Shown piece by piece: positions 1-64,000 of a stretch of 64,000 nt of DNA. The position numbers and the translations under genes are program-made. The notes under the pieces are model-generated. The model was not told where the DNA came from. It searched no databases and was given only the letters and a program-made list of their open reading frames with translations. The stretch covers positions 1 to 64,000 of the forward strand of contig JACPVI010000018.1 in assembly GCA_016191815.1 (NCBI GenBank). Reading direction: 5' to 3'. Source of the stretch: Myxococcales bacterium (lineage in GTDB: Bacteria; Myxococcota; Myxococcia; Myxococcales; Myxococcaceae). Within the stretch, counting starts at the first letter, position 1, and each line of letters opens with the position of its first letter.

Positions 1-290
1 ATCGACGGGGAGGCCGCAGCTCGGCGCGGCGGCCGTGCTACCCCCCCCCATCGAGCGCCGACGCCACGCGGCCATCGTCCGGAACTCCGCAAGTCAGCGC
101 CACCAGTGCGGCGGCTACCGACAGGCCGGCGGGCAGAATTCCACCACCCTTTCCATCACCTTGCCAAGGGCCGCTGCCTCCTCGTAGGGGCTGACGCCCT
201 CCGCCGCGGCTCGCTTCACCTCCAATGGCCGGCTCGCGCATGGGCCCCCTCTTGTTGAGGTGACCATGGTATCCATACGGGGCGCGTAAG

Positions 291-1205
291 GTGTCAAGCG
301 CCAGGGTGCGCGCATGTGGCATTCCGGGGAGCGAGCTTCCACCGCAACTGGACGAGGCTCCTTCTTGGGCTTCGCCGGCCCGAGTCGCTGACGGGGAGTC
401 GACCGGCTTGCTGGTCTTCGGCGCCAGCGAGCGGGTGCTGGTCGCCAGCCGGGGGAGGATCGACCTCCTCAGTGAGGTGAGCGGAATCTACCGCTCGGAG
501 CCTTGGGTGGTGGACTTGCCCAATGGCGAGCACAGCAACAACGGGATGGCTCTCGGCGCGGACGGCTTCGTCTACTTCACCGTCGGGAGCACCTGCGACG
601 TGTGCGACGAGCGCGACCCTCGCTCCGCGACGGTGATGCGCGCCCGGAGCGACCAGAGCGCCCCGGAGCCCGAGGTGTTCGCCCGCGGCCTGCGGAACGC
701 GTACGACCTCGCCTTCACCGGCGCCGGAGAGCTGCTCGCCACCGACAACGGCCCCGAGTGCTGCGCAGGCGAGACCTCGGGCTGCACCAGGCCAGGTGCC
801 GACCGCCTGCTGCACCTCGAAGCCGGAGGCGACTACGGATGGCCGGCCGCCTACCGCGGCGGCGGACCGGCGAGGGCGCTCGCGCAGCTGCCCTTGCACT
901 CGGGTGCGACCGGGCTGACCATCGACGACGGCTTGCTCCCCTGCGCGGATCGCGGGAGCGCCTTCCTCGCGCTCTGGGGCACGCAGCACGGAAGTCAGGA
1001 GAGCGGACGCCGGGTGCTGCGCGTGCGCCTCGGCCGCGATTCCGCCGGAGGCCTTGCCGCCTCCGAGACCGAGCCCTTCCTGGGGCCGGACGGGCTCGCG
1101 CATCCGATCGACGTCGCCATCGGCCGCGACGGAGCGCTCTACATCCTCGACTTCGAGGGCAGCGTGTATCGGGTCGCGCCGACGAACGTTGTCTCGTGCC
1201 CGTAA
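291..1205 (+). CDS. Sorbosone/glucose dehydrogenase-like beta-propeller protein, N-terminus possibly lost
   Basis: 304 residues starting at GTG; a stop lies in frame 10 codons upstream (TGA at 261). The body carries repeated blade-like motifs of the PQQ-dependent sugar (sorbosone) dehydrogenase family: HSNNGMALGADGFVYFTVG, ARGLRNAYDLAF, TDNGPEC, GDYGWPAAYRGG and the terminal GRDGALYILDFEGSVYRV. Family members are usually secreted and begin with a signal peptide followed by a first propeller blade. Neither is present here, and the first 40 residues are low in recognisable motifs, so the 5' end may have been deleted or rearranged. The normal reaction would be oxidation of a sugar or sugar-like aldehyde in the periplasm. 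A copy without a signal peptide may be non-functional. The fold assignment is fairly safe, the substrate unknown. Confidence 0.6.
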   Translation: MSSARVRACGIPGSELPPQLDEAPSWASPARVADGESTGLLVFGASERVLVASRGRIDLLSEVSGIYRSEPWVVDLPNGEHSNNGMALGADGFVYFTVGSTCDVCDERDPRSATVMRARSDQSAPEPEVFARGLRNAYDLAFTGAGELLATDNGPECCAGETSGCTRPGADRLLHLEAGGDYGWPAAYRGGGPARALAQLPLHSGATGLTIDDGLLPCADRGSAFLALWGTQHGSQESGRRVLRVRLGRDSAGGLAASETEPFLGPDGLAHPIDVAIGRDGALYILDFEGSVYRVAPTNVVSCP

Positions 1206-1232
1206 TCGCCGCATGCCAGAGCGTCGAATAGG

Positions 1233-1264
1233 TTGTTTGCCGCTTCGATGGTGACTATGGTCAC
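1233..1264 (+). promoter_or_regulatory. Promoter with palindromic operator for the Phd/PIN toxin-antitoxin pair
   Basis: TTGTTT (1233-1238) and TATGGT (1256-1261) are separated by 17 bases. The inverted repeat GTGAC-TATG-GTCAC (1251-1264) covers the -10 element. A second palindrome, GACCATGGTC, spans the antitoxin start codon near 1275-1284. The predicted transcript would begin about 11 bases before the ATG, leaving no room for a normal ribosome-binding site. Autorepression by the antitoxin is the usual arrangement and is inferred here. Confidence 0.45.
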
Positions 1265-1278
1265 TTTCGTAAACGACC

Positions 1279-1560
1279 ATGGTCAAGAAGGAGAAGATCA
1301 TCCCGGCTGGCAAGTTCAAGGCCGGCTGCCTGGCGATCCTCGACGAGGTCGCGCGGACCAAGGAGCCGGTGGTGGTTACCAAGCGCGGCCAGCCAGTGGC
1401 CCGCCTGGTGCCCCTCGAGGGCCCGCCGCCGAAGGCGGAGGTAGACGTCTTCGCCCGCGCTCGCGCGGCCGCGGGCTCGTTCGAAGACCCCCAGGGCGCC
1501 CGGGACGTCTCCGCCCGGCACGACCGCTACCTCGCAGGCGCAATGCGGCGAAAGCGTTGA
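1279..1560 (+). CDS. Type II antitoxin, Phd/YefM family
   Basis: 93 residues. The N-terminal half fits the Phd/YefM fold: IPAGKFKAGCLAILDEV followed by EPVVVTKRGQPVARLVPL, the usual beta-hairpin that dimerises and binds the operator. The charged C-terminal tail (residues about 50-93) would neutralise the toxin. The stop codon overlaps the TTG start of the PIN gene (TTGA), so the two are translationally coupled. No Shine-Dalgarno sequence precedes the ATG, which fits a nearly leaderless mRNA. Antitoxin-first order and the downstream PIN domain make the assignment secure; the target and conditions of action are unknown. Confidence 0.85.
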   Translation: MVKKEKIIPAGKFKAGCLAILDEVARTKEPVVVTKRGQPVARLVPLEGPPPKAEVDVFARARAAAGSFEDPQGARDVSARHDRYLAGAMRRKR

Positions 1561-1955
1561 TCTTCGCCGACACCTCGGCGCTGTACGCGGTCCTCGTCCG
1601 CAACGACGCCGGTCATCGCAAGGCACGCGCGGGCTGGGAGGAGCACCTTTGCAAGCGAGAGCGGCTGCGAACAACCTCCTACGTGATTCACGAGACCCTC
1701 GCGCTCTTGCAGGCTCGCCTTGGGCTGGAAGCAGCTCGGAAGTGGCGCTCGGAGATAGAACCCGTTCTGGACGTGGCCTGGGTCGACCTCGAGCTGCACG
1801 CCCGAGCGCTCACGGCGCTGATCGCGGCGAGCCGTCGCAATCTGAGTTTGACCGACTGGGTGAGCTTCGAGCTGATGCGCGCGGAGGGGATCAAGACCGC
1901 CTTCACTCTCGATCGGCACTTCGAGGAGCAGGGTTTCGTGCTCTTCCCGCGGTAA
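1557..1955 (+). CDS. PIN-domain toxin (VapC-type ribonuclease)
   Basis: 132 residues from a TTG start at 1557 that shares three bases with the antitoxin stop; the reading frame is open further upstream, but that part overlaps the antitoxin. PIN acidic residues are in their expected positions: Asp5 (IFADTSALYAVL), Glu46 (VIHETLAL), Asp100 (SLTDWVSFELM) and Asp119 (TLDRHFEEQGF). PIN toxins are Mg-dependent ribonucleases that typically cut tRNA or rRNA loops. Co-expression with the adjacent Phd-type antitoxin is expected. Length is normal for the family and all four catalytic positions are kept, so the module appears intact. Confidence 0.85.
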   Translation: MIFADTSALYAVLVRNDAGHRKARAGWEEHLCKRERLRTTSYVIHETLALLQARLGLEAARKWRSEIEPVLDVAWVDLELHARALTALIAASRRNLSLTDWVSFELMRAEGIKTAFTLDRHFEEQGFVLFPR

Positions 1956-1969
1956 GACCGGAGACCCCT

Positions 1970-2509
1970 TCAGCAGTCGCAGACCTCCAGCGACACCACC
2001 CCGCCGTCGCCTGGGTAGCCGAAGGGCACCGAGTCGCACTGAGGGGATGCCACCGTCTGCCCGCCCGAGGCCTCGGCCTGGAAGCCGTACCCGTAGCAGA
2101 AGCGCGCGGTGTAACTCCCCTCTGGCGCGGAACGGATCCGATAGCACTCCACGGGCGAGCCGGAGCACCTTCCCTCACTCGGATAGGTGAGGCCGCTCCA
2201 GGTCCAGGAGCTGCTCGAGAGATGCTGGAGCTGCACCACCTTCGGCAGCGGCGCGGCGCAGGCGCTGCATCCGTCGCACTGCCCGCACGGACATCGCAGG
2301 CAGGAAGGTTGGATCCGCAGCTCGGAGGAACCGTCCAGCACCGAGAGCCAGGCCTGCCCGTCGGCGGTCTGCAAGTAGAGAGGCCGGTTGTTCGCCGACC
2401 GATAGGAAATCCGAAACGCCACCGGACCACCCAGCGCGCCGCCGTCCGGCAATAGCTCGGGCCTTTGGCTGCACGCCGCCAACCAGAGCAGCGAAAAGCC
2501 CCACCGCAT
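1970..2509 (-). CDS. Cysteine-rich lipoprotein of unknown function
   Basis: 179 residues with a short signal peptide and lipobox ending LLWLAAC, so membrane anchoring after lipidation is expected. The mature part carries a tight cysteine cluster (CLRCPCGQCDGCSACAA) and further paired cysteines, suggesting disulfides or a bound metal. I did not recognise the family. The ATG overlaps the stop of the upstream peptidase gene (TGATG), so it is probably translated from the same mRNA and may work with the peptidase in the envelope. Confidence 0.65.
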   Translation of the reverse strand: MRWGFSLLWLAACSQRPELLPDGGALGGPVAFRISYRSANNRPLYLQTADGQAWLSVLDGSSELRIQPSCLRCPCGQCDGCSACAAPLPKVVQLQHLSSSSWTWSGLTYPSEGRCSGSPVECYRIRSAPEGSYTARFCYGYGFQAEASGGQTVASPQCDSVPFGYPGDGGVVSLEVCDC

Positions 2510-4692
2510 CAGAGCGTCTCCGCGAAGTGCCTCGCCACCCGCTGGTAGAGCCGCTCGGTGGCCAGCGGCTCCGGCACCATGTGCGTGAAGTTCGAAAGCG
2601 GCAGGACCTGGTGTGGCTTCCCGGCGCGGAACAGGGCGTCGGAGAGCTTGAGGGTGTGGAAGAAGTACACGTTGTCGTCGGCAGTGCCGTGGATGACGAG
2701 CAGCGGGCGCTCGAGCTTCTCGGCGTAGGTGAGCAGCGAGCTCTTCTTGTACCCGTCCGGGTTGGACTGCGGCGTTCCCAGGTAGCGCTCGGTGTAGTGG
2801 GTGTCGTAGTCGGCCCAGTCCACCACGGGGGCGCCGGCACAGCCCGACTTGAAGACGTCCGGCCGCATGAGCACCGCCAGCGCCGCCATGTAGCCGCCGA
2901 AGGACCAGCCGAACACCCCCACCCGCGAGAGGTCCATCTCCGGCACCTCGCGGGCGAGCGCGCGCAAAGACTCCACCTGGTCCTCGAGCGGCGAGGTGAA
3001 GTCGTTCTTGATCGCCCGCTCCCAGGCGCGGCCGCGGCCCGGAGTTCCCCGCCCGTCGAACTTCACCACCAGGTAGCCCTGGTCCGCGAGCCACTGGGGA
3101 ATCAGGTGCTCCCGCATCGAGTGGAGCACCACTCGATGGCCGGGCCCTCCGTAGACTTCCAAGATGACCGGCAGCTTCGCGCCCGGCTTGAAGCTCCTCG
3201 GCCGGATGACGGCGGCAAAGACGCCCTCCTTGCCCACCCGCCGCACTTCCACCTGCGGCTCGAGCGGCGGCTCGGCCGCGACCGACGGTAGCTCCCCCAC
3301 CCGCTCCCCAGTCGCCCGGAACACCTCCGTCCTCGGCATCGCGCCAAGCGAGGCGGTGGCGACCACCAGCACCTCGCCATTCTTCGAGACCCCGGCCGCT
3401 TGGCGGGAGGGGCCATCCGTTCCGACGCGCACGCGCTCTGGAGGCCCGGCCCCCACCGTCCGGAAGAGGTGACCAGACGTCGGGTCCGGTCCTCCGGTGA
3501 AGTAGAGGGTCTTTCGCGCCTCGTCCACCCCGGAGAACTGCTCGAAGCCGGCCCCCGGCTTCACCCAGCTCCCCGCGAGCTGGCCGTCGGGCCGGCGAAG
3601 CTCCACCTCCGGGCCTCCGTTCCGCTCGGTGTACCAGAGGAACCCCGAGCCACCCTCGAACCAGTGGGGGAAGAACTGATCCAGGTTGAGCCAGGCCTCG
3701 TCGCGCTCGGTGAGCAGCGGCTTGGTGGCGCCGGTCTTCGGGTCCGCCGCGAGGAGAATCTCCTCGGTCTGCTCGCGGTTCTGCACCAGAAGACACAGCG
3801 GCCCGTTCTTCGGCCAGCGCACCGTGGCCAGGTAGGGGTGCTTCGCCGAGTCCCATTTCACCCAGGTGGTCGGCCCGCCCTGCGCCGAGACGATGCCCAA
3901 CCTCACCGCCACGTTCGGCTTCCCCGGACGCGGGTAGAAGAACTCCTCCGCACCCGACTCCGGGTGCATCGGGTCGACGACGGCGAGCTTCTCCACCGGT
4001 CGGTGATCCGCCTCCTCGTAAGCGAGGCGCTTGCCGTCCGGAGACCACCAGTACCCCGCCATCCGCCCCATCTCTTCCTGCGCGACGAACTCGGCGAGCC
4101 CGTGAGTGAGCTGTGCGGTGCCGCCCCGGGTGAGCCGCCTCTCGCGGTTCTTCGCGAGGTCCAACGCGTAGAGGTCCGTGCCCAAGACGTAGGCGAGCTG
4201 GGAGCCGTCAGGAGAGAAGCTGGGATCGATCGGCGCGCCCTCCCCCGTCCTCAGCGCCACCACCTCTCCGCTCTCCCGGGTCAAGGCGAAGAGCTTCCCG
4301 GACAGCCCCACCACCACCTTCTTCCCGTCTTCGGAGAGCCGGTAGGAGGTGATGCCCCTCGCGCTGATCCGCAACCGCTCCAGCCGCGCCCTCTCGGCGG
4401 CGGTGAGCTTCTCGGCGGCTCCCTGGAGCAGCTTGTCCGGACTGGCCAGCTCCTTCACCTTTCCGGTGGCCACCTCCAGCTCGAAGAGCGATTGAGCGGC
4501 CGAGGTGGCCTGCGCCCGGAGGAAGAGCACCGCCTTCCCGTCCGCGGTCGGCTTCGGGAGGACGGGCCGACCGGCGAGGAAGCGGCGCGTCTGGGCGTAC
4601 TGACGGAGGAAGCTGCCGTCCGCGTCCGGCGTCGGAGGCACCTCGGAGGCCTGGGAGCCGGCGAGGAGCAGGAGCGCGAGGATCGAATTCAT
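2509..4692 (-). CDS. Secreted S9 family peptidase, dipeptidyl peptidase IV type
   Basis: 727 residues with a signal peptide (cleavage likely near LLLLAGSQAS). The N-terminal two thirds is a DPP-IV-type beta-propeller, including the glutamate motif EFVAQEEMGR that binds the free N-terminus of peptide substrates. The C-terminal third is an alpha/beta hydrolase with serine in GWSFGGYMA, aspartate in HGTADDNVYFF and histidine in NFTHMV, a full catalytic triad. Such enzymes remove N-terminal dipeptides, often X-Pro, from extracellular peptides. The length is typical. Its stop codon overlaps the start of the downstream lipoprotein gene. Confidence in the family is high; the exact specificity is inferred. 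Confidence 0.92.
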   Translation of the reverse strand: MNSILALLLLAGSQASEVPPTPDADGSFLRQYAQTRRFLAGRPVLPKPTADGKAVLFLRAQATSAAQSLFELEVATGKVKELASPDKLLQGAAEKLTAAERARLERLRISARGITSYRLSEDGKKVVVGLSGKLFALTRESGEVVALRTGEGAPIDPSFSPDGSQLAYVLGTDLYALDLAKNRERRLTRGGTAQLTHGLAEFVAQEEMGRMAGYWWSPDGKRLAYEEADHRPVEKLAVVDPMHPESGAEEFFYPRPGKPNVAVRLGIVSAQGGPTTWVKWDSAKHPYLATVRWPKNGPLCLLVQNREQTEEILLAADPKTGATKPLLTERDEAWLNLDQFFPHWFEGGSGFLWYTERNGGPEVELRRPDGQLAGSWVKPGAGFEQFSGVDEARKTLYFTGGPDPTSGHLFRTVGAGPPERVRVGTDGPSRQAAGVSKNGEVLVVATASLGAMPRTEVFRATGERVGELPSVAAEPPLEPQVEVRRVGKEGVFAAVIRPRSFKPGAKLPVILEVYGGPGHRVVLHSMREHLIPQWLADQGYLVVKFDGRGTPGRGRAWERAIKNDFTSPLEDQVESLRALAREVPEMDLSRVGVFGWSFGGYMAALAVLMRPDVFKSGCAGAPVVDWADYDTHYTERYLGTPQSNPDGYKKSSLLTYAEKLERPLLVIHGTADDNVYFFHTLKLSDALFRAGKPHQVLPLSNFTHMVPEPLATERLYQRVARHFAETL

Positions 4693-4758
4693 TCCGGCTG
4701 TTTACCCGCCCTCCGAATCCGGGGACAGCGCGGAGTTTGCCGGGGTATAGGGCGGTGG

Positions 4759-6711
4759 TTACTCGTTTTGCGGCATCGCGAATAGCTTGAGTTTGACTGG
4801 CGGCAGGTTGGGGTTTTTCAGCTCCAGATCCATGGTCGCGCGGTAGATGGGCGGAAGCTCGACTGGCGTCCTTCCGAGGTAGTCGTCTCCCCGAAAGACC
4901 AGGGCCCACGGTTCGGCGTGAATCACCGCCCGGACGCTGGACTGCGAGGCCCCGGAATACCTGAGCGACACCTTGAGCCCAGACCTCTCGAACAAGAAGA
5001 GGGGGCCCGACGGCGAGAGCAAGGGCTTCCGCACGGTTGGCTCGTCCCCAACCTTGAAGTAGAGGTCGAGCGAAGGCCGGGCCTTCGGGGCCACGGCCAC
5101 CACCTTGCGGCTGGAGGAGGCCGACTTCTCCACCCGGATCGTCCTTGGCCTCTCCTTCGCCTTCTCGAGAGGAGCCTCCGCCGCCGCTCCCCCGGGGCTC
5201 TCCTGCGGCGGCTCCGCGACTTGTTTTTTGGGGGCCTCCTTTTCAGGCGGCTCAAGCGCTCCCGGAGGAACCGCGATGGCGACGGTCGGTGCCGGCTCCG
5301 GCATGGCCTCCGGCACCGGCGCCGAGAGGCCTTGCCAGACGCCAAAAGCGATCGCCCCACCCACTCCCAGGCAGGCGGCACCGACCACGACGGCCGTGCG
5401 AAGGCGACCGCGCCCGGCTGCAGGCAGAGATGGCTGGACGCCGGAGCTGCCCGCTTCCGCGGGGGTTCCGGCCGAGAGGATGCTCGCGGAGGGACTGGAC
5501 CCATCGGGCTCCGTCCCTTGCTGTTCAGCCGCCCCGTCGCGGCCCGACCGGACGTCGGTGGCGAGCTGCGGCCCGACGGCCCGAGGCTCGTCCTTCGGCC
5601 GTGGCCGGACGAAGGTGTCCGCGAGCAGTTCCGGATCAGAGCTGGCCAGCGGGTCGGTCTTCGCGGCAGGGTCCACCGGCGGAACCACCGGAGATACGGG
5701 GGCGCCGGTAGCCAGGGCCCGGCTCGGCCCGGAAGCTTCCTCTGGGCGAGGCGTCGACTGGCCCTCGGCGCCGCGGCGGAGCCACTCGCCCACCTCCGAG
5801 AACTTCTGCCCGAAGAGGTCGGCCACGAACGGGCCCAGCCGCTTGGCGGGACGGCCGAGCTGCGAGCGCACCGAGGTCAGCTCCTCGTACAGCTCGTTGC
5901 CGTCGCCGAAGCGCTCCTCGGGCCGCTTCGCCAAGAGCCGCGCGGCGATCGGATCCAGCGGCGCGAGCTGTGGGTTGCCCTGGGAGAGCGGCGGCGGCGC
6001 GTCGTTCTGGATGGCAAGCACCATCTGGACCAGATCGCCCCGCCAGAAGGGATTGGTGCCGGTGAGCATCTCGTACAGCACGATGCCCAAGGAGAAGAGA
6101 TCGCTCCGGCCGTCCACCGGGTGACCCCGGCTCTGCTCGGGCGACATGTACGCGAGCTTGCCCTTGATGGTCCCGCCCTGGGTGGCGTGCTGCTGCTCCT
6201 TGCTCTTCGCCACCCCGAAGTCGATGAGCTTCACGTCTCCCGAGACGGAGACGAGCACGTTCTGGGGAGTGACGTCGCGGTGGACGATGTGCAAGGGCGT
6301 GCCATCCACGCTGGGGGCGGTATAGGCGTACCCGAGGGCGTCGGCGACCTGGGCGGCCACCTCCACCGCCAGGGGAGGCGGGATCCGCTCGCCAATCTCC
6401 GCCAGCCGGTCGATCAGCAACCGGATGGAAGGGCCGGGGACATACTCCAGCGCCACGTAGTAGCCGTCGGCGTCCTCCCCGAGGTCGAAGATCTGCGCGA
6501 TGTTCCGGTGGGCCAGCTTGGCGACCAGCCGCGCCTCGTCGAGGAACAGCCGCACCAGCTCCCTTTCCGAGGCCGCGGTGGGCAGCATCCGCTTGAGCGC
6601 CACCACCTTGGTGAAGCCCTCGGGGCCGGAGTGCGCCGCCAGGAACACCTCGCCCATCCCGCCCGCGGCGAGACGCTTGATGAGGCGATAGCGGCCGACC
6701 TGCTGTTCCAT
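4759..6711 (-). CDS. Membrane Ser/Thr protein kinase with PEGA-like extracytoplasmic tail
   Basis: 650 residues. A complete Hanks-type kinase domain occupies about residues 7-275: glycine loop LAAGGMGEVF, Lys40 (VVALKRM), catalytic HRDVTPQN (Asp146) and metal-binding DFG (Asp164). A proline/alanine-rich linker leads to one membrane segment near residue 440 (VVVGAACLGVGGAIAFGV). Beyond it lies a charged region and a PEGA-like C-terminus (PWALVFRGDDYLGRTPVEL). It would phosphorylate cytoplasmic targets in response to something sensed outside the inner membrane. The gene 22 bases upstream on the same strand is the likely operon partner. Confidence 0.9.
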   Translation of the reverse strand: MEQQVGRYRLIKRLAAGGMGEVFLAAHSGPEGFTKVVALKRMLPTAASERELVRLFLDEARLVAKLAHRNIAQIFDLGEDADGYYVALEYVPGPSIRLLIDRLAEIGERIPPPLAVEVAAQVADALGYAYTAPSVDGTPLHIVHRDVTPQNVLVSVSGDVKLIDFGVAKSKEQQHATQGGTIKGKLAYMSPEQSRGHPVDGRSDLFSLGIVLYEMLTGTNPFWRGDLVQMVLAIQNDAPPPLSQGNPQLAPLDPIAARLLAKRPEERFGDGNELYEELTSVRSQLGRPAKRLGPFVADLFGQKFSEVGEWLRRGAEGQSTPRPEEASGPSRALATGAPVSPVVPPVDPAAKTDPLASSDPELLADTFVRPRPKDEPRAVGPQLATDVRSGRDGAAEQQGTEPDGSSPSASILSAGTPAEAGSSGVQPSLPAAGRGRLRTAVVVGAACLGVGGAIAFGVWQGLSAPVPEAMPEPAPTVAIAVPPGALEPPEKEAPKKQVAEPPQESPGGAAAEAPLEKAKERPRTIRVEKSASSSRKVVAVAPKARPSLDLYFKVGDEPTVRKPLLSPSGPLFLFERSGLKVSLRYSGASQSSVRAVIHAEPWALVFRGDDYLGRTPVELPPIYRATMDLELKNPNLPPVKLKLFAMPQNE

Positions 6712-6732
6712 TCGTGGCGTGATCGGCGAGAG

Positions 6733-7542
6733 TCAGAAGCCCCCGCTCACTCGCAACCCGACGCCCTCCGTCGAAACCGAGAACGCGAGGCCCTCCGGCT
6801 TGCCTCCGGCGAGCACCAGGTAAAGGCCAACCGCGCCGGAGGCCGCGGCGCCCGCGTAGAGAAGGTCTGCAATCAGCGCAGAGGTCTTCGCCTCCGCGCG
6901 CGCACGCTGGTACCCCGCGAGGTCTCCCTGCTCGGAAGCGACCTTCTCCCTTCCGTGCGCGGAGAGGGCTCTCACCCCCATCCACACTCCACCGCCGAGC
7001 AGCAGGCCCGCTCCGCCGAGTGCGAGGTAGCCGCCGACTGGGCGCCTCTGGCCGGCGGGGGCGCTCAGCTCGGGGGCAGGCTCCGCCACCGCGGAGGGCG
7101 TCTCCACCGTGGCGGTCGGGGGCAGCGGAGGATGCGTGGGCGGGGGCTCCAGGGAGAGAGGTTCCTTCGGGGCGCCGGTGACTTGAACTCGGAAAGGCGC
7201 CTCGGGGGAGCCGGCCCGGGCTGGCCCGTGGCCTTCCACGTCGAAGGCTTCGAGATAGTACTCGAGGGGGCTCGCGCAGGGGCCGATCTCCACCATGAAG
7301 GTGTCCCGGTACCCCGGCCGGGCCACAAGCGCGAAGCGGGCGAAACGGCTGGCACCGGTGGTGCGCACGTAGGCGGCGGGCTCGAAGATCTGCAGGCCCC
7401 CGGGAGAAGTGATTCGCGCCCGGATGGCGACCGGCTCGCCGAGGGCGCAGGACTTCGGGGGCTCGTGGTGAATCTTCGGCTCGGGCTGCGCCGCTGCCTG
7501 CGCGGCGACGAGGAGCATCGGAGCGAAAAACGCGCAGCGCAA
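6733..7542 (-). CDS. Secreted or membrane-anchored protein upstream of a kinase, family not recognised
   Basis: About 269 residues if translation begins at TTG 7542, which yields a convincing signal peptide (CAFFAPMLLVAAQAAAQ). The frame is open to an ATG at 7638, but that 32-residue extension is not signal-like. The mature part begins with an Ig-like or carbohydrate-binding-like beta region (residues about 20-130), then a proline-rich linker, a hydrophobic segment near GGYLALGGAGLLLGGGVWMG and a second near the C-terminus. The same architecture, envelope domain then linker then two hydrophobic helices, recurs in the protein at 48444-49397. It precedes the kinase gene by 21 bases and may present a signal to it. 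Confidence 0.6.
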   Translation of the reverse strand: MRCAFFAPMLLVAAQAAAQPEPKIHHEPPKSCALGEPVAIRARITSPGGLQIFEPAAYVRTTGASRFARFALVARPGYRDTFMVEIGPCASPLEYYLEAFDVEGHGPARAGSPEAPFRVQVTGAPKEPLSLEPPPTHPPLPPTATVETPSAVAEPAPELSAPAGQRRPVGGYLALGGAGLLLGGGVWMGVRALSAHGREKVASEQGDLAGYQRARAEAKTSALIADLLYAGAAASGAVGLYLVLAGGKPEGLAFSVSTEGVGLRVSGGF

Positions 7543-7639
7543 ATGAGACCCCAGCCTCGAGCTTCCGAAAACTCCTCCGACGATCGCCCATTCGCCGCCT
7601 CTGCTCAACCCGGGCGAAGAACGCGCGCCGCCGGTCACC

Positions 7640-7665
7640 TTGAACCGGTACGTGCCATGATGGCA
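7640..7665. promoter_or_regulatory. Inverted repeat between divergent genes
   Basis: TGCCAT-G-ATGGCA (7653-7665) is a perfect 13-base palindrome between the minus-strand gene ending at 6733 and the lipoprotein starting at 7678. It sits just downstream of TTGAAC (7640-7645), a plausible -35 element for the plus-strand gene, though no good -10 follows. A shared operator is possible. Confidence 0.3.
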
Positions 7666-7677
7666 TGAACTCTAGCC

Positions 7678-9426
7678 ATGAGCAGCGCGCGCCTCCCCTA
7701 CCTGGCCGCGGCGGCCAGCCTTCTTCTCGCGTCCTGCTCGCTGATCGTCGCCAGCGACTACCCGGAGCCCGGCCCCTGCGGTTGCCCAGGGGGACAGCGC
7801 TGCTTGGAGGACGGGGGATGCGCCGCTTCCCCCGTGGACGCGGGCCCCTGCAACCCTCCCTGTGCCGCGGAAAAGGTGTGCGACCGGGCTCGCTGCGTAG
7901 GCCCTCGGTGCGTCGGGGTGCCCTGCGCCTCCGGCTGGGCGTGCGCCGATGACACCGGCATCTGCACCGGTCCGGGAGACTCCGATGGGGACGGAGTGGC
8001 CGACTCCTCGGACGTCTGCCCCAGCGCCTTCGACCCGGCGCAGCAGAACGCCGACGGAGACCCCCGCGGAGATGCTTGCGACTGCCGGCCCGCCGACCCG
8101 GCCATCTATGAAGGCAACTCCGAGGCGTGCGACGGAAAGGACAACGACTGCGACGGCGCCATCGACGAGGGGCTCGAGAACGTCGCCCCCTACTGGTACC
8201 AGGATCAGGACGGAGACGGGTATGGCTTTCCCGGAAACCCGGTGCGAGCCTGCGTGAAGCCGGCGGGGAGAGTCGACAACGCGTCGGACTGCAACGACGC
8301 GGATCCGCTCTCCCACCCGGACGCGGGCGAGTGGTGCGACGGCAGGGATCACGACTGCAACGGAAGCTGGGAGGTGGTGGTGCCGCAGCACTGCGCTTCC
8401 ATCCAGCAGGCGCTCGACGCGGCGGCGGACGCCGGACTGACCGGGGACGCGGGCCGGATCACCGTGTTGCCGGGCGTGTATGGCCCCATCGATTTCCGCG
8501 GGGCCCGGATTGCGGTGGTCGGTCGCGACGGACCTGCGGTCACCGTGCTCGACGGAGCGGATGCGGGCCCGGTGGTGACCTTCGCCAGCGGAGAGACCGA
8601 GGACTCTCTCCTCAGCGGGTTCACGGTCCGCAACGGCCGCGCGGTGATAGGAGCGGGAATCTACGTCCGCGGCGCCTCGCCCACGCTGGACCGGCTGGTG
8701 ATCGAGAACAACGTCGCCCCTCCCTCGGTGTTGCCGGATGGCGGCGTCGCCTACGAGTACGGAGGAGGCGCGTACTTCTGGAGCTCCGATTCGCTCGTGC
8801 GGAGGACCGTCTTCCGCTCCAACCAGGCCGCTTATTCCGGAGGAGGGCTCTATGCGAGCTACGGCGCGCTCAAGCTGCAAAACGTGGTGCTCGACCGCAA
8901 CCGCTCCGTCTACGGCGGCGGGATAGCGACCAGCTCCTGCTGGCTCGACGCGAAGAACGTGGTGGCGGTGAAGAATTCGGCCTCCAGAGGGGGCGCGGCA
9001 TATTTCCTGAGCGCCTCGCCTTCGGTGCAGAACGCCACCCTGGTGGACAACACCGCCACCGGTGAGGGCGGAGGCATCCTGGTCCGAGCCGCGGTCTATC
9101 TCGCCAACACCACGTTCTCCGGCGGTTCCGCCTCCGACGGGGGCGCGGTCTTCGTCGAGTCGGGCCAGCTGGTGAGCGACTACTCGAACTACTTTGGCAA
9201 CTCGCCGAACCAGGTGGCCGGCGCTCCCTCACCGGTCGGGGTGAACGGAAACATCTCGGCCGCACCGGGGTTCCTCAGCCAGTCCGGCTCGGATCCGTCG
9301 CAGTGGAACCTCCGTCTCCAGAGCGGCTCGGCGCTGCGGGGAGCTGGCGCTCCCACGCTGCTCAATCCGGACGGAGGCCGGAGCGACATCGGCGCCTACG
9401 GCGGCCCAGGGGGTGACGACTGGTGA
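7678..9426 (+). CDS. Lipoprotein with MopE-like metal-binding motifs and right-handed beta-helix
   Basis: 582 residues. Signal peptide and lipobox (LLLASCS) predict a lipid-anchored surface or periplasmic protein. Residues about 30-100 are cysteine-rich. Residues about 100-225 hold calcium-type acidic repeats (DSDGDGVADSSDVCP, a thrombospondin type 3 signature) and two copies of the MopE-type motif C-D-x(2)-D-x-D-C (ACDGKDNDCDGAIDEG and WCDGRDHDCNGSW). The rest is a right-handed parallel beta-helix of short repeats (GGGAYFWSSDSLVRRTVF, YSGGGLYASYGALKLQNV). Proteins of this design are common in myxobacteria as adhesins or structural surface proteins; its ligand is unknown. Confidence 0.8.
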   Translation: MSSARLPYLAAAASLLLASCSLIVASDYPEPGPCGCPGGQRCLEDGGCAASPVDAGPCNPPCAAEKVCDRARCVGPRCVGVPCASGWACADDTGICTGPGDSDGDGVADSSDVCPSAFDPAQQNADGDPRGDACDCRPADPAIYEGNSEACDGKDNDCDGAIDEGLENVAPYWYQDQDGDGYGFPGNPVRACVKPAGRVDNASDCNDADPLSHPDAGEWCDGRDHDCNGSWEVVVPQHCASIQQALDAAADAGLTGDAGRITVLPGVYGPIDFRGARIAVVGRDGPAVTVLDGADAGPVVTFASGETEDSLLSGFTVRNGRAVIGAGIYVRGASPTLDRLVIENNVAPPSVLPDGGVAYEYGGGAYFWSSDSLVRRTVFRSNQAAYSGGGLYASYGALKLQNVVLDRNRSVYGGGIATSSCWLDAKNVVAVKNSASRGGAAYFLSASPSVQNATLVDNTATGEGGGILVRAAVYLANTTFSGGSASDGGAVFVESGQLVSDYSNYFGNSPNQVAGAPSPVGVNGNISAAPGFLSQSGSDPSQWNLRLQSGSALRGAGAPTLLNPDGGRSDIGAYGGPGGDDW

Positions 9427-9563
9427 ACCGGCGCTCACTCGGCTCACGTCGTGCCCAGCGTGCCCATGCACCGGAATCTAGCCCAACCTCGGCCCACCCG
9501 CCGCGATGCGCAGCACCTACGTCTGATCTACCCTCTTTCCCCGTGTGCTTCCGCCTTCTGGCG

Positions 9564-9920
9564 ATGGCGCGACGAAAGGGCGAGCCCGCCATCGCGCCGC
9601 GCGAGCAAGTAGAGGCCCTGGAGGACCTCGCCTACCCTCTCGGGCTGAGCGTCAGGGTCGCCCGCCGGGACCCCGAGCGGCTGGTGGAAGTCGCCTGGGG
9701 AGAGTGCGCCTGCGCGCTCCACACCCGCGGAGAGGGCCGGCAGCGCGCCGTGAAGCTCGTCGAGGTCTCCGCCGCGCAAGGCCTCGAACTGCTCCTGCTC
9801 CTCTCGGTGGACGAGCTTCCGATCGATTCCTCCGGCCGGCCCCTCGAGGTTCCGGGCGCCACGTTCAGAGAGCTGGGGCTCGCCGCCCTGCCGGAGGGCC
9901 GCCTGGCGTCGGTGAGTTGA
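9564..9920 (+). CDS. Small hypothetical protein
   Basis: 118 residues from the ATG at 9564; the open frame extends upstream to 9423, but that part has no coding character. No signal peptide, membrane segment or known motif is visible. The protein is rich in charged residues (RRKGEPAIAPREQVEALEDL) and looks cytosolic. It lies between the MopE-like lipoprotein and korA on the same strand without overlap to either. No function can be given. Confidence 0.45.
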   Translation: MARRKGEPAIAPREQVEALEDLAYPLGLSVRVARRDPERLVEVAWGECACALHTRGEGRQRAVKLVEVSAAQGLELLLLLSVDELPIDSSGRPLEVPGATFRELGLAALPEGRLASVS

Positions 9921-10157
9921 TCGACCGATCGACTCGGCCCAGCGCAGGCCCCTCGCGCTGGCCAGGTGCTGGCCCCTTGTGGCCGCCCCGATGAGCGGGT
10001 AAAAGCCCCGTCAAACTTGCGCTTTTTCCCCGCCAGAGCTGGACGGGCGGGAGGCCAACCGCGGTTGACTGCGAGCAAGGTGCCCGTCCGCAAAGGGCGG
10101 GTAGTGAAGCGCGAGTTGTTCGGCATTGCACCGGGCCCGGAAGGAGCGCGAGAGAAC

Positions 10158-12020
10158 ATGCAGACCCAAAGGCCGGCCGAGGGCAGTCAGTCGCGGCCGA
10201 AGAAGATCGAAGAAGTCTCCACGGTCACCATCCGCTTCGCCGGCGACTCGGGAGACGGCATGCAGCTCACCGGAAGCGAGTTCACCCGCGCCTCCGCGGT
10301 GGCCGGGAACGACCTGCAGACCTTCCCGGACTACCCGGCGGAGATCCGCGCGCCCGCCGGCACCGTCCCCGGGGTCTCCGGGTTCCAACTGCAGTTCTCC
10401 AGCCAGCCGGTCTACACCTCGGGAGATCAGCCGGACGTGCTGGTGGCGATGAACCCGGCGGCGCTCAAGTCGAACCTCCCCGACCTGGTCCCGGGCGGCC
10501 TGCTGATCATCAACACCGGCGCCTTCAACGAGATCAACCTCGGCAAGGCCGGGTACCCCTCGAACCCGCTCACCGACGACTCGCTCTCGAAGTACCGGAC
10601 TCACCTCATCGACATCACCCAGCTCACCGAGCTGGCGCTCAAGGACAGCGGGCTCTCTTCGAAAGAGGTGGGAAGGGCGAAGAACATGTTCGCCCTCGGG
10701 CTGATGCTGTTCATGTACGGGCGCCCGACCGAGCCGACCCAGCGCTACCTCCGGGAGAAGTTCGGCCACAAGCCGGAGATCCTCTCCGGCAACGAGAAGG
10801 CGCTGATGGCGGGCTTCCACTTCGCCGAGACGGCGGAGATGTTCGCCGCCACCTACCGGGTGCGGAAGGCGGCGATCGCTCCGGGGCGGTACCGGAACGT
10901 GAGCGGCAACGAGTCGGTGGCGCTGGGGATCATCGCCGCCACCAAGCTCTCCGGGCTGCAGGGCTTCTTGGGCAGCTACCCCATCACCCCGGCCTCGGAG
11001 ATTCTCCACGAGCTGTCCAGGCACAAGAACTTCGACTTCAGCACCTTCCAGGCCGAGGACGAGATCGCCGCGATGTGTGCCGCCATCGGGGCCGCGTTCG
11101 GAGGGAGCCTCTCCTTCACCACCACCTCCGGCCCGGGAATGGCGCTCAAGCAAGAGGCCATCGGCCTGGCGGTGATGACCGAGCTGCCGGTGGTGATCGT
11201 CAACGTGCAGCGGGGTGGACCCTCCACCGGCCTGCCCACCAAGACCGAGCAGGCGGACTTGCTCCAGGCGGTGTACGGGCGGAACGGGGAGTGCCCAGTC
11301 CCGGTGCTCGCCCCCAACTCCCCGAGCGACTGCTTCGAGGTCATCCTCGAGGCCTCCAGGCTCGCGATCCGCTACATGACTCCGGTGATCGTGCTCACCG
11401 ACGGCTACATCGCCAACGGGCAGGAGCCGTGGCTCATCCCCGACGTGAGCAAGCTCGAGCCCTTCCCGGTGAAGTTCCGCACCGAGCCGAAGGGGTACCA
11501 GGTGTACCAGCGGGACCCCTCGAGCCTGGCGCGGGACTGGGTGCGCCCGGGGACGCCAGGGCTGGAGCACCGGGTGGGCGGGCTGGAGAAGGACTTCCTC
11601 AGCGGCATGGTGTCGTACGACCCGCACAACCACGAGAAGATGGTTCGCGTGCGCGCGGAGAAGGTGGCCCGCGTCGCCCAGAGCTACCAGCCGACCGAGG
11701 TGCACGGGGATTCGTCGGGCGACCTCCTGGTGATCGCCTGGGGCTCGACCTACGGCGCGGTCTACCAGGCGGCGGAGAACGTGCGGGCCAAGGGCAGGAG
11801 CATCTCCCACGTGCACCTGCGCTACATCCACCCGCTGCCCGGAGACCTGGGGGCGATCATCAAGCGCTTCAAGCGGGTGGTGGTGCCGGAGATGAACCTG
11901 GGGCAATTGCTCAAGGTGATCCGCGAGGCCACCCTGGTCGACGCGAAGGGCATCCACAAGGTGCAGGGGAAGCCGTTCAAGGTGGCCGAGCTGACCGCTC
12001 GCTTCGAGGAGTGCTTCTGA
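10158..12020 (+). CDS. korA: 2-oxoacid:ferredoxin oxidoreductase, alpha subunit (gamma-alpha fusion)
   Basis: 620 residues from ATG 10158, which has AAGGAG 11 bases upstream; the frame is open earlier but non-coding in character. Residues about 20-220 are the gamma domain (VTIRFAGDSGDGMQLTG). The rest is the alpha part with the pyrimidine-binding half of the thiamin diphosphate site (GSYPITPASEILHEL, FQAEDEIAAMCAAIGAAFGG, TTTSGPGMALKQEAIGLA). With KorB it would convert 2-oxoglutarate (or another 2-oxoacid) plus CoA to the acyl-CoA, passing electrons to ferredoxin. The stop overlaps the korB start (TGATG). The subunit type is certain, the precise 2-oxoacid is inferred. Confidence 0.93.
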   Translation: MQTQRPAEGSQSRPKKIEEVSTVTIRFAGDSGDGMQLTGSEFTRASAVAGNDLQTFPDYPAEIRAPAGTVPGVSGFQLQFSSQPVYTSGDQPDVLVAMNPAALKSNLPDLVPGGLLIINTGAFNEINLGKAGYPSNPLTDDSLSKYRTHLIDITQLTELALKDSGLSSKEVGRAKNMFALGLMLFMYGRPTEPTQRYLREKFGHKPEILSGNEKALMAGFHFAETAEMFAATYRVRKAAIAPGRYRNVSGNESVALGIIAATKLSGLQGFLGSYPITPASEILHELSRHKNFDFSTFQAEDEIAAMCAAIGAAFGGSLSFTTTSGPGMALKQEAIGLAVMTELPVVIVNVQRGGPSTGLPTKTEQADLLQAVYGRNGECPVPVLAPNSPSDCFEVILEASRLAIRYMTPVIVLTDGYIANGQEPWLIPDVSKLEPFPVKFRTEPKGYQVYQRDPSSLARDWVRPGTPGLEHRVGGLEKDFLSGMVSYDPHNHEKMVRVRAEKVARVAQSYQPTEVHGDSSGDLLVIAWGSTYGAVYQAAENVRAKGRSISHVHLRYIHPLPGDLGAIIKRFKRVVVPEMNLGQLLKVIREATLVDAKGIHKVQGKPFKVAELTARFEECF

Positions 12021-13075
12021 TGTCCGACAACGATCGCAAAGAGGCCAAGGGCGGGAACGGAGTGAGCGCGCCGCCCGTGCAGAAGCTCTCGCGCAAGGAT
12101 TTCCAGTCGGAGGTGGATCCGCGCTGGTGCCCGGGGTGCGGGGACTACTCCATCCTCGCGCAGGTGCAGAAGGTGCTGCCGGAGCTGGGCATCCCCAAGG
12201 AGAAGTTCGTGTTCGTCTCGGGGATCGGCTGCTCGAGCCGGTTCCCCTATTACCTGAGCACCTACGGGTTCCACGGCATCCACGGGAGGGCGCCGGCCAT
12301 CGCCACCGGGCTCAAGATGACCCGGCCGGAGCTGAGCGTGTGGGTGGTGACGGGCGACGGCGACGCGCTGTCGATCGGCGGCAACCACATCATCCACACG
12401 CTGCGTAAGAACGTGGACGTGAAGGTGTTGATGTTCAACAACCGCATCTACGGGCTCACCAAGGGCCAGTACTCGCCGACCTCGGAGCTGGGGAAGAAGG
12501 CGAAGTCGACGCCCTACGGCTCGATCGACGCGCCGTTCAATCCGCTGCTGTTGGCCTTGGGGGCGGGGGCCACCTTCGTGGCCCGGACCATCGACGTGGA
12601 GCCTTTGCACATGCAGCAGGTCATCCAGCGCGCGGCGGTGCACAAGGGGAGCGCCTTCGTGGAGGTGTTCCAGAACTGCAACGTCTTCAACGACGGCGCC
12701 TACCTCTCCATCACCGAGAAGCCGGTGAAGGACGAGATGCAGCTTCGCCTGGAGCACGGAAAGCCGCTGCTCTTCGCCAAGGGCAAGAAGGGCATCCGGC
12801 TGAACGGCTTCAGGGCCCAGGCGGTGACGCTGGGGAACGGGGTGAGCGAGAAGGACATCCTGGTGTACGACGAGCGCGCGGAGGCGTCGCTCTCGGTCCT
12901 CTTGGCGGAGATGCAGCCGCCCTCGCACCCGATGCCGATCGGCGTGTTCCGCGCAGTGGACCGGCCGGTGCACCATGAGCTGGAAATCTCGCAGCGCCAG
13001 GCAGTGCTCAAGTCGAAGGGCCAGGGCTCGCTGGCCGAGTTGTTGGGCTCGGGCGACACCTGGGTAGTGAGCTAG
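12020..13075 (+). CDS. korB: 2-oxoacid:ferredoxin oxidoreductase, beta subunit
   Basis: 351 residues. The expected cysteine ligands for the [4Fe-4S] cluster are present: Cys37 and Cys40 (RWCPGCGDYSIL), Cys71 (GIGCSSRFPYY) and Cys220 (FQNCNVFNDG). The Mg-thiamin diphosphate motif is GDGDALSIGGNHIIHTLRKN followed by NNRIYGLTKGQYSPTS. Together with KorA this makes the alpha2beta2-type enzyme that feeds low-potential electrons to ferredoxin in the TCA cycle. No ferredoxin gene lies nearby. The start codon overlaps the korA stop, so the two subunits are produced together. Confidence 0.93.
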   Translation: MSDNDRKEAKGGNGVSAPPVQKLSRKDFQSEVDPRWCPGCGDYSILAQVQKVLPELGIPKEKFVFVSGIGCSSRFPYYLSTYGFHGIHGRAPAIATGLKMTRPELSVWVVTGDGDALSIGGNHIIHTLRKNVDVKVLMFNNRIYGLTKGQYSPTSELGKKAKSTPYGSIDAPFNPLLLALGAGATFVARTIDVEPLHMQQVIQRAAVHKGSAFVEVFQNCNVFNDGAYLSITEKPVKDEMQLRLEHGKPLLFAKGKKGIRLNGFRAQAVTLGNGVSEKDILVYDERAEASLSVLLAEMQPPSHPMPIGVFRAVDRPVHHELEISQRQAVLKSKGQGSLAELLGSGDTWVVS

Positions 13076-13106
13076 CGGCGAGCTTCCCGTGGGGGAAAGT
13101 CGGCGC

Positions 13107-13120
13107 TTGACCTCGAGGTC
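13107..13120 (+). promoter_or_regulatory. Palindrome over a TTGACC -35 element
   Basis: TTGACC at 13107-13112 is a good -35 candidate upstream of the TlpA-like gene. The perfect 12-base palindrome GACCTCGAGGTC (13109-13120) overlaps it, as expected for a repressor site. The matching -10 (TAGGGG at 13130) is poor. A small hairpin at 13084-13097 just after korB may separate the two transcripts. Confidence 0.35.
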
Positions 13121-13155
13121 GTACCCTTGTAGGGGTGTGGCCTAGTGGGGGCTTA

Positions 13156-13803
13156 ATGACACAAGGAATGCGAACGCTATTGGCGGCGGTGTTCTCGTTT
13201 GCCTTGGGGGCGTGTGAAGCCCACCGGCCGGCGAGCCGCGCACCGACGGAGGAAGCGCTCCACATCTCCGGAACGACGCTGACCGGCGAGGCGATCGACA
13301 CCCGAGCAGAGGGAGCGGCGTGGGTCGTCACGTTCGGCGCCTCCTGGTGTCCGGCCTGCCGTGAAGAGCTTCCCCAGATGGACCGGTTGGCGCGCGCCTA
13401 TGCTTCGTGTGGTATTCGGTTCCTCTTGGTCCTGAACGAGGAGAGCGCTGCCAAGGCCCAGGCCTTCGTCAAGGAAGCGGGCCTGAGCCTCCCCGTGGTC
13501 GCTGACCACGAGGAGCAGATTGCCGCGAAGTTCGGGGTGAGCTCGCTCCCGCACACGTTTGTGTTCGGCTCCTCCGGCACGGTGGAGTTCCAGCACGCGG
13601 GGAAACTCGATCGCCAGGGAGTGGCCCAGTTGCTGGACGCGCTGGTGGCCGTCGACCTCGCCGACCGCGGCGCTCCCATCGACTGGAGCGACACCGCAAT
13701 GCATTGCCGGGCCCCGCTGGCCGAGCCCACGCGAGCCGAGGTGGCCCAATCGGCCCACCCTCCGGGCTGCCCGGGTCACGCCAGCTCGGTCCGATCGGAG
13801 TAA
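13156..13803 (+). CDS. TlpA/ResA-like thioredoxin-fold lipoprotein
   Basis: 215 residues. Signal peptide with lipobox ending FALGAC (Cys20). The thioredoxin fold follows, with active-site Cys65-Pro-Ala-Cys68 (FGASWCPACREELPQMDRL) and the conserved cis-proline loop (GVSSLPHTFVFGSSG). TlpA/ResA proteins reduce disulfides in the periplasm, typically apocytochrome c haem sites or copper-carrier cysteines. A C-terminal tail of about 50 residues carries two further cysteines. The next two genes encode a dihaem cytochrome c and an eight-cysteine secreted protein, so its substrates may be its neighbours. The ATG at 13156 is chosen; a second ATG lies four codons later. Confidence 0.85.
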   Translation: MTQGMRTLLAAVFSFALGACEAHRPASRAPTEEALHISGTTLTGEAIDTRAEGAAWVVTFGASWCPACREELPQMDRLARAYASCGIRFLLVLNEESAAKAQAFVKEAGLSLPVVADHEEQIAAKFGVSSLPHTFVFGSSGTVEFQHAGKLDRQGVAQLLDALVAVDLADRGAPIDWSDTAMHCRAPLAEPTRAEVAQSAHPPGCPGHASSVRSE

Positions 13804-13817
13804 GGGGTGAGAGGGTC

Positions 13818-14657
13818 TTGCAGCGATTCTACCAGATTGGCTTTTGGTGCCTGCTCGCCGTCGGCGCAGCCACCGGGGCTGGTTCCGCGGCCTGGCGGTG
13901 GAAGATCGCACCCGAGCGGCGCTCGGCCTTCGACGAGGGCAGCCGGCTGGCCGAGTCGCTGGGGTGCTTCGGCTGTCACGGGCCCCGGGGGCGCGGCGGC
14001 GTGAAGAACCCGGGCGCCATCTGGGGCGAGGTGCCGTCGCTGGACAGCGGGATGGTCCCCATGTTCACCCAGGGCGACGAGGATATCCGCGAGTTCATCC
14101 GCGAAGGCATGTCCCGCAGGCTCCGCGATGACAAGGACTACCGCGCCCGCCTGCGCAAGCAGGCCATCCAGATGCCTGCCTACGGCGACTTCCTCTCACC
14201 GGAGCAGGTGGAGGACCTGGTGGTCTTCCTCAAGGCGATCAACGACGCCCCCGCGGCGGAAGAGGAGCGGCTGCGCCGCGCCGAAGCGCTCTACAAGAGC
14301 GCCGGCTGCAACGGGTGCCACGGTCAGCGGGGGATGGGCGGGGTCCCCAACCCCGGCTCACTCAAGGGGTACATCCCCGGCTTCCTCACCGATGACTTCG
14401 AGGAGTTGGTGAAGGACCGAAACGAGGCGGGGGAGTGGATCCGCGAGGGCGTCGTCCAGCGCCTGGCGCAGAACCCTCTGGCCCAGCAGTTCCTCGATCG
14501 GCAACGGGGGAAGATGCCGGCGTACCGCCAGCACCTCTCGCCGGAGGAGGTCGACCTCCTTGTGGACTACGTCTTTTGGCTTCGCTCGGCGATGCCGAAC
14601 CTGACGGCTGCCCGCTCCCACGATGAGGTGGGGGCCAACACAGGAGAAGAGCAATGA
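13818..14657 (+). CDS. Dihaem cytochrome c, membrane anchored
   Basis: 279 residues from TTG 13818, preceded by the purine-rich GGGGTGAGAGGG. An N-terminal hydrophobic segment (IGFWCLLAVGAATGAGSAA) would anchor it in the membrane facing the periplasm. Two CxxCH haem sites are at residues 50-54 (CFGCH) and 164-168 (CNGCH). Both are followed by near-identical segments (GPRGRGGVKNPG, GQRGMGGVPNPG) and later by a candidate axial methionine in QMPAYGDFLSPEQV and KMPAYRQHLSPEEV, so the protein arose by internal duplication of a cytochrome domain. Role: periplasmic electron transfer, partner unknown. Its stop overlaps the next gene (ATGA). Confidence 0.85.
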   Translation: MQRFYQIGFWCLLAVGAATGAGSAAWRWKIAPERRSAFDEGSRLAESLGCFGCHGPRGRGGVKNPGAIWGEVPSLDSGMVPMFTQGDEDIREFIREGMSRRLRDDKDYRARLRKQAIQMPAYGDFLSPEQVEDLVVFLKAINDAPAAEEERLRRAEALYKSAGCNGCHGQRGMGGVPNPGSLKGYIPGFLTDDFEELVKDRNEAGEWIREGVVQRLAQNPLAQQFLDRQRGKMPAYRQHLSPEEVDLLVDYVFWLRSAMPNLTAARSHDEVGANTGEEQ

Positions 14658-15097
14658 AGAGAGTGCTGCGGTTGCTGTGGATGATGAGTCTCACCGCGGG
14701 GATGGCGGCCAGCGCCCAGGGAGGCGCCAAGCCTGCCGAGCCGGCCAAGCCAGCCGAGGCGGCCAAGGTGACGATCAGCCCGAAGGACAAGAAGAAGGCG
14801 GAGGAGCTGTTGGCGAAGGCCAAGGCAGATTTGGCCAAGTTCAACCAGCTCATGAAGATCGACAAGGAGAAGTGCTGCGTGAAGGCCGAGGCGGCCTGCT
14901 ACGGCTGCGCGCTCATGTCCGGCGACTGCCCCTGCAAACAGCGCCTGCTCGCGGGCAACACCGTGTGCCCGGAGTGCAACATGAAGTGGCACATGGGCAT
15001 GGGCCTCACGCCAGACAAGATCAAGCCCGAGCAGGTGAAGAACTTCGTCGACGACGTCCGGGTCGGAAAGAACCCGATGGCAGCCGAGACGAAGTAG
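14654..15097 (+). CDS. Secreted eight-cysteine protein of unknown function
   Basis: 147 residues with a clear signal peptide (LLWMMSLTAGMAASAQG), an Ala/Lys/Pro linker and a cysteine-rich core: Cys74-Cys75, Cys82-x2-Cys85, Cys92-x-Cys94, Cys105-x2-Cys108, followed by His113 (MKWHMGMG). The spacing resembles metal-binding knuckles, and the Met/His stretch after the last pair is compatible with copper. Family not recognised. It overlaps the cytochrome gene by four bases and follows the TlpA-like gene, so a role in metal delivery or as a redox partner in the periplasm is reasonable inference only. Confidence 0.7.
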   Translation: MKRVLRLLWMMSLTAGMAASAQGGAKPAEPAKPAEAAKVTISPKDKKKAEELLAKAKADLAKFNQLMKIDKEKCCVKAEAACYGCALMSGDCPCKQRLLAGNTVCPECNMKWHMGMGLTPDKIKPEQVKNFVDDVRVGKNPMAAETK

Positions 15098-15126
15098 CGC
15101 CCGGCGCGCGAACAGCACCCTTGCAC

Positions 15127-15155
15127 GCCTGCCCGCGCTCCGGGGTCGGGCAGGC
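15127..15155 (+). terminator. Hairpin after the TlpA-cytochrome operon
   Basis: GCCTGCCC (15127-15134) pairs perfectly with GGGCAGGC (15148-15155) around a 13-base loop, 30 bases after the last stop codon of the operon. There is no run of T residues, so termination would be of a non-canonical kind. Confidence 0.4.
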
Positions 15156-15277
15156 TACTCTCTGTCCGCTGGTCAGCATGAGCCGACCGTTTTCTCCGCC
15201 GTGACGGTCCGCTGACGTTCGGGGGGCAATGTCTCCTTGGGCCGCGGCTCCTCCGTGGCCCGATGGGAGACGACCGG

Positions 15278-16819
15278 ATGAGGGCGCTGTTGGTGCAACC
15301 GCGGGCTCCGCTCACCTACTGGGGTTTCCAGCACAGCTTGCCGCTCATCGCCCGGGGGGCGACCCTGCCTCCCTTGGGCGCCGTCACCCTGGCGGCTCTG
15401 CTCCCGAAGAGCTGGGAGATCCGGGTGGCGGACCTGAACCTGGGGCCGCTCTCGGATGAGGAACTCCTCTGGGCGGACGCGGTGCTGGTGACGGGGATGC
15501 TGGTGCACGAGGAGTCGATGCACGAGGTGCTCGCCCGGGCGCGGAAGCTGGACAAGCGGACGGTTGTGGGCGGGCCGGCGGTCAACACCAACCCGGAGGC
15601 GTTTCCGGACGCCGACCACGTCTTCCGCGGAGAGGCGGAGGGGCGGCTGGAGGGGATGATCCGCGCGCTCGAACAACCGGGCCCCGCGCCGCGCCTTTTG
15701 TCTCCGCCCAACGAGCGCCGGCCGGAGATGTCCGAGTCGCCCATTCCCCGATACGACTTGCTGCCGGTGAGGCGCTACGCCTCGATGAGCATCCAGTACT
15801 CCCGCGGTTGCCCCTTCCGCTGCGAGTTCTGCGACATCATCGAGGTGTTCGGCCGCTCGCCAAGGGTCAAGTCGCCCGAGCAGGTGCTCGCCGAACTGGA
15901 GGCCATCCACGAGCTGGGGTACCGCGGCTCGGTCTTCTTCGTGGACGACAACTTCATCGGCAACCGCAAAGAGGTGGCCAAGCTCTTGCCCGTCGTGGCC
16001 GACTGGCAGAAGCGGCACGGCCGGCCCTTCGAGCTGTACACCGAGGCCAGCATCGACCTGGCCTCGCACCCGGAATTGGCCAGGGCGATGGTGCAGGCGG
16101 GCTTCTCCTCCGTCTTCGTCGGGCTGGAGACGCCCTCGCCGCGCTCGCTCAGGGAGGCCGGCAAGCTTCAGAACTTGCGGATGGACCCGGCCGAGGCGGT
16201 GCGGAAGCTGACCGCCACCGGGCTGGAGGTGTACGCCGGCTTCATCGTGGGCTTCGATTCGGACGGCGCGGACATCTTCGAGCAGCAGCGGAGCTTCATC
16301 GCCTCCCTGCCGATTGGGCTGGCGATGATCGGCATCCTCATGGCCTTGCCGGGGACGGCGCTTTGGCGGCGGCTGGAGCGGGAGCGGCGGCTCCGCAGGC
16401 GCGCCAGCGGAGATCAGTTCGACCGGCCGAACTTCCTCCCCGCGATGGACGAGCGGGAGCTGTTGCGCGGCTACCGCGAGCTCTTGGCCCGGGTGTACGA
16501 GCCGGAGGCCTACTACCGGCGCTGCGAGAAGCTGGTGGAGGAGCTGGGGCCTCCGCCCAAGGGCGTCCCGATGCGGCCGGGCGGGCTGGGGGCGCTGATG
16601 CGCGCGGCGGTTCACATCGGGCTGTTCGGCGCGAGGCGGCGACACTTCTGGAAGCTCCTCGGCCGGGCGCTGAGGAGGCCGGCGGTGTTCGCCCGGGCGG
16701 TGGGGTTGGCCATCCAGGGGGAGCACTTGATCCGCTACACCCGCGAGCAGGTGCTGCCCAGGCTGGACCGGGCGATCGCCGAGCTGGGCCCGGCGCCGGC
16801 GGCCAGCGCCCCCGCGTAG
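15278..16819 (+). CDS. B12-binding-type radical SAM protein
   Basis: 513 residues from ATG 15278, which has GGGAG eight bases upstream; an ATG at 15263 lacks such a site. The first 140 residues form a Rossmann-like cobalamin-binding-type domain (PPLGAVTLAALLP, VVGGPAVNTNP), without the DxHxxG base-off motif. The radical SAM domain begins with Cys178-x3-Cys182-x2-Cys185 (YSRGCPFRCEFCDIIEVFGR), and FFVDDNFIGNRKE and FVGLETPS are standard in this class. The C-terminus is arginine-rich, as in DUF4070-type members, a group that includes methylases such as the hopanoid C-3 methylase. Substrate unknown. It appears to be transcribed alone. Confidence 0.85.
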   Translation: MRALLVQPRAPLTYWGFQHSLPLIARGATLPPLGAVTLAALLPKSWEIRVADLNLGPLSDEELLWADAVLVTGMLVHEESMHEVLARARKLDKRTVVGGPAVNTNPEAFPDADHVFRGEAEGRLEGMIRALEQPGPAPRLLSPPNERRPEMSESPIPRYDLLPVRRYASMSIQYSRGCPFRCEFCDIIEVFGRSPRVKSPEQVLAELEAIHELGYRGSVFFVDDNFIGNRKEVAKLLPVVADWQKRHGRPFELYTEASIDLASHPELARAMVQAGFSSVFVGLETPSPRSLREAGKLQNLRMDPAEAVRKLTATGLEVYAGFIVGFDSDGADIFEQQRSFIASLPIGLAMIGILMALPGTALWRRLERERRLRRRASGDQFDRPNFLPAMDERELLRGYRELLARVYEPEAYYRRCEKLVEELGPPPKGVPMRPGGLGALMRAAVHIGLFGARRRHFWKLLGRALRRPAVFARAVGLAIQGEHLIRYTREQVLPRLDRAIAELGPAPAASAPA

Positions 16820-16976
16820 ACGGGTTTCCCGCCCCAGGCGTTGGTCCTCGACACCACCCGGCCCCGGTGAGAAGTCCCCCTCGTGCATCACCGGCAGCTC
16901 GGAGCTCTCGCCGAAGGAGCTGCTCGCGAGAGAAGAGCCGCCGTGCCAGCACCCGGAGGGTGGTGCGAGCCGCCGT

Positions 16977-17582
16977 CTAGCTGGGCGTCGCGCAGAGGCG
17001 GTCGATCTCGCTCCACAGCCAGTCAAGGTCGATCCGAAACCCCTCGCAGCCGGGAATCCGGTCCACCACGCCCCGGGTCGCGCCCAGCGCGCGCACGTAC
17101 CGCCGGTCGGAGCCGAGATCGAGCACCTCGAACGAACGCAGGTGGGGGTCGACTATCCAGTAGTACCTCACGCCGAATGCAGCGTACTCATCGACCTTGT
17201 GGACGCGGTCGCGCCGCTGGTCCCTCGGCGACGCGGAGACGACCTCGGCCATGATGTCCGGTGGCACGTCGATGAGACTGGCCTCGAATGGCGGCCGCCT
17301 GCCGGGAAAGTACACTGCCAGGTCCGGCTTTCGCCCCCGGTCTTCACGGACTGCGTACTTGCCCTCGGAGCCGCCGACCAGCCCCCCGCGCGGAGTGATC
17401 CAGTTCGAGATCTGCGTGCTGAGCCAGACGGTCAACCAGTCGTGCAGGAAGTTGCCCACTTCTTCCTCCTCCAGGCGCCCGCTCACCCACTCGCCCGAGA
17501 CGTCTTCGGGCAGCTCAGCCCATTCAGCCATCGTCAGTGCCGTCCCAGGAGTCGGCTCTTCTCGTGCTTCGGGTGGTCTCAT
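16977..17582 (-). CDS. Uma2 family (DUF820) PD-(D/E)XK nuclease-like protein
   Basis: 201 residues from ATG 17582. The Uma2 core is clear: KPDLAVYFPGRRPP, then DIMAEVVSASPRDQRRDRVHKVDEYAAFGVRYYWIVDP, which carries the Asp/Glu-x-Val pattern and the K-x2-EY-x3-GV motif of the family. These proteins have a restriction-endonuclease-like fold; their cellular role is not established, and they are abundant in multicellular bacteria. The frame is open upstream to 17696, but that part looks non-coding. A second, divergent member lies at 62226-62843. Confidence 0.8.
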   Translation of the reverse strand: MRPPEAREEPTPGTALTMAEWAELPEDVSGEWVSGRLEEEEVGNFLHDWLTVWLSTQISNWITPRGGLVGGSEGKYAVREDRGRKPDLAVYFPGRRPPFEASLIDVPPDIMAEVVSASPRDQRRDRVHKVDEYAAFGVRYYWIVDPHLRSFEVLDLGSDRRYVRALGATRGVVDRIPGCEGFRIDLDWLWSEIDRLCATPS

Positions 17583-17724
17583 GCTGGACAAGGTATCTCC
17601 GATCGCGTGCGCAGTGGTATCGCCGCTTCTCCGTCCGCGCGCACCCCGGTTTCGCCGCGAGGGAGCGAGCAGCGGCCGGCCGAGTGTCGCGGGCACCGAG
17701 GCTCCGAATGGGAGAGGGCACCGA

Positions 17725-18408
17725 TCAGCCCGGCTCGAAGCGGTAGCCCAGCCCCCGCGAGGTGAGGAAGTGCCGCGGGCGTTCCGCCTCCGGTTCGAGC
17801 TTCTGCCTTAGCTGGCTCACGAAGTTGTCCACCGTCCGCCCAGTGCCCTCGTAGTCGAACCCCCAGGCGCCGGAGAGCAGCTCCTCGCGGGTGAAGACTC
17901 GGCCCGGGTGGGAGAGAAAGTGAGCGAGCAACCGGAACTCCTGCGCGGTCACCTCCACCGGCTTGCCCGAGCGGGACACCGTCTTCGCCCTGAGGTCCAC
18001 CGAGACCTCCCCGAAGGCCACCACCTGCCCGCGGGCGCCTCTGCGGAGCACCGCCTTCACCCGGGCCAATAGCTCCTGGAGCCCGAAGGGCTTCACCACG
18101 TAGTCGTCCGCCCCCAGGGTGAGGCCCGTGATCTTGTCCGCCTCCATCCCCTTGGCCGAGACCATCACCACCGGCACCTCGATGCCGCGCCGGCGCAGCT
18201 CCTTCAACAGCTCGAAGCCGTTCATCCCCGGCAACATCACGTCCAGCACCACCAGGTCGGGCGCCTCGTCGACGGCCTTGGCGAGGCCCTGCTGGCCGTC
18301 CTGGGCCTGCAACACTTGATAGCCCTCGTAGCCCAGGTTCATCGAGAGCCCGGTGAGGATGGAGAGGTCATCCTCCACCACCAGGATTCGCACCGGCGCC
18401 ACCCTCAA
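17725..18408 (-). CDS. OmpR/PhoB-family response regulator
   Basis: 227 residues. Receiver domain at residues 7-120 with acidic pocket VVEDD, phosphoacceptor Asp56 ([13 protein letters not shown]) and lysine in DDYVVKPF. A winged-helix DNA-binding domain follows ([50 protein letters not shown]). The gene starts at TTG 18408, overlapping the stop of the histidine kinase gene (TTGA); a GTG two codons later is an alternative. It is the cognate regulator of that kinase and the last gene of a three-gene operon headed by an outer-membrane protein. Confidence 0.93.
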
Positions 18409-19730
18409 GCCTCCGCGGCCAGGCGCTCTCTGGGCACCGGCAGGTGAATGGTGAACACGCTTCCTTTCCCCAGCTCGCTCTTCACCGAGATGCTACCTCC
18501 GTGGGCCTCCACGATTCGCTTGGCGATCGACAGTCCGAGGCCGGAGCCCTCGGTCTTGCGGGTGAGCAGGCTGTCCACCCGGTAGAAGGTCTCGAAGATT
18601 CTCTTACGCTCGCGGGGAGCGATTCCGGCGCCCTGGTCCTCAACCTCGATCGCAACCTCTTTCCCTTCCGACCGCGCCCGCACGGAGATGGGTTTCTCGC
18701 CTCCGCCGTACTTGTAGGCGTTCTGCAACAGGTTGAGGAGCGCTCCGGCGATTGCCTCGCGATCCACCTCCAGCTCCGGGAGCCCTCCCGGCACCTGGCA
18801 GGAAAGCTCGAAGCTCGCGCCCACCCTTTGGGCGCGGAAGGCGGCGACCGCCGCCTCCACCAGCTTCTCCACCGTGCATTCCTCGCGGCGGTAGACCTTG
18901 CGCCCGCTCTCGATGCGGGACCAGTCGAGCACCCGCTCGATCATCTCCGAGAGCCGCTCGGTCTCCTTGGAGAGGAGCTTGAGCACTTCCTGGGTTTGGG
19001 CGGCGTCGCGGACCCTCCCCAGGGCGAGGGTCTCGATGAACATCCGGATGGAGGTGAGCGGCGTGCGCAGCTCGTGGGAAACCAGGGAGACGAAGTCTGT
19101 CTTGAGGCGCGAGAGCTTCGCCTCGCGGTAGAGAGCCCTGGCGGTGAAGACCACCCCCACCGCCAGGGTGGCGTAGAAGAGGCCGAGCAGGATGCCGTAC
19201 ACGGTGCGGTTGCGCGCAGAGGCCCGGGCCACCGGATCCTCCCCGAGCGGCATCGCCACCAGCCGATAGTCCTGGAGCGGAGGCGCCAAGAGCAGGCTCG
19301 CCAGCTCCTGCGGCTGTCCCAGCGCCGCGTCGCGGACGTTCGCCACCCCGGAGACCAGCCTTCCCACCAGGCCTTCCTCGGCGCTCCGCGGCACCGGGCG
19401 GATCTCGAAGCGCGCTGGCTCGTCGGCGGGAACCTGTCCGTCGGAGGCCTCGGCCAGCAGCCGCTCCAGGGTGTCGAGGGGAGGCTCCTCCCCCGGCTCG
19501 AGCGGGAGCGCCCGCGTCCGCTCCTCGAGCTTGGCGGCCACGGTTCGCAGCCGGCCGGACCAGGCGGCGCCCAGTCGCTTCTCCACCGCCGCGCGCTCGT
19601 TGATGATGGCCAGGACTCCGAAGCCGGAGAGCGCCGCCGAGGGAAGGACCACCAACAGCAAGAGAAGCGCGAAGGTCCGCCGGAAGCTGAACAGGGTGAT
19701 GGGGGGCGCCGGGCGCTGCACTGTGCTCAA
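18405..19730 (-). CDS. Membrane sensor histidine kinase
   Basis: 441 residues from TTG 19730, which overlaps the upstream stop (TTGA); GTG 19721 is the alternative. Two membrane helices ([20 protein letters not shown] near residue 20, and [20 protein letters not shown] near residue 185) enclose a periplasmic sensor domain of about 140 residues. HisKA follows with the phosphorylated histidine in [16 protein letters not shown], then HATPase_c with N-box [12 protein letters not shown]1 [11 protein letters not shown] and G2 [13 protein letters not shown]. There is no HAMP domain of obvious length. It would phosphorylate the response regulator encoded immediately downstream. Confidence 0.92.
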
Positions 19731-21442
19731 TCCAGAGGGCGGTCGAGGAAATCGGGCCGGTAGTCGGTCACTTGTCCGAAGCTGGCGGAGAGGAGGTCTC
19801 CCTTGCCGGGCTCGCCACCTATCACCAGTCCCAGGTCCACGCGAATCGTCTCCTGGTTGAACTGGGGGATGAGCAGCCGCGTGCCCAGACCGATGGTGTG
19901 GGTGAGCACGGGCGAGCGCTCGAAGGCAGAGCCCATGTCGTAGAAGAGGACGAAGCCCAGGAAGAGGGTGCGGACCTCCACCGGGCGGGTCCGGTATTCC
20001 AGATTCAAGAGCAACAGGTTCGGCCCGGCCTGCGACTCGGCGGCCGCGCCCCGAAGGCCGTTTCCCCCGCCGAGGAGCGTGAGGTGCCGGTCGAGGTCGA
20101 AGCGGCGCAAGTCCAAAAGCCCCCGGAGGACCACCCTCCCCCCCTCGAGTGGAGGAGAGACGGCGACCAGCTCCGCCGCCAGGCGCCGGTTCACCCAGCC
20201 GCCCTGCTCGGGCTGATGGCGGGCGGCTCCGGCCACGGTGAGCGAGGCGATGCCGTCTAAGAGGAGCAGCCGGTGACGCGCGGTGAGCCCCACCTCGGCG
20301 AAGCGGGAGCGGGCGTAGCCGACCGGCTCGGCCCACCTGGCCTCAAGAAAGATCGCCGGGCCGATGCGGTAGTCCTCGGAGAGGGCGAAGGTGTCCACGT
20401 CGCGCAGCACCCGGTAGTCGGCGCTGAAGGCGGAGGCGAGCACGGTGAGGTAGGCGGCGTCCTCGGAGCGGGGGAGGAAGCCCGCCTCCAGAAAGGCGCG
20501 CTCTGCCTCGGAGAGGCCGGTGTCGGCGGGCGCCTGGTAGCGGCGGGAGTGGCCACCCAGCCCGCCGCTCAAGTCCAGCTTGAAGGTGCGGCCCCACCTT
20601 CGAGTGTAGAGGGCCGCCCAGCTCACCTCGCCCACGTCGTACTCGAAGGGCACGCGTCCGCCGTCGGGATGTTCCAGCGGCCAGATTTGTGGCCCGCGAA
20701 AGCGCCGGCGGCGGTAGACCAGCCAATCCGCTTCGGTGGAGAAGCCCCAGTGGGAGTCGAGGGAGTAGAGGGGGCGGCCGAAGACCGCGCGGCCCCGGCT
20801 TCCCTCCAGCTCGAGGGTGTCGCGGTTGAAGACGAGTGAGGCGGTCTCGCCGAAGGCCAGCTCCTGGCCGAAGAGGCGGCGGTCCTGGAAGAGCTGGCCC
20901 AGGGTGAGGGTGTCGAGCCGGAGCACCGCCTCCAGGGAGACTTGCTGGTTGAGCCCGAGGAAGTTCTGCTCGGTGGGCTGCAGCCGGAGGTACTGGAGCA
21001 AGTTGCCGACGTAGTTGAATTCGCTGTTGAGGCGGAGGCTCCAGCGGTCCTTGGTGACCACGAGGACGGCGACGCCGTCTGCGCGGCCCTTCACCGGCAC
21101 CACCCGCGCCACCGCGAGGATGAAGAGGCGGCGGAGGTTCCTCTCGGTTTCGTCGGCGAGCTCAGCGCGGTAGGGCGCGCCTTCCTGGAAGAGCAGCTCG
21201 CGGCGGATCACCATCTCGCGGGTGCGGGCGTGGACCGCGTTGAACCAGAGTGGGTAGGGATCGCTCGGGGCGAAGATGTCCTCGATGGCGAGGAGGACTT
21301 CCTCGATGCGCTTCCCTTCCGGAGCGGGCTCCAGCTCGCGACTGTGGAGCGAGAGGCCCCACTGCACCAGCCGGTCCTCGTAGCCCTCTTGGGCGAGGGC
21401 GGCGGGGCCCGCCAGGATGGAGAGCAGCACCAGATGGCGCAT
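19727..21442 (-). CDS. Outer-membrane beta-barrel protein with POTRA-like N-terminus
   Basis: 571 residues from ATG 21442 (a TTG four codons upstream is possible). Signal peptide [17 protein letters not shown]. Residues about 60-140 resemble a POTRA repeat ([20 protein letters not shown], then [15 protein letters not shown]). The rest has the alternating pattern of a long beta-barrel with repeated aromatic and arginine-containing strands ([35 protein letters not shown]). This fits the BamA/TamA/D15 superfamily, although the C-terminus does not end in the usual phenylalanine. The gene is first in an operon with a sensor kinase and response regulator, so the two-component system may monitor this protein or its cargo. 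Confidence 0.75.
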
Positions 21443-21491
21443 GTCGCGCCCCAACCCTTACCCTCTTCGGCTGGGAGCAAGGAAGCTCGAA

Positions 21492-21512
21492 CGGGCAGGC
21501 ACCGCCTGCCCG
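21492..21512. repeat. Perfect 9-base hairpin between divergent genes
   Basis: CGGGCAGGC and GCCTGCCCG form a perfect nine-base stem around a three-base loop, 50 bases upstream of the outer-membrane protein start and 70 bases before vapB. No gene ends here, so it is more likely an operator or transcript-isolating element than a terminator. Confidence 0.5.
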
Positions 21513-21534
21513 GCCGTCCTGCAGCGCCAGCTGC

Positions 21535-21567
21535 CTGACGGGGGTTGAGCGTGCCCATAAATATGGG
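21535..21567 (+). promoter_or_regulatory. vapBC promoter with palindromic operator
   Basis: CTGACG (21535-21540) and TAAATA (21558-21563) are 17 bases apart. The inverted repeat CCCATA-AA-TATGGG (21554-21567) covers the -10. Transcription would start near 21570, about 10 bases before GTG 21581, so the ATG at 21563 is unlikely to be the start of VapB. Confidence 0.45.
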
Positions 21568-21580
21568 TACCGTGTGCCGA

Positions 21581-21835
21581 GTGAAGACCACGGTCGAGGT
21601 ACGAGACGAGTTGCTTCGGCGGGCCAAGGCCCAGGCCGCCGCGAGAGGAATCACCCTTGCGAAGTTGTTCACCGAAGCGCTCGAGCAGCGCCTCCGTGAC
21701 GCCAGGCGTCCGGCCGGCCGACCTGCCTGGCGCCAGCTCTCCGGTGGGCTGCGGTCCTTGCGCACGGAAACCGCCCGGGTGCGTCAGCGGATCGAGGAGG
21801 AATTCGAACGAATCGATCTCGAGGATGAGGATTGA
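21581..21835 (+). CDS. vapB: VapB-type ribbon-helix-helix antitoxin
   Basis: 84 residues from GTG 21581. The N-terminus is a ribbon-helix-helix DNA-binding unit: KTTVEVRDELLRRAKAQAAA followed by GITLAKLFTEALEQRL. The acidic C-terminus (EEEFERIDLEDED) would bind the toxin. Upstream in-frame ATG 21563 and TTG 21545 are less likely because they fall within or before the predicted promoter. The stop overlaps the vapC TTG start. It probably represses its own promoter through the CCCATA/TATGGG palindrome. Confidence 0.8.
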   Translation: MKTTVEVRDELLRRAKAQAAARGITLAKLFTEALEQRLRDARRPAGRPAWRQLSGGLRSLRTETARVRQRIEEEFERIDLEDED

Positions 21836-22209
21836 TCCTCGACACGAACGCGCTATCGGCGCTCGCGGACGGCTCCGAGGAGCTGGCGGCGGTGGCGGGC
21901 GGAGTAGAGCGCTTCAGCATTCCGGTCATCACTCTGGGCGAGTTCGCCTTTGGGATTTCGCGCTCCCGGCACCGCTCGCGCTATCGAGCGTGGCTGGAGC
22001 GGCTGGTGGGAGTTTCGCGGGTCCTCGACATCGACCGGGACACGGCCACGCGCTATGCGTCCATTCGCGACCGGCTTCATTCGCGGGGGCGCCCGATACC
22101 GTCGAACGATGCGTGGATCGCCGCGCTCGCCCTGCAGCACGGCCTCGCGGTGCTGAGCAGGGACGAGCACTTCGACGAGGTGGAGGGCGTTCAGCGCGTC
22201 AGCTGGTGA
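21832..22209 (+). CDS. vapC: VapC PIN-domain ribonuclease toxin
   Basis: 125 residues beginning at TTG 21832 within a TTGA overlap with vapB. All PIN acidic residues are present: Asp4 (MILDTNALSALA), Glu37 (VITLGEFAFGI), Asp93 (IPSNDAWIAALAL) and Asp111 (LSRDEHFDEV). Length is typical. VapC toxins cleave specific RNAs, commonly initiator tRNA or the sarcin-ricin loop, when VapB is degraded. The locus looks intact and is convergent with the lipoprotein gene at 22262. Confidence 0.88.
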   Translation: MILDTNALSALADGSEELAAVAGGVERFSIPVITLGEFAFGISRSRHRSRYRAWLERLVGVSRVLDIDRDTATRYASIRDRLHSRGRPIPSNDAWIAALALQHGLAVLSRDEHFDEVEGVQRVSW

Positions 22210-22261
22210 AGGACCGGCGAGGCCAGCCGGGCGCGGTGGCAGCCTCGGCTCCGCGTTCCGC

Positions 22262-23350
22262 TCACGTCTCCTGGATGGAGACGGTGAGCATCGAGGTCGC
22301 CGTCGGGGTGCCGCCCTCGTATGCGGTCAGCCGCGCGCGGGCAGTGAAGGTGCCCTTGAGCAGCGCCCCCTGGCGGTCCTTCAGCTCCACCTCGCCGGTG
22401 AACGACTTCCGCTGGCCGGGCGCGAGCGTCAAGGAGGTCAGCGCCATGGTGAAGGCCCGCCCGTCGCTCCAGGCGCGCACCACCTTGCCCGAAGAGTCCA
22501 GCAGCTCGATCTCGAACTGCTGCCCGGAGGTGAAGCGGAAGGTCCGCGAGGTCCCGGAGTGGTTCGCCACCGTGAAGGAGAAGCGGGCCACCGCCGCAGT
22601 CTCCACCGGCGGACAAGGCGCGGTGATGCAGTACACCGTCTGCCGCTGGCTGACGTAGGCGGTCCGGTCGCTCGAGAGGCTGGCGGAGACTCCCGAGGCG
22701 GGATACTGGCGGCCGCCCACCTTGGCCGACTGGAGCAGAAACAGCTCGCCCATCCCGGAGACGACGGCCACCGGGCCCACCCCGGAGGCGAAGGCGATCT
22801 CCTTCACCCGGTTCGGCGCGCACAGCACCGTAGGCGAGGGCTTCTGCATGAAGGCCACCTTCCGGACGCCGCTGAAACTCCCCGCGGGCGTGGCTATCGA
22901 CACGTCCGTCGCCGAGCGCTTGGCGTCGAAGGAGTCGCAAGGCCCCGAGGAGGTGGCGAACTGCCAGGGCGTGTACCGGTACCCGAAGCGCACCGCCGGC
23001 TCCCAGCGCCGCACGTCCGCGTTCCACAGGTACGTGCTCGCGGGAGCGTTGGCGCTCTCTCCCAGCCAGTTGCCGTCGGAGTCGAACAGCCCGCTCACCC
23101 ACCGTGCGTCGCCGTAGGACGCATCCACCGACACCGTCCACTTGGCGCCGCTCGAGGAGACCAGCTCCCAGCGGTTGCCCTCCTCCATCGGGAACCACAC
23201 GTCCGCCCGGTTGCTGTGAAGCTCGGCGCCCTGCTCGGAAAGCTCCGTCTCCGCCGCCAGCCCGCCCACCTGCACCTCGGCCGAGGAGTCAACTCCGCAC
23301 GCCGAGACCAGAAGCCCGGCTACCAGCACTGAGAGGATCTTCCCTGGCAT
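22262..23350 (-). CDS. Lipoprotein with C-terminal BsuPI-like domain
   Basis: 362 residues from ATG 23350, preceded by GGGAGG at normal spacing; a longer frame to 23398 adds no sensible sequence. Lipobox LLVSACGVDSS. Residues about 45-220 form a domain opening with ADVWFPMEEGNRWEL that I did not identify further. The C-terminal 125 residues match the BsuPI (intracellular proteinase inhibitor) beta-sandwich pattern: ARFSFTVANHSGTSRTFRF, FEIELLDSSGKVVRAWSDG, ALTSLTLAPGQRKSF. The insert YCITAPCPPVE just before it carries two cysteines. Such proteins may inhibit proteases or bind peptides in the envelope. Confidence 0.7.
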   Translation of the reverse strand: MPGKILSVLVAGLLVSACGVDSSAEVQVGGLAAETELSEQGAELHSNRADVWFPMEEGNRWELVSSSGAKWTVSVDASYGDARWVSGLFDSDGNWLGESANAPASTYLWNADVRRWEPAVRFGYRYTPWQFATSSGPCDSFDAKRSATDVSIATPAGSFSGVRKVAFMQKPSPTVLCAPNRVKEIAFASGVGPVAVVSGMGELFLLQSAKVGGRQYPASGVSASLSSDRTAYVSQRQTVYCITAPCPPVETAAVARFSFTVANHSGTSRTFRFTSGQQFEIELLDSSGKVVRAWSDGRAFTMALTSLTLAPGQRKSFTGEVELKDRQGALLKGTFTARARLTAYEGGTPTATSMLTVSIQET

Positions 23351-23447
23351 CACGCACCTCCCGCGGCAATGGCCGCGAAGTGGGCGGATGTGTGCCATAT
23401 TCCTACATCAGAAGTCAAGGCACCGAGCCGCTAGGGCGACGCCCGCG

Positions 23448-25493
23448 TCATCGGATGCCGGAGCCATCTCCGAGCTGGGCACCGAGGCGGCGCTTCAGCT
23501 CGTTGATCGAGTCCATCGAGACGTAGCCGTGGGAGTCCTTCTCGATGGCGGCGAGCAGCTCGTGGAGGGTGACCGCGCTCGGCCAGCCGTTGGCGCGAGC
23601 GAGGTTTAAGACCAGCGAATCGGCGTAGTCGCCGGCGCCGACCATGTAGGCCAGGTACTCGGCGGAGAGAAGCAGCCCGCGGATCTTGTCGTCCAGGGTG
23701 AGCGGCCCGCCTCGCTCTCTATCGGTGACGAATCGATTCAGCTCGTAGAGGGCGGCCATCCCCAGGGCCTCCTCGCTCTGGCCGGAGTAGCGGGAGTTAA
23801 TCGCCACCGAGTAGTAGGTCTTCCCGCCGATCTCCTGGGGGGTGATGCGGAGCAGCTCGTTGCCCTCGGACTTGTAGAAGCCCTCGGAGAAGAAGTGGTC
23901 GCCGTAGGCGGCGGTGATGGGCGAGCGGCCGTCGCCGTGCTCCACGTGGTAGGTGAGTAAGGTGTTAGCGAACCCGAGCGCGTTCACCGCCGCCCCGCCG
24001 TCCAGCTTCGCGGGGTCCACCGGCTCGCCCGGCTGGAAGTCCACTCTCTTTCCGTGTGGCGCCCGCGGGTAGATGTCGAACACCCGGTCGGGGTGCGCCA
24101 CTCCTCCGCCGTCGAGCTTGCCGTCGCGGTCGAGGTCGCGATGGTCATACAGCCGCCGGTCGTAGGGGAACATGTGGTACCCGGGCCGGTCGCCCTGGGC
24201 AGCCATCGAGGCGTAGTCGCCGCGCTTGGAGACCATGTCCACCAGCGCGCCCATCATCGGCACCATGCTGTAGCCGTCGGGCGGGACGTGGGTGGTGATG
24301 AGGTGCGAGTTGGGGAAGCGGTTGCTGAAGTCGGCCACGTTCTGCTTCCCGCGGCACATCCAGAGGAAGGTGAGCTTGGTGCCGACCTCGGTCTGCGGGG
24401 CGGCCTTGAGCGCCGCGGCGATGTTGCCGCCGAGGTTGGAGTGCCCGGTGTACACCTGGACGTGGGTCTCCGGGTCGCTCATGTCCTGGAGCATCTTCCG
24501 GTCGGTGGAGTAGTCCGCCACCTTCGCCACCTCGATGCGGAAGTGGGTGTCGGGGTTTCTCCCGGTGGGGTCCTTGACCGTCTTCTCCCAGAGCAGCTTG
24601 CCGCCGGGAAGCTCGGTCATCTTGAAGCCGCGCTCCCGGTAGGGGGTGAAGTGCAAGTCCCAGTAGTCGGAGTGGACGTACTGCTTGATCCGGACGGTCT
24701 GGTTGCCTCCCTTGAACCAGTCCTCGTAGGGAGGCCTCGTGGGCAGCGCGGCGGAGACCAGCGCCGACAGCCTCGTCTTCTGCGCGCCGGAGAGCTGGAG
24801 CTTGTCCTTGAGCGCGTCGAGGTTGAGGCTCATCGACACCTTGAGGCCGCGGTGGATTTCCTTCTCCGCCACGGAGAGATAGGTGTCGATGGCGCGCTGC
24901 CGCACCTGGGCCTCGGCGGGGGAGCCGGCCGACTCGGCGAGGGACAAAAGCGCGGTGGCCGAGCCGCTCTTCATCGCCATGGTGCTCTCCGAGGGCGTCA
25001 TCTCGCGCTCGGCGCGCTGCGCCCCGGCGCGGGCGACTTCTTCCAGATAGGCGAGGGCGCGCTGGCGCTGGGCGGGGTTGGCCTTCTCGTAGGGGTTGAC
25101 GCCATGGGCGACCAAGAGCGCCGCCTCGTAGAGCACTCCGGCGGTGCGGACCGGATCGGAGCCGGCGGGAGTCTGTCCAAGGCTGAAGGTGCCGTCGGCC
25201 TGCAGGCTGATGGCTCCGGGCCCTCCGGGGCGGGTGCCGGCGGAGACGGCTCCAGGCTGGGGCGAGGGTGCTCTTTCGAAGAGGGCTCGGAGCAGCGCCT
25301 GGGCTCCGGGGGGCGCGGAGGAGCCGAAGACGTCGCGCAGCTTGGCGGCGAGCACCGGATCTCTCGCGGCGGCGGCCAGGGCGCGGCTGGTCTCCGCGCG
25401 GGAGAGGATGTCGTTCCCGTTTCCGTACTTGGTGCCGATGTACTGAGCCAGCTCGCGGGCCTTTTGCTGGGTGATGCCGCTGATTCGGGGCAT
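23448..25493 (-). CDS. Large hypothetical protein with EF-hand-like loop and possible His-Cys dyad
   Basis: 681 residues, no signal peptide or membrane segment. Residues 1-60 and 650-670 contain EF-hand-like or regulatory helical motifs (TKYGNGNDILSRAETSRAL; YVSMDSINELKRRL). A clear calcium-type loop lies at 453-461 (DLDRDGKLD). Between 345 and 385, hydrophobic strand-turn pairs end in His351 (VQVYTGHSNLGG) and Cys380 (LTFLWMCRGKQN), 29 residues apart. This resembles the His/Cys layout of clan CD (caspase-like) peptidases. I did not recognise the overall family. It is transcribed alone, downstream of the acyl carrier protein gene. Confidence 0.65.
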   Translation of the reverse strand: MPRISGITQQKARELAQYIGTKYGNGNDILSRAETSRALAAAARDPVLAAKLRDVFGSSAPPGAQALLRALFERAPSPQPGAVSAGTRPGGPGAISLQADGTFSLGQTPAGSDPVRTAGVLYEAALLVAHGVNPYEKANPAQRQRALAYLEEVARAGAQRAEREMTPSESTMAMKSGSATALLSLAESAGSPAEAQVRQRAIDTYLSVAEKEIHRGLKVSMSLNLDALKDKLQLSGAQKTRLSALVSAALPTRPPYEDWFKGGNQTVRIKQYVHSDYWDLHFTPYRERGFKMTELPGGKLLWEKTVKDPTGRNPDTHFRIEVAKVADYSTDRKMLQDMSDPETHVQVYTGHSNLGGNIAAALKAAPQTEVGTKLTFLWMCRGKQNVADFSNRFPNSHLITTHVPPDGYSMVPMMGALVDMVSKRGDYASMAAQGDRPGYHMFPYDRRLYDHRDLDRDGKLDGGGVAHPDRVFDIYPRAPHGKRVDFQPGEPVDPAKLDGGAAVNALGFANTLLTYHVEHGDGRSPITAAYGDHFFSEGFYKSEGNELLRITPQEIGGKTYYSVAINSRYSGQSEEALGMAALYELNRFVTDRERGGPLTLDDKIRGLLLSAEYLAYMVGAGDYADSLVLNLARANGWPSAVTLHELLAAIEKDSHGYVSMDSINELKRRLGAQLGDGSGIR

Positions 25494-25593
25494 TTTTGCC
25501 TCCCGTCCGGCGGCGACTATACGTGCAGGCGGACTGGCGAGGCGACAGGCCGGCGCGGGGCGAGCGGGGCACCGATGCGGCCGGTCGGCGCGG

Positions 25594-25842
25594 TCAGAGC
25601 TCTTCGGGTTTCGCCAGGTGGGCGGCGAGCGCGGCGACGGAGGGGTGCTCCCAGGCCGCCACCGGGTCGATGCGGGTCCCCAGCCACTGCTCGAGGTCTC
25701 CCACCATCTCCATGGCCTTCGCCGAGTCGAGGGCGTAGGTGTCGAAGTTCGCGTTCCTGTCCAAGCTGGCCTCGGGCAGCCGAACCATCGTGCTGATCCG
25801 CTGGATCAGCCACCCCTCGATTTCCGCGGCAGAGCGCGCCAT
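25594..25842 (-). CDS. Acyl carrier protein
   Basis: 82 residues with the four-helix ACP pattern. The phosphopantetheine site is Ser40 in TYALDSAKAMEMVGDLEQ, in the usual Asp-Ser context. The ATG overlaps the stop of the fatty acyl-AMP ligase gene (TGATG), so the two are co-translated. The ligase would activate a fatty acid as the adenylate and load it directly on this carrier, a step used to start lipopeptide or polyketide synthesis. No synthase lies next to it. Confidence 0.85.
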   Translation of the reverse strand: MARSAAEIEGWLIQRISTMVRLPEASLDRNANFDTYALDSAKAMEMVGDLEQWLGTRIDPVAAWEHPSVAALAAHLAKPEEL

Positions 25843-27554
25843 CAGCCCACCCAGCGCTCCAGCGTGCCATCGAGGTAGTCCCGGCGACAAGCCGACCGCT
25901 GGATCTTCCCGCTGGAGGTCTTGGGAATGCTCGATGGCTTGAGCAGCACCACCTCGTGAAGCTCGATGTCGTGGCTCTCGGCCACCGCGCGCTTCGCGGC
26001 CGCCTCTACTTCGCCCGGGCTCGGCCGCTGGCCCTTCTCCAGCTCCGCCACCAGCACCAGGCGCTGCTCCGCCCCTTCGCCCACGCCGAACGCCGCGGAG
26101 CACCCCGGCCTGAGCGAGGGGTGCGACTTCTCGGCCAGCCGCTCGATGTCCTGGGGGTAGTGCTTGAGGCCGCGAACGATGAGCAGGTCCTTGATCCGCC
26201 CGGTGATGAACAGCTCGCGGTGGGCGATGAAGCCCAGGTCGCCGGTGCGCAGGAAGGGCCCTTCGCCCGATGCCAGACGGGCGCCGAATGCCGCCGAAGT
26301 CTCGCCGGGCTTGTTCCAGTAGCCCGAGGCGAGGTTCGGCCCCTGGAGCCACACCTCGCCGATGTCCTCCTCGCGGCACCCGGCATGGGTGTCCGGGTGC
26401 ACGATGCGCACGGAGAGCCCGTCCACCGGCCGGCCCAGCCCAACCACCCGCCGCGCGCGCTCGCCAGCGTTCGCCTCGGCCACGCGGCTGTGCTCCAACT
26501 CCAGGGCGGAGAGGCCGAGGACCCGCGGGGTGGGAGCGGTCCCCCCGCCCGAGCAGCACAACGTCACCTCCGCGAGTCCGTAGCAGGGGTAGAGCGCTTC
26601 GGCGCGGAAGCCGCGGAGGGCGAAGCGATCGACGAAGCGTTCGAACACCTCCGCCTGGATCGGCTCGGCGCCGCAGTAGGCCGGCTTCCACCCAGAAAGC
26701 TCCACCCGGCCCAGCTCCTCCTCGGAGACCTTGCGGGCGCACAACTCGAAGGCGAAGTTGGGGGCGCCGGAGAACACCGGCGGCGGCATCTCGGAGATGG
26801 CCTTGAGCCACCGAAATGGCCGCTGCAGGAAGTGCAGGGGGGACAAAAGGGTGCCGTGCCCGCCCAGGTAGACGTTGAGGAGGATCCCCTGGACCAGCCC
26901 CATGTCGTGGTAGAAGGGCAGCCAGGACACCTCGCTGGCCCCGGCGACTTGCCCGAAGCTGCGGCGAATCTGCTCAAGGTTGGCCATCACCGAGCCATGG
27001 CTGATCATCACGCCCTTGGGGTGTCCGGTGGAGCCGGAGGTGTACTGGAGGAACGCCAGCGCCTCCGCGGGGAGCTGCGGCTCCCGAAAGCGGTGCTCCG
27101 CGCCGGGCTCCAGGGCGTCAGTGGCGAGCCACTCCAGGGCCTTGAGCTCCGGGGCCAGCTCGAAGAGGCCGTGCGCCAGCTCCACGATGGAAGAGAGGGT
27201 CAGCACGAACCTCGCCCCTGCATCGGCGGCGATCGCCTGCAGCCTGGGCAAGGTCCGCGCGAGCCGCGAGGGAATCGGGGGGTAGGCGGGGACGGCGGTG
27301 ACTCCCGCATAGGCGCACCCGAAGAAGGCGTGGATGTACTCGAGGCCCTGGGGGTAGAGCAGGATGGCGCGCTCGCCGAGGTCGGCCTTCGCTCGAAGCG
27401 TCGCGGCCACGGCGCGGGCGCGGCGGTCGAGCTCCGCGAAGGTGACCGTCGACCGGACCTCCTCGCCGTCTTCGAGGAAGGTGAAAGCGGTCCGCTCGTC
27501 GCCCGCTCGGGCTCGAAGCATCCGGAAGAGGTCTGGGAAGGAGGGTGAAATCAT
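25842..27554 (-). CDS. Fatty acyl-AMP ligase (FadD32-like)
   Basis: 570 residues of the ANL adenylating superfamily. Signature motifs: P-loop FLQYTSGSTGHPKGVMISHG, WLPFYHDMGLVQGILLNVYL, YPCYGLAEVTLCCSGG, the core aspartate in FLRTGDLGFIAHRELFITGR and the C-terminal lysine in SIPKTSSGKIQRSACR. The GLAEVTL and HDMGLVQG forms are typical of FAALs, which transfer the acyl group to an ACP rather than to CoA; an ACP gene overlaps the stop codon. Its ATG overlaps the stop of a short frame made from an amtB remnant. The product of this two-gene unit is unknown. Confidence 0.9.
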   Translation of the reverse strand: MISPSFPDLFRMLRARAGDERTAFTFLEDGEEVRSTVTFAELDRRARAVAATLRAKADLGERAILLYPQGLEYIHAFFGCAYAGVTAVPAYPPIPSRLARTLPRLQAIAADAGARFVLTLSSIVELAHGLFELAPELKALEWLATDALEPGAEHRFREPQLPAEALAFLQYTSGSTGHPKGVMISHGSVMANLEQIRRSFGQVAGASEVSWLPFYHDMGLVQGILLNVYLGGHGTLLSPLHFLQRPFRWLKAISEMPPPVFSGAPNFAFELCARKVSEEELGRVELSGWKPAYCGAEPIQAEVFERFVDRFALRGFRAEALYPCYGLAEVTLCCSGGGTAPTPRVLGLSALELEHSRVAEANAGERARRVVGLGRPVDGLSVRIVHPDTHAGCREEDIGEVWLQGPNLASGYWNKPGETSAAFGARLASGEGPFLRTGDLGFIAHRELFITGRIKDLLIVRGLKHYPQDIERLAEKSHPSLRPGCSAAFGVGEGAEQRLVLVAELEKGQRPSPGEVEAAAKRAVAESHDIELHEVVLLKPSSIPKTSSGKIQRSACRRDYLDGTLERWVG

Positions 27555-27769
27555 CGTGCGGGCGCGATGGGATGGGTGGCCCCGTCAACTGTAGCCGGCT
27601 TCCCCGTGCTGGTTGGCGTCGAGGCCTTCGCGCTCCTCGTCCGCGCGGAGGCGATGAGCATCCAGGCGGTGTCGCCCGAGTCGGTGGCCGGCTCCGCGGC
27701 CTGGGCCACCGCCACCCGCGGAAGCACGAGCGCCCAGAGCAGCCAAAATCCCCCGCACAGCCTTCGCAT
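27551..27769 (-). pseudogene. Collapsed ammonium transporter (amtB) remnant
   Basis: The 72-codon frame starts as an AmtB precursor: signal peptide MRRLCGGFWLLWALVLP, then ATDSGDTAWMLIASA, the family's first transmembrane helix start. It then changes frame. In the shifted frame, bases 27647 down to 27585 read DEEREGLDANQHGEAGYS and stop (27585-27587), which is a typical AmtB C-terminus. So both ends of a roughly 400-residue gene remain, joined by an internal deletion of nearly everything else plus a frame change. The hybrid reading frame runs on to 27551, where its stop overlaps the ATG of the acyl-AMP ligase (ATGA). Confidence 0.75.
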
Positions 27770-27786
27770 GGGGGCGCTGCCTAGCA

Positions 27787-29238
27787 TCAGGCGGTGGCGG
27801 GCACCAGCGGGGTGCCGCCGGGCACCATCGGGTCGTGCGGCAGGCTGCCTCGTCGGGCGCGGAGGTAGAGAAAGGGAGTGGCGAAGAGGAAGTTGGAGAC
27901 CCGCGAGGTGTAGACGTCGGCGTAGCGCTCCACCTGGCGAGCCAGGTGGCTTTTGTCGTTGCCGGCGCGGGTGAGCAGCCCCCAGAGGGGGTTGACCAGC
28001 TCGGAGGCGGCCTTGGCGAGCGGGGCGATCTCCGAGTCCAGTCTCTCCAGCCGGTCGCGGACCTGCGAGAGTCGCGCGTGCAGCTCCTCGTTGGGCGGCC
28101 CTCCCGCGGGCGCGTACGAGGTCCGCCGCCTCTGCTGGATCAGCCGGAGCTGGCATTGCTCGCGCTCCAAGCGCTCCTTCTCGTCCATCATCTCGGCGAG
28201 GCGCCCCTCGGTCTTCCGGAACTCCTCCAGGGCGGACAGCTCCTGCTCCAGCTCGCGCAAGATGAGGGCGGTCCGCCAGCGGAGGACGCTCTTGGTGAAG
28301 TGGACGTCGCCGAACATGTGGTCGCCGACGTAGAGAATCTCGTCGCCGGAGAGCCCCAGGTGCCGCTCCAGCTCGCGGGCGCTTCCTCCCAGGTAGGCGC
28401 GCCCCTCGCGGAGCCCGGCGGTCGGCCTGAGCAGGCCGTCCTCGGTGGCCACCTCGAAGAAGGGGCTGTGGCTGGTGAAAAATTCGGGCTTGCGCGCCCC
28501 CACGATGACCACGTCGAACAGCTCGCGCCAGGTCATCCCGTGCGACAGGTGCGGGTCGAAAGCGTGCGCCATCATCGCGCAGGTGTAGGTCCACTCCGAG
28601 TTGGTGATGAGCATCAGCCGCTTGCCGGAGTGTTTCTGGTCGAGCAGGGCCAGCGCGGTCTCCGGCTCGGAGAGGACGAAGTGCTCCGGCGCGGCGACGA
28701 TCTCCGACTTGAGCCGGCCCTCGAGGTGGGCGGCGTCCAAGGTTTCCCGGACCCTTCGGTAGAGGTCCGCGTAGCCCATCACCACCGGGAGCGCACGCTC
28801 ATCGAGGAGATCCACCAACTGCGCATAGAAGCAGCCCTCTGAGAGCGAGAAGAGCGTGTTGAGGAAGGACCAGCGGGGTTCGGCGAGGTCGACGATGGTG
28901 CGGGCGTAGGTCGCGCGCTGGGCCTCGTACTCCAGCGGCCGGGTGCCGTGGACCGCCTTCTTCACGAAGCCGAAGCGGTTGGCCTTGACCAGGTTGCCAC
29001 GCTCGGTGTCCACCACCAGGCCGCGGATCACCATCGCGGGGTCGAACTCGAGCTTGTCTACCGGCCAGCCTTGGGCGGCGAAGCGCTCGCGGAGGTGCTC
29101 GTAGGCGTGGCGCTCCCAGGCCTCCACCCGGTAGTGGACCAGGGTGTAGTCCATGTCGTAGCCGATCGCCCGGATGGCGCGGAGGTTGAGGGTGCGGTTG
29201 CAGTAGAGGCCTCGGCCTGCCGGATGCGCGTCGCTCAT
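27787..29238 (-). CDS. HAD-superfamily 5'-nucleotidase (cytosolic purine nucleotidase type)
   Basis: 483 residues. HAD motif I is Asp28-Met-Asp30 (IGYDMDYTLVHY), motif II the threonine/serine in LMLITNSEWTYT and motif IV the aspartates in ILYVGDHMFGDVHFTKS. The overall pattern, including WRELFDVVIVGARKPEFF and the RTALILRELEQELS tail, fits the HAD IG family of IMP/GMP-specific 5'-nucleotidases. Such an enzyme would dephosphorylate purine nucleotides in the cytosol. The long helical C-terminal region (residues about 330-420) is likely coiled coil. The downstream amtB remnant is 17 bases away. Confidence 0.88.
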   Translation of the reverse strand: MSDAHPAGRGLYCNRTLNLRAIRAIGYDMDYTLVHYRVEAWERHAYEHLRERFAAQGWPVDKLEFDPAMVIRGLVVDTERGNLVKANRFGFVKKAVHGTRPLEYEAQRATYARTIVDLAEPRWSFLNTLFSLSEGCFYAQLVDLLDERALPVVMGYADLYRRVRETLDAAHLEGRLKSEIVAAPEHFVLSEPETALALLDQKHSGKRLMLITNSEWTYTCAMMAHAFDPHLSHGMTWRELFDVVIVGARKPEFFTSHSPFFEVATEDGLLRPTAGLREGRAYLGGSARELERHLGLSGDEILYVGDHMFGDVHFTKSVLRWRTALILRELEQELSALEEFRKTEGRLAEMMDEKERLEREQCQLRLIQQRRRTSYAPAGGPPNEELHARLSQVRDRLERLDSEIAPLAKAASELVNPLWGLLTRAGNDKSHLARQVERYADVYTSRVSNFLFATPFLYLRARRGSLPHDPMVPGGTPLVPATA

Positions 29239-29280
29239 GCCGGCAACCTACCCGCCCGCTGCTCACTTCACCAGGCTCGG

Positions 29281-29450
29281 GTGTCACACATCACAAGACA
29301 CCTCGGAACTTCAATCTTCATGAATTGCGGCTGCTTAGATGATGCTGGGGAAGAGATCACCAGAAGGCTCTTGTCCCACATGGTGGGATGGTGGTATCCA
29401 TTTGCGCACTTTGTCCTACATAAAGAAACATTCATAAAGGGGCGGGAGCA
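29281..29450 (+). promoter_or_regulatory. AT-rich upstream region of the transglutaminase-like lipoprotein gene
   Basis: About 170 bases with markedly lower GC than the surroundings. It holds a perfect inverted repeat TCCCAC-ATG-GTGGGA (29374-29388) and an A/T-rich stretch (29411-29441) containing TTGTCC and TTCATAAA, but no well-spaced promoter pair. GGGGCGGGAG just before the ATG provides a ribosome-binding site. Confidence 0.4.
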
Positions 29451-31595
29451 ATGAAGCGCGTTTTCTTGACGGCGACGCTGGTCGGGCTTTGGGGTTGCGG
29501 AGAGGGGCAGTTGGTGGTTTCGACCAAGTGGGATGAGCAGGGCCAGGAGAAGCAGGAGGAGGCCTGGTCGAGTGCAGACAACCCCTCGCTGTTCTCCTCC
29601 GCGCTCGAGCTCAGCTTCGCCGCGCTGCCGGAGCAGGGCCAGGCGGCGAACATCCCCTGGGCGGGCAATTACTGGCCCACCTACGAGGACAACATCAACC
29701 ACCGCTGGGACGGAGAGGCCTCCGACTCGCCGGCGCTCAAATACCAGAAGGCCTTCGGCGGCACCAATGTGGAGGACTTGGTTTCCAAGCACCACGGCAT
29801 CGACTCCAGCTCGGGCAAGGAGTGCGCCGAGTCGAGCGAGTGCAAGGCGGACCTGGGAGAAGTCTGCGCCAAGCGGCGGGGAGCGCAGAAGGGCCGTTGC
29901 ATCGCCACCTGGTGGGGCATCTGCCATGCCTGGGCGCCGGCCTCCATCCTCCTTCCCGAGCCCAAGCGAGCGGTCACCCGCAACGGCCTCACCTTCAAGG
30001 TGCAGGACCTCAAGGCGCTCGCCTCGCTGGTGCACAACGGCACCCGCACCAAGTTCGTCTCCCTGCGCTGCAACAAGAACGACGGCAGCGGGGAAATCAA
30101 CTTCGACAACTACGGGCGCCCCGACAGCTCCAGCGCCGAGTGCCGCGACACCAACCCCGGCACCTACCACCTCTTGCTCGCCAACTACTTGGGCCGGATG
30201 CGCCAGTCCTTCGTCGAGGACCGGACCTTCGACTACCAGGTGTGGAACCAGCCGTTGCGCGGCTACCGCATCGTGGAGAAGCGGCCGGTCACCATGGCCG
30301 AGGCCAACCAGCTCATCGGCGCGACTTCGGTGGGCGGGACCACCACCACCAAGAGCGGCACCGTGGCGAAGGACGCCTGGGCCCACCAGGGGTCTTTCCC
30401 CATGACCGCGGGCCAGAAGGTGAAGGTGTCGATGACCGGCTCGGCGGATGCGGACCTGTACGTCAAGTTCGGCGCGCAGCCGACCGACTCGGCCTGGGAC
30501 TGCCGCCCCTACGACGCGGGCTCGGCGGAGACTTGCGAGCTGACCGCTCCTTCCGGGTCCACCGCGGTGTTCGTCTCGGTGAAGGGCTACGCCGACAGCT
30601 CGAACTTCAACCTCAACATCACCGTGGGAGGCCAGGAGCCGACCTCCTACGTCTTCAACCCCGCCGCCGCTTCCTTCGTCTTCGTCCGCCTGGAGGTGAA
30701 GTACATCACCGAGGCAGGGGCCTCGGAGGACGGAAACCTCTCGTCGAGGATCGACAGCTTCACCCGCTCCGACCGCTACGAGTACGTCCTCGAGCTGGAC
30801 GGGCAGGGGAAGATCATCGGCGGCGAGTGGGTGGGCGCGAGCAAGAAGGACCACCCGGACTTCGTCTGGCTGCCTTTGGGTCCATCCGGGCAGACGGTGG
30901 CCGGCGGGGCGATCAGCTATGCCAACGTGAAGTCGCTCGTCGACGAGTCGGTGACCGAGCCCGGAGGCGGCGGCGGCGAGAAGACGGTGCAGCAGTCGGG
31001 CTCCGTCGCGAGGGACGAATTCAAGGTCTTCGGCCCGTTCAACGTGGCTGCCGGGAGCACCCTCACCGCTGAGATGACCGGCACCGGCGATGCCGACCTC
31101 TACGTCAAGAAGGGCGCTACCCCGACCGTGGCCGCCTACGACTGCCGTCCCTACAAGGATGGCTCGGCGGAGAGCTGCGCGCTCGCCGGCCCTGGCAACG
31201 TCTTCGTGGCGGTGCACGGCTACGCCGCGAGCAGCACCTTCGCGCTCACCATCAAGTATCGCGAGGCGAGCGGGAGCACCCCGCCGCCGGAGCCACCTCC
31301 GAGCATCCGCCACCTCGACCTGAGCGGGCAGGTGGCCCAGGGCGAGATGAAGGTCTACGACCTCGTCGTCCCGGCCGGGCTGAAGCTGCGCATCACCACC
31401 GCCGCGCCCGCCGACGTGGACCTCTATCTACAGATGGACGCCGCCCCCACCACCGCCGCCTACCTCAAGCGCGCCTACACCGCGTCGGGGAACGAGAGCC
31501 TGGAGTTCACCCCCGCCTCGAGCGGGAGGTTGATGATCGGCGTCCACGGCTACCGGGCCTCCAGCTTCACGCTGAAGACGGCCGCCATCCAGTGA
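29451..31595 (+). CDS. Secreted lipoprotein with transglutaminase-elicitor-like domain and three PPC domains
   Basis: 714 residues. Lipobox LVGLWGC (Cys16). Residues about 65-290 plus 400-480 match the transglutaminase elicitor family: NIPWAGNYWPTYEDNINHRW, catalytic-type Cys158 in WWGICHAWAPASIL, His240 in GTYHLLLANYLG, and RYEYVLELDGQGKIIGGEW followed by KDHPDFVWLP. Three bacterial pre-peptidase C-terminal (PPC) beta domains lie at about 297-393, 511-604 and 618-712. The first sits inside the transglutaminase domain, splitting it. The enzyme would crosslink or deamidate glutamine side chains outside the cell, anchored by lipid. Related domains are best known from oomycete plant pathogens. 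Confidence 0.75.
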   Translation: MKRVFLTATLVGLWGCGEGQLVVSTKWDEQGQEKQEEAWSSADNPSLFSSALELSFAALPEQGQAANIPWAGNYWPTYEDNINHRWDGEASDSPALKYQKAFGGTNVEDLVSKHHGIDSSSGKECAESSECKADLGEVCAKRRGAQKGRCIATWWGICHAWAPASILLPEPKRAVTRNGLTFKVQDLKALASLVHNGTRTKFVSLRCNKNDGSGEINFDNYGRPDSSSAECRDTNPGTYHLLLANYLGRMRQSFVEDRTFDYQVWNQPLRGYRIVEKRPVTMAEANQLIGATSVGGTTTTKSGTVAKDAWAHQGSFPMTAGQKVKVSMTGSADADLYVKFGAQPTDSAWDCRPYDAGSAETCELTAPSGSTAVFVSVKGYADSSNFNLNITVGGQEPTSYVFNPAAASFVFVRLEVKYITEAGASEDGNLSSRIDSFTRSDRYEYVLELDGQGKIIGGEWVGASKKDHPDFVWLPLGPSGQTVAGGAISYANVKSLVDESVTEPGGGGGEKTVQQSGSVARDEFKVFGPFNVAAGSTLTAEMTGTGDADLYVKKGATPTVAAYDCRPYKDGSAESCALAGPGNVFVAVHGYAASSTFALTIKYREASGSTPPPEPPPSIRHLDLSGQVAQGEMKVYDLVVPAGLKLRITTAAPADVDLYLQMDAAPTTAAYLKRAYTASGNESLEFTPASSGRLMIGVHGYRASSFTLKTAAIQ

Positions 31596-31679
31596 CGGAC
31601 CGGTTCGCTGCTCCCGCCTGCGAGCGGGTGTGGCTCCGATCCTGATCACCGCGTTGTGGATCATGCTGCGCGCCAGCTC

Positions 31680-32234
31680 CTAGTTGTCGAGCTGGCCGCA
31701 GCCCCAGGGCCCCGGCGTGGCCACCAGGCAAGCGCCGTAGCGATGCTCCAGGGCAGCGATGAGGTCAACGCTTTGTGCGCGCTCCCGGCTAACCGGCACC
31801 GAGCTGACCCGAGCGGGCTCGCCCTCCGGCGACCAGAATCGACCCCCCGCCATCAGCACCGCGCAAGCGGCGAGGGCAGCCGCCGCGGCACGCCAGCGCG
31901 AAACCCTCCCTGCTCGCTCGCGCATCGAGGGCGAAGCCGACAGGCTGTCCCGCCGAGCAACCGGCAAGGACCGCTCGCCCCGTACCAAATGGAGCGGAAT
32001 CTGCCGGCCCTCGACTTCGCTCGGGCTGAGCGGGAACTGCGGCCCGGCACTCGAGGCGAGCGGAGCCGAGCGGGAAGCCCTCCGGGCGAACAGCTCACCC
32101 TCCAGCCGGAGCCAGGCCACCTCGTGCGAGCAGGCGGCGCACCTCTCGAGGTGGGCGTGAAGCTCCGCCGCGCGCGCGGCCGAAAGCTCGCCCCGGAGCA
32201 ACTGATCCAGCTCTTCCGATCGGCAGAGGCTCAT
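31680..32234 (-). CDS. Anti-sigma factor with zinc-binding ZAS motif
   Basis: 184 residues. The N-terminus has the anti-sigma His-x3-Cys-x2-Cys zinc motif (LHAHLERCAACSHE), and the segment before it (SEELDQLLRGELSAARAAE) fits the anti-sigma fold. One membrane helix follows near residue 115 (RAAAAALAACAVLMAGG), leaving a periplasmic tail of about 55 residues with two cysteines. It would hold the ECF sigma factor inactive at the membrane until a signal releases it. The ATG overlaps the sigma factor stop codon (ATGA). Confidence 0.85.
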   Translation of the reverse strand: MSLCRSEELDQLLRGELSAARAAELHAHLERCAACSHEVAWLRLEGELFARRASRSAPLASSAGPQFPLSPSEVEGRQIPLHLVRGERSLPVARRDSLSASPSMRERAGRVSRWRAAAAALAACAVLMAGGRFWSPEGEPARVSSVPVSRERAQSVDLIAALEHRYGACLVATPGPWGCGQLDN

Positions 32235-32776
32235 CGGTGGCCTCCCACGTGCTGCGCCAGCTCAACCCTGAGCTGCAGCCGCGCCCGGTGGATCTCGTTC
32301 TTCACCTTGGCCAGGTTCCAGCCCATCACCTCGGCGATCTCCTCGTAGCCAAGCCCGTGGTCGATCCGCAAGAGCAGCGCCGAGCGCCGCTCCGGCGCGA
32401 TACCCGAGAGCGCCCGCTCCAGGGCGTCCTCCAGCTCGCGGTCCAACAACAGCCGCTCCGGCGTGGGGGTGGGAAGCACCGCCTCCAATGCCGGCTCGTC
32501 CTCGCGAAGCTCCTCGGTCGGCTTCTCCCTCCTCGCCTCCAGGTAGACGTGGCGGGCGATTCCGAATAGCCAGCCGGCCACCTTCTCGCCGTCGCGCAGC
32601 CGCCCGATCGCCTGGTGCGCCCTCGCGAAGGTCTCCTGGGTGGCCTCCTCGGCCGCGGCGGAGCTGCGGAAGAGGTCCCCCAAGAACCGCTGCACCGCGG
32701 GGCGGTACCGCTGGAAGATGTCCCCGAGCTGGGGCAGCGGCTCGGGCGGAGCCTGGAGTGCTCTCAGAGGTCGCAT
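32231..32776 (-). CDS. ECF-type RNA polymerase sigma factor
   Basis: 181 residues from ATG 32776; an in-frame TTG at 32830 lies within the predicted promoter. Sigma region 2 is recognisable in QRYRPAVQRFLGDLF and EEATQETFARAHQAI, with IGRLRDGEKVAGWLFGIARH covering regions 2.3-2.4. Region 4 ends with IDHGLGYEEIAEVMGWNLAKVKNEIHRAR, split here as LGYEEIAEVMGW and VKNEIHRAR, the helix-turn-helix that reads the -35. The paired anti-sigma gene overlaps its stop. Length and layout are typical of group 4 sigma factors with membrane anti-sigmas. Confidence 0.9.
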   Translation of the reverse strand: MRPLRALQAPPEPLPQLGDIFQRYRPAVQRFLGDLFRSSAAAEEATQETFARAHQAIGRLRDGEKVAGWLFGIARHVYLEARREKPTEELREDEPALEAVLPTPTPERLLLDRELEDALERALSGIAPERRSALLLRIDHGLGYEEIAEVMGWNLAKVKNEIHRARLQLRVELAQHVGGHR

Positions 32777-32800
32777 CGGCGGAATGTCGTACCGGCCCAG

Positions 32801-32830
32801 GAAGTGACATGAAACGCGGTGCGGTTTCAA
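32801..32830 (-). promoter_or_regulatory. Candidate self-regulated ECF promoter
   Basis: Reading leftward, GAAACC (32828-32823) is followed about 15 bases later by GTC (32808-32806), the AAC/GTC pattern of many ECF-dependent promoters. GAAAC and GTTTC (32828-32811) also form an inverted repeat. A transcript from here would reach ATG 32776 after roughly 25 bases. Confidence 0.35.
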
Positions 32831-32884
32831 GTCTTCCCTGCCCCGCGGCGGACGCGTGATTGCGGGCGCTTGGCGAGACCCTTG

Positions 32885-34861
32885 CTACAGGTCCACCTGC
32901 ATGCCCATCTCCACTACCCGGCCTGGGGGGATGCCGAAGTAGGCGGTCGCCGGCCGGGCGTTTCGGGAGACGAAGGCGAAGAGCTTCTTCCGCCACTTCA
33001 TCATCCGGGAGTTGCCTCCGGTGAGCAGGCTTTCCTTTCCCAGGTAGTAGCTGGTGGTGCCCGCCTCGGCGACCAGGCCCTGTTTGCGACAGGAGCGGAG
33101 AATCTCCGGCACGTTCGGCGTCTGCATGAAACCGAACCGCGCCACCACCCGGAAGAAGCCGTTCCCCAGGGGCTCGACGGTGAGCTGTTCCTTCCGCGGC
33201 ACCGCAGGCACGTCGGCGGACATCACCGACAGGAGCACGACTTGCTGGTGCAGGACCTGGTTGTGCTTGAGGTGGTGCAACAAGACAGGCGGAGTGCCCT
33301 GCGGAGAGGAGGACATGAACACGGCGGTGCCCCGGACCCGGTGCGGCTTCATCGCGTTGACGTCCTCGAGCAGCGCATCCAAGGGGATGGTGTTCTGGGC
33401 GAAGCGCCGGGCCAGCTCCGAGCGCCCGGTCTTCCAGGTGGTCATCAGCACGTACACCCCGGCCGCCACCGCCACTGGGAACCATCCCCCGTCCTTGAAC
33501 TTGAGCAGGCTCGCCCCGAAGAAGCTCAAATCGAACGCCAGGAACGCCAGGCACAAGGGCAGCGCCTTGTAGACAGGCCAGCCCCAGGCCCTGGTGGCCA
33601 CGAAGAAGAACAGGGTCGAGGTGATCGCCATGTTCCCGGTCACCGCAATGCCATAGGCCGCCGCCAGCCCGCTCGAGCTCTTGAAGCCAAGGACCAGGAG
33701 CAGGCACGACACCATCAGCGCTTGGTTCACCTCGGGGATGTAGATCTGCCCCTCGGTCTCCGCCGAGGTGTGGACGATGGTCACCCGCGGGAAATAGCCG
33801 AGCTGCACCGCCTGCCGAGTCATCGAGAAAGCCCCCGAGATCATCGCCTGCGAGGCGATCACCGTGGCGGCGGTGGCCAGCGCCACCATCGGGTAGAGCA
33901 ACGCACCGGGGACCATCGCGTAGAACGGGTTGGCCGCCGCCGCCGGGTTCTCGAGCAGGATCGCCCCCTGGCCGAAGTAGTTGAGCAAGAGGGCGGGGAA
34001 GGTCACTCCGAACCAGGCCAACCGGATGGGAGCCTTCCCGAAGTGCCCCATGTCGGCGTAGAGCGCCTCGCCTCCAGTGATCACCAGCACCACCGAGCCC
34101 AGCACCACCATCCCGTGAACCCGGTGCTCGAGAAAGAAGCGCACTGCCCAGTAGGGGTTCACCGCGCCCAGCACCTCGGGCGCCCGGAGCACGTACCGCA
34201 GGCCCAGCACGGCGATGGCCACAAACCACACCGCCATCACCGGCCCGAACACCCTCCCGATCCCGTGGGTGCCGCGACGCTGGAACCAGAAGAGCCCGAA
34301 GAGGATGCCGCAGGTGAGCGGCACCACCAGCTGCTCCGCCGCCTTGGTGGCCACGCCCAGCCCCTCCACCGCGGAGAGCACCGAGATGGCCGGAGTGATG
34401 ATGCCGTCGCCGTAGAGGAGCGACGCCCCGAACAGGGCCGCCGTCACCACCAAGACCTTGGTCTTGAGCGGGCGATCCGCCTTCGAGGGGATGAGCGCCA
34501 ACAGCGCGAAGATGCCGCCTTCCCCCTTGTTGTCCGCCCGCATGATGAAGGCCAGGTACTTGAGGGCGATTACCCCGGTGAGCGACCACAGCACCAAGGA
34601 GAGGACGCCGAGCACGTTGGCTTGGGTCGCCCCTCCGGTCACCGCGTGCGGCCCGTGGAAGCACTCCTTGATGGCGTAGAGCGGGCTGGTACCGATGTCC
34701 CCGAACACCACCCCCAGCGCCGCCAGGGTGAGCGCCTTGAGGCCGACCTTCGGGACGGGGCTAGGCGACTCCCCGGTATCCACCTCCGGCCGGTGCGCCG
34801 GCTGGGCCTCCGCGAGCTTGGGCGCCGCGCCTGCCGCCTCGCTCTTGGTGGGCTCGCCCAT
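32885..34861 (-). CDS. kup: KUP-type potassium uptake transporter
   Basis: 658 residues. Twelve predicted hydrophobic segments follow a 35-residue cytoplasmic N-terminus. Family motifs include LAALGVVFGDIGTSPLYA, the NKGEGGIFAL loop, LLYGDGIITPAISVLSA, and ITGGEALYADMGHFG. The C-terminal cytoplasmic domain (about 460-658) holds RGTAVFMSSSPQGTPPVLLHH, split between strands as usual. It imports K+ with protons. A nested palindrome just upstream may control it. The gene is a single transcription unit, convergent with nothing and 54 bases from the ECF sigma promoter. Confidence 0.95.
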   Translation of the reverse strand: MGEPTKSEAAGAAPKLAEAQPAHRPEVDTGESPSPVPKVGLKALTLAALGVVFGDIGTSPLYAIKECFHGPHAVTGGATQANVLGVLSLVLWSLTGVIALKYLAFIMRADNKGEGGIFALLALIPSKADRPLKTKVLVVTAALFGASLLYGDGIITPAISVLSAVEGLGVATKAAEQLVVPLTCGILFGLFWFQRRGTHGIGRVFGPVMAVWFVAIAVLGLRYVLRAPEVLGAVNPYWAVRFFLEHRVHGMVVLGSVVLVITGGEALYADMGHFGKAPIRLAWFGVTFPALLLNYFGQGAILLENPAAAANPFYAMVPGALLYPMVALATAATVIASQAMISGAFSMTRQAVQLGYFPRVTIVHTSAETEGQIYIPEVNQALMVSCLLLVLGFKSSSGLAAAYGIAVTGNMAITSTLFFFVATRAWGWPVYKALPLCLAFLAFDLSFFGASLLKFKDGGWFPVAVAAGVYVLMTTWKTGRSELARRFAQNTIPLDALLEDVNAMKPHRVRGTAVFMSSSPQGTPPVLLHHLKHNQVLHQQVVLLSVMSADVPAVPRKEQLTVEPLGNGFFRVVARFGFMQTPNVPEILRSCRKQGLVAEAGTTSYYLGKESLLTGGNSRMMKWRKKLFAFVSRNARPATAYFGIPPGRVVEMGMQVDL

Positions 34862-34870
34862 CGGGACCGA

Positions 34871-34896
34871 GATTCGTCCGATTCGGACGCCGAATC
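34871..34896 (-). promoter_or_regulatory. Nested palindrome upstream of kup
   Basis: CGTCCGA-T-TCGGACG (34875-34889) is a perfect inverted repeat, enclosed by GATTCG (34871-34876) and CGAATC (34891-34896). It begins 10 bases before the kup start codon. It could be a repressor operator or a hairpin in the leader that masks the start. Confidence 0.45.
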
Positions 34897-35027
34897 CAGT
34901 TTAGTCGGCGACTGCGGCTGCTGGAGGGCGCGGCCTCGACTCGTCGCCGACCTGACGGACGACCGGGCGGCCGGGGAGGCGCGCCCGCACGGCGGGTCGA
35001 CGTCGTCCCTAGCTTGATTGTCTAGCC

Positions 35028-36191
35028 GTGCACCAACTCCACTCCGAAAGGTACCTGGAGGACATCCTCCTCAGGAGTCCGGCGATCGTCTTCCTCTGGC
35101 GCAACACCGACGGCTGGCCGGTGGAGTTCGTCTCGCCCAACGTGTCCTCGCTCGGCTACACGCCGGACGACTTCTACTCCGGGCGGCTGCGCTACGCGGA
35201 TCTCGTCCATCCCGAGGACCTGCAGCGGGTGGCTGGCGAGGTGAAGCACCACCTTGGGGAAGGCGACCTCGAGTTCACCCAGGAATACCGGCTCCTCACT
35301 CGCTCGAGGGACGTGAGGTGGGTGGACGACCGAACGGTCGTGCGGAAATCCCCAGCGGGGGAGGTGACTCACCTCGAGGGAGTGGTGGTGGACATCACCG
35401 AGCGCAGGCGCGCCCAGGCGGACTTGGTGGAGCAGCGGCGGATGCTCCTGGATACCGAGGAGCGGCTGCGCGAGGCCAAGGACCGGGCCGAAGCCGCGGA
35501 TCGGGCGAAGAACGAGTTCCTGGACATCGCCTCCCACGAGCTGAGGACGCCGCTGACCGCGCTGCTGCTGAACGCCCAGAGCCTGAGGGCAGCGGTCGCC
35601 GCGGGAAGAGGCGCCAGCCCGGTGGTGGTGGCGCGGATCGAGCGACAGGCGAGGCGCATGGACGAGATGGTGCGCGACCTCCTCGACGTCTCGCGTCTGG
35701 AGCGCGGCCGGATGCTGATGAACCCGCGGCCCCTCGAGCTAAGCGATTTGGTGGCGTCAGTGGTGGAGGATTTCCGCTCGCGAGATCCCGAGCGCATGCT
35801 TTCGGTGGCGCTGCCGGCCGGGAGAGTCATGGTGCTCGCCGACGCGACGCGCATCGAGCAGGTGATCGCCAACTACCTCGACAATGCCTTTCGCTACACG
35901 CCGAGTAGCGCTGCGGTAAGGGTGACGCTCGAGATGGACCCCAGGGTGGCGCGGGTCTCGGTGGCAGACCTTGGACTTGGCATTCCTCCGGAGCGGCAGC
36001 CCTTGCTGTTCCAGCGCTTCTACCGGGTCAGCTCGGAGGCCACCCGGCGGCAACCGGGCCTCGGATTGGGCCTGTACATCTGCCGGATGATCGTCCAGGC
36101 GCACGGGGGCGAGGTGGGCGTGAAAAGCCAGCCCGGCGAAGGGTCGACGTTCTTCTTCACCCTGCCGCTCGAGGAGGCCGCACACCCTTAG
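35028..36191 (+). CDS. PAS-domain sensor histidine kinase, soluble
   Basis: 387 residues from GTG 35028. PAS/PAC domain at about residues 8-125 (PVEFVSPNVSSLGYTPDDFYSG, DVRWVDDRTVVRKS, VVVDITERRRAQ), then a coiled-coil linker. HisKA with histidine in [18 protein letters not shown], and HATPase_c with N-box YLDNAFRYTP, G1 SVADLGLGIPPE and G2 QPGLGLGLYICRMIV. No membrane segment, so it senses a cytoplasmic signal. No response regulator gene is adjacent. Convergent with the giant repeat-protein gene. Confidence 0.9.
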   Translation: MHQLHSERYLEDILLRSPAIVFLWRNTDGWPVEFVSPNVSSLGYTPDDFYSGRLRYADLVHPEDLQRVAGEVKHHLGEGDLEFTQEYRLLTRSRDVRWVDDRTVVRKSPAGEVTHLEGVVVDITERRRAQADLVEQRRMLLDTEERLREAKDRAEAADRAKNEFLDIASHELRTPLTALLLNAQSLRAAVAAGRGASPVVVARIERQARRMDEMVRDLLDVSRLERGRMLMNPRPLELSDLVASVVEDFRSRDPERMLSVALPAGRVMVLADATRIEQVIANYLDNAFRYTPSSAAVRVTLEMDPRVARVSVADLGLGIPPERQPLLFQRFYRVSSEATRRQPGLGLGLYICRMIVQAHGGEVGVKSQPGEGSTFFFTLPLEEAAHP

Positions 36192-36197
36192 CTCGTA

Positions 36198-36232
36198 TCC
36201 CTCTCGCGGTGGCGGGAGCGTCAGGGTGAGGG
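36198..36232. repeat. Intergenic imperfect palindrome, copy 1
   Basis: CCCTCTCGCG...GGGTGAGGG motif between convergent genes. It matches the widespread bacterial intergenic element of form CCCTCTCCC-loop-GGGAGAGGGTCGGGGTGAGGG in outline and can form a stem (CTCTCGC/GCGGGAG). In this position it may terminate both transcripts. A second copy is at 56076-56112. Confidence 0.5.
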
Positions 36233-36243
36233 TTGACGGAGCT

Positions 36244-39200
36244 CTAGCCACTTGCTCGCCTGGGGGCGTCGGCGGCGCACAGCTCGGGGTTCGCCGCCAG
36301 GTGCCCTCCGAGCGCGGAGACCAGTTGGGCCTCGTGCTCGTCGGTGATGCGGTCCAGCTCCCGGTTCACCGCGCCGTAGATGGCGGCGAGCAAAGCGTAG
36401 ATGCGGTCGGGGCGCACCTTGGCCTCCGCCAGCGCCCGGGCGATCTGCGGGTGCTCCGGGTCCAAGAGCGCCAGTCGCCGCGCCCGGTCGTAACGCACCG
36501 GTTGCTTCCCTCCGCCGCGGTGGAGCCGAAGCTGGGCAAGCTCGTCGGGCAAGACTTGGCCCAGCGCTCCCGCGCGCAGGAGCTTCATCTCGCGCCGCAG
36601 CCGGAAAAGCCCGTGGTGAAGGGCCGAGCCTGCTTCGGGGTCCTCCTCGGCCTGCTCCCGCCGCCACTCCTCGATGTCGGTGACGCGGAGCAGCCTTCCC
36701 CCCAAGACCTCCTCCAGCTCGGAGAGCCACTTCGCCCGGAGGTCGTCCGCCTCCAGCACCAGCTCTCCTTCCACTCGGCCGCCGAGGAAGGAGGCCTTGA
36801 GCACCGGCACCTTGCCTCGCCTTTGGGCCAGGTCGGCGATCGCCTTGAGGTCCACCCAGCGCCCGTCAGTGGTGCGGAAGAGCTGCGCTCCGGCGAGCTC
36901 GAGGAGCGGCCCGCCCAGCCGATCGAGATGGGCGGGCGCTCGCACTCCGGCCGTGGCGATCGCCCGGAGCGCGTAGCGCGCGGCCAGCAGACGCCCGCCT
37001 GCGTTCATCCCCGCGGCGGACCGGGCCAAGGCGGTGAGGAGCCGGTCCAGCTCCATCAGCGCGGCGGCTCGAAGCTCCGGAGTCAGCGTGGCCTCCCGCC
37101 ACTCCTCGTCCACCGGAAGCTCGGGATGGTCGAGCACGCCTGCGACCCCGAGCCCTTCGCCCAATTCCAGGCGGTCCACCGCCACTCCGGAGCGGGAGAG
37201 CACCACCTTGGCCTCCGCATCTGGATCGCGGGGCAAGGCCAGCTCCCCTCGGAAGCCGCCCGCCTCCACGGACAGCCGAACCAGCGCGTCGCCAGGGTAG
37301 GCCAGCCGCTCGAGCTTTCGTGCCTGCCGCGAGGCCTCGACTTCCTCGGCGCGGCGAATGTCGTCGGAGACGTCCTCCACCGTGAGCTTCAGCGACTCCA
37401 AAAAGGCGCGAGTCCCCTTCCGGTCGGCCAGCACCAGCGCCGACGATGCGGGCGGCCGGAGCTCCACTTCCGCGATGGCCACGCTGCGCCGCGCGGAGTG
37501 CTCCGCCAGCACCTTTCCCAAGGTGACCTCCGAACCCGCCAAGTCCCAAAAGAGCGGGAGGGACGCCAGCCGCTCGGCCAAGGGGCCGTGCTGGCCCATC
37601 TTCCACTTCGCCGCCGCCTCGGCGCATCCGCGCCAGTCGGGATCGTCCCGGCCTTCGTTCAGCAGCCGGAGCAATGCCTTCTCGAGCGCGGCCTCCACCG
37701 CCTCCCGCACCTTCCTGTAGGTGGCGTTCCTGACGGCCTTGGTCCAGGAGGCATTGGGCGAGAGGGCGTCGCAGTTGACCCGAGCGAGTCCTCCCACTGG
37801 ATGCTCCAACTCCACCTGCTCGAGGAGGGCCCTCTGGTGCACCAGCCACAAGACCAGCTTCCCTTTCGCGGTTTGCCCGGGGACCAGCGCCACTTCGCCT
37901 TCCATGCCCCGGTCGGCAATCCGCTCGCGCCACCGGCTGGCCGCCGGGAGCTCCACCTCGAAGCGGGGCCGGCTGCGCACCTTCGCGGCGTGCTCCAGCT
38001 CCGAGGTGGCGTCGTACAGCTCGAGCTTGGTGCCCTCGAAGAGCGACTCCTCGCCGGCGCGCGGCCGCCACACCCAGCGGCCCTTCCGGAGCAGCGAGCC
38101 CTTGATCTTGGAGAACGGCACGCGCCGGCGCCGCTTGTGCTGCTCGAGCACCTCCCTGAAGCTGAGCTTCCGCCCGTCGGTGCTCTCGAGGAGCGGCAGG
38201 GGGGCGAGCTTCGGGGGAAGCCGTTTCTCTCGGAGCAGCCGCGCCACCGCCAGCGAAAGGCTGGGCGCCAGCATCGCCTGCTCGCCCTGGCCCAGCGAGC
38301 CCCACCGCTCGGCCAGCTCGGCCAGTAGCTTCGTGCCCTGCTCCACCACCAGGTGGACCAGCTTTTCGTACTCCCGGTCGCGCACCACGCCTGCGTGATC
38401 GAGCTGCGGCCGGAGCCGCTCCGAGCTGACCGCGGCGGACAGCACCTTGGGCAGCGCCGGCTCCGAGACGGTGCAGAGAGGCCGCCGCTCGTGGAACAGC
38501 TCCAGTCTTCCGCCGAGGATTTCGAGCCCCACCTCTCCTTCCACCCCGTCCTGGGCGAAGCTCCGGCGGTGCGCCGGCTTCGAGGAGAGGAGAATCCGCT
38601 CGGCCTTTGGCAACTGCTCTCGCTCTCGCCTCACGGCCAGCTCGCGCTTCATCGAGGCGGTCACGTCGGCAGCTTGTTTCCACCGCCTCAGCCCGGCGCG
38701 GATGCCCGGCTCGGCCGCCACCACCACCGGCTGCTTCGACAGAGGCTCGAAGGACATCGGCTCGGTGACGAAGCCCACCGACTCCAGTGCGTCCAGCTCC
38801 CGCGCACACCTGGGCTGGCCGTCGGTGCACGGGAAGAGCTTCGCCCCGCAAAGCCGGCCGGCCAGCTCCGGGCAGGCGCCGTCGAAACGGCTCCCGAGGG
38901 CGAAGAACAGCAACTCCCGCGCGCAGGCTTCCTGCGGATTGGAGAGGGACTGCTCGATGAGCCGGCGCTCCGCGGAAGCGACGGCGGCCTTGATCTTCTC
39001 TTGCGCTGACGCGGGGAGGCGCACCTCGGCGGGATCCAACCCCTCCACCTCGGCCACCGCCGCGAGCGGCAGGTGCTTGGGAACTTCGAGCTGGGCGAAG
39101 GGCCGTCCCTCGAGCAGCACCTCGACGATCGCTTCCGGGCCGCGGGTCGGATCGAACGCCGCTTCGCCTCGCAGGCCCGGGCACGACAGGAGCATGCGCG

Positions 39201-41850
39201 TCGAAAGGTCGGCGGAGAGCCTCGCCTCGCGGCGGGGCTTCTTGCGGAAGACGGCGCGAAGGCGGTGGCGCTCCAACTCTGGGCTGGCGTCCTCGATGGG
39301 CAGCTCGAGCAGCTCCGTGAGGAGCGTGCGAACCGTCCGGTCGCACAGGACGATGGTCATCGACTCGGGGTGCTCGGGGGCGCGGTCGGCCTCCAAGTCC
39401 CAGAGCTTCCCCGAAGCCTCGACCTCCGCTCCAAGCTGGTCCAGCGAGCGCGGTCCCCTCCCGGTGCGGAAGAGCGGAGCGTGGGCCGCGGCGCGCTGCG
39501 GCTCGTCGAGAGAGTCGAGCCGGCGAAACCCGGAGAGCTGCTTGTGCAGGAAGGCGTGCAGGTAGCGGCGGGCCGGCATGGGCAACGAATCGAGCGGCCC
39601 GGGAAAGGCGCTCAAGAGGGCGGGGCAGAGGCGGCGCTCGCCCTCGCGGACCGCCTCGATCACCCGCTCGAACGCCCCGTCGCGCACCGCGTGCCGCCAG
39701 GATTCGTCGGGCCGGAGCGCGGGGAAGTCCACCGCCGCCTCGGAGAGCCGGTAGCGGGCAGAGAACGAGCACTCCTCCAGGAGGAATCCGTCGCGCAGCA
39801 GCCGCAAGCTGAGCTGGTTGCCCACCTCCGAGGGAATGGCCACCTCCCCGCGCATTCCCTCGGCGGCGATGGGCACCGAGACCAGCTTCTGGCGCACCAG
39901 CGGCTCCTCCTTCGGACCGGAGAGCCGATCTCGGACTGCCTCCTCGCGCTGCAATTGTTCGCGTACGTCCTTCAACAGCTCTTCTCCGCCGAGGGCCTTG
40001 AGGGCGGTGCGTTCGGCTGGGCGCAACACCACCACCGGTGCTCCACTCAAGAGTGGGTGCGGCCAAGGGCTGGTGACGTGCCGCCACAGTGGCTCCCGGC
40101 ACAGCTCCTCGATGGACATCCGCCCGCCGCCCAGCCGGTCGAAGAGCGGCGCTGCACGAAGCTCGCTTGGCAGATCCGAAAGCCCCCGGCCTTGCCTGGA
40201 AAGACGGATCAACAAGTCCTTCCCGTGCTCGAGCGCGGCATCGGTTGGCTCTGGCGCCGAAACCGCACCGAGGATGGCCCCCACCGCGACGCCTTCGATC
40301 GCTTCCAGAAGCTGCCGCTTCACCTTTGGCCCGGGAGGGCTGGCCCACACCTCGTCGGGCAGCTCATGCTGGTAGTCCACCACCGCCAGGACTCGAAGCG
40401 GGTAGAGCTCGCCGCCCATCCATTGCTCGAGGAGCTTCCCCTGGCACAGCAGCCGGACCACCGAGGCGCCGCCGCTCTCCATCAGCCCAAGCTCGCCTCG
40501 GAGCGAGGAACCTTGCACCTCCGCTCGCCGCACGAATCCCCGCTTGGGGAGCGCCGGCTCCTCGACCGGCCCGCGCTCCCACCTGGCGTGGTTCCGCACC
40601 GCCAATTGGCGCGCTTCGACTTCGAGCTGGACATTGACCTGCGGCGTGGCAGGGAGCAGCGCCGCGACGTGCCCACCTTGAAGGGTGCGGCGCTCGTTTT
40701 CTTGCGTCGCGCCCAGGAGCAGCACCGCCGGCGGCGAATAGCTCCCTCTCGGGTAGGGCCGGAGCGCGAACTTGAGCGGCCGGCCGGCATCCAGCTCCTT
40801 TCTCAGCTCCGAGATGGCAATCCACTCCCCGGAAGGACCAGGGAGGATCGGTGCCGCTTCCAGCGCCTTTCGCGTCGTGCTCGCCGGATTCTTCCCTTGG
40901 CCGAACAGCTCGAGCGCGAGGCTCGCGATGCCCTGGCGCAGCTCCGGCTCGCCCTTCTCGACGAGCCGCTTCACCAACTCCTGGAGCAGCTCGTCGGCGA
41001 TTCCGGTGAGCTTCACCCTCGCCACCGTCACGTTCGAATCGGTGTCCACCACGTCGGAGCCGGAGGCGTTGCGCTGAAAGGAGTCGCACGAGGCCAGCGC
41101 CCAAAGCTGCAATCCGGGCAGGCGCACCGGGCGGGTGCACACCACCACCCCGCCCATGGCGAAGGAGAGGCTGCTCTGCTCCAGGTCCAGCTTCGGAACT
41201 GCGGCGTACAGCCGAAGCTTCCCCAGCGTCGCCTTTCGGCTCGCGAGCATCTTTCCTTCGAACGGCTCGGGCCGGTCCACCCGCGCTCCGTTCACGCTGA
41301 GGCGGGCGGGAAAGCTCCGGGCATGCGCCCGGATGGCGGCCTCCTCGGGAGAGCCGAGCAGCGCCGCGCGTACCACCCTCCAGCCAAGGCGCTTTCGCAC
41401 GTGGACGAAGGTGGTGCGGCCGGTGGCCTCGCGGCGGTGCTCGACATGGTCCCCCGACAGTTCGAGCGTCACGCCGCCGCTCGAAACCTTCACCAGCTTC
41501 GGGGAAAGGCCGAGCGCGCCCGCCACGCCCAGCGCCAGGAGCCGGACCCTCCGGTCGTCCTTGTTCCTCTCCCCGGCCAGGGCATGGCTCAGGAGGTCCC
41601 GCATCACCGCCGGGGGGAAGGGCTCGCCGTCGAAGGTCAGCTCGAAGTCGTCCGAGTCGATCCGCACCTCGACCCGCCGCGCCCCGGAGAGTGCCGCCGC
41701 CCGCAACAGCTCCAGCGCGTAGTGGTGCGGGTCCGCCAGCCGATGGTCGCGCAGCTTCGCCAGCGCGCGCTTCTCGTCGATGCGGAAGCGGCCTTCGCCG
41801 ACTTGCTCGGCGCCCTCGCGCAGCCTTCGGTGGAGGTCGTCTAGGCTCAT
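36244..41850 (-). CDS. Giant repeat protein with degenerate HSP90-like ATPase domain
   Basis: 1,868 residues from ATG 41850, overlapping the stop of the upstream ATPase gene (ATGA). No signal peptide or membrane helix. Residues 42-130 align with the GHKL domain of the partner (ELLRAAALSGARRVEV against ELIQNSIDAGSKRVEV) but lack the Mg-binding Asn (now Ala51) and the Gly-rich lid. From residue 330 to 1,700 one module recurs about seven times: an (A/L)-x-L-F turn at 333, 567, 791, 1003, 1218, 1431 and 1655, and a G-x2-G-E strand with GE at 452, 668, 895, 1105, 1318, 1535 and 1695. The C-terminus (1793-1846) resembles that of the partner. Architecture recalls sacsin-type chaperones. Function unknown. 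Confidence 0.85.
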   Translation of the reverse strand: MSLDDLHRRLREGAEQVGEGRFRIDEKRALAKLRDHRLADPHHYALELLRAAALSGARRVEVRIDSDDFELTFDGEPFPPAVMRDLLSHALAGERNKDDRRVRLLALGVAGALGLSPKLVKVSSGGVTLELSGDHVEHRREATGRTTFVHVRKRLGWRVVRAALLGSPEEAAIRAHARSFPARLSVNGARVDRPEPFEGKMLASRKATLGKLRLYAAVPKLDLEQSSLSFAMGGVVVCTRPVRLPGLQLWALASCDSFQRNASGSDVVDTDSNVTVARVKLTGIADELLQELVKRLVEKGEPELRQGIASLALELFGQGKNPASTTRKALEAAPILPGPSGEWIAISELRKELDAGRPLKFALRPYPRGSYSPPAVLLLGATQENERRTLQGGHVAALLPATPQVNVQLEVEARQLAVRNHARWERGPVEEPALPKRGFVRRAEVQGSSLRGELGLMESGGASVVRLLCQGKLLEQWMGGELYPLRVLAVVDYQHELPDEVWASPPGPKVKRQLLEAIEGVAVGAILGAVSAPEPTDAALEHGKDLLIRLSRQGRGLSDLPSELRAAPLFDRLGGGRMSIEELCREPLWRHVTSPWPHPLLSGAPVVVLRPAERTALKALGGEELLKDVREQLQREEAVRDRLSGPKEEPLVRQKLVSVPIAAEGMRGEVAIPSEVGNQLSLRLLRDGFLLEECSFSARYRLSEAAVDFPALRPDESWRHAVRDGAFERVIEAVREGERRLCPALLSAFPGPLDSLPMPARRYLHAFLHKQLSGFRRLDSLDEPQRAAAHAPLFRTGRGPRSLDQLGAEVEASGKLWDLEADRAPEHPESMTIVLCDRTVRTLLTELLELPIEDASPELERHRLRAVFRKKPRREARLSADLSTRMLLSCPGLRGEAAFDPTRGPEAIVEVLLEGRPFAQLEVPKHLPLAAVAEVEGLDPAEVRLPASAQEKIKAAVASAERRLIEQSLSNPQEACARELLFFALGSRFDGACPELAGRLCGAKLFPCTDGQPRCARELDALESVGFVTEPMSFEPLSKQPVVVAAEPGIRAGLRRWKQAADVTASMKRELAVRREREQLPKAERILLSSKPAHRRSFAQDGVEGEVGLEILGGRLELFHERRPLCTVSEPALPKVLSAAVSSERLRPQLDHAGVVRDREYEKLVHLVVEQGTKLLAELAERWGSLGQGEQAMLAPSLSLAVARLLREKRLPPKLAPLPLLESTDGRKLSFREVLEQHKRRRRVPFSKIKGSLLRKGRWVWRPRAGEESLFEGTKLELYDATSELEHAAKVRSRPRFEVELPAASRWRERIADRGMEGEVALVPGQTAKGKLVLWLVHQRALLEQVELEHPVGGLARVNCDALSPNASWTKAVRNATYRKVREAVEAALEKALLRLLNEGRDDPDWRGCAEAAAKWKMGQHGPLAERLASLPLFWDLAGSEVTLGKVLAEHSARRSVAIAEVELRPPASSALVLADRKGTRAFLESLKLTVEDVSDDIRRAEEVEASRQARKLERLAYPGDALVRLSVEAGGFRGELALPRDPDAEAKVVLSRSGVAVDRLELGEGLGVAGVLDHPELPVDEEWREATLTPELRAAALMELDRLLTALARSAAGMNAGGRLLAARYALRAIATAGVRAPAHLDRLGGPLLELAGAQLFRTTDGRWVDLKAIADLAQRRGKVPVLKASFLGGRVEGELVLEADDLRAKWLSELEEVLGGRLLRVTDIEEWRREQAEEDPEAGSALHHGLFRLRREMKLLRAGALGQVLPDELAQLRLHRGGGKQPVRYDRARRLALLDPEHPQIARALAEAKVRPDRIYALLAAIYGAVNRELDRITDEHEAQLVSALGGHLAANPELCAADAPRRASG

Positions 41851-43430
41851 GCGGAGAGCGCCAACTCGGTGAGGCGACCGTCGGCGCGTTCGTTTAGCGC
41901 TTCGTGCGTCGCCGCCACCAGCCGCGCCGCGAGCAGCGCCGCCAGCCTGGGGCTCTTCGGCGCCAGCTCGAGCAAGGGAGCGATGAGCGGGTGTCCGCGG
42001 TTCAGGCACAGGATGGGCGGCGCGCCGGCGCGGAAGGGAGAGCGGAAGGCCTCCCTGGAAAGCAGCGGCCGCCCCAGGGCCTCCACCGCGAGGCAGGGGC
42101 GGTCCTTCCCGGCGCCGTGCACCGCCCCCACCGCCGCCTCGCCGGTGCAGGCCCCCGCCGCCTCGAGCAACGGCGCGAGGGCGGCGAGAAACGCCCGGAG
42201 ATCCTCCGGGACCGCTTCGGCGAAGGTGAAGAGCTGGCCCGCGAGCATCGCCTGGTCGAAGCCGAGCAGCCGCTGCACTCGCCCGACGGTGGGTTCTCCG
42301 GGAGCTCCCTCCAGCACGGCCATCTCCTGGGAGCGCATGCGGGCGACGAGCACGTCGTCCGCGGGCGCCACCACCAGCGCCCCGGCCTGCTTCGACAGAC
42401 TTCGCACCTCGCGCGCCGCCGCCGCGCCGCCGCCCGGCAGCCTGAGCCACAGCTTCCCCAGGTCCAGCCGGTCTCCGTAGGAGAGCAGCACCTTGAGCAT
42501 CACCTGCCAGTCGGCGCTCCCGTCGGGGCGTTCCGCCGCTCGCCGCAGCTCCTCCGGAAGCCGCTGCCGGAGTGGGCCGTAGACGAGGCGGCGCACCAGC
42601 TCGATGGCGTCCTCGTAGTGCTTGTCCGTGCGGACGTTGTCGCGGGTGAGGGTGTGCTCGAGGTAGCGGGAGACAATCTTCACCGCCACTCCGGGGAAGA
42701 GGTTCGCCCTCACCTCGCGCAAGGTGAGGCCCCGGTTGTACATCCCCACCTCGGGAGGATCGGTGCGCGAGGGACCAGCCACGATATGGGTGCCCTCCTC
42801 CTGGTACTCGACCTGGAAGGGGGCGTCGACCGCCAGCGGCTCGCGCACCGAGGCGGGGGGACCGGGCGGGGTGCCGTCGGCTCCTCCGGCGGCGAAGCGG
42901 ACCTCGGCCTCCGAGTGCCGGCACCAGCGGCACACCGCGCCGAAGGACTTGGCCACGAAGTCCTGGTACTCGGCGGAGCTCATCTCCTTGTGCAGCGCCA
43001 CCCGGGTGCCTTCGAACGGCTCCTGGCTGCGCAAGAGCTCGTAGCTCCGGTCCTTCCGGAAGATGACGCGCCAGTACTCGGCGTCCCTGCCGGTGTCCAC
43101 CACCACCAGGTCGGGCGAGCTGGCGAAGATGCTCACGAAGCCGATGCCGAACTTGCCGATCTTGGTGAGGTCGTTCTCCTTGGTGGAGCGGAACTTGGTG
43201 AGCAGGTAGTCCTCGATGATCCGCCGGTCCATCCCCTCGCCCCAGTCGGCGACCGAGGCGGTGCACAGGCCCTTTTCCGAGGCCGGCTTGAAGGCGAGCG
43301 TCACCTCGACCCGCTTCGAGCCGGCGTCGATGCTGTTCTGGATCAGCTCCCGGTAGAAGGCGAAGGGGTCGCTGAACTGGTGGACCAGCTCCTCCACCAG
43401 GTCATCGGCGGCCTGGACCCTGCGAGCCAT
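41847..43430 (-). CDS. HSP90-like GHKL ATPase
   Basis: 527 residues. The N-terminal 130 residues are an HSP90/GHKL ATP-binding domain with all motifs: Glu28 and Asn32 in FYRELIQNSIDAGSKRVEV, Asp62 in VADWGEGMDRRII, and the lid GKIGKFGIGFVSIF-type glycine motif (residues 89-102). LTRDNVRTDKHYEDAI (261-276) corresponds to the HSP90 middle-domain arginine segment. No HSP90 C-terminal dimerisation domain is obvious; instead the end (NRGHPLIAPLLELA, then LAALLAARLVAA) resembles the C-terminus of the giant protein encoded next. It should bind and hydrolyse ATP and is the only catalytically competent ATPase of the pair. Confidence 0.88.
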   Translation of the reverse strand: MARRVQAADDLVEELVHQFSDPFAFYRELIQNSIDAGSKRVEVTLAFKPASEKGLCTASVADWGEGMDRRIIEDYLLTKFRSTKENDLTKIGKFGIGFVSIFASSPDLVVVDTGRDAEYWRVIFRKDRSYELLRSQEPFEGTRVALHKEMSSAEYQDFVAKSFGAVCRWCRHSEAEVRFAAGGADGTPPGPPASVREPLAVDAPFQVEYQEEGTHIVAGPSRTDPPEVGMYNRGLTLREVRANLFPGVAVKIVSRYLEHTLTRDNVRTDKHYEDAIELVRRLVYGPLRQRLPEELRRAAERPDGSADWQVMLKVLLSYGDRLDLGKLWLRLPGGGAAAAREVRSLSKQAGALVVAPADDVLVARMRSQEMAVLEGAPGEPTVGRVQRLLGFDQAMLAGQLFTFAEAVPEDLRAFLAALAPLLEAAGACTGEAAVGAVHGAGKDRPCLAVEALGRPLLSREAFRSPFRAGAPPILCLNRGHPLIAPLLELAPKSPRLAALLAARLVAATHEALNERADGRLTELALSA

Positions 43431-43457
43431 CCTCGCTGTTGTAGCAGCCAGCGGGGC

Positions 43458-43676
43458 TCAGTGGGCTCGCTTGAGCCGAGCCAGCTCCCGCTCGATCCGT
43501 GCCAGGCGCCGCTCATGGTCGCGCCAATGCTTGCCGGTATTCTCGACGATCTGCTCGAGTCGGGTGGTCATCTGGTCCAGCCTGGTCGTCAGGCGCGAGT
43601 CCATCGCGACGATGGACACCTCGATGCGCCCGAGCGCGTCGACGATCTCATCTCGTCCGTTTCCCTTGGACGCCAT
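43458..43676 (-). CDS. Small coiled-coil protein
   Basis: 72 residues from ATG 43676; the longer frame to 43781 reads through unlikely cysteine-rich sequence. The whole protein is a heptad-like helix (IVDALGRIEVSIVAMDSRL, LTTRLDQMTTRLEQIVENTG, RRLARIERELARLKRA), so a coiled-coil dimer or tether is expected. It lies 27 bases upstream of the HSP90-like gene on the same strand and may be the first gene of that operon. TACACT just before the ATG is a good -10 match, implying an almost leaderless message. Confidence 0.6.
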   Translation of the reverse strand: MASKGNGRDEIVDALGRIEVSIVAMDSRLTTRLDQMTTRLEQIVENTGKHWRDHERRLARIERELARLKRAH

Positions 43677-43743
43677 CTGTGGCTCAGTGTAGCACGCGAC
43701 CGGGCGGCAGCCGGTTCGACACCGGGGACATCGAGCGCCCGCT

Positions 43744-44613
43744 TCACCGGCTTCGCACCACCAGTGAGACGCCCGCGGCACTCAGGGCGGCCCTGAGCGG
43801 GGCGTCCGCCGTCGGGGTGCAGACCAGCCTCCGCTCCTTCGCCACCCGGAATCCCAGCGCGGACCTCCGGGCACAGGCCTCCGCCGAGCGGTCCAGCTCG
43901 CTCCACGGGTCGGCGCAGCGGTCCTCGCCGACGGTACCTCCCGCGCGCTCGAGCGCCAGGTGCAACACCGCCGCGCCCGGAAGCGACTCGAGGACCGGGG
44001 AGACGGTGGCCGGCCCCTCCACGCCCTCTCGCTGCAACGGCCCGATGACGCCGCGGACCACCTCTTCGACCGAGACTCCCTCCAGCGCCGCGAGGGCCGT
44101 GAACGCCCGCTCGGCGTCGCCCGCCACTGCCCTGTCCACCGCAAGGCAGAAGGCCTCGGTGGGACGGGCGAGGTCGCCGCGCTCCAGCCCGACGTGGGCT
44201 TCTCCGCGCTGGGCGAAGACGAAGGTGTGCCGCGCAAGACAGCCCCGCCCGTCCACCCGGTCGGCCGAGACCACGAAGCGGGACAGGCCACGCTCGCGGG
44301 AGACCAGCCGCGCCTCCAGGCCGGACGCGTCCGGAAGCTCCACCGCCGCCAGCGCCGCGTAGAAAGAGCTGGCCTTGGCCGAGGGCCGAGCCCGGTGGGC
44401 GCGAAAGAAATCGCGCGCCACCTTCTGCACCGAGCGGAGCCGGGTCAGCGACCGGCGGATGGGCAGGCCGGACCGCGGATCCAGATCCACGAAGCGCTGC
44501 TTGCCTCGCGAGCCCTTGGGGCCGAGGAAGGAGAGGAAAGCCTCGATGCGCCGCGCGTCCTGGAAGTGAGCCCCGGGGCGCGCGACTTCGAGCAGCGCCC
44601 GGAGCGCCCCCAA
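43744..44613 (-). CDS. Hypothetical protein, start uncertain
   Basis: 289 residues from TTG 44613. Protein-like sequence continues upstream in frame (PIRLHGQAAEEYLGALRALL), and a CTG at 44673 has AAGGAG directly before it, so the true start may be there. No ATG or GTG is available before the upstream stop. Mixed alpha/beta soluble composition, no signal peptide. Segments such as KQRFVDLDPRSGLPIRRSLTR and RHTFVFAQRGEAHVGLERG were not recognised. It is upstream of the coiled-coil and HSP90-like genes on the same strand, 67 bases away, and could belong to the same operon. Confidence 0.55.
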   Translation of the reverse strand: MGALRALLEVARPGAHFQDARRIEAFLSFLGPKGSRGKQRFVDLDPRSGLPIRRSLTRLRSVQKVARDFFRAHRARPSAKASSFYAALAAVELPDASGLEARLVSRERGLSRFVVSADRVDGRGCLARHTFVFAQRGEAHVGLERGDLARPTEAFCLAVDRAVAGDAERAFTALAALEGVSVEEVVRGVIGPLQREGVEGPATVSPVLESLPGAAVLHLALERAGGTVGEDRCADPWSELDRSAEACARRSALGFRVAKERRLVCTPTADAPLRAALSAAGVSLVVRSR

Positions 44614-44764
44614 GTATTCCTCCGCCGCCTGGCCGTGGAGCCGGATCGGCGCGCCTGTGCGAGCATGTCCCAGGGGGCTCCTTCATAGCAGCGGGGATGG
44701 CCCTCCGCACCGGAAGGCGCGCCCGGGGAGCGGCCGAGGCCCGACCGGGGTAGGATCCGCCTCG

Positions 44765-45730
44765 ATGGCCGGCGCGATTCCCACGCTGCTGGCGCTCACC
44801 CGTCAGCTCGCCAACGCCAAGACACTCCAGGAGACGCTCCAGCCGGTCGTCGAGCGCTGCGTGGAACTGCTGGAGACGCCCCGGGTGAGCCTGCGCCTCC
44901 TCGACCCCACCCGCAGCCGGTTGATCGCCACCTGCCGTGCAGGAAAGCCTCTGCATCAGAACCCCACCAGCCCCTGGCGGCTGAACGAAGGCCTGATTGG
45001 CTGGATTGCAGCCCAGCTCCAACCGCTCCGGGCAAACGACGCGGAGGCAGACCCCCGCTTCGTCGCGCGAGCCGACATGGTGGACCGGATGGGCTCTTTC
45101 ATGGGCGCACCGGTGGTGCACGAAGGCCAGTGCATCGGGGTGATCAGCGCCGTCCACCCGGAGAAGGGCGCCTTCACCGACGAGCACGAGCAGCTCTTGA
45201 TGCTGGTGGCCGGCATCTGCGCCCCTCACCTGGAGGTGGCCCGGCTGTCGCGGCTCGCCCAAGTGGACGCGCTCACCGGCGCCTTCAACCGCCGCGGGCT
45301 GGAGGTGGCCTTCCCCGAGGACGCTTCGCAAAGGCTGCTCTCGATCGCGATGCTCGACCTCGACCACTTCAAGCGGGTGAACGACGAGCTTGGCCACCCC
45401 GCGGGAGACGAGTGCCTGAGGCGAGTGGCCCAACTGGTAGCGGGGGTGCTCAGGGCCGAGGACGCGGTGGTGCGCTACGGCGGAGAAGAGTTCCTGCTCG
45501 TCTTGCCGGGCATCGACGCCTCCCATGCGGCAAGAATCGCCGAGCGAGTGCGGGCCGCGGCGGAGGGGACGGTGTTCCGGCTCGAGGGAAAGGAGCGGAA
45601 GGTGACGCTGTCGGCGGGCGTGGCCCAAAGGCTCCCCGACGAGAAGAGAGACCAGACCATCGCTCGCGCCGATCAAGCCCTCTACCTGGCCAAGCAGGAA
45701 GGCCGAAACAGGGTGGCGGTGGCCGGCTGA
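44765..45730 (+). CDS. GAF-GGDEF diguanylate cyclase
   Basis: 321 residues from ATG 44765. GAF domain at about residues 20-155 (CVELLETPRVSLRLLDP, GSFMGAPVVHEGQCIGVIS). GGDEF domain at 170-318: DALTGAFNRRGLEV, metal-binding Asp in AMLDLDHFKRVNDELGH, active-site YGGEEFLLVLPG and ADQALYLAKQEGRN. The GGEEF form is catalytically competent, so it should make cyclic di-GMP from GTP in response to a ligand on the GAF domain. An RxxD inhibitory site is not evident before the active site. Single-gene unit, divergent from the hypothetical gene ending at 43744. Confidence 0.93.
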   Translation: MAGAIPTLLALTRQLANAKTLQETLQPVVERCVELLETPRVSLRLLDPTRSRLIATCRAGKPLHQNPTSPWRLNEGLIGWIAAQLQPLRANDAEADPRFVARADMVDRMGSFMGAPVVHEGQCIGVISAVHPEKGAFTDEHEQLLMLVAGICAPHLEVARLSRLAQVDALTGAFNRRGLEVAFPEDASQRLLSIAMLDLDHFKRVNDELGHPAGDECLRRVAQLVAGVLRAEDAVVRYGGEEFLLVLPGIDASHAARIAERVRAAAEGTVFRLEGKERKVTLSAGVAQRLPDEKRDQTIARADQALYLAKQEGRNRVAVAG

Positions 45731-45814
45731 CCCGTTCCTGCCATCAGGCCAACGTGAACATGCTCTGCGACAAGCCGACCGCAGCGTGGCGCGCGGAGGC
45801 GGGCGGCGCCTCCG

Positions 45815-48442
45815 CTACGGACACACGCCCGCGTCCCAGGTTCCGCAGTGTGGCGTCACCGTCACCAGGCCGGTGTAGTCGCGGTTCAACTGCGGCCCGG
45901 TCGCGCTCAGCGGGAATCCCCACTGCATGTTCGTCGCGTCCACCGTCACCCCCAGGACGCTGTTGAGGTTCTCCACCCCCACGTCGCTACCGATCCCCGA
46001 GTAGCAGGCCACCCGGTTCGCGGCGGCGCAGCCGCCGGCGTTGAGCGGCCACGGAAGCCCGCCGCCGTACGACGCCCGGACGGAGATCTCCGCCCCACCG
46101 TTGCCGAACACCGAGTTTCCCTCGAACTGCGGCAGCGTGGCGGTGGTCTGGAAGACCATCCCGGCGGGATTGAGCAAGCCCGGCAGCCGCGCGTTCTCCG
46201 ACACCTGGTTGCCCCGCATGCTGACGGTGGTGGTGGCGCCGGATGGCTGCCTCACCACGACCCCGGGCCCGCGGTTGCCGGTGATCTGGCATGAGTCGAT
46301 CACCGCCGAGACATTTCCTCCCGTGGGCGAGTTGCCTACCACGATTCCCGGTCCCTGGTTGCCGGCCACCGTGGTGCCCTGAACCAGGACGTTGAGTCCC
46401 TGGAAGATGAGGATGCCGTTCTGGACGTTCGCGCGGACCAGGCTGTCCCGAAGCGAGACCGACGAGCTGCCGACCATGAGTCCTTCGTCGCCGTTGCCGA
46501 CCAGGTCCGCACCAACGATCGACGCCGATCCGCCCATCACCTGGACGCCGTCCTCGCCGTTGTAGCCGATGGTGATCGGCTTGCCCCCACTACCCAGGGA
46601 GCCGCTGACGCTCAGGCTTCCTCCGAGCATCAGGATGCCGGGGTAAGTCTGGGCGGCGAACGGGCCTCGACCGTTGAGGAGGACGCTCGTCCCCGCATCG
46701 AGGGCCGCCGCGCCAGCCAGAAGGGCGATGCCGGGGCCACGGTTGTAGGCGACCGTGCTGGCGCGAAGCGCCGCCGTGGCCGAAGGCGCGGTCAGCGCCA
46801 GCCCGTAAGACTGCGAGCCCGCGATGCTGGTGTTCTCCGCGACCAGCACTCCTCCGTCGTTTTCGATTCCCCCTCCCACCGGGCGCAAGTCCGGCCCGCC
46901 GTCGGGAAGCGAGAGCGGCAGGACTCCCACCCCGGAGTAGCTCAAGAACACGCTCCGGCTGGTCCGCATCTGGATGGCCGAATCGCGGGTCTCGCCGACG
47001 AAGAGCAACAGCCCGTCCACCGCGCAGTTTCCGGTGACCTGCAAGGCGTGGGAGAGCCGAGTCGCGCTGGCTCCGACTTCGCCGAAGATGCCGACGGCGA
47101 TCAACTTGACGGTGCCGTCGTCACAACCCACCGCGGTGGATGCCGGAGGGGCGTCGATGTTCCCCACCACCAGGTTGGTGAGTGAGGAGTCGGCCGCCAG
47201 CCGCAACATGCCCGACGTACCACCATCGACGTTCGAGGTGAGGAGGACCGCTATCTTCTGAGGCTCGCAGCCCGCATCCGTCAGGCACCACCCGGCCAGC
47301 TTGACGCCCCGCGGCACCGTCAGCGGGAAGGTCTCGTCCATGAAATAGGTGGAGTCGCCGGGATTGTCTCCCTGGTCCTGCCAGCTCACCGTCCCATCTT
47401 GGACGAAGCCGCCGTCCTTCACCCATCCGGGTTCGGCGGAGCCTGAAGTTCCGCCATCGCTCACCACCAGGTAGACGTGGTCGTTGGGAACGGTCGGCCG
47501 CACCGTGTCGCCGGCGGGGTATTCGGTGCTCGGCTCCCAGCCCGGCACCATCGGCCAGACTGCCGCCACCACCGGGTTCGAGCCAAGCGGCGCCCGGCCC
47601 GCTGCGGCCAGCGCGTCGCCCAGGCGGGCGAAGCGGCACCAGGGCGGAGTGGCGGCACCGGTCGGGTAGTCTCCCGCGTCGAGCAGCTCGCCGCTCCACG
47701 GGTCCGCAAAGTAGGGGCCGGCCCCCGACACCGGGCTGCACAGGCACTGGGCCGGAGCGCCCAGCCAGGGCGAGCCGCACCGCTCACCCCAGGAGGCGCA
47801 CTCCAGCTCCGACTCCCACGTCTGAGCGCCCGCGTCGAGGACGCACCGGAGCAGCTCCGTCCCCACGCAGGCGGTGGCGCTCTCCGGCGAGCAGCACTGG
47901 CCCACCGCCGGCGAACCCCCAAAGGGGCAGTTGCACGCCGCGCCTCCGTCCACCCGCCCGCACACCATCGGACTCGGGCAGGCCCGGCCCGCGTCCGGGA
48001 AGAAGCCGCACCCTCCGTCCACATCCAGCGCGCAGGTGACGACGAGGGCTCCGCCTGCGCAGGATGTCTCTCCAGGAAGGCAGGACGCCGCCGGGCAGGT
48101 GCATCGTCCCGACTCGCAGCGCTGGGCCGGCGAGGGGCAGCCCCGGAGTTGCTGGACCTTGAGGCATGCGCCGCCCACGTCGACGCACACGCCGGTCTTG
48201 TTCGGGTCTGCGGGCGCGCAGGCAGTTGCTCCTGCCGCCGAGCAGCCCGGGTCGCTGGTGCAACCAGCATCCCCGCCGTCAGCTCCGCCGCCATCGCCGC
48301 CTCCACCTGGCTGCTTTTGGCACTTGCCGGCCACGCAGTACTCGCCCTCGGGGCAGTTGCTGTCGGTGCTGCAGGGAGCGCCGGCCACTTTCACCGAGCA
48401 GGCGGCCAAAAGAACCAAGGCGGCGGCGAGGACGACGCGCAT
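45815..48442 (-). CDS. Large lipoprotein with cysteine-rich head and beta-helix
   Basis: 875 residues. Lipobox LVLLAAC. Residues about 20-230 contain many cysteine pairs of the type seen in myxobacterial surface proteins (CSTDSNCPEGEYCVAGKC, CESGRCTCPAASCLPGETSC). A central region with DGGTSGSAEPGWVKDG-type loops follows, and the C-terminal half is a right-handed beta-helix (VAYNRGPGIALLAGAAAL, GNGDEGLMVGSSSVSLRD, AGNQGPGIVVGNSPTGG). The same design occurs at 7678-9426, without the MopE motifs here. Likely exposed on the surface. It directly follows a TPR/PEGA protein gene (one base between) and may form an operon with it. Confidence 0.75.
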   Translation of the reverse strand: MRVVLAAALVLLAACSVKVAGAPCSTDSNCPEGEYCVAGKCQKQPGGGGDGGGADGGDAGCTSDPGCSAAGATACAPADPNKTGVCVDVGGACLKVQQLRGCPSPAQRCESGRCTCPAASCLPGETSCAGGALVVTCALDVDGGCGFFPDAGRACPSPMVCGRVDGGAACNCPFGGSPAVGQCCSPESATACVGTELLRCVLDAGAQTWESELECASWGERCGSPWLGAPAQCLCSPVSGAGPYFADPWSGELLDAGDYPTGAATPPWCRFARLGDALAAAGRAPLGSNPVVAAVWPMVPGWEPSTEYPAGDTVRPTVPNDHVYLVVSDGGTSGSAEPGWVKDGGFVQDGTVSWQDQGDNPGDSTYFMDETFPLTVPRGVKLAGWCLTDAGCEPQKIAVLLTSNVDGGTSGMLRLAADSSLTNLVVGNIDAPPASTAVGCDDGTVKLIAVGIFGEVGASATRLSHALQVTGNCAVDGLLLFVGETRDSAIQMRTSRSVFLSYSGVGVLPLSLPDGGPDLRPVGGGIENDGGVLVAENTSIAGSQSYGLALTAPSATAALRASTVAYNRGPGIALLAGAAALDAGTSVLLNGRGPFAAQTYPGILMLGGSLSVSGSLGSGGKPITIGYNGEDGVQVMGGSASIVGADLVGNGDEGLMVGSSSVSLRDSLVRANVQNGILIFQGLNVLVQGTTVAGNQGPGIVVGNSPTGGNVSAVIDSCQITGNRGPGVVVRQPSGATTTVSMRGNQVSENARLPGLLNPAGMVFQTTATLPQFEGNSVFGNGGAEISVRASYGGGLPWPLNAGGCAAANRVACYSGIGSDVGVENLNSVLGVTVDATNMQWGFPLSATGPQLNRDYTGLVTVTPHCGTWDAGVCP

Positions 48443-48443
48443 C

Positions 48444-49397
48444 TCAGAACCGTCCTTCGATGAAGAAGAGCGCCACCGCGGTGGCGCCGGCCGCGCCCGC
48501 CACTCCGTACAGCACGTTCGCCGTCCTCGCGCTGGAGAGCGCGGTCTGCTTGAGCCGGGTGGCCTCGTCGCGGCTTCGCTGCTTGTTCTCCTCGCTCATC
48601 AGGGCATCGCTGGCGGACTGAGCCGAGGCGCCGAAGTATGCTCCAGCCGCGAGCGCCGCTCCCGAAGCTCCGGCGGCGACGTACGTCCACAAACGGCCCT
48701 TCGTGGGCTCGGGCATCGGCGGTGGCGGAGGGCTCGCCACGGCCGGCACAGGCGGCTCCACGGGCGGGGTCAGCTCCGGCTTCTTCAAGGGCTCCGGCTC
48801 CGGCTCGGGCACGGCCAACAGCGGCACCGCCTCGGTCTTCTTCTCCAAGGTGAAGTCCAGCGCGAGCGAGGTGTCGGCGGTGAGCGTCACCTCGCGCTCG
48901 GTCAGCCGGTAACCCTCCACCTCCACCGCTACGGTGTGCTTGCCCAAGGGCAGCTCGGCGCTGAAAGGCGTCGCCCCGCGCCTCTTTCCGTCGATGAGCA
49001 CCGAGCCGCCGGGAGGCTGGCTGTAGACGAGGATCTGCTGCAGGCCCTTCTCGGCCAGCCGCTTCTCGAGGTTGCGCATCGCCGCCTGAACCGTCTCGCG
49101 GTCCTCGGCGCCGGGCACCTCCCGGAGGTACTGGTGGAAGCTGCGGAGCGCGGCGGGAATGTCTCCCAGCTTCTCGTGGCTCTGCGCGATGTTGAAGAAG
49201 ATCACCCCGTGCGGCTTGAGCTTGTAGGCCGCCTCGAACTCGGCGATCGCCTCGCGGTACCTCGCCTGCTTGTAGAAAGACTTCCCCTTGGCGAAGTGCG
49301 CCTTGGCCTTGGCGGTGACCTCGTCCTTCGCAGGCGCGGCGAGAGCCGCGGAGGTGAAGCCGGCCGCCAAGAGCAGCGCCAGGCACAGAGCCCTCAT
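48444..49397 (-). CDS. Periplasmic TPR protein with PEGA domain
   Basis: 317 residues. Signal peptide (ALCLALLLAAGFTSAALA). Residues about 30-120 form TPR-like helices (AHFAKGKSFYKQARYREAIAEF split as AKGKSFYKQARYREAIAE, VIFFNIAQSHEKLGDIPAALR). A PEGA domain is at 125-185 (PPGGSVLIDGKRRGATPFSA). A Pro/Glu linker and two hydrophobic segments (YVAAGASGAALAAGAYFG, ANVLYGVAGAAGATAVALFF) close the protein. This layout is common next to kinases and lipoproteins in myxobacteria. Probably envelope-associated scaffold; no enzymatic motif. Confidence 0.8.
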   Translation of the reverse strand: MRALCLALLLAAGFTSAALAAPAKDEVTAKAKAHFAKGKSFYKQARYREAIAEFEAAYKLKPHGVIFFNIAQSHEKLGDIPAALRSFHQYLREVPGAEDRETVQAAMRNLEKRLAEKGLQQILVYSQPPGGSVLIDGKRRGATPFSAELPLGKHTVAVEVEGYRLTEREVTLTADTSLALDFTLEKKTEAVPLLAVPEPEPEPLKKPELTPPVEPPVPAVASPPPPPMPEPTKGRLWTYVAAGASGAALAAGAYFGASAQSASDALMSEENKQRSRDEATRLKQTALSSARTANVLYGVAGAAGATAVALFFIEGRF

Positions 49398-49544
49398 CGG
49401 TTCATCTCGCTGTCCAAGGGGTCGCCGGCCCGGCCCGAGCCCTCGCGGCGTGGGTACGACGGTAGTGTCCGCCCCAGGTGGCCGTCAATCATCGCGCCGC
49501 CAGCCGGCTGCCTGTCCAGGAGCCAGCTTCGGCCCGCGGCGGCG

Positions 49545-51503
49545 TCAAAACGGGTCTTCCTTCAAGTCCTCGATCTTCCCGTAAGGGTCTTCTTCCTCGG
49601 CGGCGCCGCGCTTTCGCGCCTTGGCCAGCTTCACCTCCACCCTCCCGTCGTCCGAAGACACCCTCCGGGCCGCCGTCCGGTATCCCTCGAGCTTGAAGCG
49701 GTAGTCCGCGACCGCTCCTTGGGCCAGCTCCACCTCCACCGGGGTGACTCCCACCTTCCGCGGCCCCTCCCACACCGAGGCACCCGGCGGGACGCTCTCC
49801 AGCGAGACGCGCTTCGAGGCAGGCGGAGCAGGCGGTGGCAAAAGGCCCGGCGGAGGAGGGCTTGGCTCCGTCGGGGCCGGCTCCACCACGGCCGGAGCGG
49901 GCGGCGGAGCCTCGGGGACGCTCGCGGGCGCAGGGCTCGGACGCAATAGCCCAGCGCCGAAGTACGCCCCGACGAGCAGCGCCAGCAGCGCGGCGGCGAT
50001 CGCGACAAGGCGCCCCGGACCTCGGCGGAGCGCGCGCGCGTCCACCTCTCCGATTCCGGTGACGGTGGCCGGCCGTGCCGGGGCTGGCTCTCTCTCGCCG
50101 CTGCCTGCGGCCGGGGGCGGAACCGGCGGCGTGGCGATGGCTGCGTGGCCCGAGAATCCGGGCGAAGCCTGCACCGCCTCGGAGACCCCTGCACCCGCCG
50201 GGTGAGCGACGCCGTCGTTCGGAGCCGGAGCGGCGAGGTCAGAGAGCCGGATCGGCGCGGCCGGCTGGCTCGACCGAACGGGCCTGCCGTCCGCTCCGGC
50301 AATTCCCGGAGCCGCCTGCTCGTGCCCGATGGCTGGCGAGGGCAGCGGGAACTGGGTGCGCGGCGCGTCACCTCCCAGCTCTTCAGCCGAGAGCTGCATG
50401 GTGCCGCCCCGCTGCGATGGCGTCCCCGATGCGAAAGGTGGCCGCGAAGGCGTCGCGGCCCGAGCCGGCTGGGCCACGCTCGAGGGCAACGGAGTCAAAA
50501 GCGGCTGACCCTTCGCCCGCACCGCCGGGAGTGTCCCCGGCACCGGGGTGAAGGCCACGCCCAGCCCGAGGGCGGCCATGCAGGAGGCGATCTCTCCCAG
50601 CACCTCGCTCATCGACTGCTGGCGCTCGTCCGGCTTCTTCGAGAGGGCGCGCAGCACCATCCGCTCCAGCGGGGGCGGCAGGCCGAGGTCGGGCCGGCGC
50701 CTGCTCGGAGGCTCCACCGCCTCCGACTGGTGCTTCATCAGGATTGCCACCGGGGTGGTCGCCCGGAAGGGGAGGCTTCCGGTGAGGACCTCGTAGGCGA
50801 GGGCTCCGAAGGAGTAGATGTCCACCCGCAGATCCACCGACGCGGAGTCGATCTGCTCGGGCGCCATGTACTCCGGGGTGCCCATCAAGATGCCGACCCG
50901 GGTGAGCCTCGCTCCTCCGGGGGCCGCGGAGACCTTGGAGATGCCGAAGTCGAGCACCTTGGCCAGCTCGCTGCCGTCGTCCCGCCGGGTGACGATGACG
51001 TTGTCCGGCTTGAGGTCGCGGTGGACGATGCCCCGGGAGTGCGCCGCCCCGAGCGCCCGGCAGATCTGCGCGAGGAGCGGCAAGGCCCTCGGGGGCGGAA
51101 GCGCGCCCTGCTCCCGGAGGAGGTCGGTGAGGCTTTGCCCGTCGATGTACTCCATCACGAAGTACAGCGCGCCCCCGGGCGAGCGGCCGAAGTCGATGAC
51201 GTCGACGATGTTCTCCTGTCCGATGCGGCTGGCGGCGACCGCCTCCTGCTGGAAGCGCCGCACCTGCTCCTCCTCGCGGGTCAGCTCCGGCCTCAGCACC
51301 TTCACCGCCAGCTTCTTCCCCAGCACCACGTGCTCCGCGAGGTACACCGTGCCCATGCCGCCCTCCCCCAGCTTGGAGAGGATCCGGTAGCGCTCGCCGA
51401 GCACCTGGCCGATTGGATCCGCCCCCGCAAGCGGCGTCCCGTCGATCGGGCACTCGGTGGCCGCGTCATCGACGGCGAGGCGACACGTTGGGCAAGTGGC
51501 CAT
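49545..51503 (-). CDS. Ser/Thr protein kinase with N-terminal zinc ribbon and PEGA tail
   Basis: 652 residues from ATG 51503 (a GTG five codons upstream is possible). A short zinc-ribbon-like start (ATCPTCRLAVDD, ECPIDGTPL) precedes the kinase domain: KLGEGGMGTVYLAEH, lysine in KLAVKVLRPEL, HRDLKPDNVI and DFGISKV. A long proline-rich linker with repeated TPxxP elements leads to a membrane helix (VAIAAALLALLVGAYFGAG) and a PEGA-like domain (VSLESVPPGASVWEGPRKVG). The C-terminus ends DLKEDPF, much like the kinase at 54532. Divergent from a FHA-GAF cyclase gene, 53 bases away, so the two may share control. Confidence 0.9.
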   Translation of the reverse strand: MATCPTCRLAVDDAATECPIDGTPLAGADPIGQVLGERYRILSKLGEGGMGTVYLAEHVVLGKKLAVKVLRPELTREEEQVRRFQQEAVAASRIGQENIVDVIDFGRSPGGALYFVMEYIDGQSLTDLLREQGALPPPRALPLLAQICRALGAAHSRGIVHRDLKPDNVIVTRRDDGSELAKVLDFGISKVSAAPGGARLTRVGILMGTPEYMAPEQIDSASVDLRVDIYSFGALAYEVLTGSLPFRATTPVAILMKHQSEAVEPPSRRRPDLGLPPPLERMVLRALSKKPDERQQSMSEVLGEIASCMAALGLGVAFTPVPGTLPAVRAKGQPLLTPLPSSVAQPARAATPSRPPFASGTPSQRGGTMQLSAEELGGDAPRTQFPLPSPAIGHEQAAPGIAGADGRPVRSSQPAAPIRLSDLAAPAPNDGVAHPAGAGVSEAVQASPGFSGHAAIATPPVPPPAAGSGEREPAPARPATVTGIGEVDARALRRGPGRLVAIAAALLALLVGAYFGAGLLRPSPAPASVPEAPPPAPAVVEPAPTEPSPPPPGLLPPPAPPASKRVSLESVPPGASVWEGPRKVGVTPVEVELAQGAVADYRFKLEGYRTAARRVSSDDGRVEVKLAKARKRGAAEEEDPYGKIEDLKEDPF

Positions 51504-51556
51504 GCTCGCTCGGGCCACGCTACCATACGGAGATGCGGCCGGAGCGCGGCTGAGGA

Positions 51557-53125
51557 ATGGGCGAGCTCTTCGTCTCCAACGGGATCTGCGCCGGCACGGT
51601 CTTCACGCTGCCGCCCGAGCCTTTGACCATCGGCCGCACGCCCGGCTGCCAGGTGCAGATCGCCGACCCGTGGATCTCCAGCGTCCACGCGCGGATCGAG
51701 CCCCGCGGAGCTCAGGTCTGGGTGGTGGACCTCCAGAGCAGCAACGGGACCTTCGTGGACGGCGCGCGGATAGAGGAGGCCCCTCTCTCCCACGGCCGGC
51801 AGCTCAGGTTCGGCCGCACCTCGGCGGAGTACCGGGACGAAAAGCCTGCCTCGCTCGAGGTGCTCAAGCAGGCCGGAACGCTGTGCCGCCCCTTGAACGA
51901 GCTCTTGGTCGCCCCGCCCGCTCCTGCGCCTGCCAGCGACACCTTGCGGGGCACCGGGGCGGCCGAGGCCCTCGCCCTGGCCCGCCGGCAGGTGGCGGTG
52001 CTCAACGACATCGGCAAGGCGCTGGTGGACGCGGCCGAGCTGGACGCCTGCCTGGCGAAGATCCTCTCCACGGTGGCCCGCGCGGTGCGGGCGGAGCGGG
52101 CGTGCCTTTTGCTCATGGACGAGCATGGCGCCTGGGTGCCGCGGATCTCGGAGCCGGCCGACCGCCCGCCGCGGCTGTCCACCGCGCTCATCGAGGCGGC
52201 GGCGCGAAGCCGCGCCGGCCTGGTGACGCTGGACGCCCAGCAGGACCTCCGCTTCGCCGCCAGCCGCTCGGTGATCGCGCAAGGAATCCGCTCCTGCCTG
52301 TGCGCGCCCATCTGGGCGGAGAACCGCGTGCTCGGGATGCTGGTGCTGGACCGCGGAATGGTGGACGCCTTCACCGCCGACGACCTCGAGCTGGCGACGG
52401 TGGTGGGCTACCAGGCGGCGCTGGCGATCGAGCGGGCGCGCTTCCTCGACCGCGCCCGCGAGGTGGAGGCGCAGCGGAAGCGGCTGCTCCGGCACTTCTC
52501 GCCCGACGTGGCTGGCCTCATCCTCTCGGCGGAGCAGCAAGAGGCGGACCCGCTCGAGGCGAAGGTCCGCGACGACGTGACGGTGCTCTTCTCGGACGTG
52601 AAGGGGTTCACCTCGCTCACCGAGCGCCTGGAGCCTTTGGAGCTGGCCGGGCTGCTCCGCGAGTACTTCCGCTCGATGGCGGAGGCGATCTTCGAAGAGC
52701 GGGGCACCCTGGACAAGTTCATCGGCGATGGGCTGATGGCCATCTTCGGGGCGCCGGTGCCCCAATCCGACGGGGCGCAGCGTGCCGTCCGCTGCGCGCT
52801 GGCGATGCTGGGGAGGCTCTCCGCGCTCAACGCCTCCCTCTCGGAGGACCGGCGGTTCTCGGTGCGGATCGGCATCAACACCGGCTGGGTGATCGCCGGG
52901 AACGTCGGCTCGCCGGATCGGCTGGAGTTCACCGTGCTGGGGGACACCGTCAACACCGCCGCGAGGCTCGAGTCGATCGCCGAGCCGAACTGCGTCTACG
53001 TCGGCCGGACCACCTACGAGCTGACGCGGCACGCCTTCGACTTCGAGCCGCTCGGCACTCGCCAAGTCAAAGGCAAGGCCGTGGCGGTCGAGGTCTTCAA
53101 GGCGCGGGGCCCGCTCGGGGCATAG
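51557..53125 (+). CDS. FHA-GAF class III nucleotide cyclase
   Basis: 522 residues. FHA domain at about 20-95 (LTIGRTPGCQVQIADPWISS, then SNGTFVDGARI) binds phosphothreonine. GAF domain at about 145-300. The class III cyclase domain at 340-515 has metal aspartates in VTVLFSDVKGFTSLTER and DKFIGDGLMAIFGAP, and VLGDTVNTAARLESIAE. Lysine in DKFIG and the Asp/Thr of GDTVN favour ATP, so cyclic AMP is the likely product. The FHA domain fits control by a Ser/Thr kinase such as the one encoded divergently next door, though no link is proven. Confidence 0.92.
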   Translation: MGELFVSNGICAGTVFTLPPEPLTIGRTPGCQVQIADPWISSVHARIEPRGAQVWVVDLQSSNGTFVDGARIEEAPLSHGRQLRFGRTSAEYRDEKPASLEVLKQAGTLCRPLNELLVAPPAPAPASDTLRGTGAAEALALARRQVAVLNDIGKALVDAAELDACLAKILSTVARAVRAERACLLLMDEHGAWVPRISEPADRPPRLSTALIEAAARSRAGLVTLDAQQDLRFAASRSVIAQGIRSCLCAPIWAENRVLGMLVLDRGMVDAFTADDLELATVVGYQAALAIERARFLDRAREVEAQRKRLLRHFSPDVAGLILSAEQQEADPLEAKVRDDVTVLFSDVKGFTSLTERLEPLELAGLLREYFRSMAEAIFEERGTLDKFIGDGLMAIFGAPVPQSDGAQRAVRCALAMLGRLSALNASLSEDRRFSVRIGINTGWVIAGNVGSPDRLEFTVLGDTVNTAARLESIAEPNCVYVGRTTYELTRHAFDFEPLGTRQVKGKAVAVEVFKARGPLGA

Positions 53126-53150
53126 CCACCGGGCCCGGCCGGCCGCACAG

Positions 53151-53597
53151 TCAGAGGGCGGACGCCGGTTCGACGATCTCGATCAGCCCTGCGAATCGAG
53201 CGAAGTGCGATGGGTTCGAAGTGATCAGCACCCGGACGCGGTGAACCTGCATGGTGGCGACCAGAAGCGCATCGTGAATGCTCTTCCCTTCGCAGCGCGC
53301 CGACTTCAACAGCGAAAGCAGCGCCGGCAACAGCGGACGTTCCTCGGGGAGCAGGCGCGCCACCCGCCGGTACTCCTGGAGGTTGGCGATGGCGTCGTCC
53401 AGCCCCAACCCTAGGCCGTTGGCGGCGATCGGGCGTGTCGCGACCGCCAGATACTCGCGCGCCACCTGTGCGCTGATCAGCAGCCCGGTGCCACGCTCGA
53501 GCAGATCGAGCACCACTCGGTGACGCGGCCGCTTCGTGTCCGTGGCGTCAACGAGGACGTTGGTGTCGAGGAGCGCCCTACCGCCCTTCGTCCCCAT
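53151..53597 (-). CDS. PIN-domain toxin (FitB/VapC type)
   Basis: 148 residues. PIN residues: Asp11 (ALLDTNVLVDATD), Glu48 (ISAQVAREYLAV), Asp of SIHDALLVATMQ and the asparagine/serine pair of ITSNPSHFARF at the fourth position, where Asp is more usual. It should be an Mg-dependent RNase. The gene overlaps its antitoxin by 20 bases, with the antitoxin upstream. Downstream it is convergent with the cyclase gene. Confidence 0.85.
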   Translation of the reverse strand: MGTKGGRALLDTNVLVDATDTKRPRHRVVLDLLERGTGLLISAQVAREYLAVATRPIAANGLGLGLDDAIANLQEYRRVARLLPEERPLLPALLSLLKSARCEGKSIHDALLVATMQVHRVRVLITSNPSHFARFAGLIEIVEPASAL

Positions 53598-53811
53598 AGA
53601 TTTCCTCGCGCCCGAACTTCGAGGTCGAACCGACCGCGACGGTCTTGAGCCTCAGCCGGAGCGTCTTCCGCTTCACTGTGCGAGTGCCGAAGGCGAGCCG
53701 CTCCAGAACGGCGCGCAGCTCCCCCTCGAGACTTCGATGGTGCGCCTCCGCCCGCCGCTTCAGCGCCTCGATGACTGCGTCATCGACGTTCCGAATGTGG
53801 AGTGCAGGCAT
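53578..53811 (-). CDS. FitA-like ribbon-helix-helix antitoxin
   Basis: 77 residues. N-terminal ribbon-helix-helix (MPALHIRNVDDAVIEAL) with KRRAEAHHRSLEGELRAVLE as the second helix, as in FitA/Arc-type antitoxins. The C-terminal tail (RLKTVAVGSTSKFGREEIYG) would bind the PIN toxin. The final 20 bases overlap the toxin gene in another frame. The ATG coincides with the predicted transcription start, so this may be a leaderless message. Confidence 0.85.
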   Translation of the reverse strand: MPALHIRNVDDAVIEALKRRAEAHHRSLEGELRAVLERLAFGTRTVKRKTLRLRLKTVAVGSTSKFGREEIYGDEGR

Positions 53812-53817
53812 ACCAAA

Positions 53818-53846
53818 ATGCTAGCGAAGCATGACGGACCCCACAA
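53818..53846 (-). promoter_or_regulatory. Promoter and operator of the FitAB-like pair
   Basis: Read on the minus strand, TTGTGG (53846-53841) and TAGCAT (53823-53818) are 17 bases apart. The inverted repeat ATGCT-AGCGA-AGCAT (53818-53832) covers the -10. The start codon at 53811 lies where transcription should begin. Confidence 0.45.
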
Positions 53847-53890
53847 GGGCCGAGCCTGTCTCACGGCCAGCCTGGCAGAGCCGCGAGCGC

Positions 53891-54478
53891 CTACCCGCCG
53901 GCGCGCTTCTTCGCCTCGAGCAGCTCCTCGCCTTTGACGAGCTGCTTCCTCACCAGCACGTCCACCAGCGCCCGGAGCGCCTTCTGGGTGTTGTCCACGC
54001 TGGTCCTCAGCGCCGAGAGCTGTTGCTCCACCGAGCCAAGCGGCGGAGGTGGCAACGGCGGCGCCGCTCCGGGCGTCGCCCCTCCCATCTTCGCCCGAAG
54101 CTCCTGGAGCACCTCGGCGCCCGCCCCGGGGGTGAGCGTCTTGCCGGCGCGGTCGACCAGCTTGAACTCCTCCACCTCCGAGAGCGACGGCGGCTCCTGG
54201 GCCGGCTCCAGCTCCACCTCCACCCCGTGATAGTGCCGGCGGATGGCCCGCTGGATGACCCCCTCCCCCGCCACGAACGGCTTCACCCGGCAGCGGCTGC
54301 GGGCCGCCACCATGTCGACGGTCTCGAGGTCGGTAGGATCCGCCATCGCCAGCGCCTTCCCCAGCCGGCTGCCCCACTGCTCCACCTGGCCCAGAGCCGA
54401 GCTGAGCTGGAGCTGGTCCACCACTCCCGCCCGAAGGAGAATCTGCCCGAGCTTCTGGATCCGCGGAGGCATCGCCAT
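53891..54478 (-). CDS. GspE N-terminal-like protein with C-terminal helices
   Basis: 195 residues from ATG 54478 (ATG 54472 has the better purine-rich spacing). The N-terminal half resembles the MshEN/T2SSE_N domain found at the front of type II secretion and pilus ATPases: RIQKLGQILLRAGVVDQLQL, then WGSRLGKALAM and VDMVAARSRCRVKPF. No ATPase domain follows. A proline-rich linker precedes a helical tail with QQLSALRTSVDNTQKALRAL, likely coiled coil. Isolated domains of this kind can bind c-di-GMP; here that is only inference. Divergent from a kinase gene. Confidence 0.6.
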   Translation of the reverse strand: MAMPPRIQKLGQILLRAGVVDQLQLSSALGQVEQWGSRLGKALAMADPTDLETVDMVAARSRCRVKPFVAGEGVIQRAIRRHYHGVEVELEPAQEPPSLSEVEEFKLVDRAGKTLTPGAGAEVLQELRAKMGGATPGAAPPLPPPPLGSVEQQLSALRTSVDNTQKALRALVDVLVRKQLVKGEELLEAKKRAGG

Positions 54479-54531
54479 TTCCGCGGCAGCTTGACAGCCG
54501 AGTGTGTGCCCGGCAACTGTGAGAGCATCGA

Positions 54532-56061
54532 ATGGTCGACCGCGAACCACCCGCGCCGGGCGCGGCCAAGACCAGCGCCGACCCGCTCGTGGGAAAGGTC
54601 CTCAACGGGCGCTTCACCATCCTCGAGCCTTTGGGCAGCGGAGGGATGGGCCGCGTCTACAAGGCCCTCCAGGCGCCTTTGGACCGGCTGGTGGCGCTCA
54701 AAGTGCTCAATCCCTCCTACGGCGGCGATCGCGACCCGGGCTTCCAGAGGCGCTTCTTCCTCGAGGCGTCGCTGACCTCCAAGCTCCACCACCCCAACAC
54801 CATCAGCATCCACGACTACGGGCGCACCGAGGACGGCATCTATTACATCGCCATGGAGTACGTGGAGGGGCAGACCCTCGCCCAGCTGCTCTCCCAGCAG
54901 GGCGCCCTCCCCTGGCAGCGCGCCCTGCACATCGCGCAGCAGATCTGCCGCTCGCTGCGAGAGGCGCACCGGCTCGGCATCGTCCACCGAGACCTCAAGC
55001 CCGCCAACGTGATGATCCTCAGCGAGGAGACCGAGCACGACATCGTCAAGGTGCTCGACTTCGGGCTGGTGAAGCCCTTCCTCTCCGACGCGCCCAAAGG
55101 GCCGGAGGACACCGAGCTGACCCAGGCGGGAGTGCTGCTCGGATCGCCGCTGTACATGGCCCCCGAGCAGGCCAAGCACCGGAGCGATCCCAGGAGCGAC
55201 GTCTACTCCCTGGGCGTGCTGACCTTCCAGATGATGGCCGGCCGCCCGCCGTTTCAGGGCAAGGAGTCGATCGAGGTCATCGTCAAGCACATCCGAGAGA
55301 TGCCGCCCTCCCTGCGCTCGCTCCGGCCGGAGGTGCCATCGGAGGTCGCCGGCCTGGTGATGCGGTGCCTGGAGAAGGACCCGGACAAGCGCTTGCAGTC
55401 GATGGATGAGCTCTTGGAGGGGATGCGGCAGGCTGCCGCGGCGCTGGGGATGTCGGGGGCCTTCAGCAGCCCTCGCTCGCTGGCGACCAGCGCGGCGGGG
55501 AAGCTTCCCAGCGGGGAGGCCCCGCGGCCACCGCCGCGCGAGTCGGTCACCCGCGCCGAGGCAGGCGCCCGGCCGAGGTCAAGGGCGAAGCTGTGGGCCG
55601 GCGCGGTGTTCGGCGCGTCCGTCGCCGCCGGCTTGGTGGTGATCGCCCTGGTCGCCCGAGAGCAGCCACCCGAGCCGCCGGAAGTCGTCCACCCGCCCCA
55701 CCCAACTCCGCCCGCGCCCACCCCGCCCCGAGAGCAGTCGCCCCCTCCCGCCCCGGCGGCGGTGGTGTTCCGCATCTCCAGCACGCCCGTGGGCGCCCGC
55801 GTCTCCCACCAGGGGAGGGAGCTGGGCCAGACTCCGCTCGCGCTCGAGATGGCGCCCACGAGCGACGGCTCCGCCTCCGCCCGGCTCACCTTCACCCTGG
55901 AAGGACACGAACCGCTCTCCGTCGAGGCCTCCGGCCGCGGTCCGGAGGTCGAGGTGCACCCCACCCTGGTGAGGAAGAAGCCTTCGCGCCCGAGCCGGCC
56001 TGGCCGGCCCAAGGAAAAGGCGTCCCCGCCGGACGGCTACAAGGAGGACCCATACCAGTGA
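54532..56061 (+). CDS. Ser/Thr protein kinase with PEGA tail, coupled to a TonB-receptor gene
   Basis: 509 residues. Kinase domain about 25-290: LGSGGMGRVYKALQ, VALKVLNPSY, HRDLKPANVM and DFGLVKPF, with YMAPEQAKHRSDPRSDVYSL completing the activation segment. After a linker rich in Pro/Ser a membrane helix (AVFGASVAAGLVVIALVA near residue 365) leads to a PEGA domain (STPVGARVSHQGRELGQTPL). It ends YKEDPYQ, whose AAGGAGG codons also form the ribosome-binding site for the next gene; stop and GTG overlap (GTGA). It is first in a kinase/TonB-receptor/lipoprotein operon. Confidence 0.9.
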   Translation: MVDREPPAPGAAKTSADPLVGKVLNGRFTILEPLGSGGMGRVYKALQAPLDRLVALKVLNPSYGGDRDPGFQRRFFLEASLTSKLHHPNTISIHDYGRTEDGIYYIAMEYVEGQTLAQLLSQQGALPWQRALHIAQQICRSLREAHRLGIVHRDLKPANVMILSEETEHDIVKVLDFGLVKPFLSDAPKGPEDTELTQAGVLLGSPLYMAPEQAKHRSDPRSDVYSLGVLTFQMMAGRPPFQGKESIEVIVKHIREMPPSLRSLRPEVPSEVAGLVMRCLEKDPDKRLQSMDELLEGMRQAAAALGMSGAFSSPRSLATSAAGKLPSGEAPRPPPRESVTRAEAGARPRSRAKLWAGAVFGASVAAGLVVIALVAREQPPEPPEVVHPPHPTPPAPTPPREQSPPPAPAAVVFRISSTPVGARVSHQGRELGQTPLALEMAPTSDGSASARLTFTLEGHEPLSVEASGRGPEVEVHPTLVRKKPSRPSRPGRPKEKASPPDGYKEDPYQ

Positions 56062-58565
56062 ACGCCACTAGCCATCCCCTCTCCCGCGCGCGAGCGAGGG
56101 TCGGGGTGAGGGCCGCCCTTCTCGCGCTTTTGCTCTTCCCCCTCGCCGCCCTGGCCGACGCGCGCGTGGAGGCACGCCGGCATTTCCGGGCGGGAATGGC
56201 GCTCATCCAGAAAGGAGAGCTGGAACTAGGCGTCGAGGAGTTGAAGGAGGCGTACTCCATCAAGCCCCACCCCAACGTGCTCTTCAACATCGCCCGCGCG
56301 TACGAGGGCTCCGGCAAGGTTTTGGAGGCGCTGGGCTACTACCGGCGGTACCTCGACTTCTCTCCGCCGGACGCCGCGACGGTGGAGCCGACGGTGGTCC
56401 GGCTCGAGGCCAGCCTGCCTCGCCCAAGCGCGATAGAGAGGCCCGCCCAGCCAACCCCCGCGCCTTTGGCCTCGGTCGACGAGGAGACGCTCCGCAAGCT
56501 CTCGGTGCTGGCCGCGCGGCTGGAGAGCGCGGTGGAGCGGGCGGAGAGGGCCGCGGCGCCGCCTCCGCCTCCGCCCGAGCCCGCCGCCGAGTTGGTCGCC
56601 GACGAGGTGGAGGAGGGCGTGCCCTACGAGGAGACGGTGGTCACCGCCTCGAGGCGGGCGCAGTCGACCCTCGAGGCGCCCAACGCCACCACCATCATCA
56701 CCGCGGAGGAGATCCGCCTCTCCGGCGCGCACACCCTCCCCGAGCTGCTCAGGCGGGTGCCGGGAGCGGAGGTGGCGGAGATGGGCCTCGGCAGCGCCAA
56801 CGTCTCGTTCCGCGGCTTCAACCAGCGCATCGCCAACAAGGTGCTCGTGCTCGTCGACGGCCGCACCGAGTATCAGGACTTCCTCGGCATCACCCTGTGG
56901 CCGGCGATGCCGGTGGGCCTCGACGAGGTCGAGCGCATCGAGGTCATCCGCGGGCCGGGCTCGGCCCTCTACGGCGCCAACGCGATGCTGGGGGTGATCA
57001 ACCTGATCACCCGCTCGCCGGGGACCGGCCCTGCCGCCGAGTTCCACGGGGCGATCGGCAACGGAGACGCCGCCTCGGGCTCATTCGTCGCCTCAGGCGG
57101 GCAACACACCGTGCGGTACCGCGCCTCGGTGGGGTACCAGCAGGCCGACAAGTGGAGCCGCGATTACGCCGACGGCAGGCCGGACGTGGCGGCGCAGACC
57201 TTCGATCCGGCGCTGGCCCTGAGGAGCGCCCGCGGCAACCTCACCACCCACTACGCCCTCTCACGAGACTTCTCGGTCAGCGCCTCCGCGGGGGTGAATC
57301 GGCTCTTCACCGAGATCTACCCCATCGGAGTGTTGAGAAACTTCTTCATCGACGGGCTGGGCGGCTATGCCAAGGCGGACCTGAACGCGGGGCCGGCGAA
57401 GCTGCGCTTCTTCTGGAACCACCTGTCGGCTTCGGCCGGGCCGCAGTACGCGCCCATCGGCCAGCGCTCGCTCGCCACCCATCTGGAGTCGAACGTCTTC
57501 GACGGGGAGCTGGTCTTCGGGCGCGAATTTTCGCTCCTCGGGGTCCATCGGCTGGATGCGGGCGCTTCGGCGCGGCTCAAGCGGCTGAGCTGGGACTACA
57601 TGGCCGGCCTCAAGTCCGAGCTGCACGCGGCGGCCTTCGTCCAGGACGAGTGGCGCTTGGCCGCGCCGATCCGGGTGGTGGCCTCCTACCGCATCGATCG
57701 CCATCCGCTCCTCTCGGCTGGGCAGCCCGGCTACGCGCAGTCGCCGCGGGTGTCGCTCTGGTGGGCTCCCGCGGAGGGGCACGCCTTGCGCGCCACCGCC
57801 GCCACCGCCTTCCGCGAGCCCACCTTCCTCGAGAGCTACACCGACGTCCGGGTCCCGCTTCCCGGCATCAACGGCGGCTCCGCGCTCACCCAGGGCAACA
57901 CCACCCTCCGGGCGGAGCGCCTGGTGGCCTACGAACTGGGCTACCGCGGCGAGCAGGTGCAGCTCGGCCTCGATTGGGATTTCGCCCTCTACCAGCACGA
58001 CGTGACCGATCTGATCAGCCTGACCGCCCCGGCCCGGCTACCGCCCGAGAAAGCCTGGGACGAGAGCACCGGCACCTTCCTCCTCGGAAGGTCGACCTTC
58101 GCCAACGAGGCGGCGGCCTACACCGCCCGCGGCGCCGAGGTGGGCCTCAAGTACACCCCGGTCGATCGGCTGGACCTCAAGGCCTCCGCCGCCCTCCAGG
58201 GAATCAGCTCGGCCGCCGCCCTGGCGACCTGTGGCCCCTGCACCCAGGCACCGGCGCTCAAGCTGTTCGGCGGCGTCTCCTACCGAAGCCGCGCCGACCT
58301 GGACCTCTCTTTCGATGCTTCCTACACCTCACCCACGGTCTGGGTGGAGCGCGAGCCGGCGCCCTCGGACCCGACGCAGATCGCCGCGCTGGAAAACCCG
58401 CTCCCCGGCTACGCGGTGCTCAACGCCCGGGTCGGCTACCACCTCTGGGGAGACCGGGCCACCCTCGCCCTGGTGGGCACTCACCTCGGGGCGGCCCACG
58501 CCGAGCACCCCTTTGGAAACCTGATCGAGCGGCGCGTCCTCGCGACGGTGGCGGTGGTGCCATGA
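56058..58565 (+). CDS. TonB-dependent receptor with N-terminal TPR
   Basis: 835 residues from GTG 56058, which has AAGGAGG ten bases upstream; GTG 56106 is a weaker alternative. Signal peptide LLALLLFPLAALAD. Residues about 35-100 are TPR-like (RRHFRAGMALIQKGELELGV, VLFNIARAYEGSGKVLEALG). The receptor begins with EETVVTASRRAQ and the plug domain (ITAEEIRLSGAHTLPELLRR, VEVIRGPGSALYGANAMLGV, split accordingly); the remainder is a 22-strand-type barrel ending LATVAVVP. It would import a ligand using TonB energy. Fusion to a TPR is uncommon, and the gene overlaps both its neighbours. Confidence 0.88.
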   Translation: MNATSHPLSRARARVGVRAALLALLLFPLAALADARVEARRHFRAGMALIQKGELELGVEELKEAYSIKPHPNVLFNIARAYEGSGKVLEALGYYRRYLDFSPPDAATVEPTVVRLEASLPRPSAIERPAQPTPAPLASVDEETLRKLSVLAARLESAVERAERAAAPPPPPPEPAAELVADEVEEGVPYEETVVTASRRAQSTLEAPNATTIITAEEIRLSGAHTLPELLRRVPGAEVAEMGLGSANVSFRGFNQRIANKVLVLVDGRTEYQDFLGITLWPAMPVGLDEVERIEVIRGPGSALYGANAMLGVINLITRSPGTGPAAEFHGAIGNGDAASGSFVASGGQHTVRYRASVGYQQADKWSRDYADGRPDVAAQTFDPALALRSARGNLTTHYALSRDFSVSASAGVNRLFTEIYPIGVLRNFFIDGLGGYAKADLNAGPAKLRFFWNHLSASAGPQYAPIGQRSLATHLESNVFDGELVFGREFSLLGVHRLDAGASARLKRLSWDYMAGLKSELHAAAFVQDEWRLAAPIRVVASYRIDRHPLLSAGQPGYAQSPRVSLWWAPAEGHALRATAATAFREPTFLESYTDVRVPLPGINGGSALTQGNTTLRAERLVAYELGYRGEQVQLGLDWDFALYQHDVTDLISLTAPARLPPEKAWDESTGTFLLGRSTFANEAAAYTARGAEVGLKYTPVDRLDLKASAALQGISSAAALATCGPCTQAPALKLFGGVSYRSRADLDLSFDASYTSPTVWVEREPAPSDPTQIAALENPLPGYAVLNARVGYHLWGDRATLALVGTHLGAAHAEHPFGNLIERRVLATVAVVP
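56076..56112. repeat. Intergenic-type palindrome inside the TonB-receptor gene, copy 2
   Basis: CCCCTCTCCC...GAGGGTCGGGGTGAGGG matches the element at 36198-36232 and the common proteobacterial intergenic repeat. Here it is translated, giving the receptor's N-terminal residues HPLSRARARVGVR ahead of the hydrophobic signal core. Confidence 0.6.
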
Positions 58566-59776
58566 GAAGGCTCCTCTATGCGGCGGTGGCAGTGGCGCTT
58601 GCCTCTTGCGAGGCTCCTTTGGTGCACCCGACCAGCGACCGCCGGCAGAACGCCAGCTCGAGCCGCATCGAAGGCGAGCTGGTGGCCACCACCCGGGCCC
58701 GGGGGAACGCCGCAATCTTCCTGTACGACGCGGCGCGCCCGCCTCCGCCGCTAGGCACCGGCAGGCCGGTCTCCTTCGCGATCGTCACCCGGGAGCGCCT
58801 CTTCGCCAGCTCGGACGACGGTGCCGGGCCGTTCGCCGCCCCGTTTTCCTTCTCCCTGGTGCCGCGGGGGCGTTACCTCCTCAAGGGCTTCATCGACCGG
58901 GAGGGGTGCCTTCCGGGAGGGAGCTGCCGGCCCTCCGACTTCATCCCCTGGTACGGAGTCACCGCTGAGCCGAACGCCGGAGACGTGGGCGGCGCGGCGG
59001 TGGACCCGCTCACCAAGGAGGCGAGGGTGGTGGAGATTGCCTCCGGCGCGGACGGCGCCCTCTCGGCGGCGGCGGGAGTGACGGTGGTCTTCACCGATGC
59101 GGCGACGCTGCCGGACAGGCCGGCGTTTTCGGTGAGCCCGCCGAGCATCACCCTCTCGGCGGCCACCGGCCCAGCCAAGCTCGAGCTGAGCGCGATGCCC
59201 ATCGACGGTGGCGTGGTCCACCAGGGCGCGCCCAGCTTCCTGGTGCGCTTTGCCGACGAGGACGGCGACGGAGTGCCCGACGACCGAGATCGCGACGGCG
59301 TGCCGGAGCTGTGGCCGAAGGTGGTGTTGAGAAAGCTCGCCGGCCCGCCCAACCTCCTGGTCGACGAGAACGACCTCGACCGGAACGGCGTGCTGGACGA
59401 GTCGGGCGCCGACTACGAGCACCTGGACGCCGCCGGGAAGATGCTCGCCCCGGACGGAAGGCCGGACCTGGTGGTGCTGGCGGCCGGGTTGGATCCGACC
59501 GAGCTGCTCCCCCTGCTCGACGAGGGAGGCCGGCCGAAGATGACCCCGGTGCCGGTGAGCAAGCTCGAGGTGGTAGTGAAGCCAGTGGCGCTCGACCTCT
59601 CGGATGCGGCGGCCCCCGCCCGCCTGGCGGCGCTGCCCTCCGGTCAATACGCGGTGGTGCTGATCCAGTACACCGGGCAGACCTGGCGAGTGCCGAACGA
59701 GCTGGCGCCGCCGCTGGCTTCATTGCTCGGACTGCCCTCGGTGGAGAGCCAGGGCTTCACCATCCAGGTTCCGTGA
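58562..59776 (+). CDS. Lipoprotein downstream of the TonB receptor
   Basis: 404 residues. Lipobox VALASCEAP. N-terminal beta-rich domain (SRIEGELVATTRARGNAAIF; VPRGRYLLKGFIDREG), similar in style to carboxypeptidase-regulatory-like or transthyretin-like domains. Acidic calcium-type loops in the middle (ADEDGDGVPDDRDRDGVPEL, DENDLDRNGVLDESG). The ATG overlaps the receptor stop (ATGA), so it should be made with it and may serve as its substrate-binding or surface partner. The last helix-rich part is unknown. Confidence 0.75.
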   Translation: MRRLLYAAVAVALASCEAPLVHPTSDRRQNASSSRIEGELVATTRARGNAAIFLYDAARPPPPLGTGRPVSFAIVTRERLFASSDDGAGPFAAPFSFSLVPRGRYLLKGFIDREGCLPGGSCRPSDFIPWYGVTAEPNAGDVGGAAVDPLTKEARVVEIASGADGALSAAAGVTVVFTDAATLPDRPAFSVSPPSITLSAATGPAKLELSAMPIDGGVVHQGAPSFLVRFADEDGDGVPDDRDRDGVPELWPKVVLRKLAGPPNLLVDENDLDRNGVLDESGADYEHLDAAGKMLAPDGRPDLVVLAAGLDPTELLPLLDEGGRPKMTPVPVSKLEVVVKPVALDLSDAAAPARLAALPSGQYAVVLIQYTGQTWRVPNELAPPLASLLGLPSVESQGFTIQVP

Positions 59777-59777
59777 C

Positions 59778-61256
59778 GTGGCCGAGCGGCTGACCAGCCA
59801 AAGGGTGCGCGACGGCGCGAGGTGCCGGCGGCTGGTGTGGCTCAGGGTGAACGAGCGCGACGCCCCGGAGCTGGCCTCCTCCGCCGCGGCCACCGCGGCG
59901 TTGGAGCGGGGCCGGCGGGTGTGTGTCCGGGCGCGGGAGCACGTCCCCGGCGGGACGCTGATCAACTTCCCACCCTACATGGAGGAGCTGAGGCTGTCGG
60001 CCACCCAGCTCTCCCTGCGCGAGCGCCCGCCGGCCATTTACGAGGCCTGTTTCCTCGAGGAGGACGTCTTCGTGGTGGTGGACATCCTCGAGCGGTCCGG
60101 CGCCGGGTGGGCGCTGATCGAGGTGAAGGCCTCGACCGAGGTGAAGGAAGCGCACCTGCTCGACGTGGCAGTCCAGCTGCACGTGCTCCGCCGCGCCCGG
60201 GTGCCGGTGGTGCGCGCCGAGGTGATGCACCTGGAACGCAGCTGCCGCCACCCGGAGCTGTCCAAGCTGTTCCGCCGCTCGGACGTCACCGCGCGGGTGG
60301 CGCCGATCGCCGCTCGGCTCCCGGACGAGTTCGCCGCCCAGCGCGACATGCTGGCCGGCCCGATGCCGGCGGCCACCCTGGGGCGCCAGTGCCGCGAGCC
60401 GGAGCAGTGCCCTTTCCTCGGCCGTTGCTGGCCCAACCCTCCGCCGAACTCCATCGAGACCTTGCACCGCTACGGCCAGCTCGCCGCGCGTCTCGACCCG
60501 GCCTGGAGGACCATCGCCGACATCCCGGACGGGGTCGAGCTTCCCCCTCCCGCGCAGAGGCAGCGGCGGGCGATCACTGAGAACCGGATGGTGGTCGAGC
60601 CCGGCCTCTCCGCTGCTCTTGAGGCGCTGGAGCCGCCGATCGCCTTCCTCGACTTCGAGACGGTGACCCTGGCCATCCCCTCCTGGAGAGGGTGCCGCCC
60701 ATACGACCAGGTGCCGGTGCAGATGAGCTGTCACCTCGAGCTTCCGCAGGAAGGAGGCGGGCGCCGCTACGAGCACTTCTCCTGGCTGGCGGGCGGAGGA
60801 GGAGATCCCCGAAGGCAGGTCGCCGAGCGCACCCTGGAGGCGTGCCGCCACGCCCGCACGGTGTTGGCCTGGAACGCCACCTTCGAGAGAGAGCGGCTGG
60901 AGGAGCTGGCCGCTTCGCTGCCCGAGCTGGCCGGGAGGCTCGCGGAGCTCAAGTCGCGCCTTCAAGACATGCTGGCGCTGGTGCGAGACCACCTCTACCA
61001 CCCAGCCTTCGAGGGGAGCTTCTCGCTCAAGAAGGTGGTGCCGGCGCTGCTTCCCGACGAGCGGTACGACGAGCTGGCCATCCGCGATGGCGAGTCGGCC
61101 CGGCTGGCCCTGGAGCGGCTGCTCCTCGACGAGGAGCTGTCCACTACCCACAGCGCGGCGCTCAGGCGCGAGCTGCTCGCCTACTGCAAGAAGGACACCT
61201 GGGTGATGGTGCGGCTGTTGGAGAAGTTGCGCCAGCTGGCGCAGGAGAGGAGCTGA
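59778..61256 (+). CDS. Cas4-like nuclease fused to a DUF2779/RNase H-like exonuclease
   Basis: 492 residues from GTG 59778. N-terminal half: PD-(D/E)XK nuclease, with ALIEVKASTEVKEAHLLDVA as the active-site lysine motif, and four cysteines for an iron-sulfur cluster: Cys near residue 16 (GARCRRLVWL) and the triple LGRQCREPEQCPFLGRCWP. C-terminal half: IAFLDFETVTLAIPSW and RPYDQVPVQMSCHLEL, then LAWNATFERERLEEL and a terminal YCKKDTWVMV, a 3'-5' exonuclease-like (RNase H) fold. Such DUF2779-type proteins are thought to act in DNA repair or defence, but no function is established. No cas genes are near. Confidence 0.8.
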   Translation: MAERLTSQRVRDGARCRRLVWLRVNERDAPELASSAAATAALERGRRVCVRAREHVPGGTLINFPPYMEELRLSATQLSLRERPPAIYEACFLEEDVFVVVDILERSGAGWALIEVKASTEVKEAHLLDVAVQLHVLRRARVPVVRAEVMHLERSCRHPELSKLFRRSDVTARVAPIAARLPDEFAAQRDMLAGPMPAATLGRQCREPEQCPFLGRCWPNPPPNSIETLHRYGQLAARLDPAWRTIADIPDGVELPPPAQRQRRAITENRMVVEPGLSAALEALEPPIAFLDFETVTLAIPSWRGCRPYDQVPVQMSCHLELPQEGGGRRYEHFSWLAGGGGDPRRQVAERTLEACRHARTVLAWNATFERERLEELAASLPELAGRLAELKSRLQDMLALVRDHLYHPAFEGSFSLKKVVPALLPDERYDELAIRDGESARLALERLLLDEELSTTHSAALRRELLAYCKKDTWVMVRLLEKLRQLAQERS

Positions 61257-61259
61257 CCG

Positions 61260-61736
61260 ATGTGGGGGTTGCTCTTGGCGGCGTCACTTTCGGGAGCGCC
61301 GCCTTTGGGAGCGAAGGCCGGCGCGGACGAGGAGGCGATCCGAAAGCTGGTCGACGCCTTCCGGGTGGCCTGCGAGAGGGAGGACGAGGCGGCGCTGCTC
61401 GGGCTGTTCTGGCCCGAGGCGAACGTGTTCGAGCACGGCGGGGTGGACCGGACCGCGGAGGCCTTCGTGAAGGAGCATATGGCGCCGCACTTCAAGGAGA
61501 TGTCCTTGCGCTGGCTGGAGGAGGAGAGCAGCGGCCGCTCCGAGGGCGCGATGGCCTACGTGGCGCAGCGGGCGAAGCTGGAGATCCGCGAGGCCGATGG
61601 CCCGCCCAAACACGCCTACAACACCTTCACCTTCGTCCTCCGAAAGAGGCAGGGCGCCTGGAAGATCTCGCACCTCCACTGGAGCCTTGGGCGCCCCAAG
61701 CCTCCCGAGGCGGCCGACGGCGGCTCTCCGAGGTAG
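61260..61736 (+). CDS. Secreted NTF2-like (SnoaL/DUF4440-type) protein
   Basis: 158 residues with a possible signal peptide (LLLAASLSGAPPLGA). The rest fits the NTF2-like alpha+beta cone: EEAIRKLVDAFRVACEREDE, LLGLFWPEANVFEHGGVDRT and HAYNTFTFVLRKRQGAWKIS followed by HLHWSLGRP. Members range from enzymes to scaffolds, so the role is open. It follows the nuclease gene by three bases. Confidence 0.7.
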   Translation: MWGLLLAASLSGAPPLGAKAGADEEAIRKLVDAFRVACEREDEAALLGLFWPEANVFEHGGVDRTAEAFVKEHMAPHFKEMSLRWLEEESSGRSEGAMAYVAQRAKLEIREADGPPKHAYNTFTFVLRKRQGAWKISHLHWSLGRPKPPEAADGGSPR

Positions 61737-61751
61737 GTCGCCTCTCCCGCG

Positions 61752-61780
61752 TTGCGGCGCACTCCCCAAGTAGCTATTTT
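61752..61780 (+). promoter_or_regulatory. Promoter of the broken toxin-antitoxin locus
   Basis: TTGCGG (61752-61757) and TATTTT (61775-61780) are 17 bases apart. The ATG at 61791 lies about four bases from the expected transcription start. TAGCTA just before the -10 is a small palindrome. Confidence 0.4.
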
Positions 61781-61790
61781 GACGCCGAAG

Positions 61791-62142
61791 ATGGCTACCA
61801 CCGGAGAGAGGCGAGCCCTGACCATCAGCGCGCGGGAACTGAAAGAACAGGACAGGGGACGCGATGCGGGCGGTCGGGCGCCACGACCGCGTGGTGGTCA
61901 CCCGCCGCGGGAAACCCTATGCCGCGATGGTCCACATCGAGGACTTGCCCGGCGAACCGGTCGACACCCAGGCCCTCCTGGAGGGCATTCGCGCGGCCTT
62001 CCGCAAGAATCCCCTCCCCTACACGATGGACGAGCATCTGGAATGGTCTCGCGGCGGAAGAACTGGGTATTTGCCGACTCGTCCGACGCCATCGTCCTCT
62101 GGCAGGCGGAGTCGTGCATCCCCAAGGTCAGGACGCTGGTGA
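61791..62142 (+). pseudogene. Phd-type antitoxin with a one-base frameshift
   Basis: Starts MATTGERRALTISARELKEQ, a good Phd/YefM opening, then goes off frame near 61850. In the next frame the protein continues GDAMRAVGRHDRVVVTRRG, then KPYAAMVHIEDLPGEPVDTQ and a C-terminal tail. Joining the frames by removing one base restores a standard Phd antitoxin. The start has the same promoter type as the intact loci. A separate initiation at ATG 61876 in the second frame could still make a truncated protein lacking the DNA-binding half. Confidence 0.7.
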
Positions 62143-62219
62143 CGTGGAACGTCAAGGACTTCGCGGGCCGCACTCACCTGGAGGTGAAGTCGCCGCAACA
62201 GTACCTTCGGAGCCCCTAG
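62043..62219 (+). pseudogene. PIN-domain toxin with internal deletion
   Basis: 58 codons. It begins like a PIN toxin (NWVFADSS) and ends like one (DAIVLWQAE, then VRTLVTWNVKDFAG and SPQQYL), but about 70-80 residues in the middle, including the catalytic Glu and helices, are missing. Both ends remain in frame, so an internal deletion is the simplest explanation. It overlaps the tail of the broken antitoxin. The remnant cannot be an active RNase. Confidence 0.65.
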
Positions 62220-62225
62220 CGCCGC

Positions 62226-62843
62226 TCACTGCCGCTTTCGAGCCTGGAGCGCCGCGCGGTAGTCGCGAATGGCCTGGCTGGTGGTAGGCCGATCGAGGAA
62301 GCTGGCCAGTTCGTCCAGATCGATCCCTGGGAGCACCTCGCTCTGGGGAACTTCTTCGTAGACATCGCCCCGGAGCGCGCAGATGGTGAAACGTTCGCGC
62401 TTCCAGGTCCACAGCTCGCGCACTCCCAGCTTGCGGTAGATCTCCCGCTTGTTCAGCCCGCCCGACGTCCAGACGACCTCGATGGCGAGATCAGGCCGCT
62501 CAGCGTCCGGGTCCACTTCCCCGAATAGGTAGCACTCGTCGGGCTCGACGCCTCGCTCGGCTCTCTTGCTCTCAAGCGTCCAGGAGCCGTACTTGGCGAA
62601 CTCCACCCCCTGCTCCAAGCACCAGACCTCGATGAGGCAGCCAATCCACGACTTGAGCTGCTCATGATCTTTCGATGGGCTCATGAGCTCGAGCACCCCC
62701 TCGAGGTAGGCCAGCCGAGGCGCTCGGCGCTCGCCCCGCATCTCGAGAAGGCGCTGGTAGTCAGCCCAGGTCGCGCCGTGCAGCAGGACGATGCGGTCTC
62801 CGACCGGAGCGTCGGCAGGCGTGGAGGGCGACTCGGTGAGCAC
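62226..62843 (-). CDS. Uma2 family (DUF820) protein
   Basis: 205 residues. Uma2 features: PRLAYLEGVLELMSPSKDHE, ECYLFGEVDPDAERPDLAIE and VVWTSGGLNKREIYRKLGV, with RELWTWKRERFTICALRG completing the core. Acidic and lysine residues of the PD-(D/E)XK fold are kept (PDLAIEV). Function of the family is unknown. It is convergent with the broken toxin-antitoxin locus and unrelated in detail to the Uma2 copy at 16977. Confidence 0.8.
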   Translation of the reverse strand: MLTESPSTPADAPVGDRIVLLHGATWADYQRLLEMRGERRAPRLAYLEGVLELMSPSKDHEQLKSWIGCLIEVWCLEQGVEFAKYGSWTLESKRAERGVEPDECYLFGEVDPDAERPDLAIEVVWTSGGLNKREIYRKLGVRELWTWKRERFTICALRGDVYEEVPQSEVLPGIDLDELASFLDRPTTSQAIRDYRAALQARKRQ

Positions 62844-62960
62844 GGTCAGAGTATAGGTGGCGCGCCTGGACTTGGGGAGCCGTGTGAGTGGCGCGCGCCG
62901 GGTCGGGGAAAGGGGGTCGGGCGGTCACGCTTGCCCCGCTCGGCGGCCGCGCCGGTGTAG

Positions 62961-63161
62961 GTGCAGCCGGTCGATCAGAAGTTCCAGACGGCCGACGGGC
63001 GGCCGGGTGGGCTTCTCTCCCTCGGTGCCGCGCGGCAGATCAGCCGCCACGTGGAGGTTTGGACGGAGCTCCAGGCGAAGTCCGAGGGCTGGGCGCCCAC
63101 CGTCCCGGAACTGCGGCCTGGCCTGAGCGGCGCAGCCGGGATCAACCTTTTCCTGCCCTGA
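62961..63161 (+). pseudogene. Possible C-terminal remnant of an outer-membrane protein
   Basis: 66 codons from GTG immediately after an in-frame stop, in an otherwise gene-free stretch from 62844 to 63235. The sequence (AARQISRHVEVWTELQAKSE, ending GLSGAAGINLFLP) has the alternating pattern and hydrophobic end of a terminal beta-barrel strand. It has no signal peptide or usable ribosome-binding site. Could be a decayed tail of a lost gene. The rest of the gap holds nothing recognisable. Confidence 0.3.
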
Positions 63162-63235
63162 AGGAGGGTGGGCCGGCCGCGACTGTTGGGAAGGCGCGGT
63201 TGCGGTTGGTCCCCCTCCACGGTAAACGGCACCCG

Positions 63236-64000
63236 ATGGGTGCTTCGGTCCTGCTGCTGGTGATCGCCGGCGCGGCCCCGGCCAGCCTGGAGGAGGGGGC
63301 GGCGGCCCTGGAGCAGTTTCGCACCGACGATGCGGTCGCTCTGCTGGAAAGAGCACGTGACCAGGGTCCCTACCTGCACACGGATTACGTCCGGCTCTAC
63401 GAGCAGCTGGGCATCGCCTACGCCTACCAGGAACGCACCGATCCGTCGCTGCGCGCCTTCGAGATGCTGCTGGGCCTCTCGCCCGGGCACGCCATCCGGT
63501 ACACGCTCTCGCCCAAGGCGACCTTCACCTTCGAGAAGGCGCGAAAGCTCGCCGCCGAGCGGCCGGAGCCGACGCTGGATGTCGGCTGGAGCCGCGACCT
63601 CACCGTGGACAACCCGGTGACGCTCGATGTCGAGGTGGTGGCCGACCCGCTCGGGTTCCTCAAGCGGGCCACCCTCCACTGGCGGGTGCGAGGCGCCGGC
63701 GGGTGGAATCTTGTGCCCTTCCAGCTCGCCCCGCCCGGCGGCCGCGTGCGCCAGCTGATTCCCGCCCTCGGGAGCAAGCGGTCCGAGACCGTGGAGATGT
63801 ACCTCGTCGCCGCCGACGAGAAGGGCAACGAGGTGTTGCTCCATGGCTCGCCAGAGCGGCCGCGGGAGATTGCGCGGAAGTACGAGCCACCCGCCCCGTG
63901 GTACTCGCGCTGGCAGGTGCTCGTGCCCGCGGGTGCGGTGCTGGCCGCCGCCACCGGAGCTGTCGTATTCGCCGCCACCCGGCCCCCGAGCCCGACCGCC
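63236..64000 (+). CDS. TPR-type envelope protein, cut by the window edge
   Basis: 255 codons from ATG 63236 with no stop before the window ends, so the gene is partial at its 3' end. A short signal peptide (SVLLLVIAGAAPASLEEG) precedes TPR-like helices (LEEGAAALEQFRTDDAVALL, YLHTDYVRLYEQLGIAYAYQ, PSLRAFEMLLGLSPGHAIRY, cut as shown). A beta-sandwich follows (TLDVGWSRDLTVDNPVTLDV). A membrane helix (VLVPAGAVLAAATGAVVFA) lies near the cut end. The style matches the TPR/PEGA and kinase-partner proteins elsewhere in the window. Role unknown. Confidence 0.75.
   Translation, partial: MGASVLLLVIAGAAPASLEEGAAALEQFRTDDAVALLERARDQGPYLHTDYVRLYEQLGIAYAYQERTDPSLRAFEMLLGLSPGHAIRYTLSPKATFTFEKARKLAAERPEPTLDVGWSRDLTVDNPVTLDVEVVADPLGFLKRATLHWRVRGAGGWNLVPFQLAPPGGRVRQLIPALGSKRSETVEMYLVAADEKGNEVLLHGSPERPREIARKYEPPAPWYSRWQVLVPAGAVLAAATGAVVFAATRPPSPTA

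Follow-up and report, generated by a model that had tools for sequence, protein, structure and literature searches.

A conserved bacterial gene pair encoding an HSP90-like ATPase and a giant, apparently degenerate partner: a candidate split counterpart of sacsin

To our knowledge, HSP90s are described as homodimers having two active sites, and we know of no canonical HSP90 homodimer with a dedicated, ATP-dead giant partner. Sacsin, in which catalytic arginines and HSP90-like middle regions have been described (PMC9880540), is a close comparison for the locus presented here. Like sacsin (SACS; PF25794, NF047352), the locus encodes an ATPase in which a GHKL/HSP90-like N-domain is followed downstream by a catalytic arginine, together with a giant protein of tandem HSP90-like modules. 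Unlike sacsin, it places the putatively active and degenerate modules on two polypeptides, which are fused only in locus L122 and, across Ns, in L059; the single N-module of the giant has lost the ATP-binding residues that all three N-modules of sacsin retain (PMC9880540); and ubiquitin-like, J and HEPN domains were not found by Pfam in either protein. The likeness to HSP90, HtpG and TRAP1 is one of fold, in that the modelled ATPase aligns with full-length HSP90s and residues 4-414 of the giant with their N and middle domains. In contrast to HSP90, the locus leaves the family model (PF00183) unmatched, shows only 9-18% identity in the structural alignments, and includes a dedicated giant partner that is predicted to be ATP-dead.

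The pair lies in a Myxococcales bacterium (GCA_016191815.1, contig JACPVI010000018.1, positions 1 to 64,000; this entire stretch of 64,000 nucleotides is referred to below as the window), and its features are as follows.

41847..43430, minus strand: ATPase gene, ATG start, 527 aa
Within the ATPase, minus strand: residues ~1-195, GHKL N-domain, then a middle domain that carries the catalytic-arginine loop LTRDN (R263)
C-terminal part of the ATPase: alpha/beta plus helical
41847..41850, minus strand: ATGA, in which the stop and start codons overlap and couple the pair; a 4-nt overlap is also present in 27 of 61 other pairs
36244..41850, minus strand: giant-partner gene, ATG start, 1,868 aa
40576..41850, minus strand: giant residues 1-425, degenerate HSP90 N-domain plus middle-domain-like module (predicted)
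36781..40575, minus strand: giant residues 426-1690, six mutually homologous repeats (approximate bounds 426-640, 648-880, 881-1085, 1086-1300, 1300-1505 and 1506-1690)
36247..36783, minus strand: giant residues 1690-1868, conserved C-terminal part with a strongly conserved NRxL..TDxxE..L stretch
43744..44613, minus strand: C0 gene, third component; family of ~290-330 aa, no Pfam match

An earlier, sequence-only reading of the window had described an intact GHKL ATPase gene of 527 residues overlapping by four bases (ATGA) the gene for a soluble protein of 1,868 residues, and this description holds: the motifs ELIQNSID, DWGEGM and IGKFGIGF are all present, the overlap is located at 41850-41847, and the partner has no hydrophobic stretch of the membrane-span type (best 19-residue Kyte-Doolittle mean 1.74). 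Both frames are open and align over their full length in relatives, at 51-56% identity for the ATPase and 35-43% for the giant. Nor is the overlap a matter of chance, since among the 61 pairs measured in other genomes the 4-nt overlap recurs exactly in the 27 already mentioned and a 22-nt overlap in 13, with the two genes no more than 30 nt apart in 55.

Nine ATPase residues (E28, N32, D62, G64, G66, G92, G95, G97 and R263) show no variation across 76 ATPases, and from its position and motif we infer that R263 is the counterpart of yeast Arg380. The structure model of the ATPase (pLDDT 94.1) has full-length TRAP1/HSP90 as its top Foldseek match (E ~1e-18), and its residues 1-402 align with the N and middle domains of TRAP1 at a VIA Z of 20.0 (361 residues, 7.5 A). 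An HSP90-type C-terminal dimerisation domain is not assured, since the alignments that take it in extend to residue 527 at an rmsd of ~12 A. The GHKL plus S5-like transducer fold is shared with MORC/MutL-type ATPases. The match to MORC2 (VIA Z 17.3 over 268 residues) nonetheless covers only the N-domain and transducer, whereas those to HSP90 continue through the middle domain. In profile searches, Pfam SACS is matched by all 76 ATPases at E 1e-5 or better (best 8e-11), with the window's own ATPase scoring 29.7 against a curated cut-off of 32.8, and NCBIfam NF047352 matches the latter at E 6.8e-11 (42.5 against a cut-off of 50 bits). None of the 76 matches PF00183 at E 1e-5, the HtpG and PRK14083 models cover residues 17-180 only and fall far under cut-off, and no Pfam families besides HATPase and SACS were found in the ATPases.

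The giant matched no family in Pfam, NCBIfam, PADLOC or PHROGs, and Pfam likewise gave no match to the window's giant over its whole length or to the first 1,180-1,230 residues of 30 partners. It had been taken for a giant repeat partner, and the repeats are indeed there; the description falls short in that the protein opens with a degenerate HSP90-like module and so is more than a chain of repeats. In a model of residues 1-1180 only (pLDDT 87.8), residues 4-414 align with the N and middle domains of HSP90 (Z 18.9, 4.9 A, 367 residues), and here too the match to MORC2 (VIA Z 16.0) is confined to N-domain and transducer. The catalytic Glu, Mg-binding Asn and glycine motifs of the GHKL N-domain, present in the ATPase, are not kept in the giant. 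Across 61 partners the Mg-binding Asn position is occupied by Ala, Ser, Cys or Gly; at the site aligned with the catalytic-loop Arg, all but one have Ser or Asp. By alignment and model, the N-terminal module is of the HSP90 N plus middle type and has lost both the Mg-binding asparagine and the catalytic arginine. A profile built from partner N-termini alone matched 74 ATPases (median E 3e-16) and otherwise solely partner-type genes. The six repeats, of ~205 residues each, are clearly related to one another (90-99.5% for most HHalign pairs), and may resemble the middle domain of the first module, a suggestion that rests on a shared order of secondary-structure elements and on HHalign scores, modest at 35-67%, between that module and the repeats. 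A C-terminal domain common to ATPase and giant (LNxxHP motif) is supported by a weak profile match only (48%).

The ATPase-giant pair is a real, conserved unit. Related loci were found with the ATPase alignment as query, a single-protein query having found none, and the genomes behind the 77 assessable ATPase loci carry the labels of six or more phyla. The partner lies directly downstream in 65, usually with a 4- or 22-nt overlap, and upstream in 3; the two genes are fused in 2, cleanly in L122 and across Ns in L059, which is not relied upon because the Ns fall at its junction. The remaining 7 have no adjacent partner, and the ATPase may there stand alone or have an unlinked one. In a class-wide search of ~145 genomes, the ATPase, the giant and the gene at 43744 were confined to the same 12; the odds that two such 12-genome sets coincide by chance are ~1e-17, a figure whose real weight is lowered by kinship. 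Distances among ATPases and among partners are correlated (r 0.88, 60 loci). The sequence-only reading had proposed that adjacency across distant taxa would support a system and that giants lacking the ATPase in most genomes would refute it: the adjacency does extend across distant phyla, and no giant without the ATPase was found in the class.

The shared 12-genome distribution makes the gene at 43744, earlier mentioned as perhaps part of the operon, the third component (C0). As the profile match extends to 44643, the gene may in truth begin upstream of the TTG at 44613. A 72-residue coiled-coil ORF ending 27 nt upstream of the ATPase had also been suggested as a member, and was rejected: ten close relatives lack it at that place, and it has paralogues elsewhere in the genome. 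Other neighbours are less constant. Six loci have a cyclophilin gene (PF00160, 5.6e-47) just upstream of the ATPase; a coiled-coil protein (C2, 18 loci) and an AAA+ protein (C3, 11 loci) were rejected as universal parts, neither being found in the window's own genome; MreB/MreC and ABC exporters are among some neighbours. We also considered whether the pair replaces HtpG. No PF00183 HSP90 was found in the source genome, but 4 of the 12 carriers do have one (Fisher P 0.37), and the idea was discarded.

Overall, we believe that the two genes encode a heteromeric chaperone of the HSP90 type, a bacterial split counterpart of sacsin, and we put the probability of this at roughly 0.6; the chaperone role is inferred, and neither a complex nor ATPase activity nor a client has been demonstrated. 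The chaperone-like character seen in the original annotation is backed by the fold, the domain order and the adjacent cyclophilin of some lineages. That the two genes are mere neighbours, an HtpG-like homodimer beside an unrelated scaffold, is scarcely credible: the seven loci without an adjacent partner could be read in this way, but the conserved 4- and 22-nt overlaps, the clean fusion in L122, the identical phyletic sets and the correlated divergence of the two proteins all speak against it. We cannot rule out that the pair is instead a factor devoted to the assembly or maturation of a single lineage-specific client, such as an envelope or signalling complex, with the giant serving as a scaffold opened and closed by the ATPase. 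Carriage by only some genomes of the class (most relatives searched lack the pair), the fixed third protein, which would fit a specific client, and the MreB/MreC and ABC exporter genes near some loci are all compatible with such a factor rather than a general chaperone. Nonetheless, outside C0, C2, C3 and cyclophilin, no neighbour points to a client common to many phyla, and we regard this explanation as unlikely.

In a GHKL-based conflict system, invader material would be sensed or clamped by the ATPase, with the giant as effector or sensor; we rejected this as the leading idea after searching plasmids, phages, PADLOC and the gene neighbourhoods. Defence systems are known to include giant proteins with a GHKL end, and the large Tiamat TmtA proteins and MORC-type conflict ATPases would be its models; the distribution across phyla is patchy, the ATPase matches TmtA weakly (2.8e-7), as does the fused L122 protein (1.2e-8), and MORC2, among the structural matches, is a reminder that the N-domain/transducer fold is common to DNA-acting GHKL proteins. 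Like TmtA, the locus encodes a large protein with a GHKL N-terminus, but the similarity, even in the fused protein, is limited to ~90 residues of the GHKL core. Enrichment near defence genes, proposed at the outset as possible support, did not materialise: the plasmid search (72,556 records) gave no match and the phage search (50,697 records) a single weak one, limited to GHKL; among 125 neighbour genes, none of the defence families recurs beyond 4 members; and the window's flanks are ordinary chromosomal genes. MORC/MutL conflict ATPases combine GHKL-S5 with nuclease or DNA-interaction domains; here Pfam found no nuclease or zinc-finger family, and neither the ATPase nor the giant has a recognised nuclease, DNA-binding or toxin domain. 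We consider an anti-phage role improbable.

Under the heteromeric chaperone model, the general mechanism can be inferred. The active 527-residue subunit would pair with the giant's dead HSP90-like module, forming an asymmetric ATP-driven clamp in which hydrolysis occurs on one side only, and the chain of middle-type repeats would provide an enlarged client-holding surface. C0 would be an obligate co-factor, and the upstream cyclophilin or AAA+ protein, where present, may act on the same clients. Whether the assembly is an obligate heteromeric HSP90, comprising an ATP-hydrolysing subunit, a dead giant with six middle-type repeats and a dedicated third protein, is to our minds an even bet.

No named family spans both proteins, consistent with the initial view that the pairing is not a named system, and a literature search, largely without subscription papers, returned no description of it. 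What is new here, the degenerate HSP90-like module and the six repeats of the giant, looks like part of an apparently undescribed, sacsin-like machine. An HSP90 encoded as asymmetric, in which a dead subunit accompanies a live one and client-type domains form a long array, would be a natural test of each half of the clamp. Sacsin itself has 4,579 residues, and its size has hampered biochemistry, according to one report (PMC3629688); the bacterial pair offers small, separable proteins related to it in sequence, and is open to testing because its carriers include cultured strains (Nannocystis, Plesiocystis pacifica and Enhygromyxa salina). If the obligate heteromeric form is correct, the pair would form a branch of its own within the HSP90/sacsin superfamily, and might show how sacsin-like giants arose by the fusion of split bacterial genes.

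The best-supported reading of the gene pair is an asymmetric, heteromeric HSP90/sacsin-like chaperone, in which the chaperone function itself is inferred. The two genes are arranged just as the sequence-only reading had described them:

43430..41847, minus strand, ATPase gene, overlapping the giant gene by ATGA
41850..36244, minus strand, giant gene, overlapping the ATPase gene by ATGA

Pfam recognizes only the GHKL domain of the ATPase (HATPase_c_3, 1.3e-10; the sacsin domain SACS, 7e-7), and the giant has no family match in Pfam, NCBIfam, PADLOC or PHROGs. All 76 ATPases collected are invariant at E28, N32, D35, D62, G64, G66, M67, G92, G95, G97, T142 and R263. All 76 also match SACS, and none matches the HSP90 family PF00183; judged by sequence, sacsin is the nearest named family. 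The structure model of the ATPase (pLDDT 94.1) finds full-length structures of the already known HSP90 and of TRAP1 as its top PDB matches (Foldseek E ~1e-18), and VIA Z is 20.0 for the N-terminal and middle domains (361 residues, 7.5 A) and reaches 20.7 for the full length (448 residues, 12.9 A); MORC2 follows (Z 17.3, 268 residues).

A profile whose sole input was residues 1-320 of 61 partners matches 74 ATPases (median E 3e-16); the window's ATPase, searched as a single sequence, scores 4.8e-17. It finds nothing beyond ATPases and partner-type genes, though the searched set included histidine-kinase-like neighbours, so the giant's N-terminus is a relative of the ATPase. Its catalytic residues are lost: the Mg-binding Asn is replaced by Ala in 54 of the 61 partners, Ser in 3, Cys in 2 and Gly in 2, and the catalytic-loop Arg, in a column matched between ATPase and partners by motif order, is Ser or Asp in 60, with a gap in one. 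In the model of giant residues 1-1180 (pLDDT 87.8), domain packing is uncertain because pTM is only 0.44; its residues 4-414 match the HSP90 N-terminal and middle domains (Z 18.9, 4.9 A, 367 residues). In the model the repeats after this module comprise five strands, a long helix, further helices and a small mixed part, the element order of the first module's middle domain. Profile comparison finds the six units (426-1690) homologous to one another, with a probability of 90-99.5% for most pairs (lowest 80.6%), and the first middle domain scores 35-67% against them. The repeats are thus likely, but not proven, to be HSP90 middle domains. The partner N-terminal profile also matches extra short genes (L099 6750-8060, L102 6457-8097, L106 6256-7659, L092 6799-8106), and some loci therefore encode several dead modules of HSP90 type. 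Two further loci (L079, L084) carry two or three partner genes in tandem.

Full or near-full ATPase orthologues (51-56% identity) occur in 10 of the 98 relatives searched, not counting the window's genome. The giant lies directly 3' in eight; in G047 the ATPase end and giant sit together on another contig, and in G005 0.7 kb separates them. A class sample of 145-147 genomes (cut-offs E 1e-20 for the ATPase, 1e-10 for the giant, 1e-6 for the gene at 43744) returned the identical 12 genomes with all three profiles. Since the third gene lies elsewhere in several of these, on the same or a different contig, the link is one of co-inheritance and not of position only, which bears out the earlier suggestion that this gene belongs with the pair. 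Conserved adjacency in other genomes, proposed as a check, was also met. When the ATPase alignment was run against 84,980 species genomes, 98 relatives emerged; the 80 loci retained come from records titled Myxococcota, Elusimicrobiota, Vulcanimicrobiota (Eremiobacterota), Armatimonadota, Planctomycetota, Bdellovibrionota or just Pseudomonadota. Single-phylum labels are soft, as most records are metagenome bins; cultured carriers include Nannocystis, Enhygromyxa and Plesiocystis. Three loci are cut by a contig end; in the other 77 the partner is directly downstream in 65, upstream in 3, fused in 2 and not shown in 7. One fusion is clean (L122, 1,885 aa); that in L059, whose junction crosses Ns, is not relied on. 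Among 61 measured pairs the intergenic gap is -4 in 27 and -22 in 13. ATPase and partner divergence are correlated (r 0.88), as shared descent by itself could also yield.

The third protein (~290-330 aa, without a Pfam family) is encoded beside the pair or close to it in 27 of the 80 loci, plus the window. A coiled-coil protein (~355 aa) is nearby in 18 and an AAA+ protein (~552 aa) in 11, usually directly upstream of the ATPase. Eight loci (L056, L061, L066, L067, L072, L074, L075, L078; 5-10 kb) hold a fixed block of coiled-coil, third-component (~330 aa), AAA+ and, last in order, ATPase genes, without a giant after the ATPase in L067, L074 and L075. The window's own small coiled-coil gene, once thought a possible operon member, is not conserved and is no part of the system:

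43458-43676, minus strand, gene for a 72-aa coiled-coil protein that has two paralogues elsewhere, on contigs C3 and C80 of the genome

In six loci, mostly Vulcanimicrobiota with one CPR1, a cyclophilin-type peptidyl-prolyl isomerase gene lies within ~100 nt upstream of the ATPase (L092, L099, L102, L105 and L106, at about 9.4-9.9 kb, and L059). Eukaryotic HSP90 co-chaperones include cyclophilins, and a folding role thereby gains independent, if lineage-limited, support. In L092, L099, L105 and L106 the partner gene is followed by two tandem ABC exporters and a calcineurin-like phosphoesterase. No canonical HSP90 (PF00183) was found in the window's genome; many relatives have HtpG and a second, weakly matching HSP90-like gene (~613-650 aa). 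The window also encodes a protein whose Pfam name points to oomycete elicitors as the source from which its family was described:

29451-31592, plus strand, transglutaminase elicitor family gene (PF16683, 4e-98), with pre-peptidase C-terminal domains

A defence system is a less likely reading of the pair. Its likeness to the Tiamat protein TmtA is confined to the GHKL core, there are no plasmid matches and a single, weak phage match, and no enrichment near defence genes was seen: no defence neighbour recurs, and the genes flanking the pair in the window are ordinary.

Sacsin has already been described as a giant protein with HSP90-like modules (PMC9880540, PMC3710099); the bacterial form differs in being carried on two genes with a dead giant partner, and of such a form we found no description in the open-access papers searched. 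The overlap of the genes, their co-inheritance, the kinship of the two N-modules, the missing catalytic residues of one and, by model, the HSP90 fold are all demonstrated; what follows from them is inference. In the chaperone we favour, ATPase and giant would form a physical complex running a clamp cycle, the repeats may bind clients, and any role of the third protein is likewise inferred. Such a complex would combine a live HSP90 module with a dead one and an enlarged middle-type surface.
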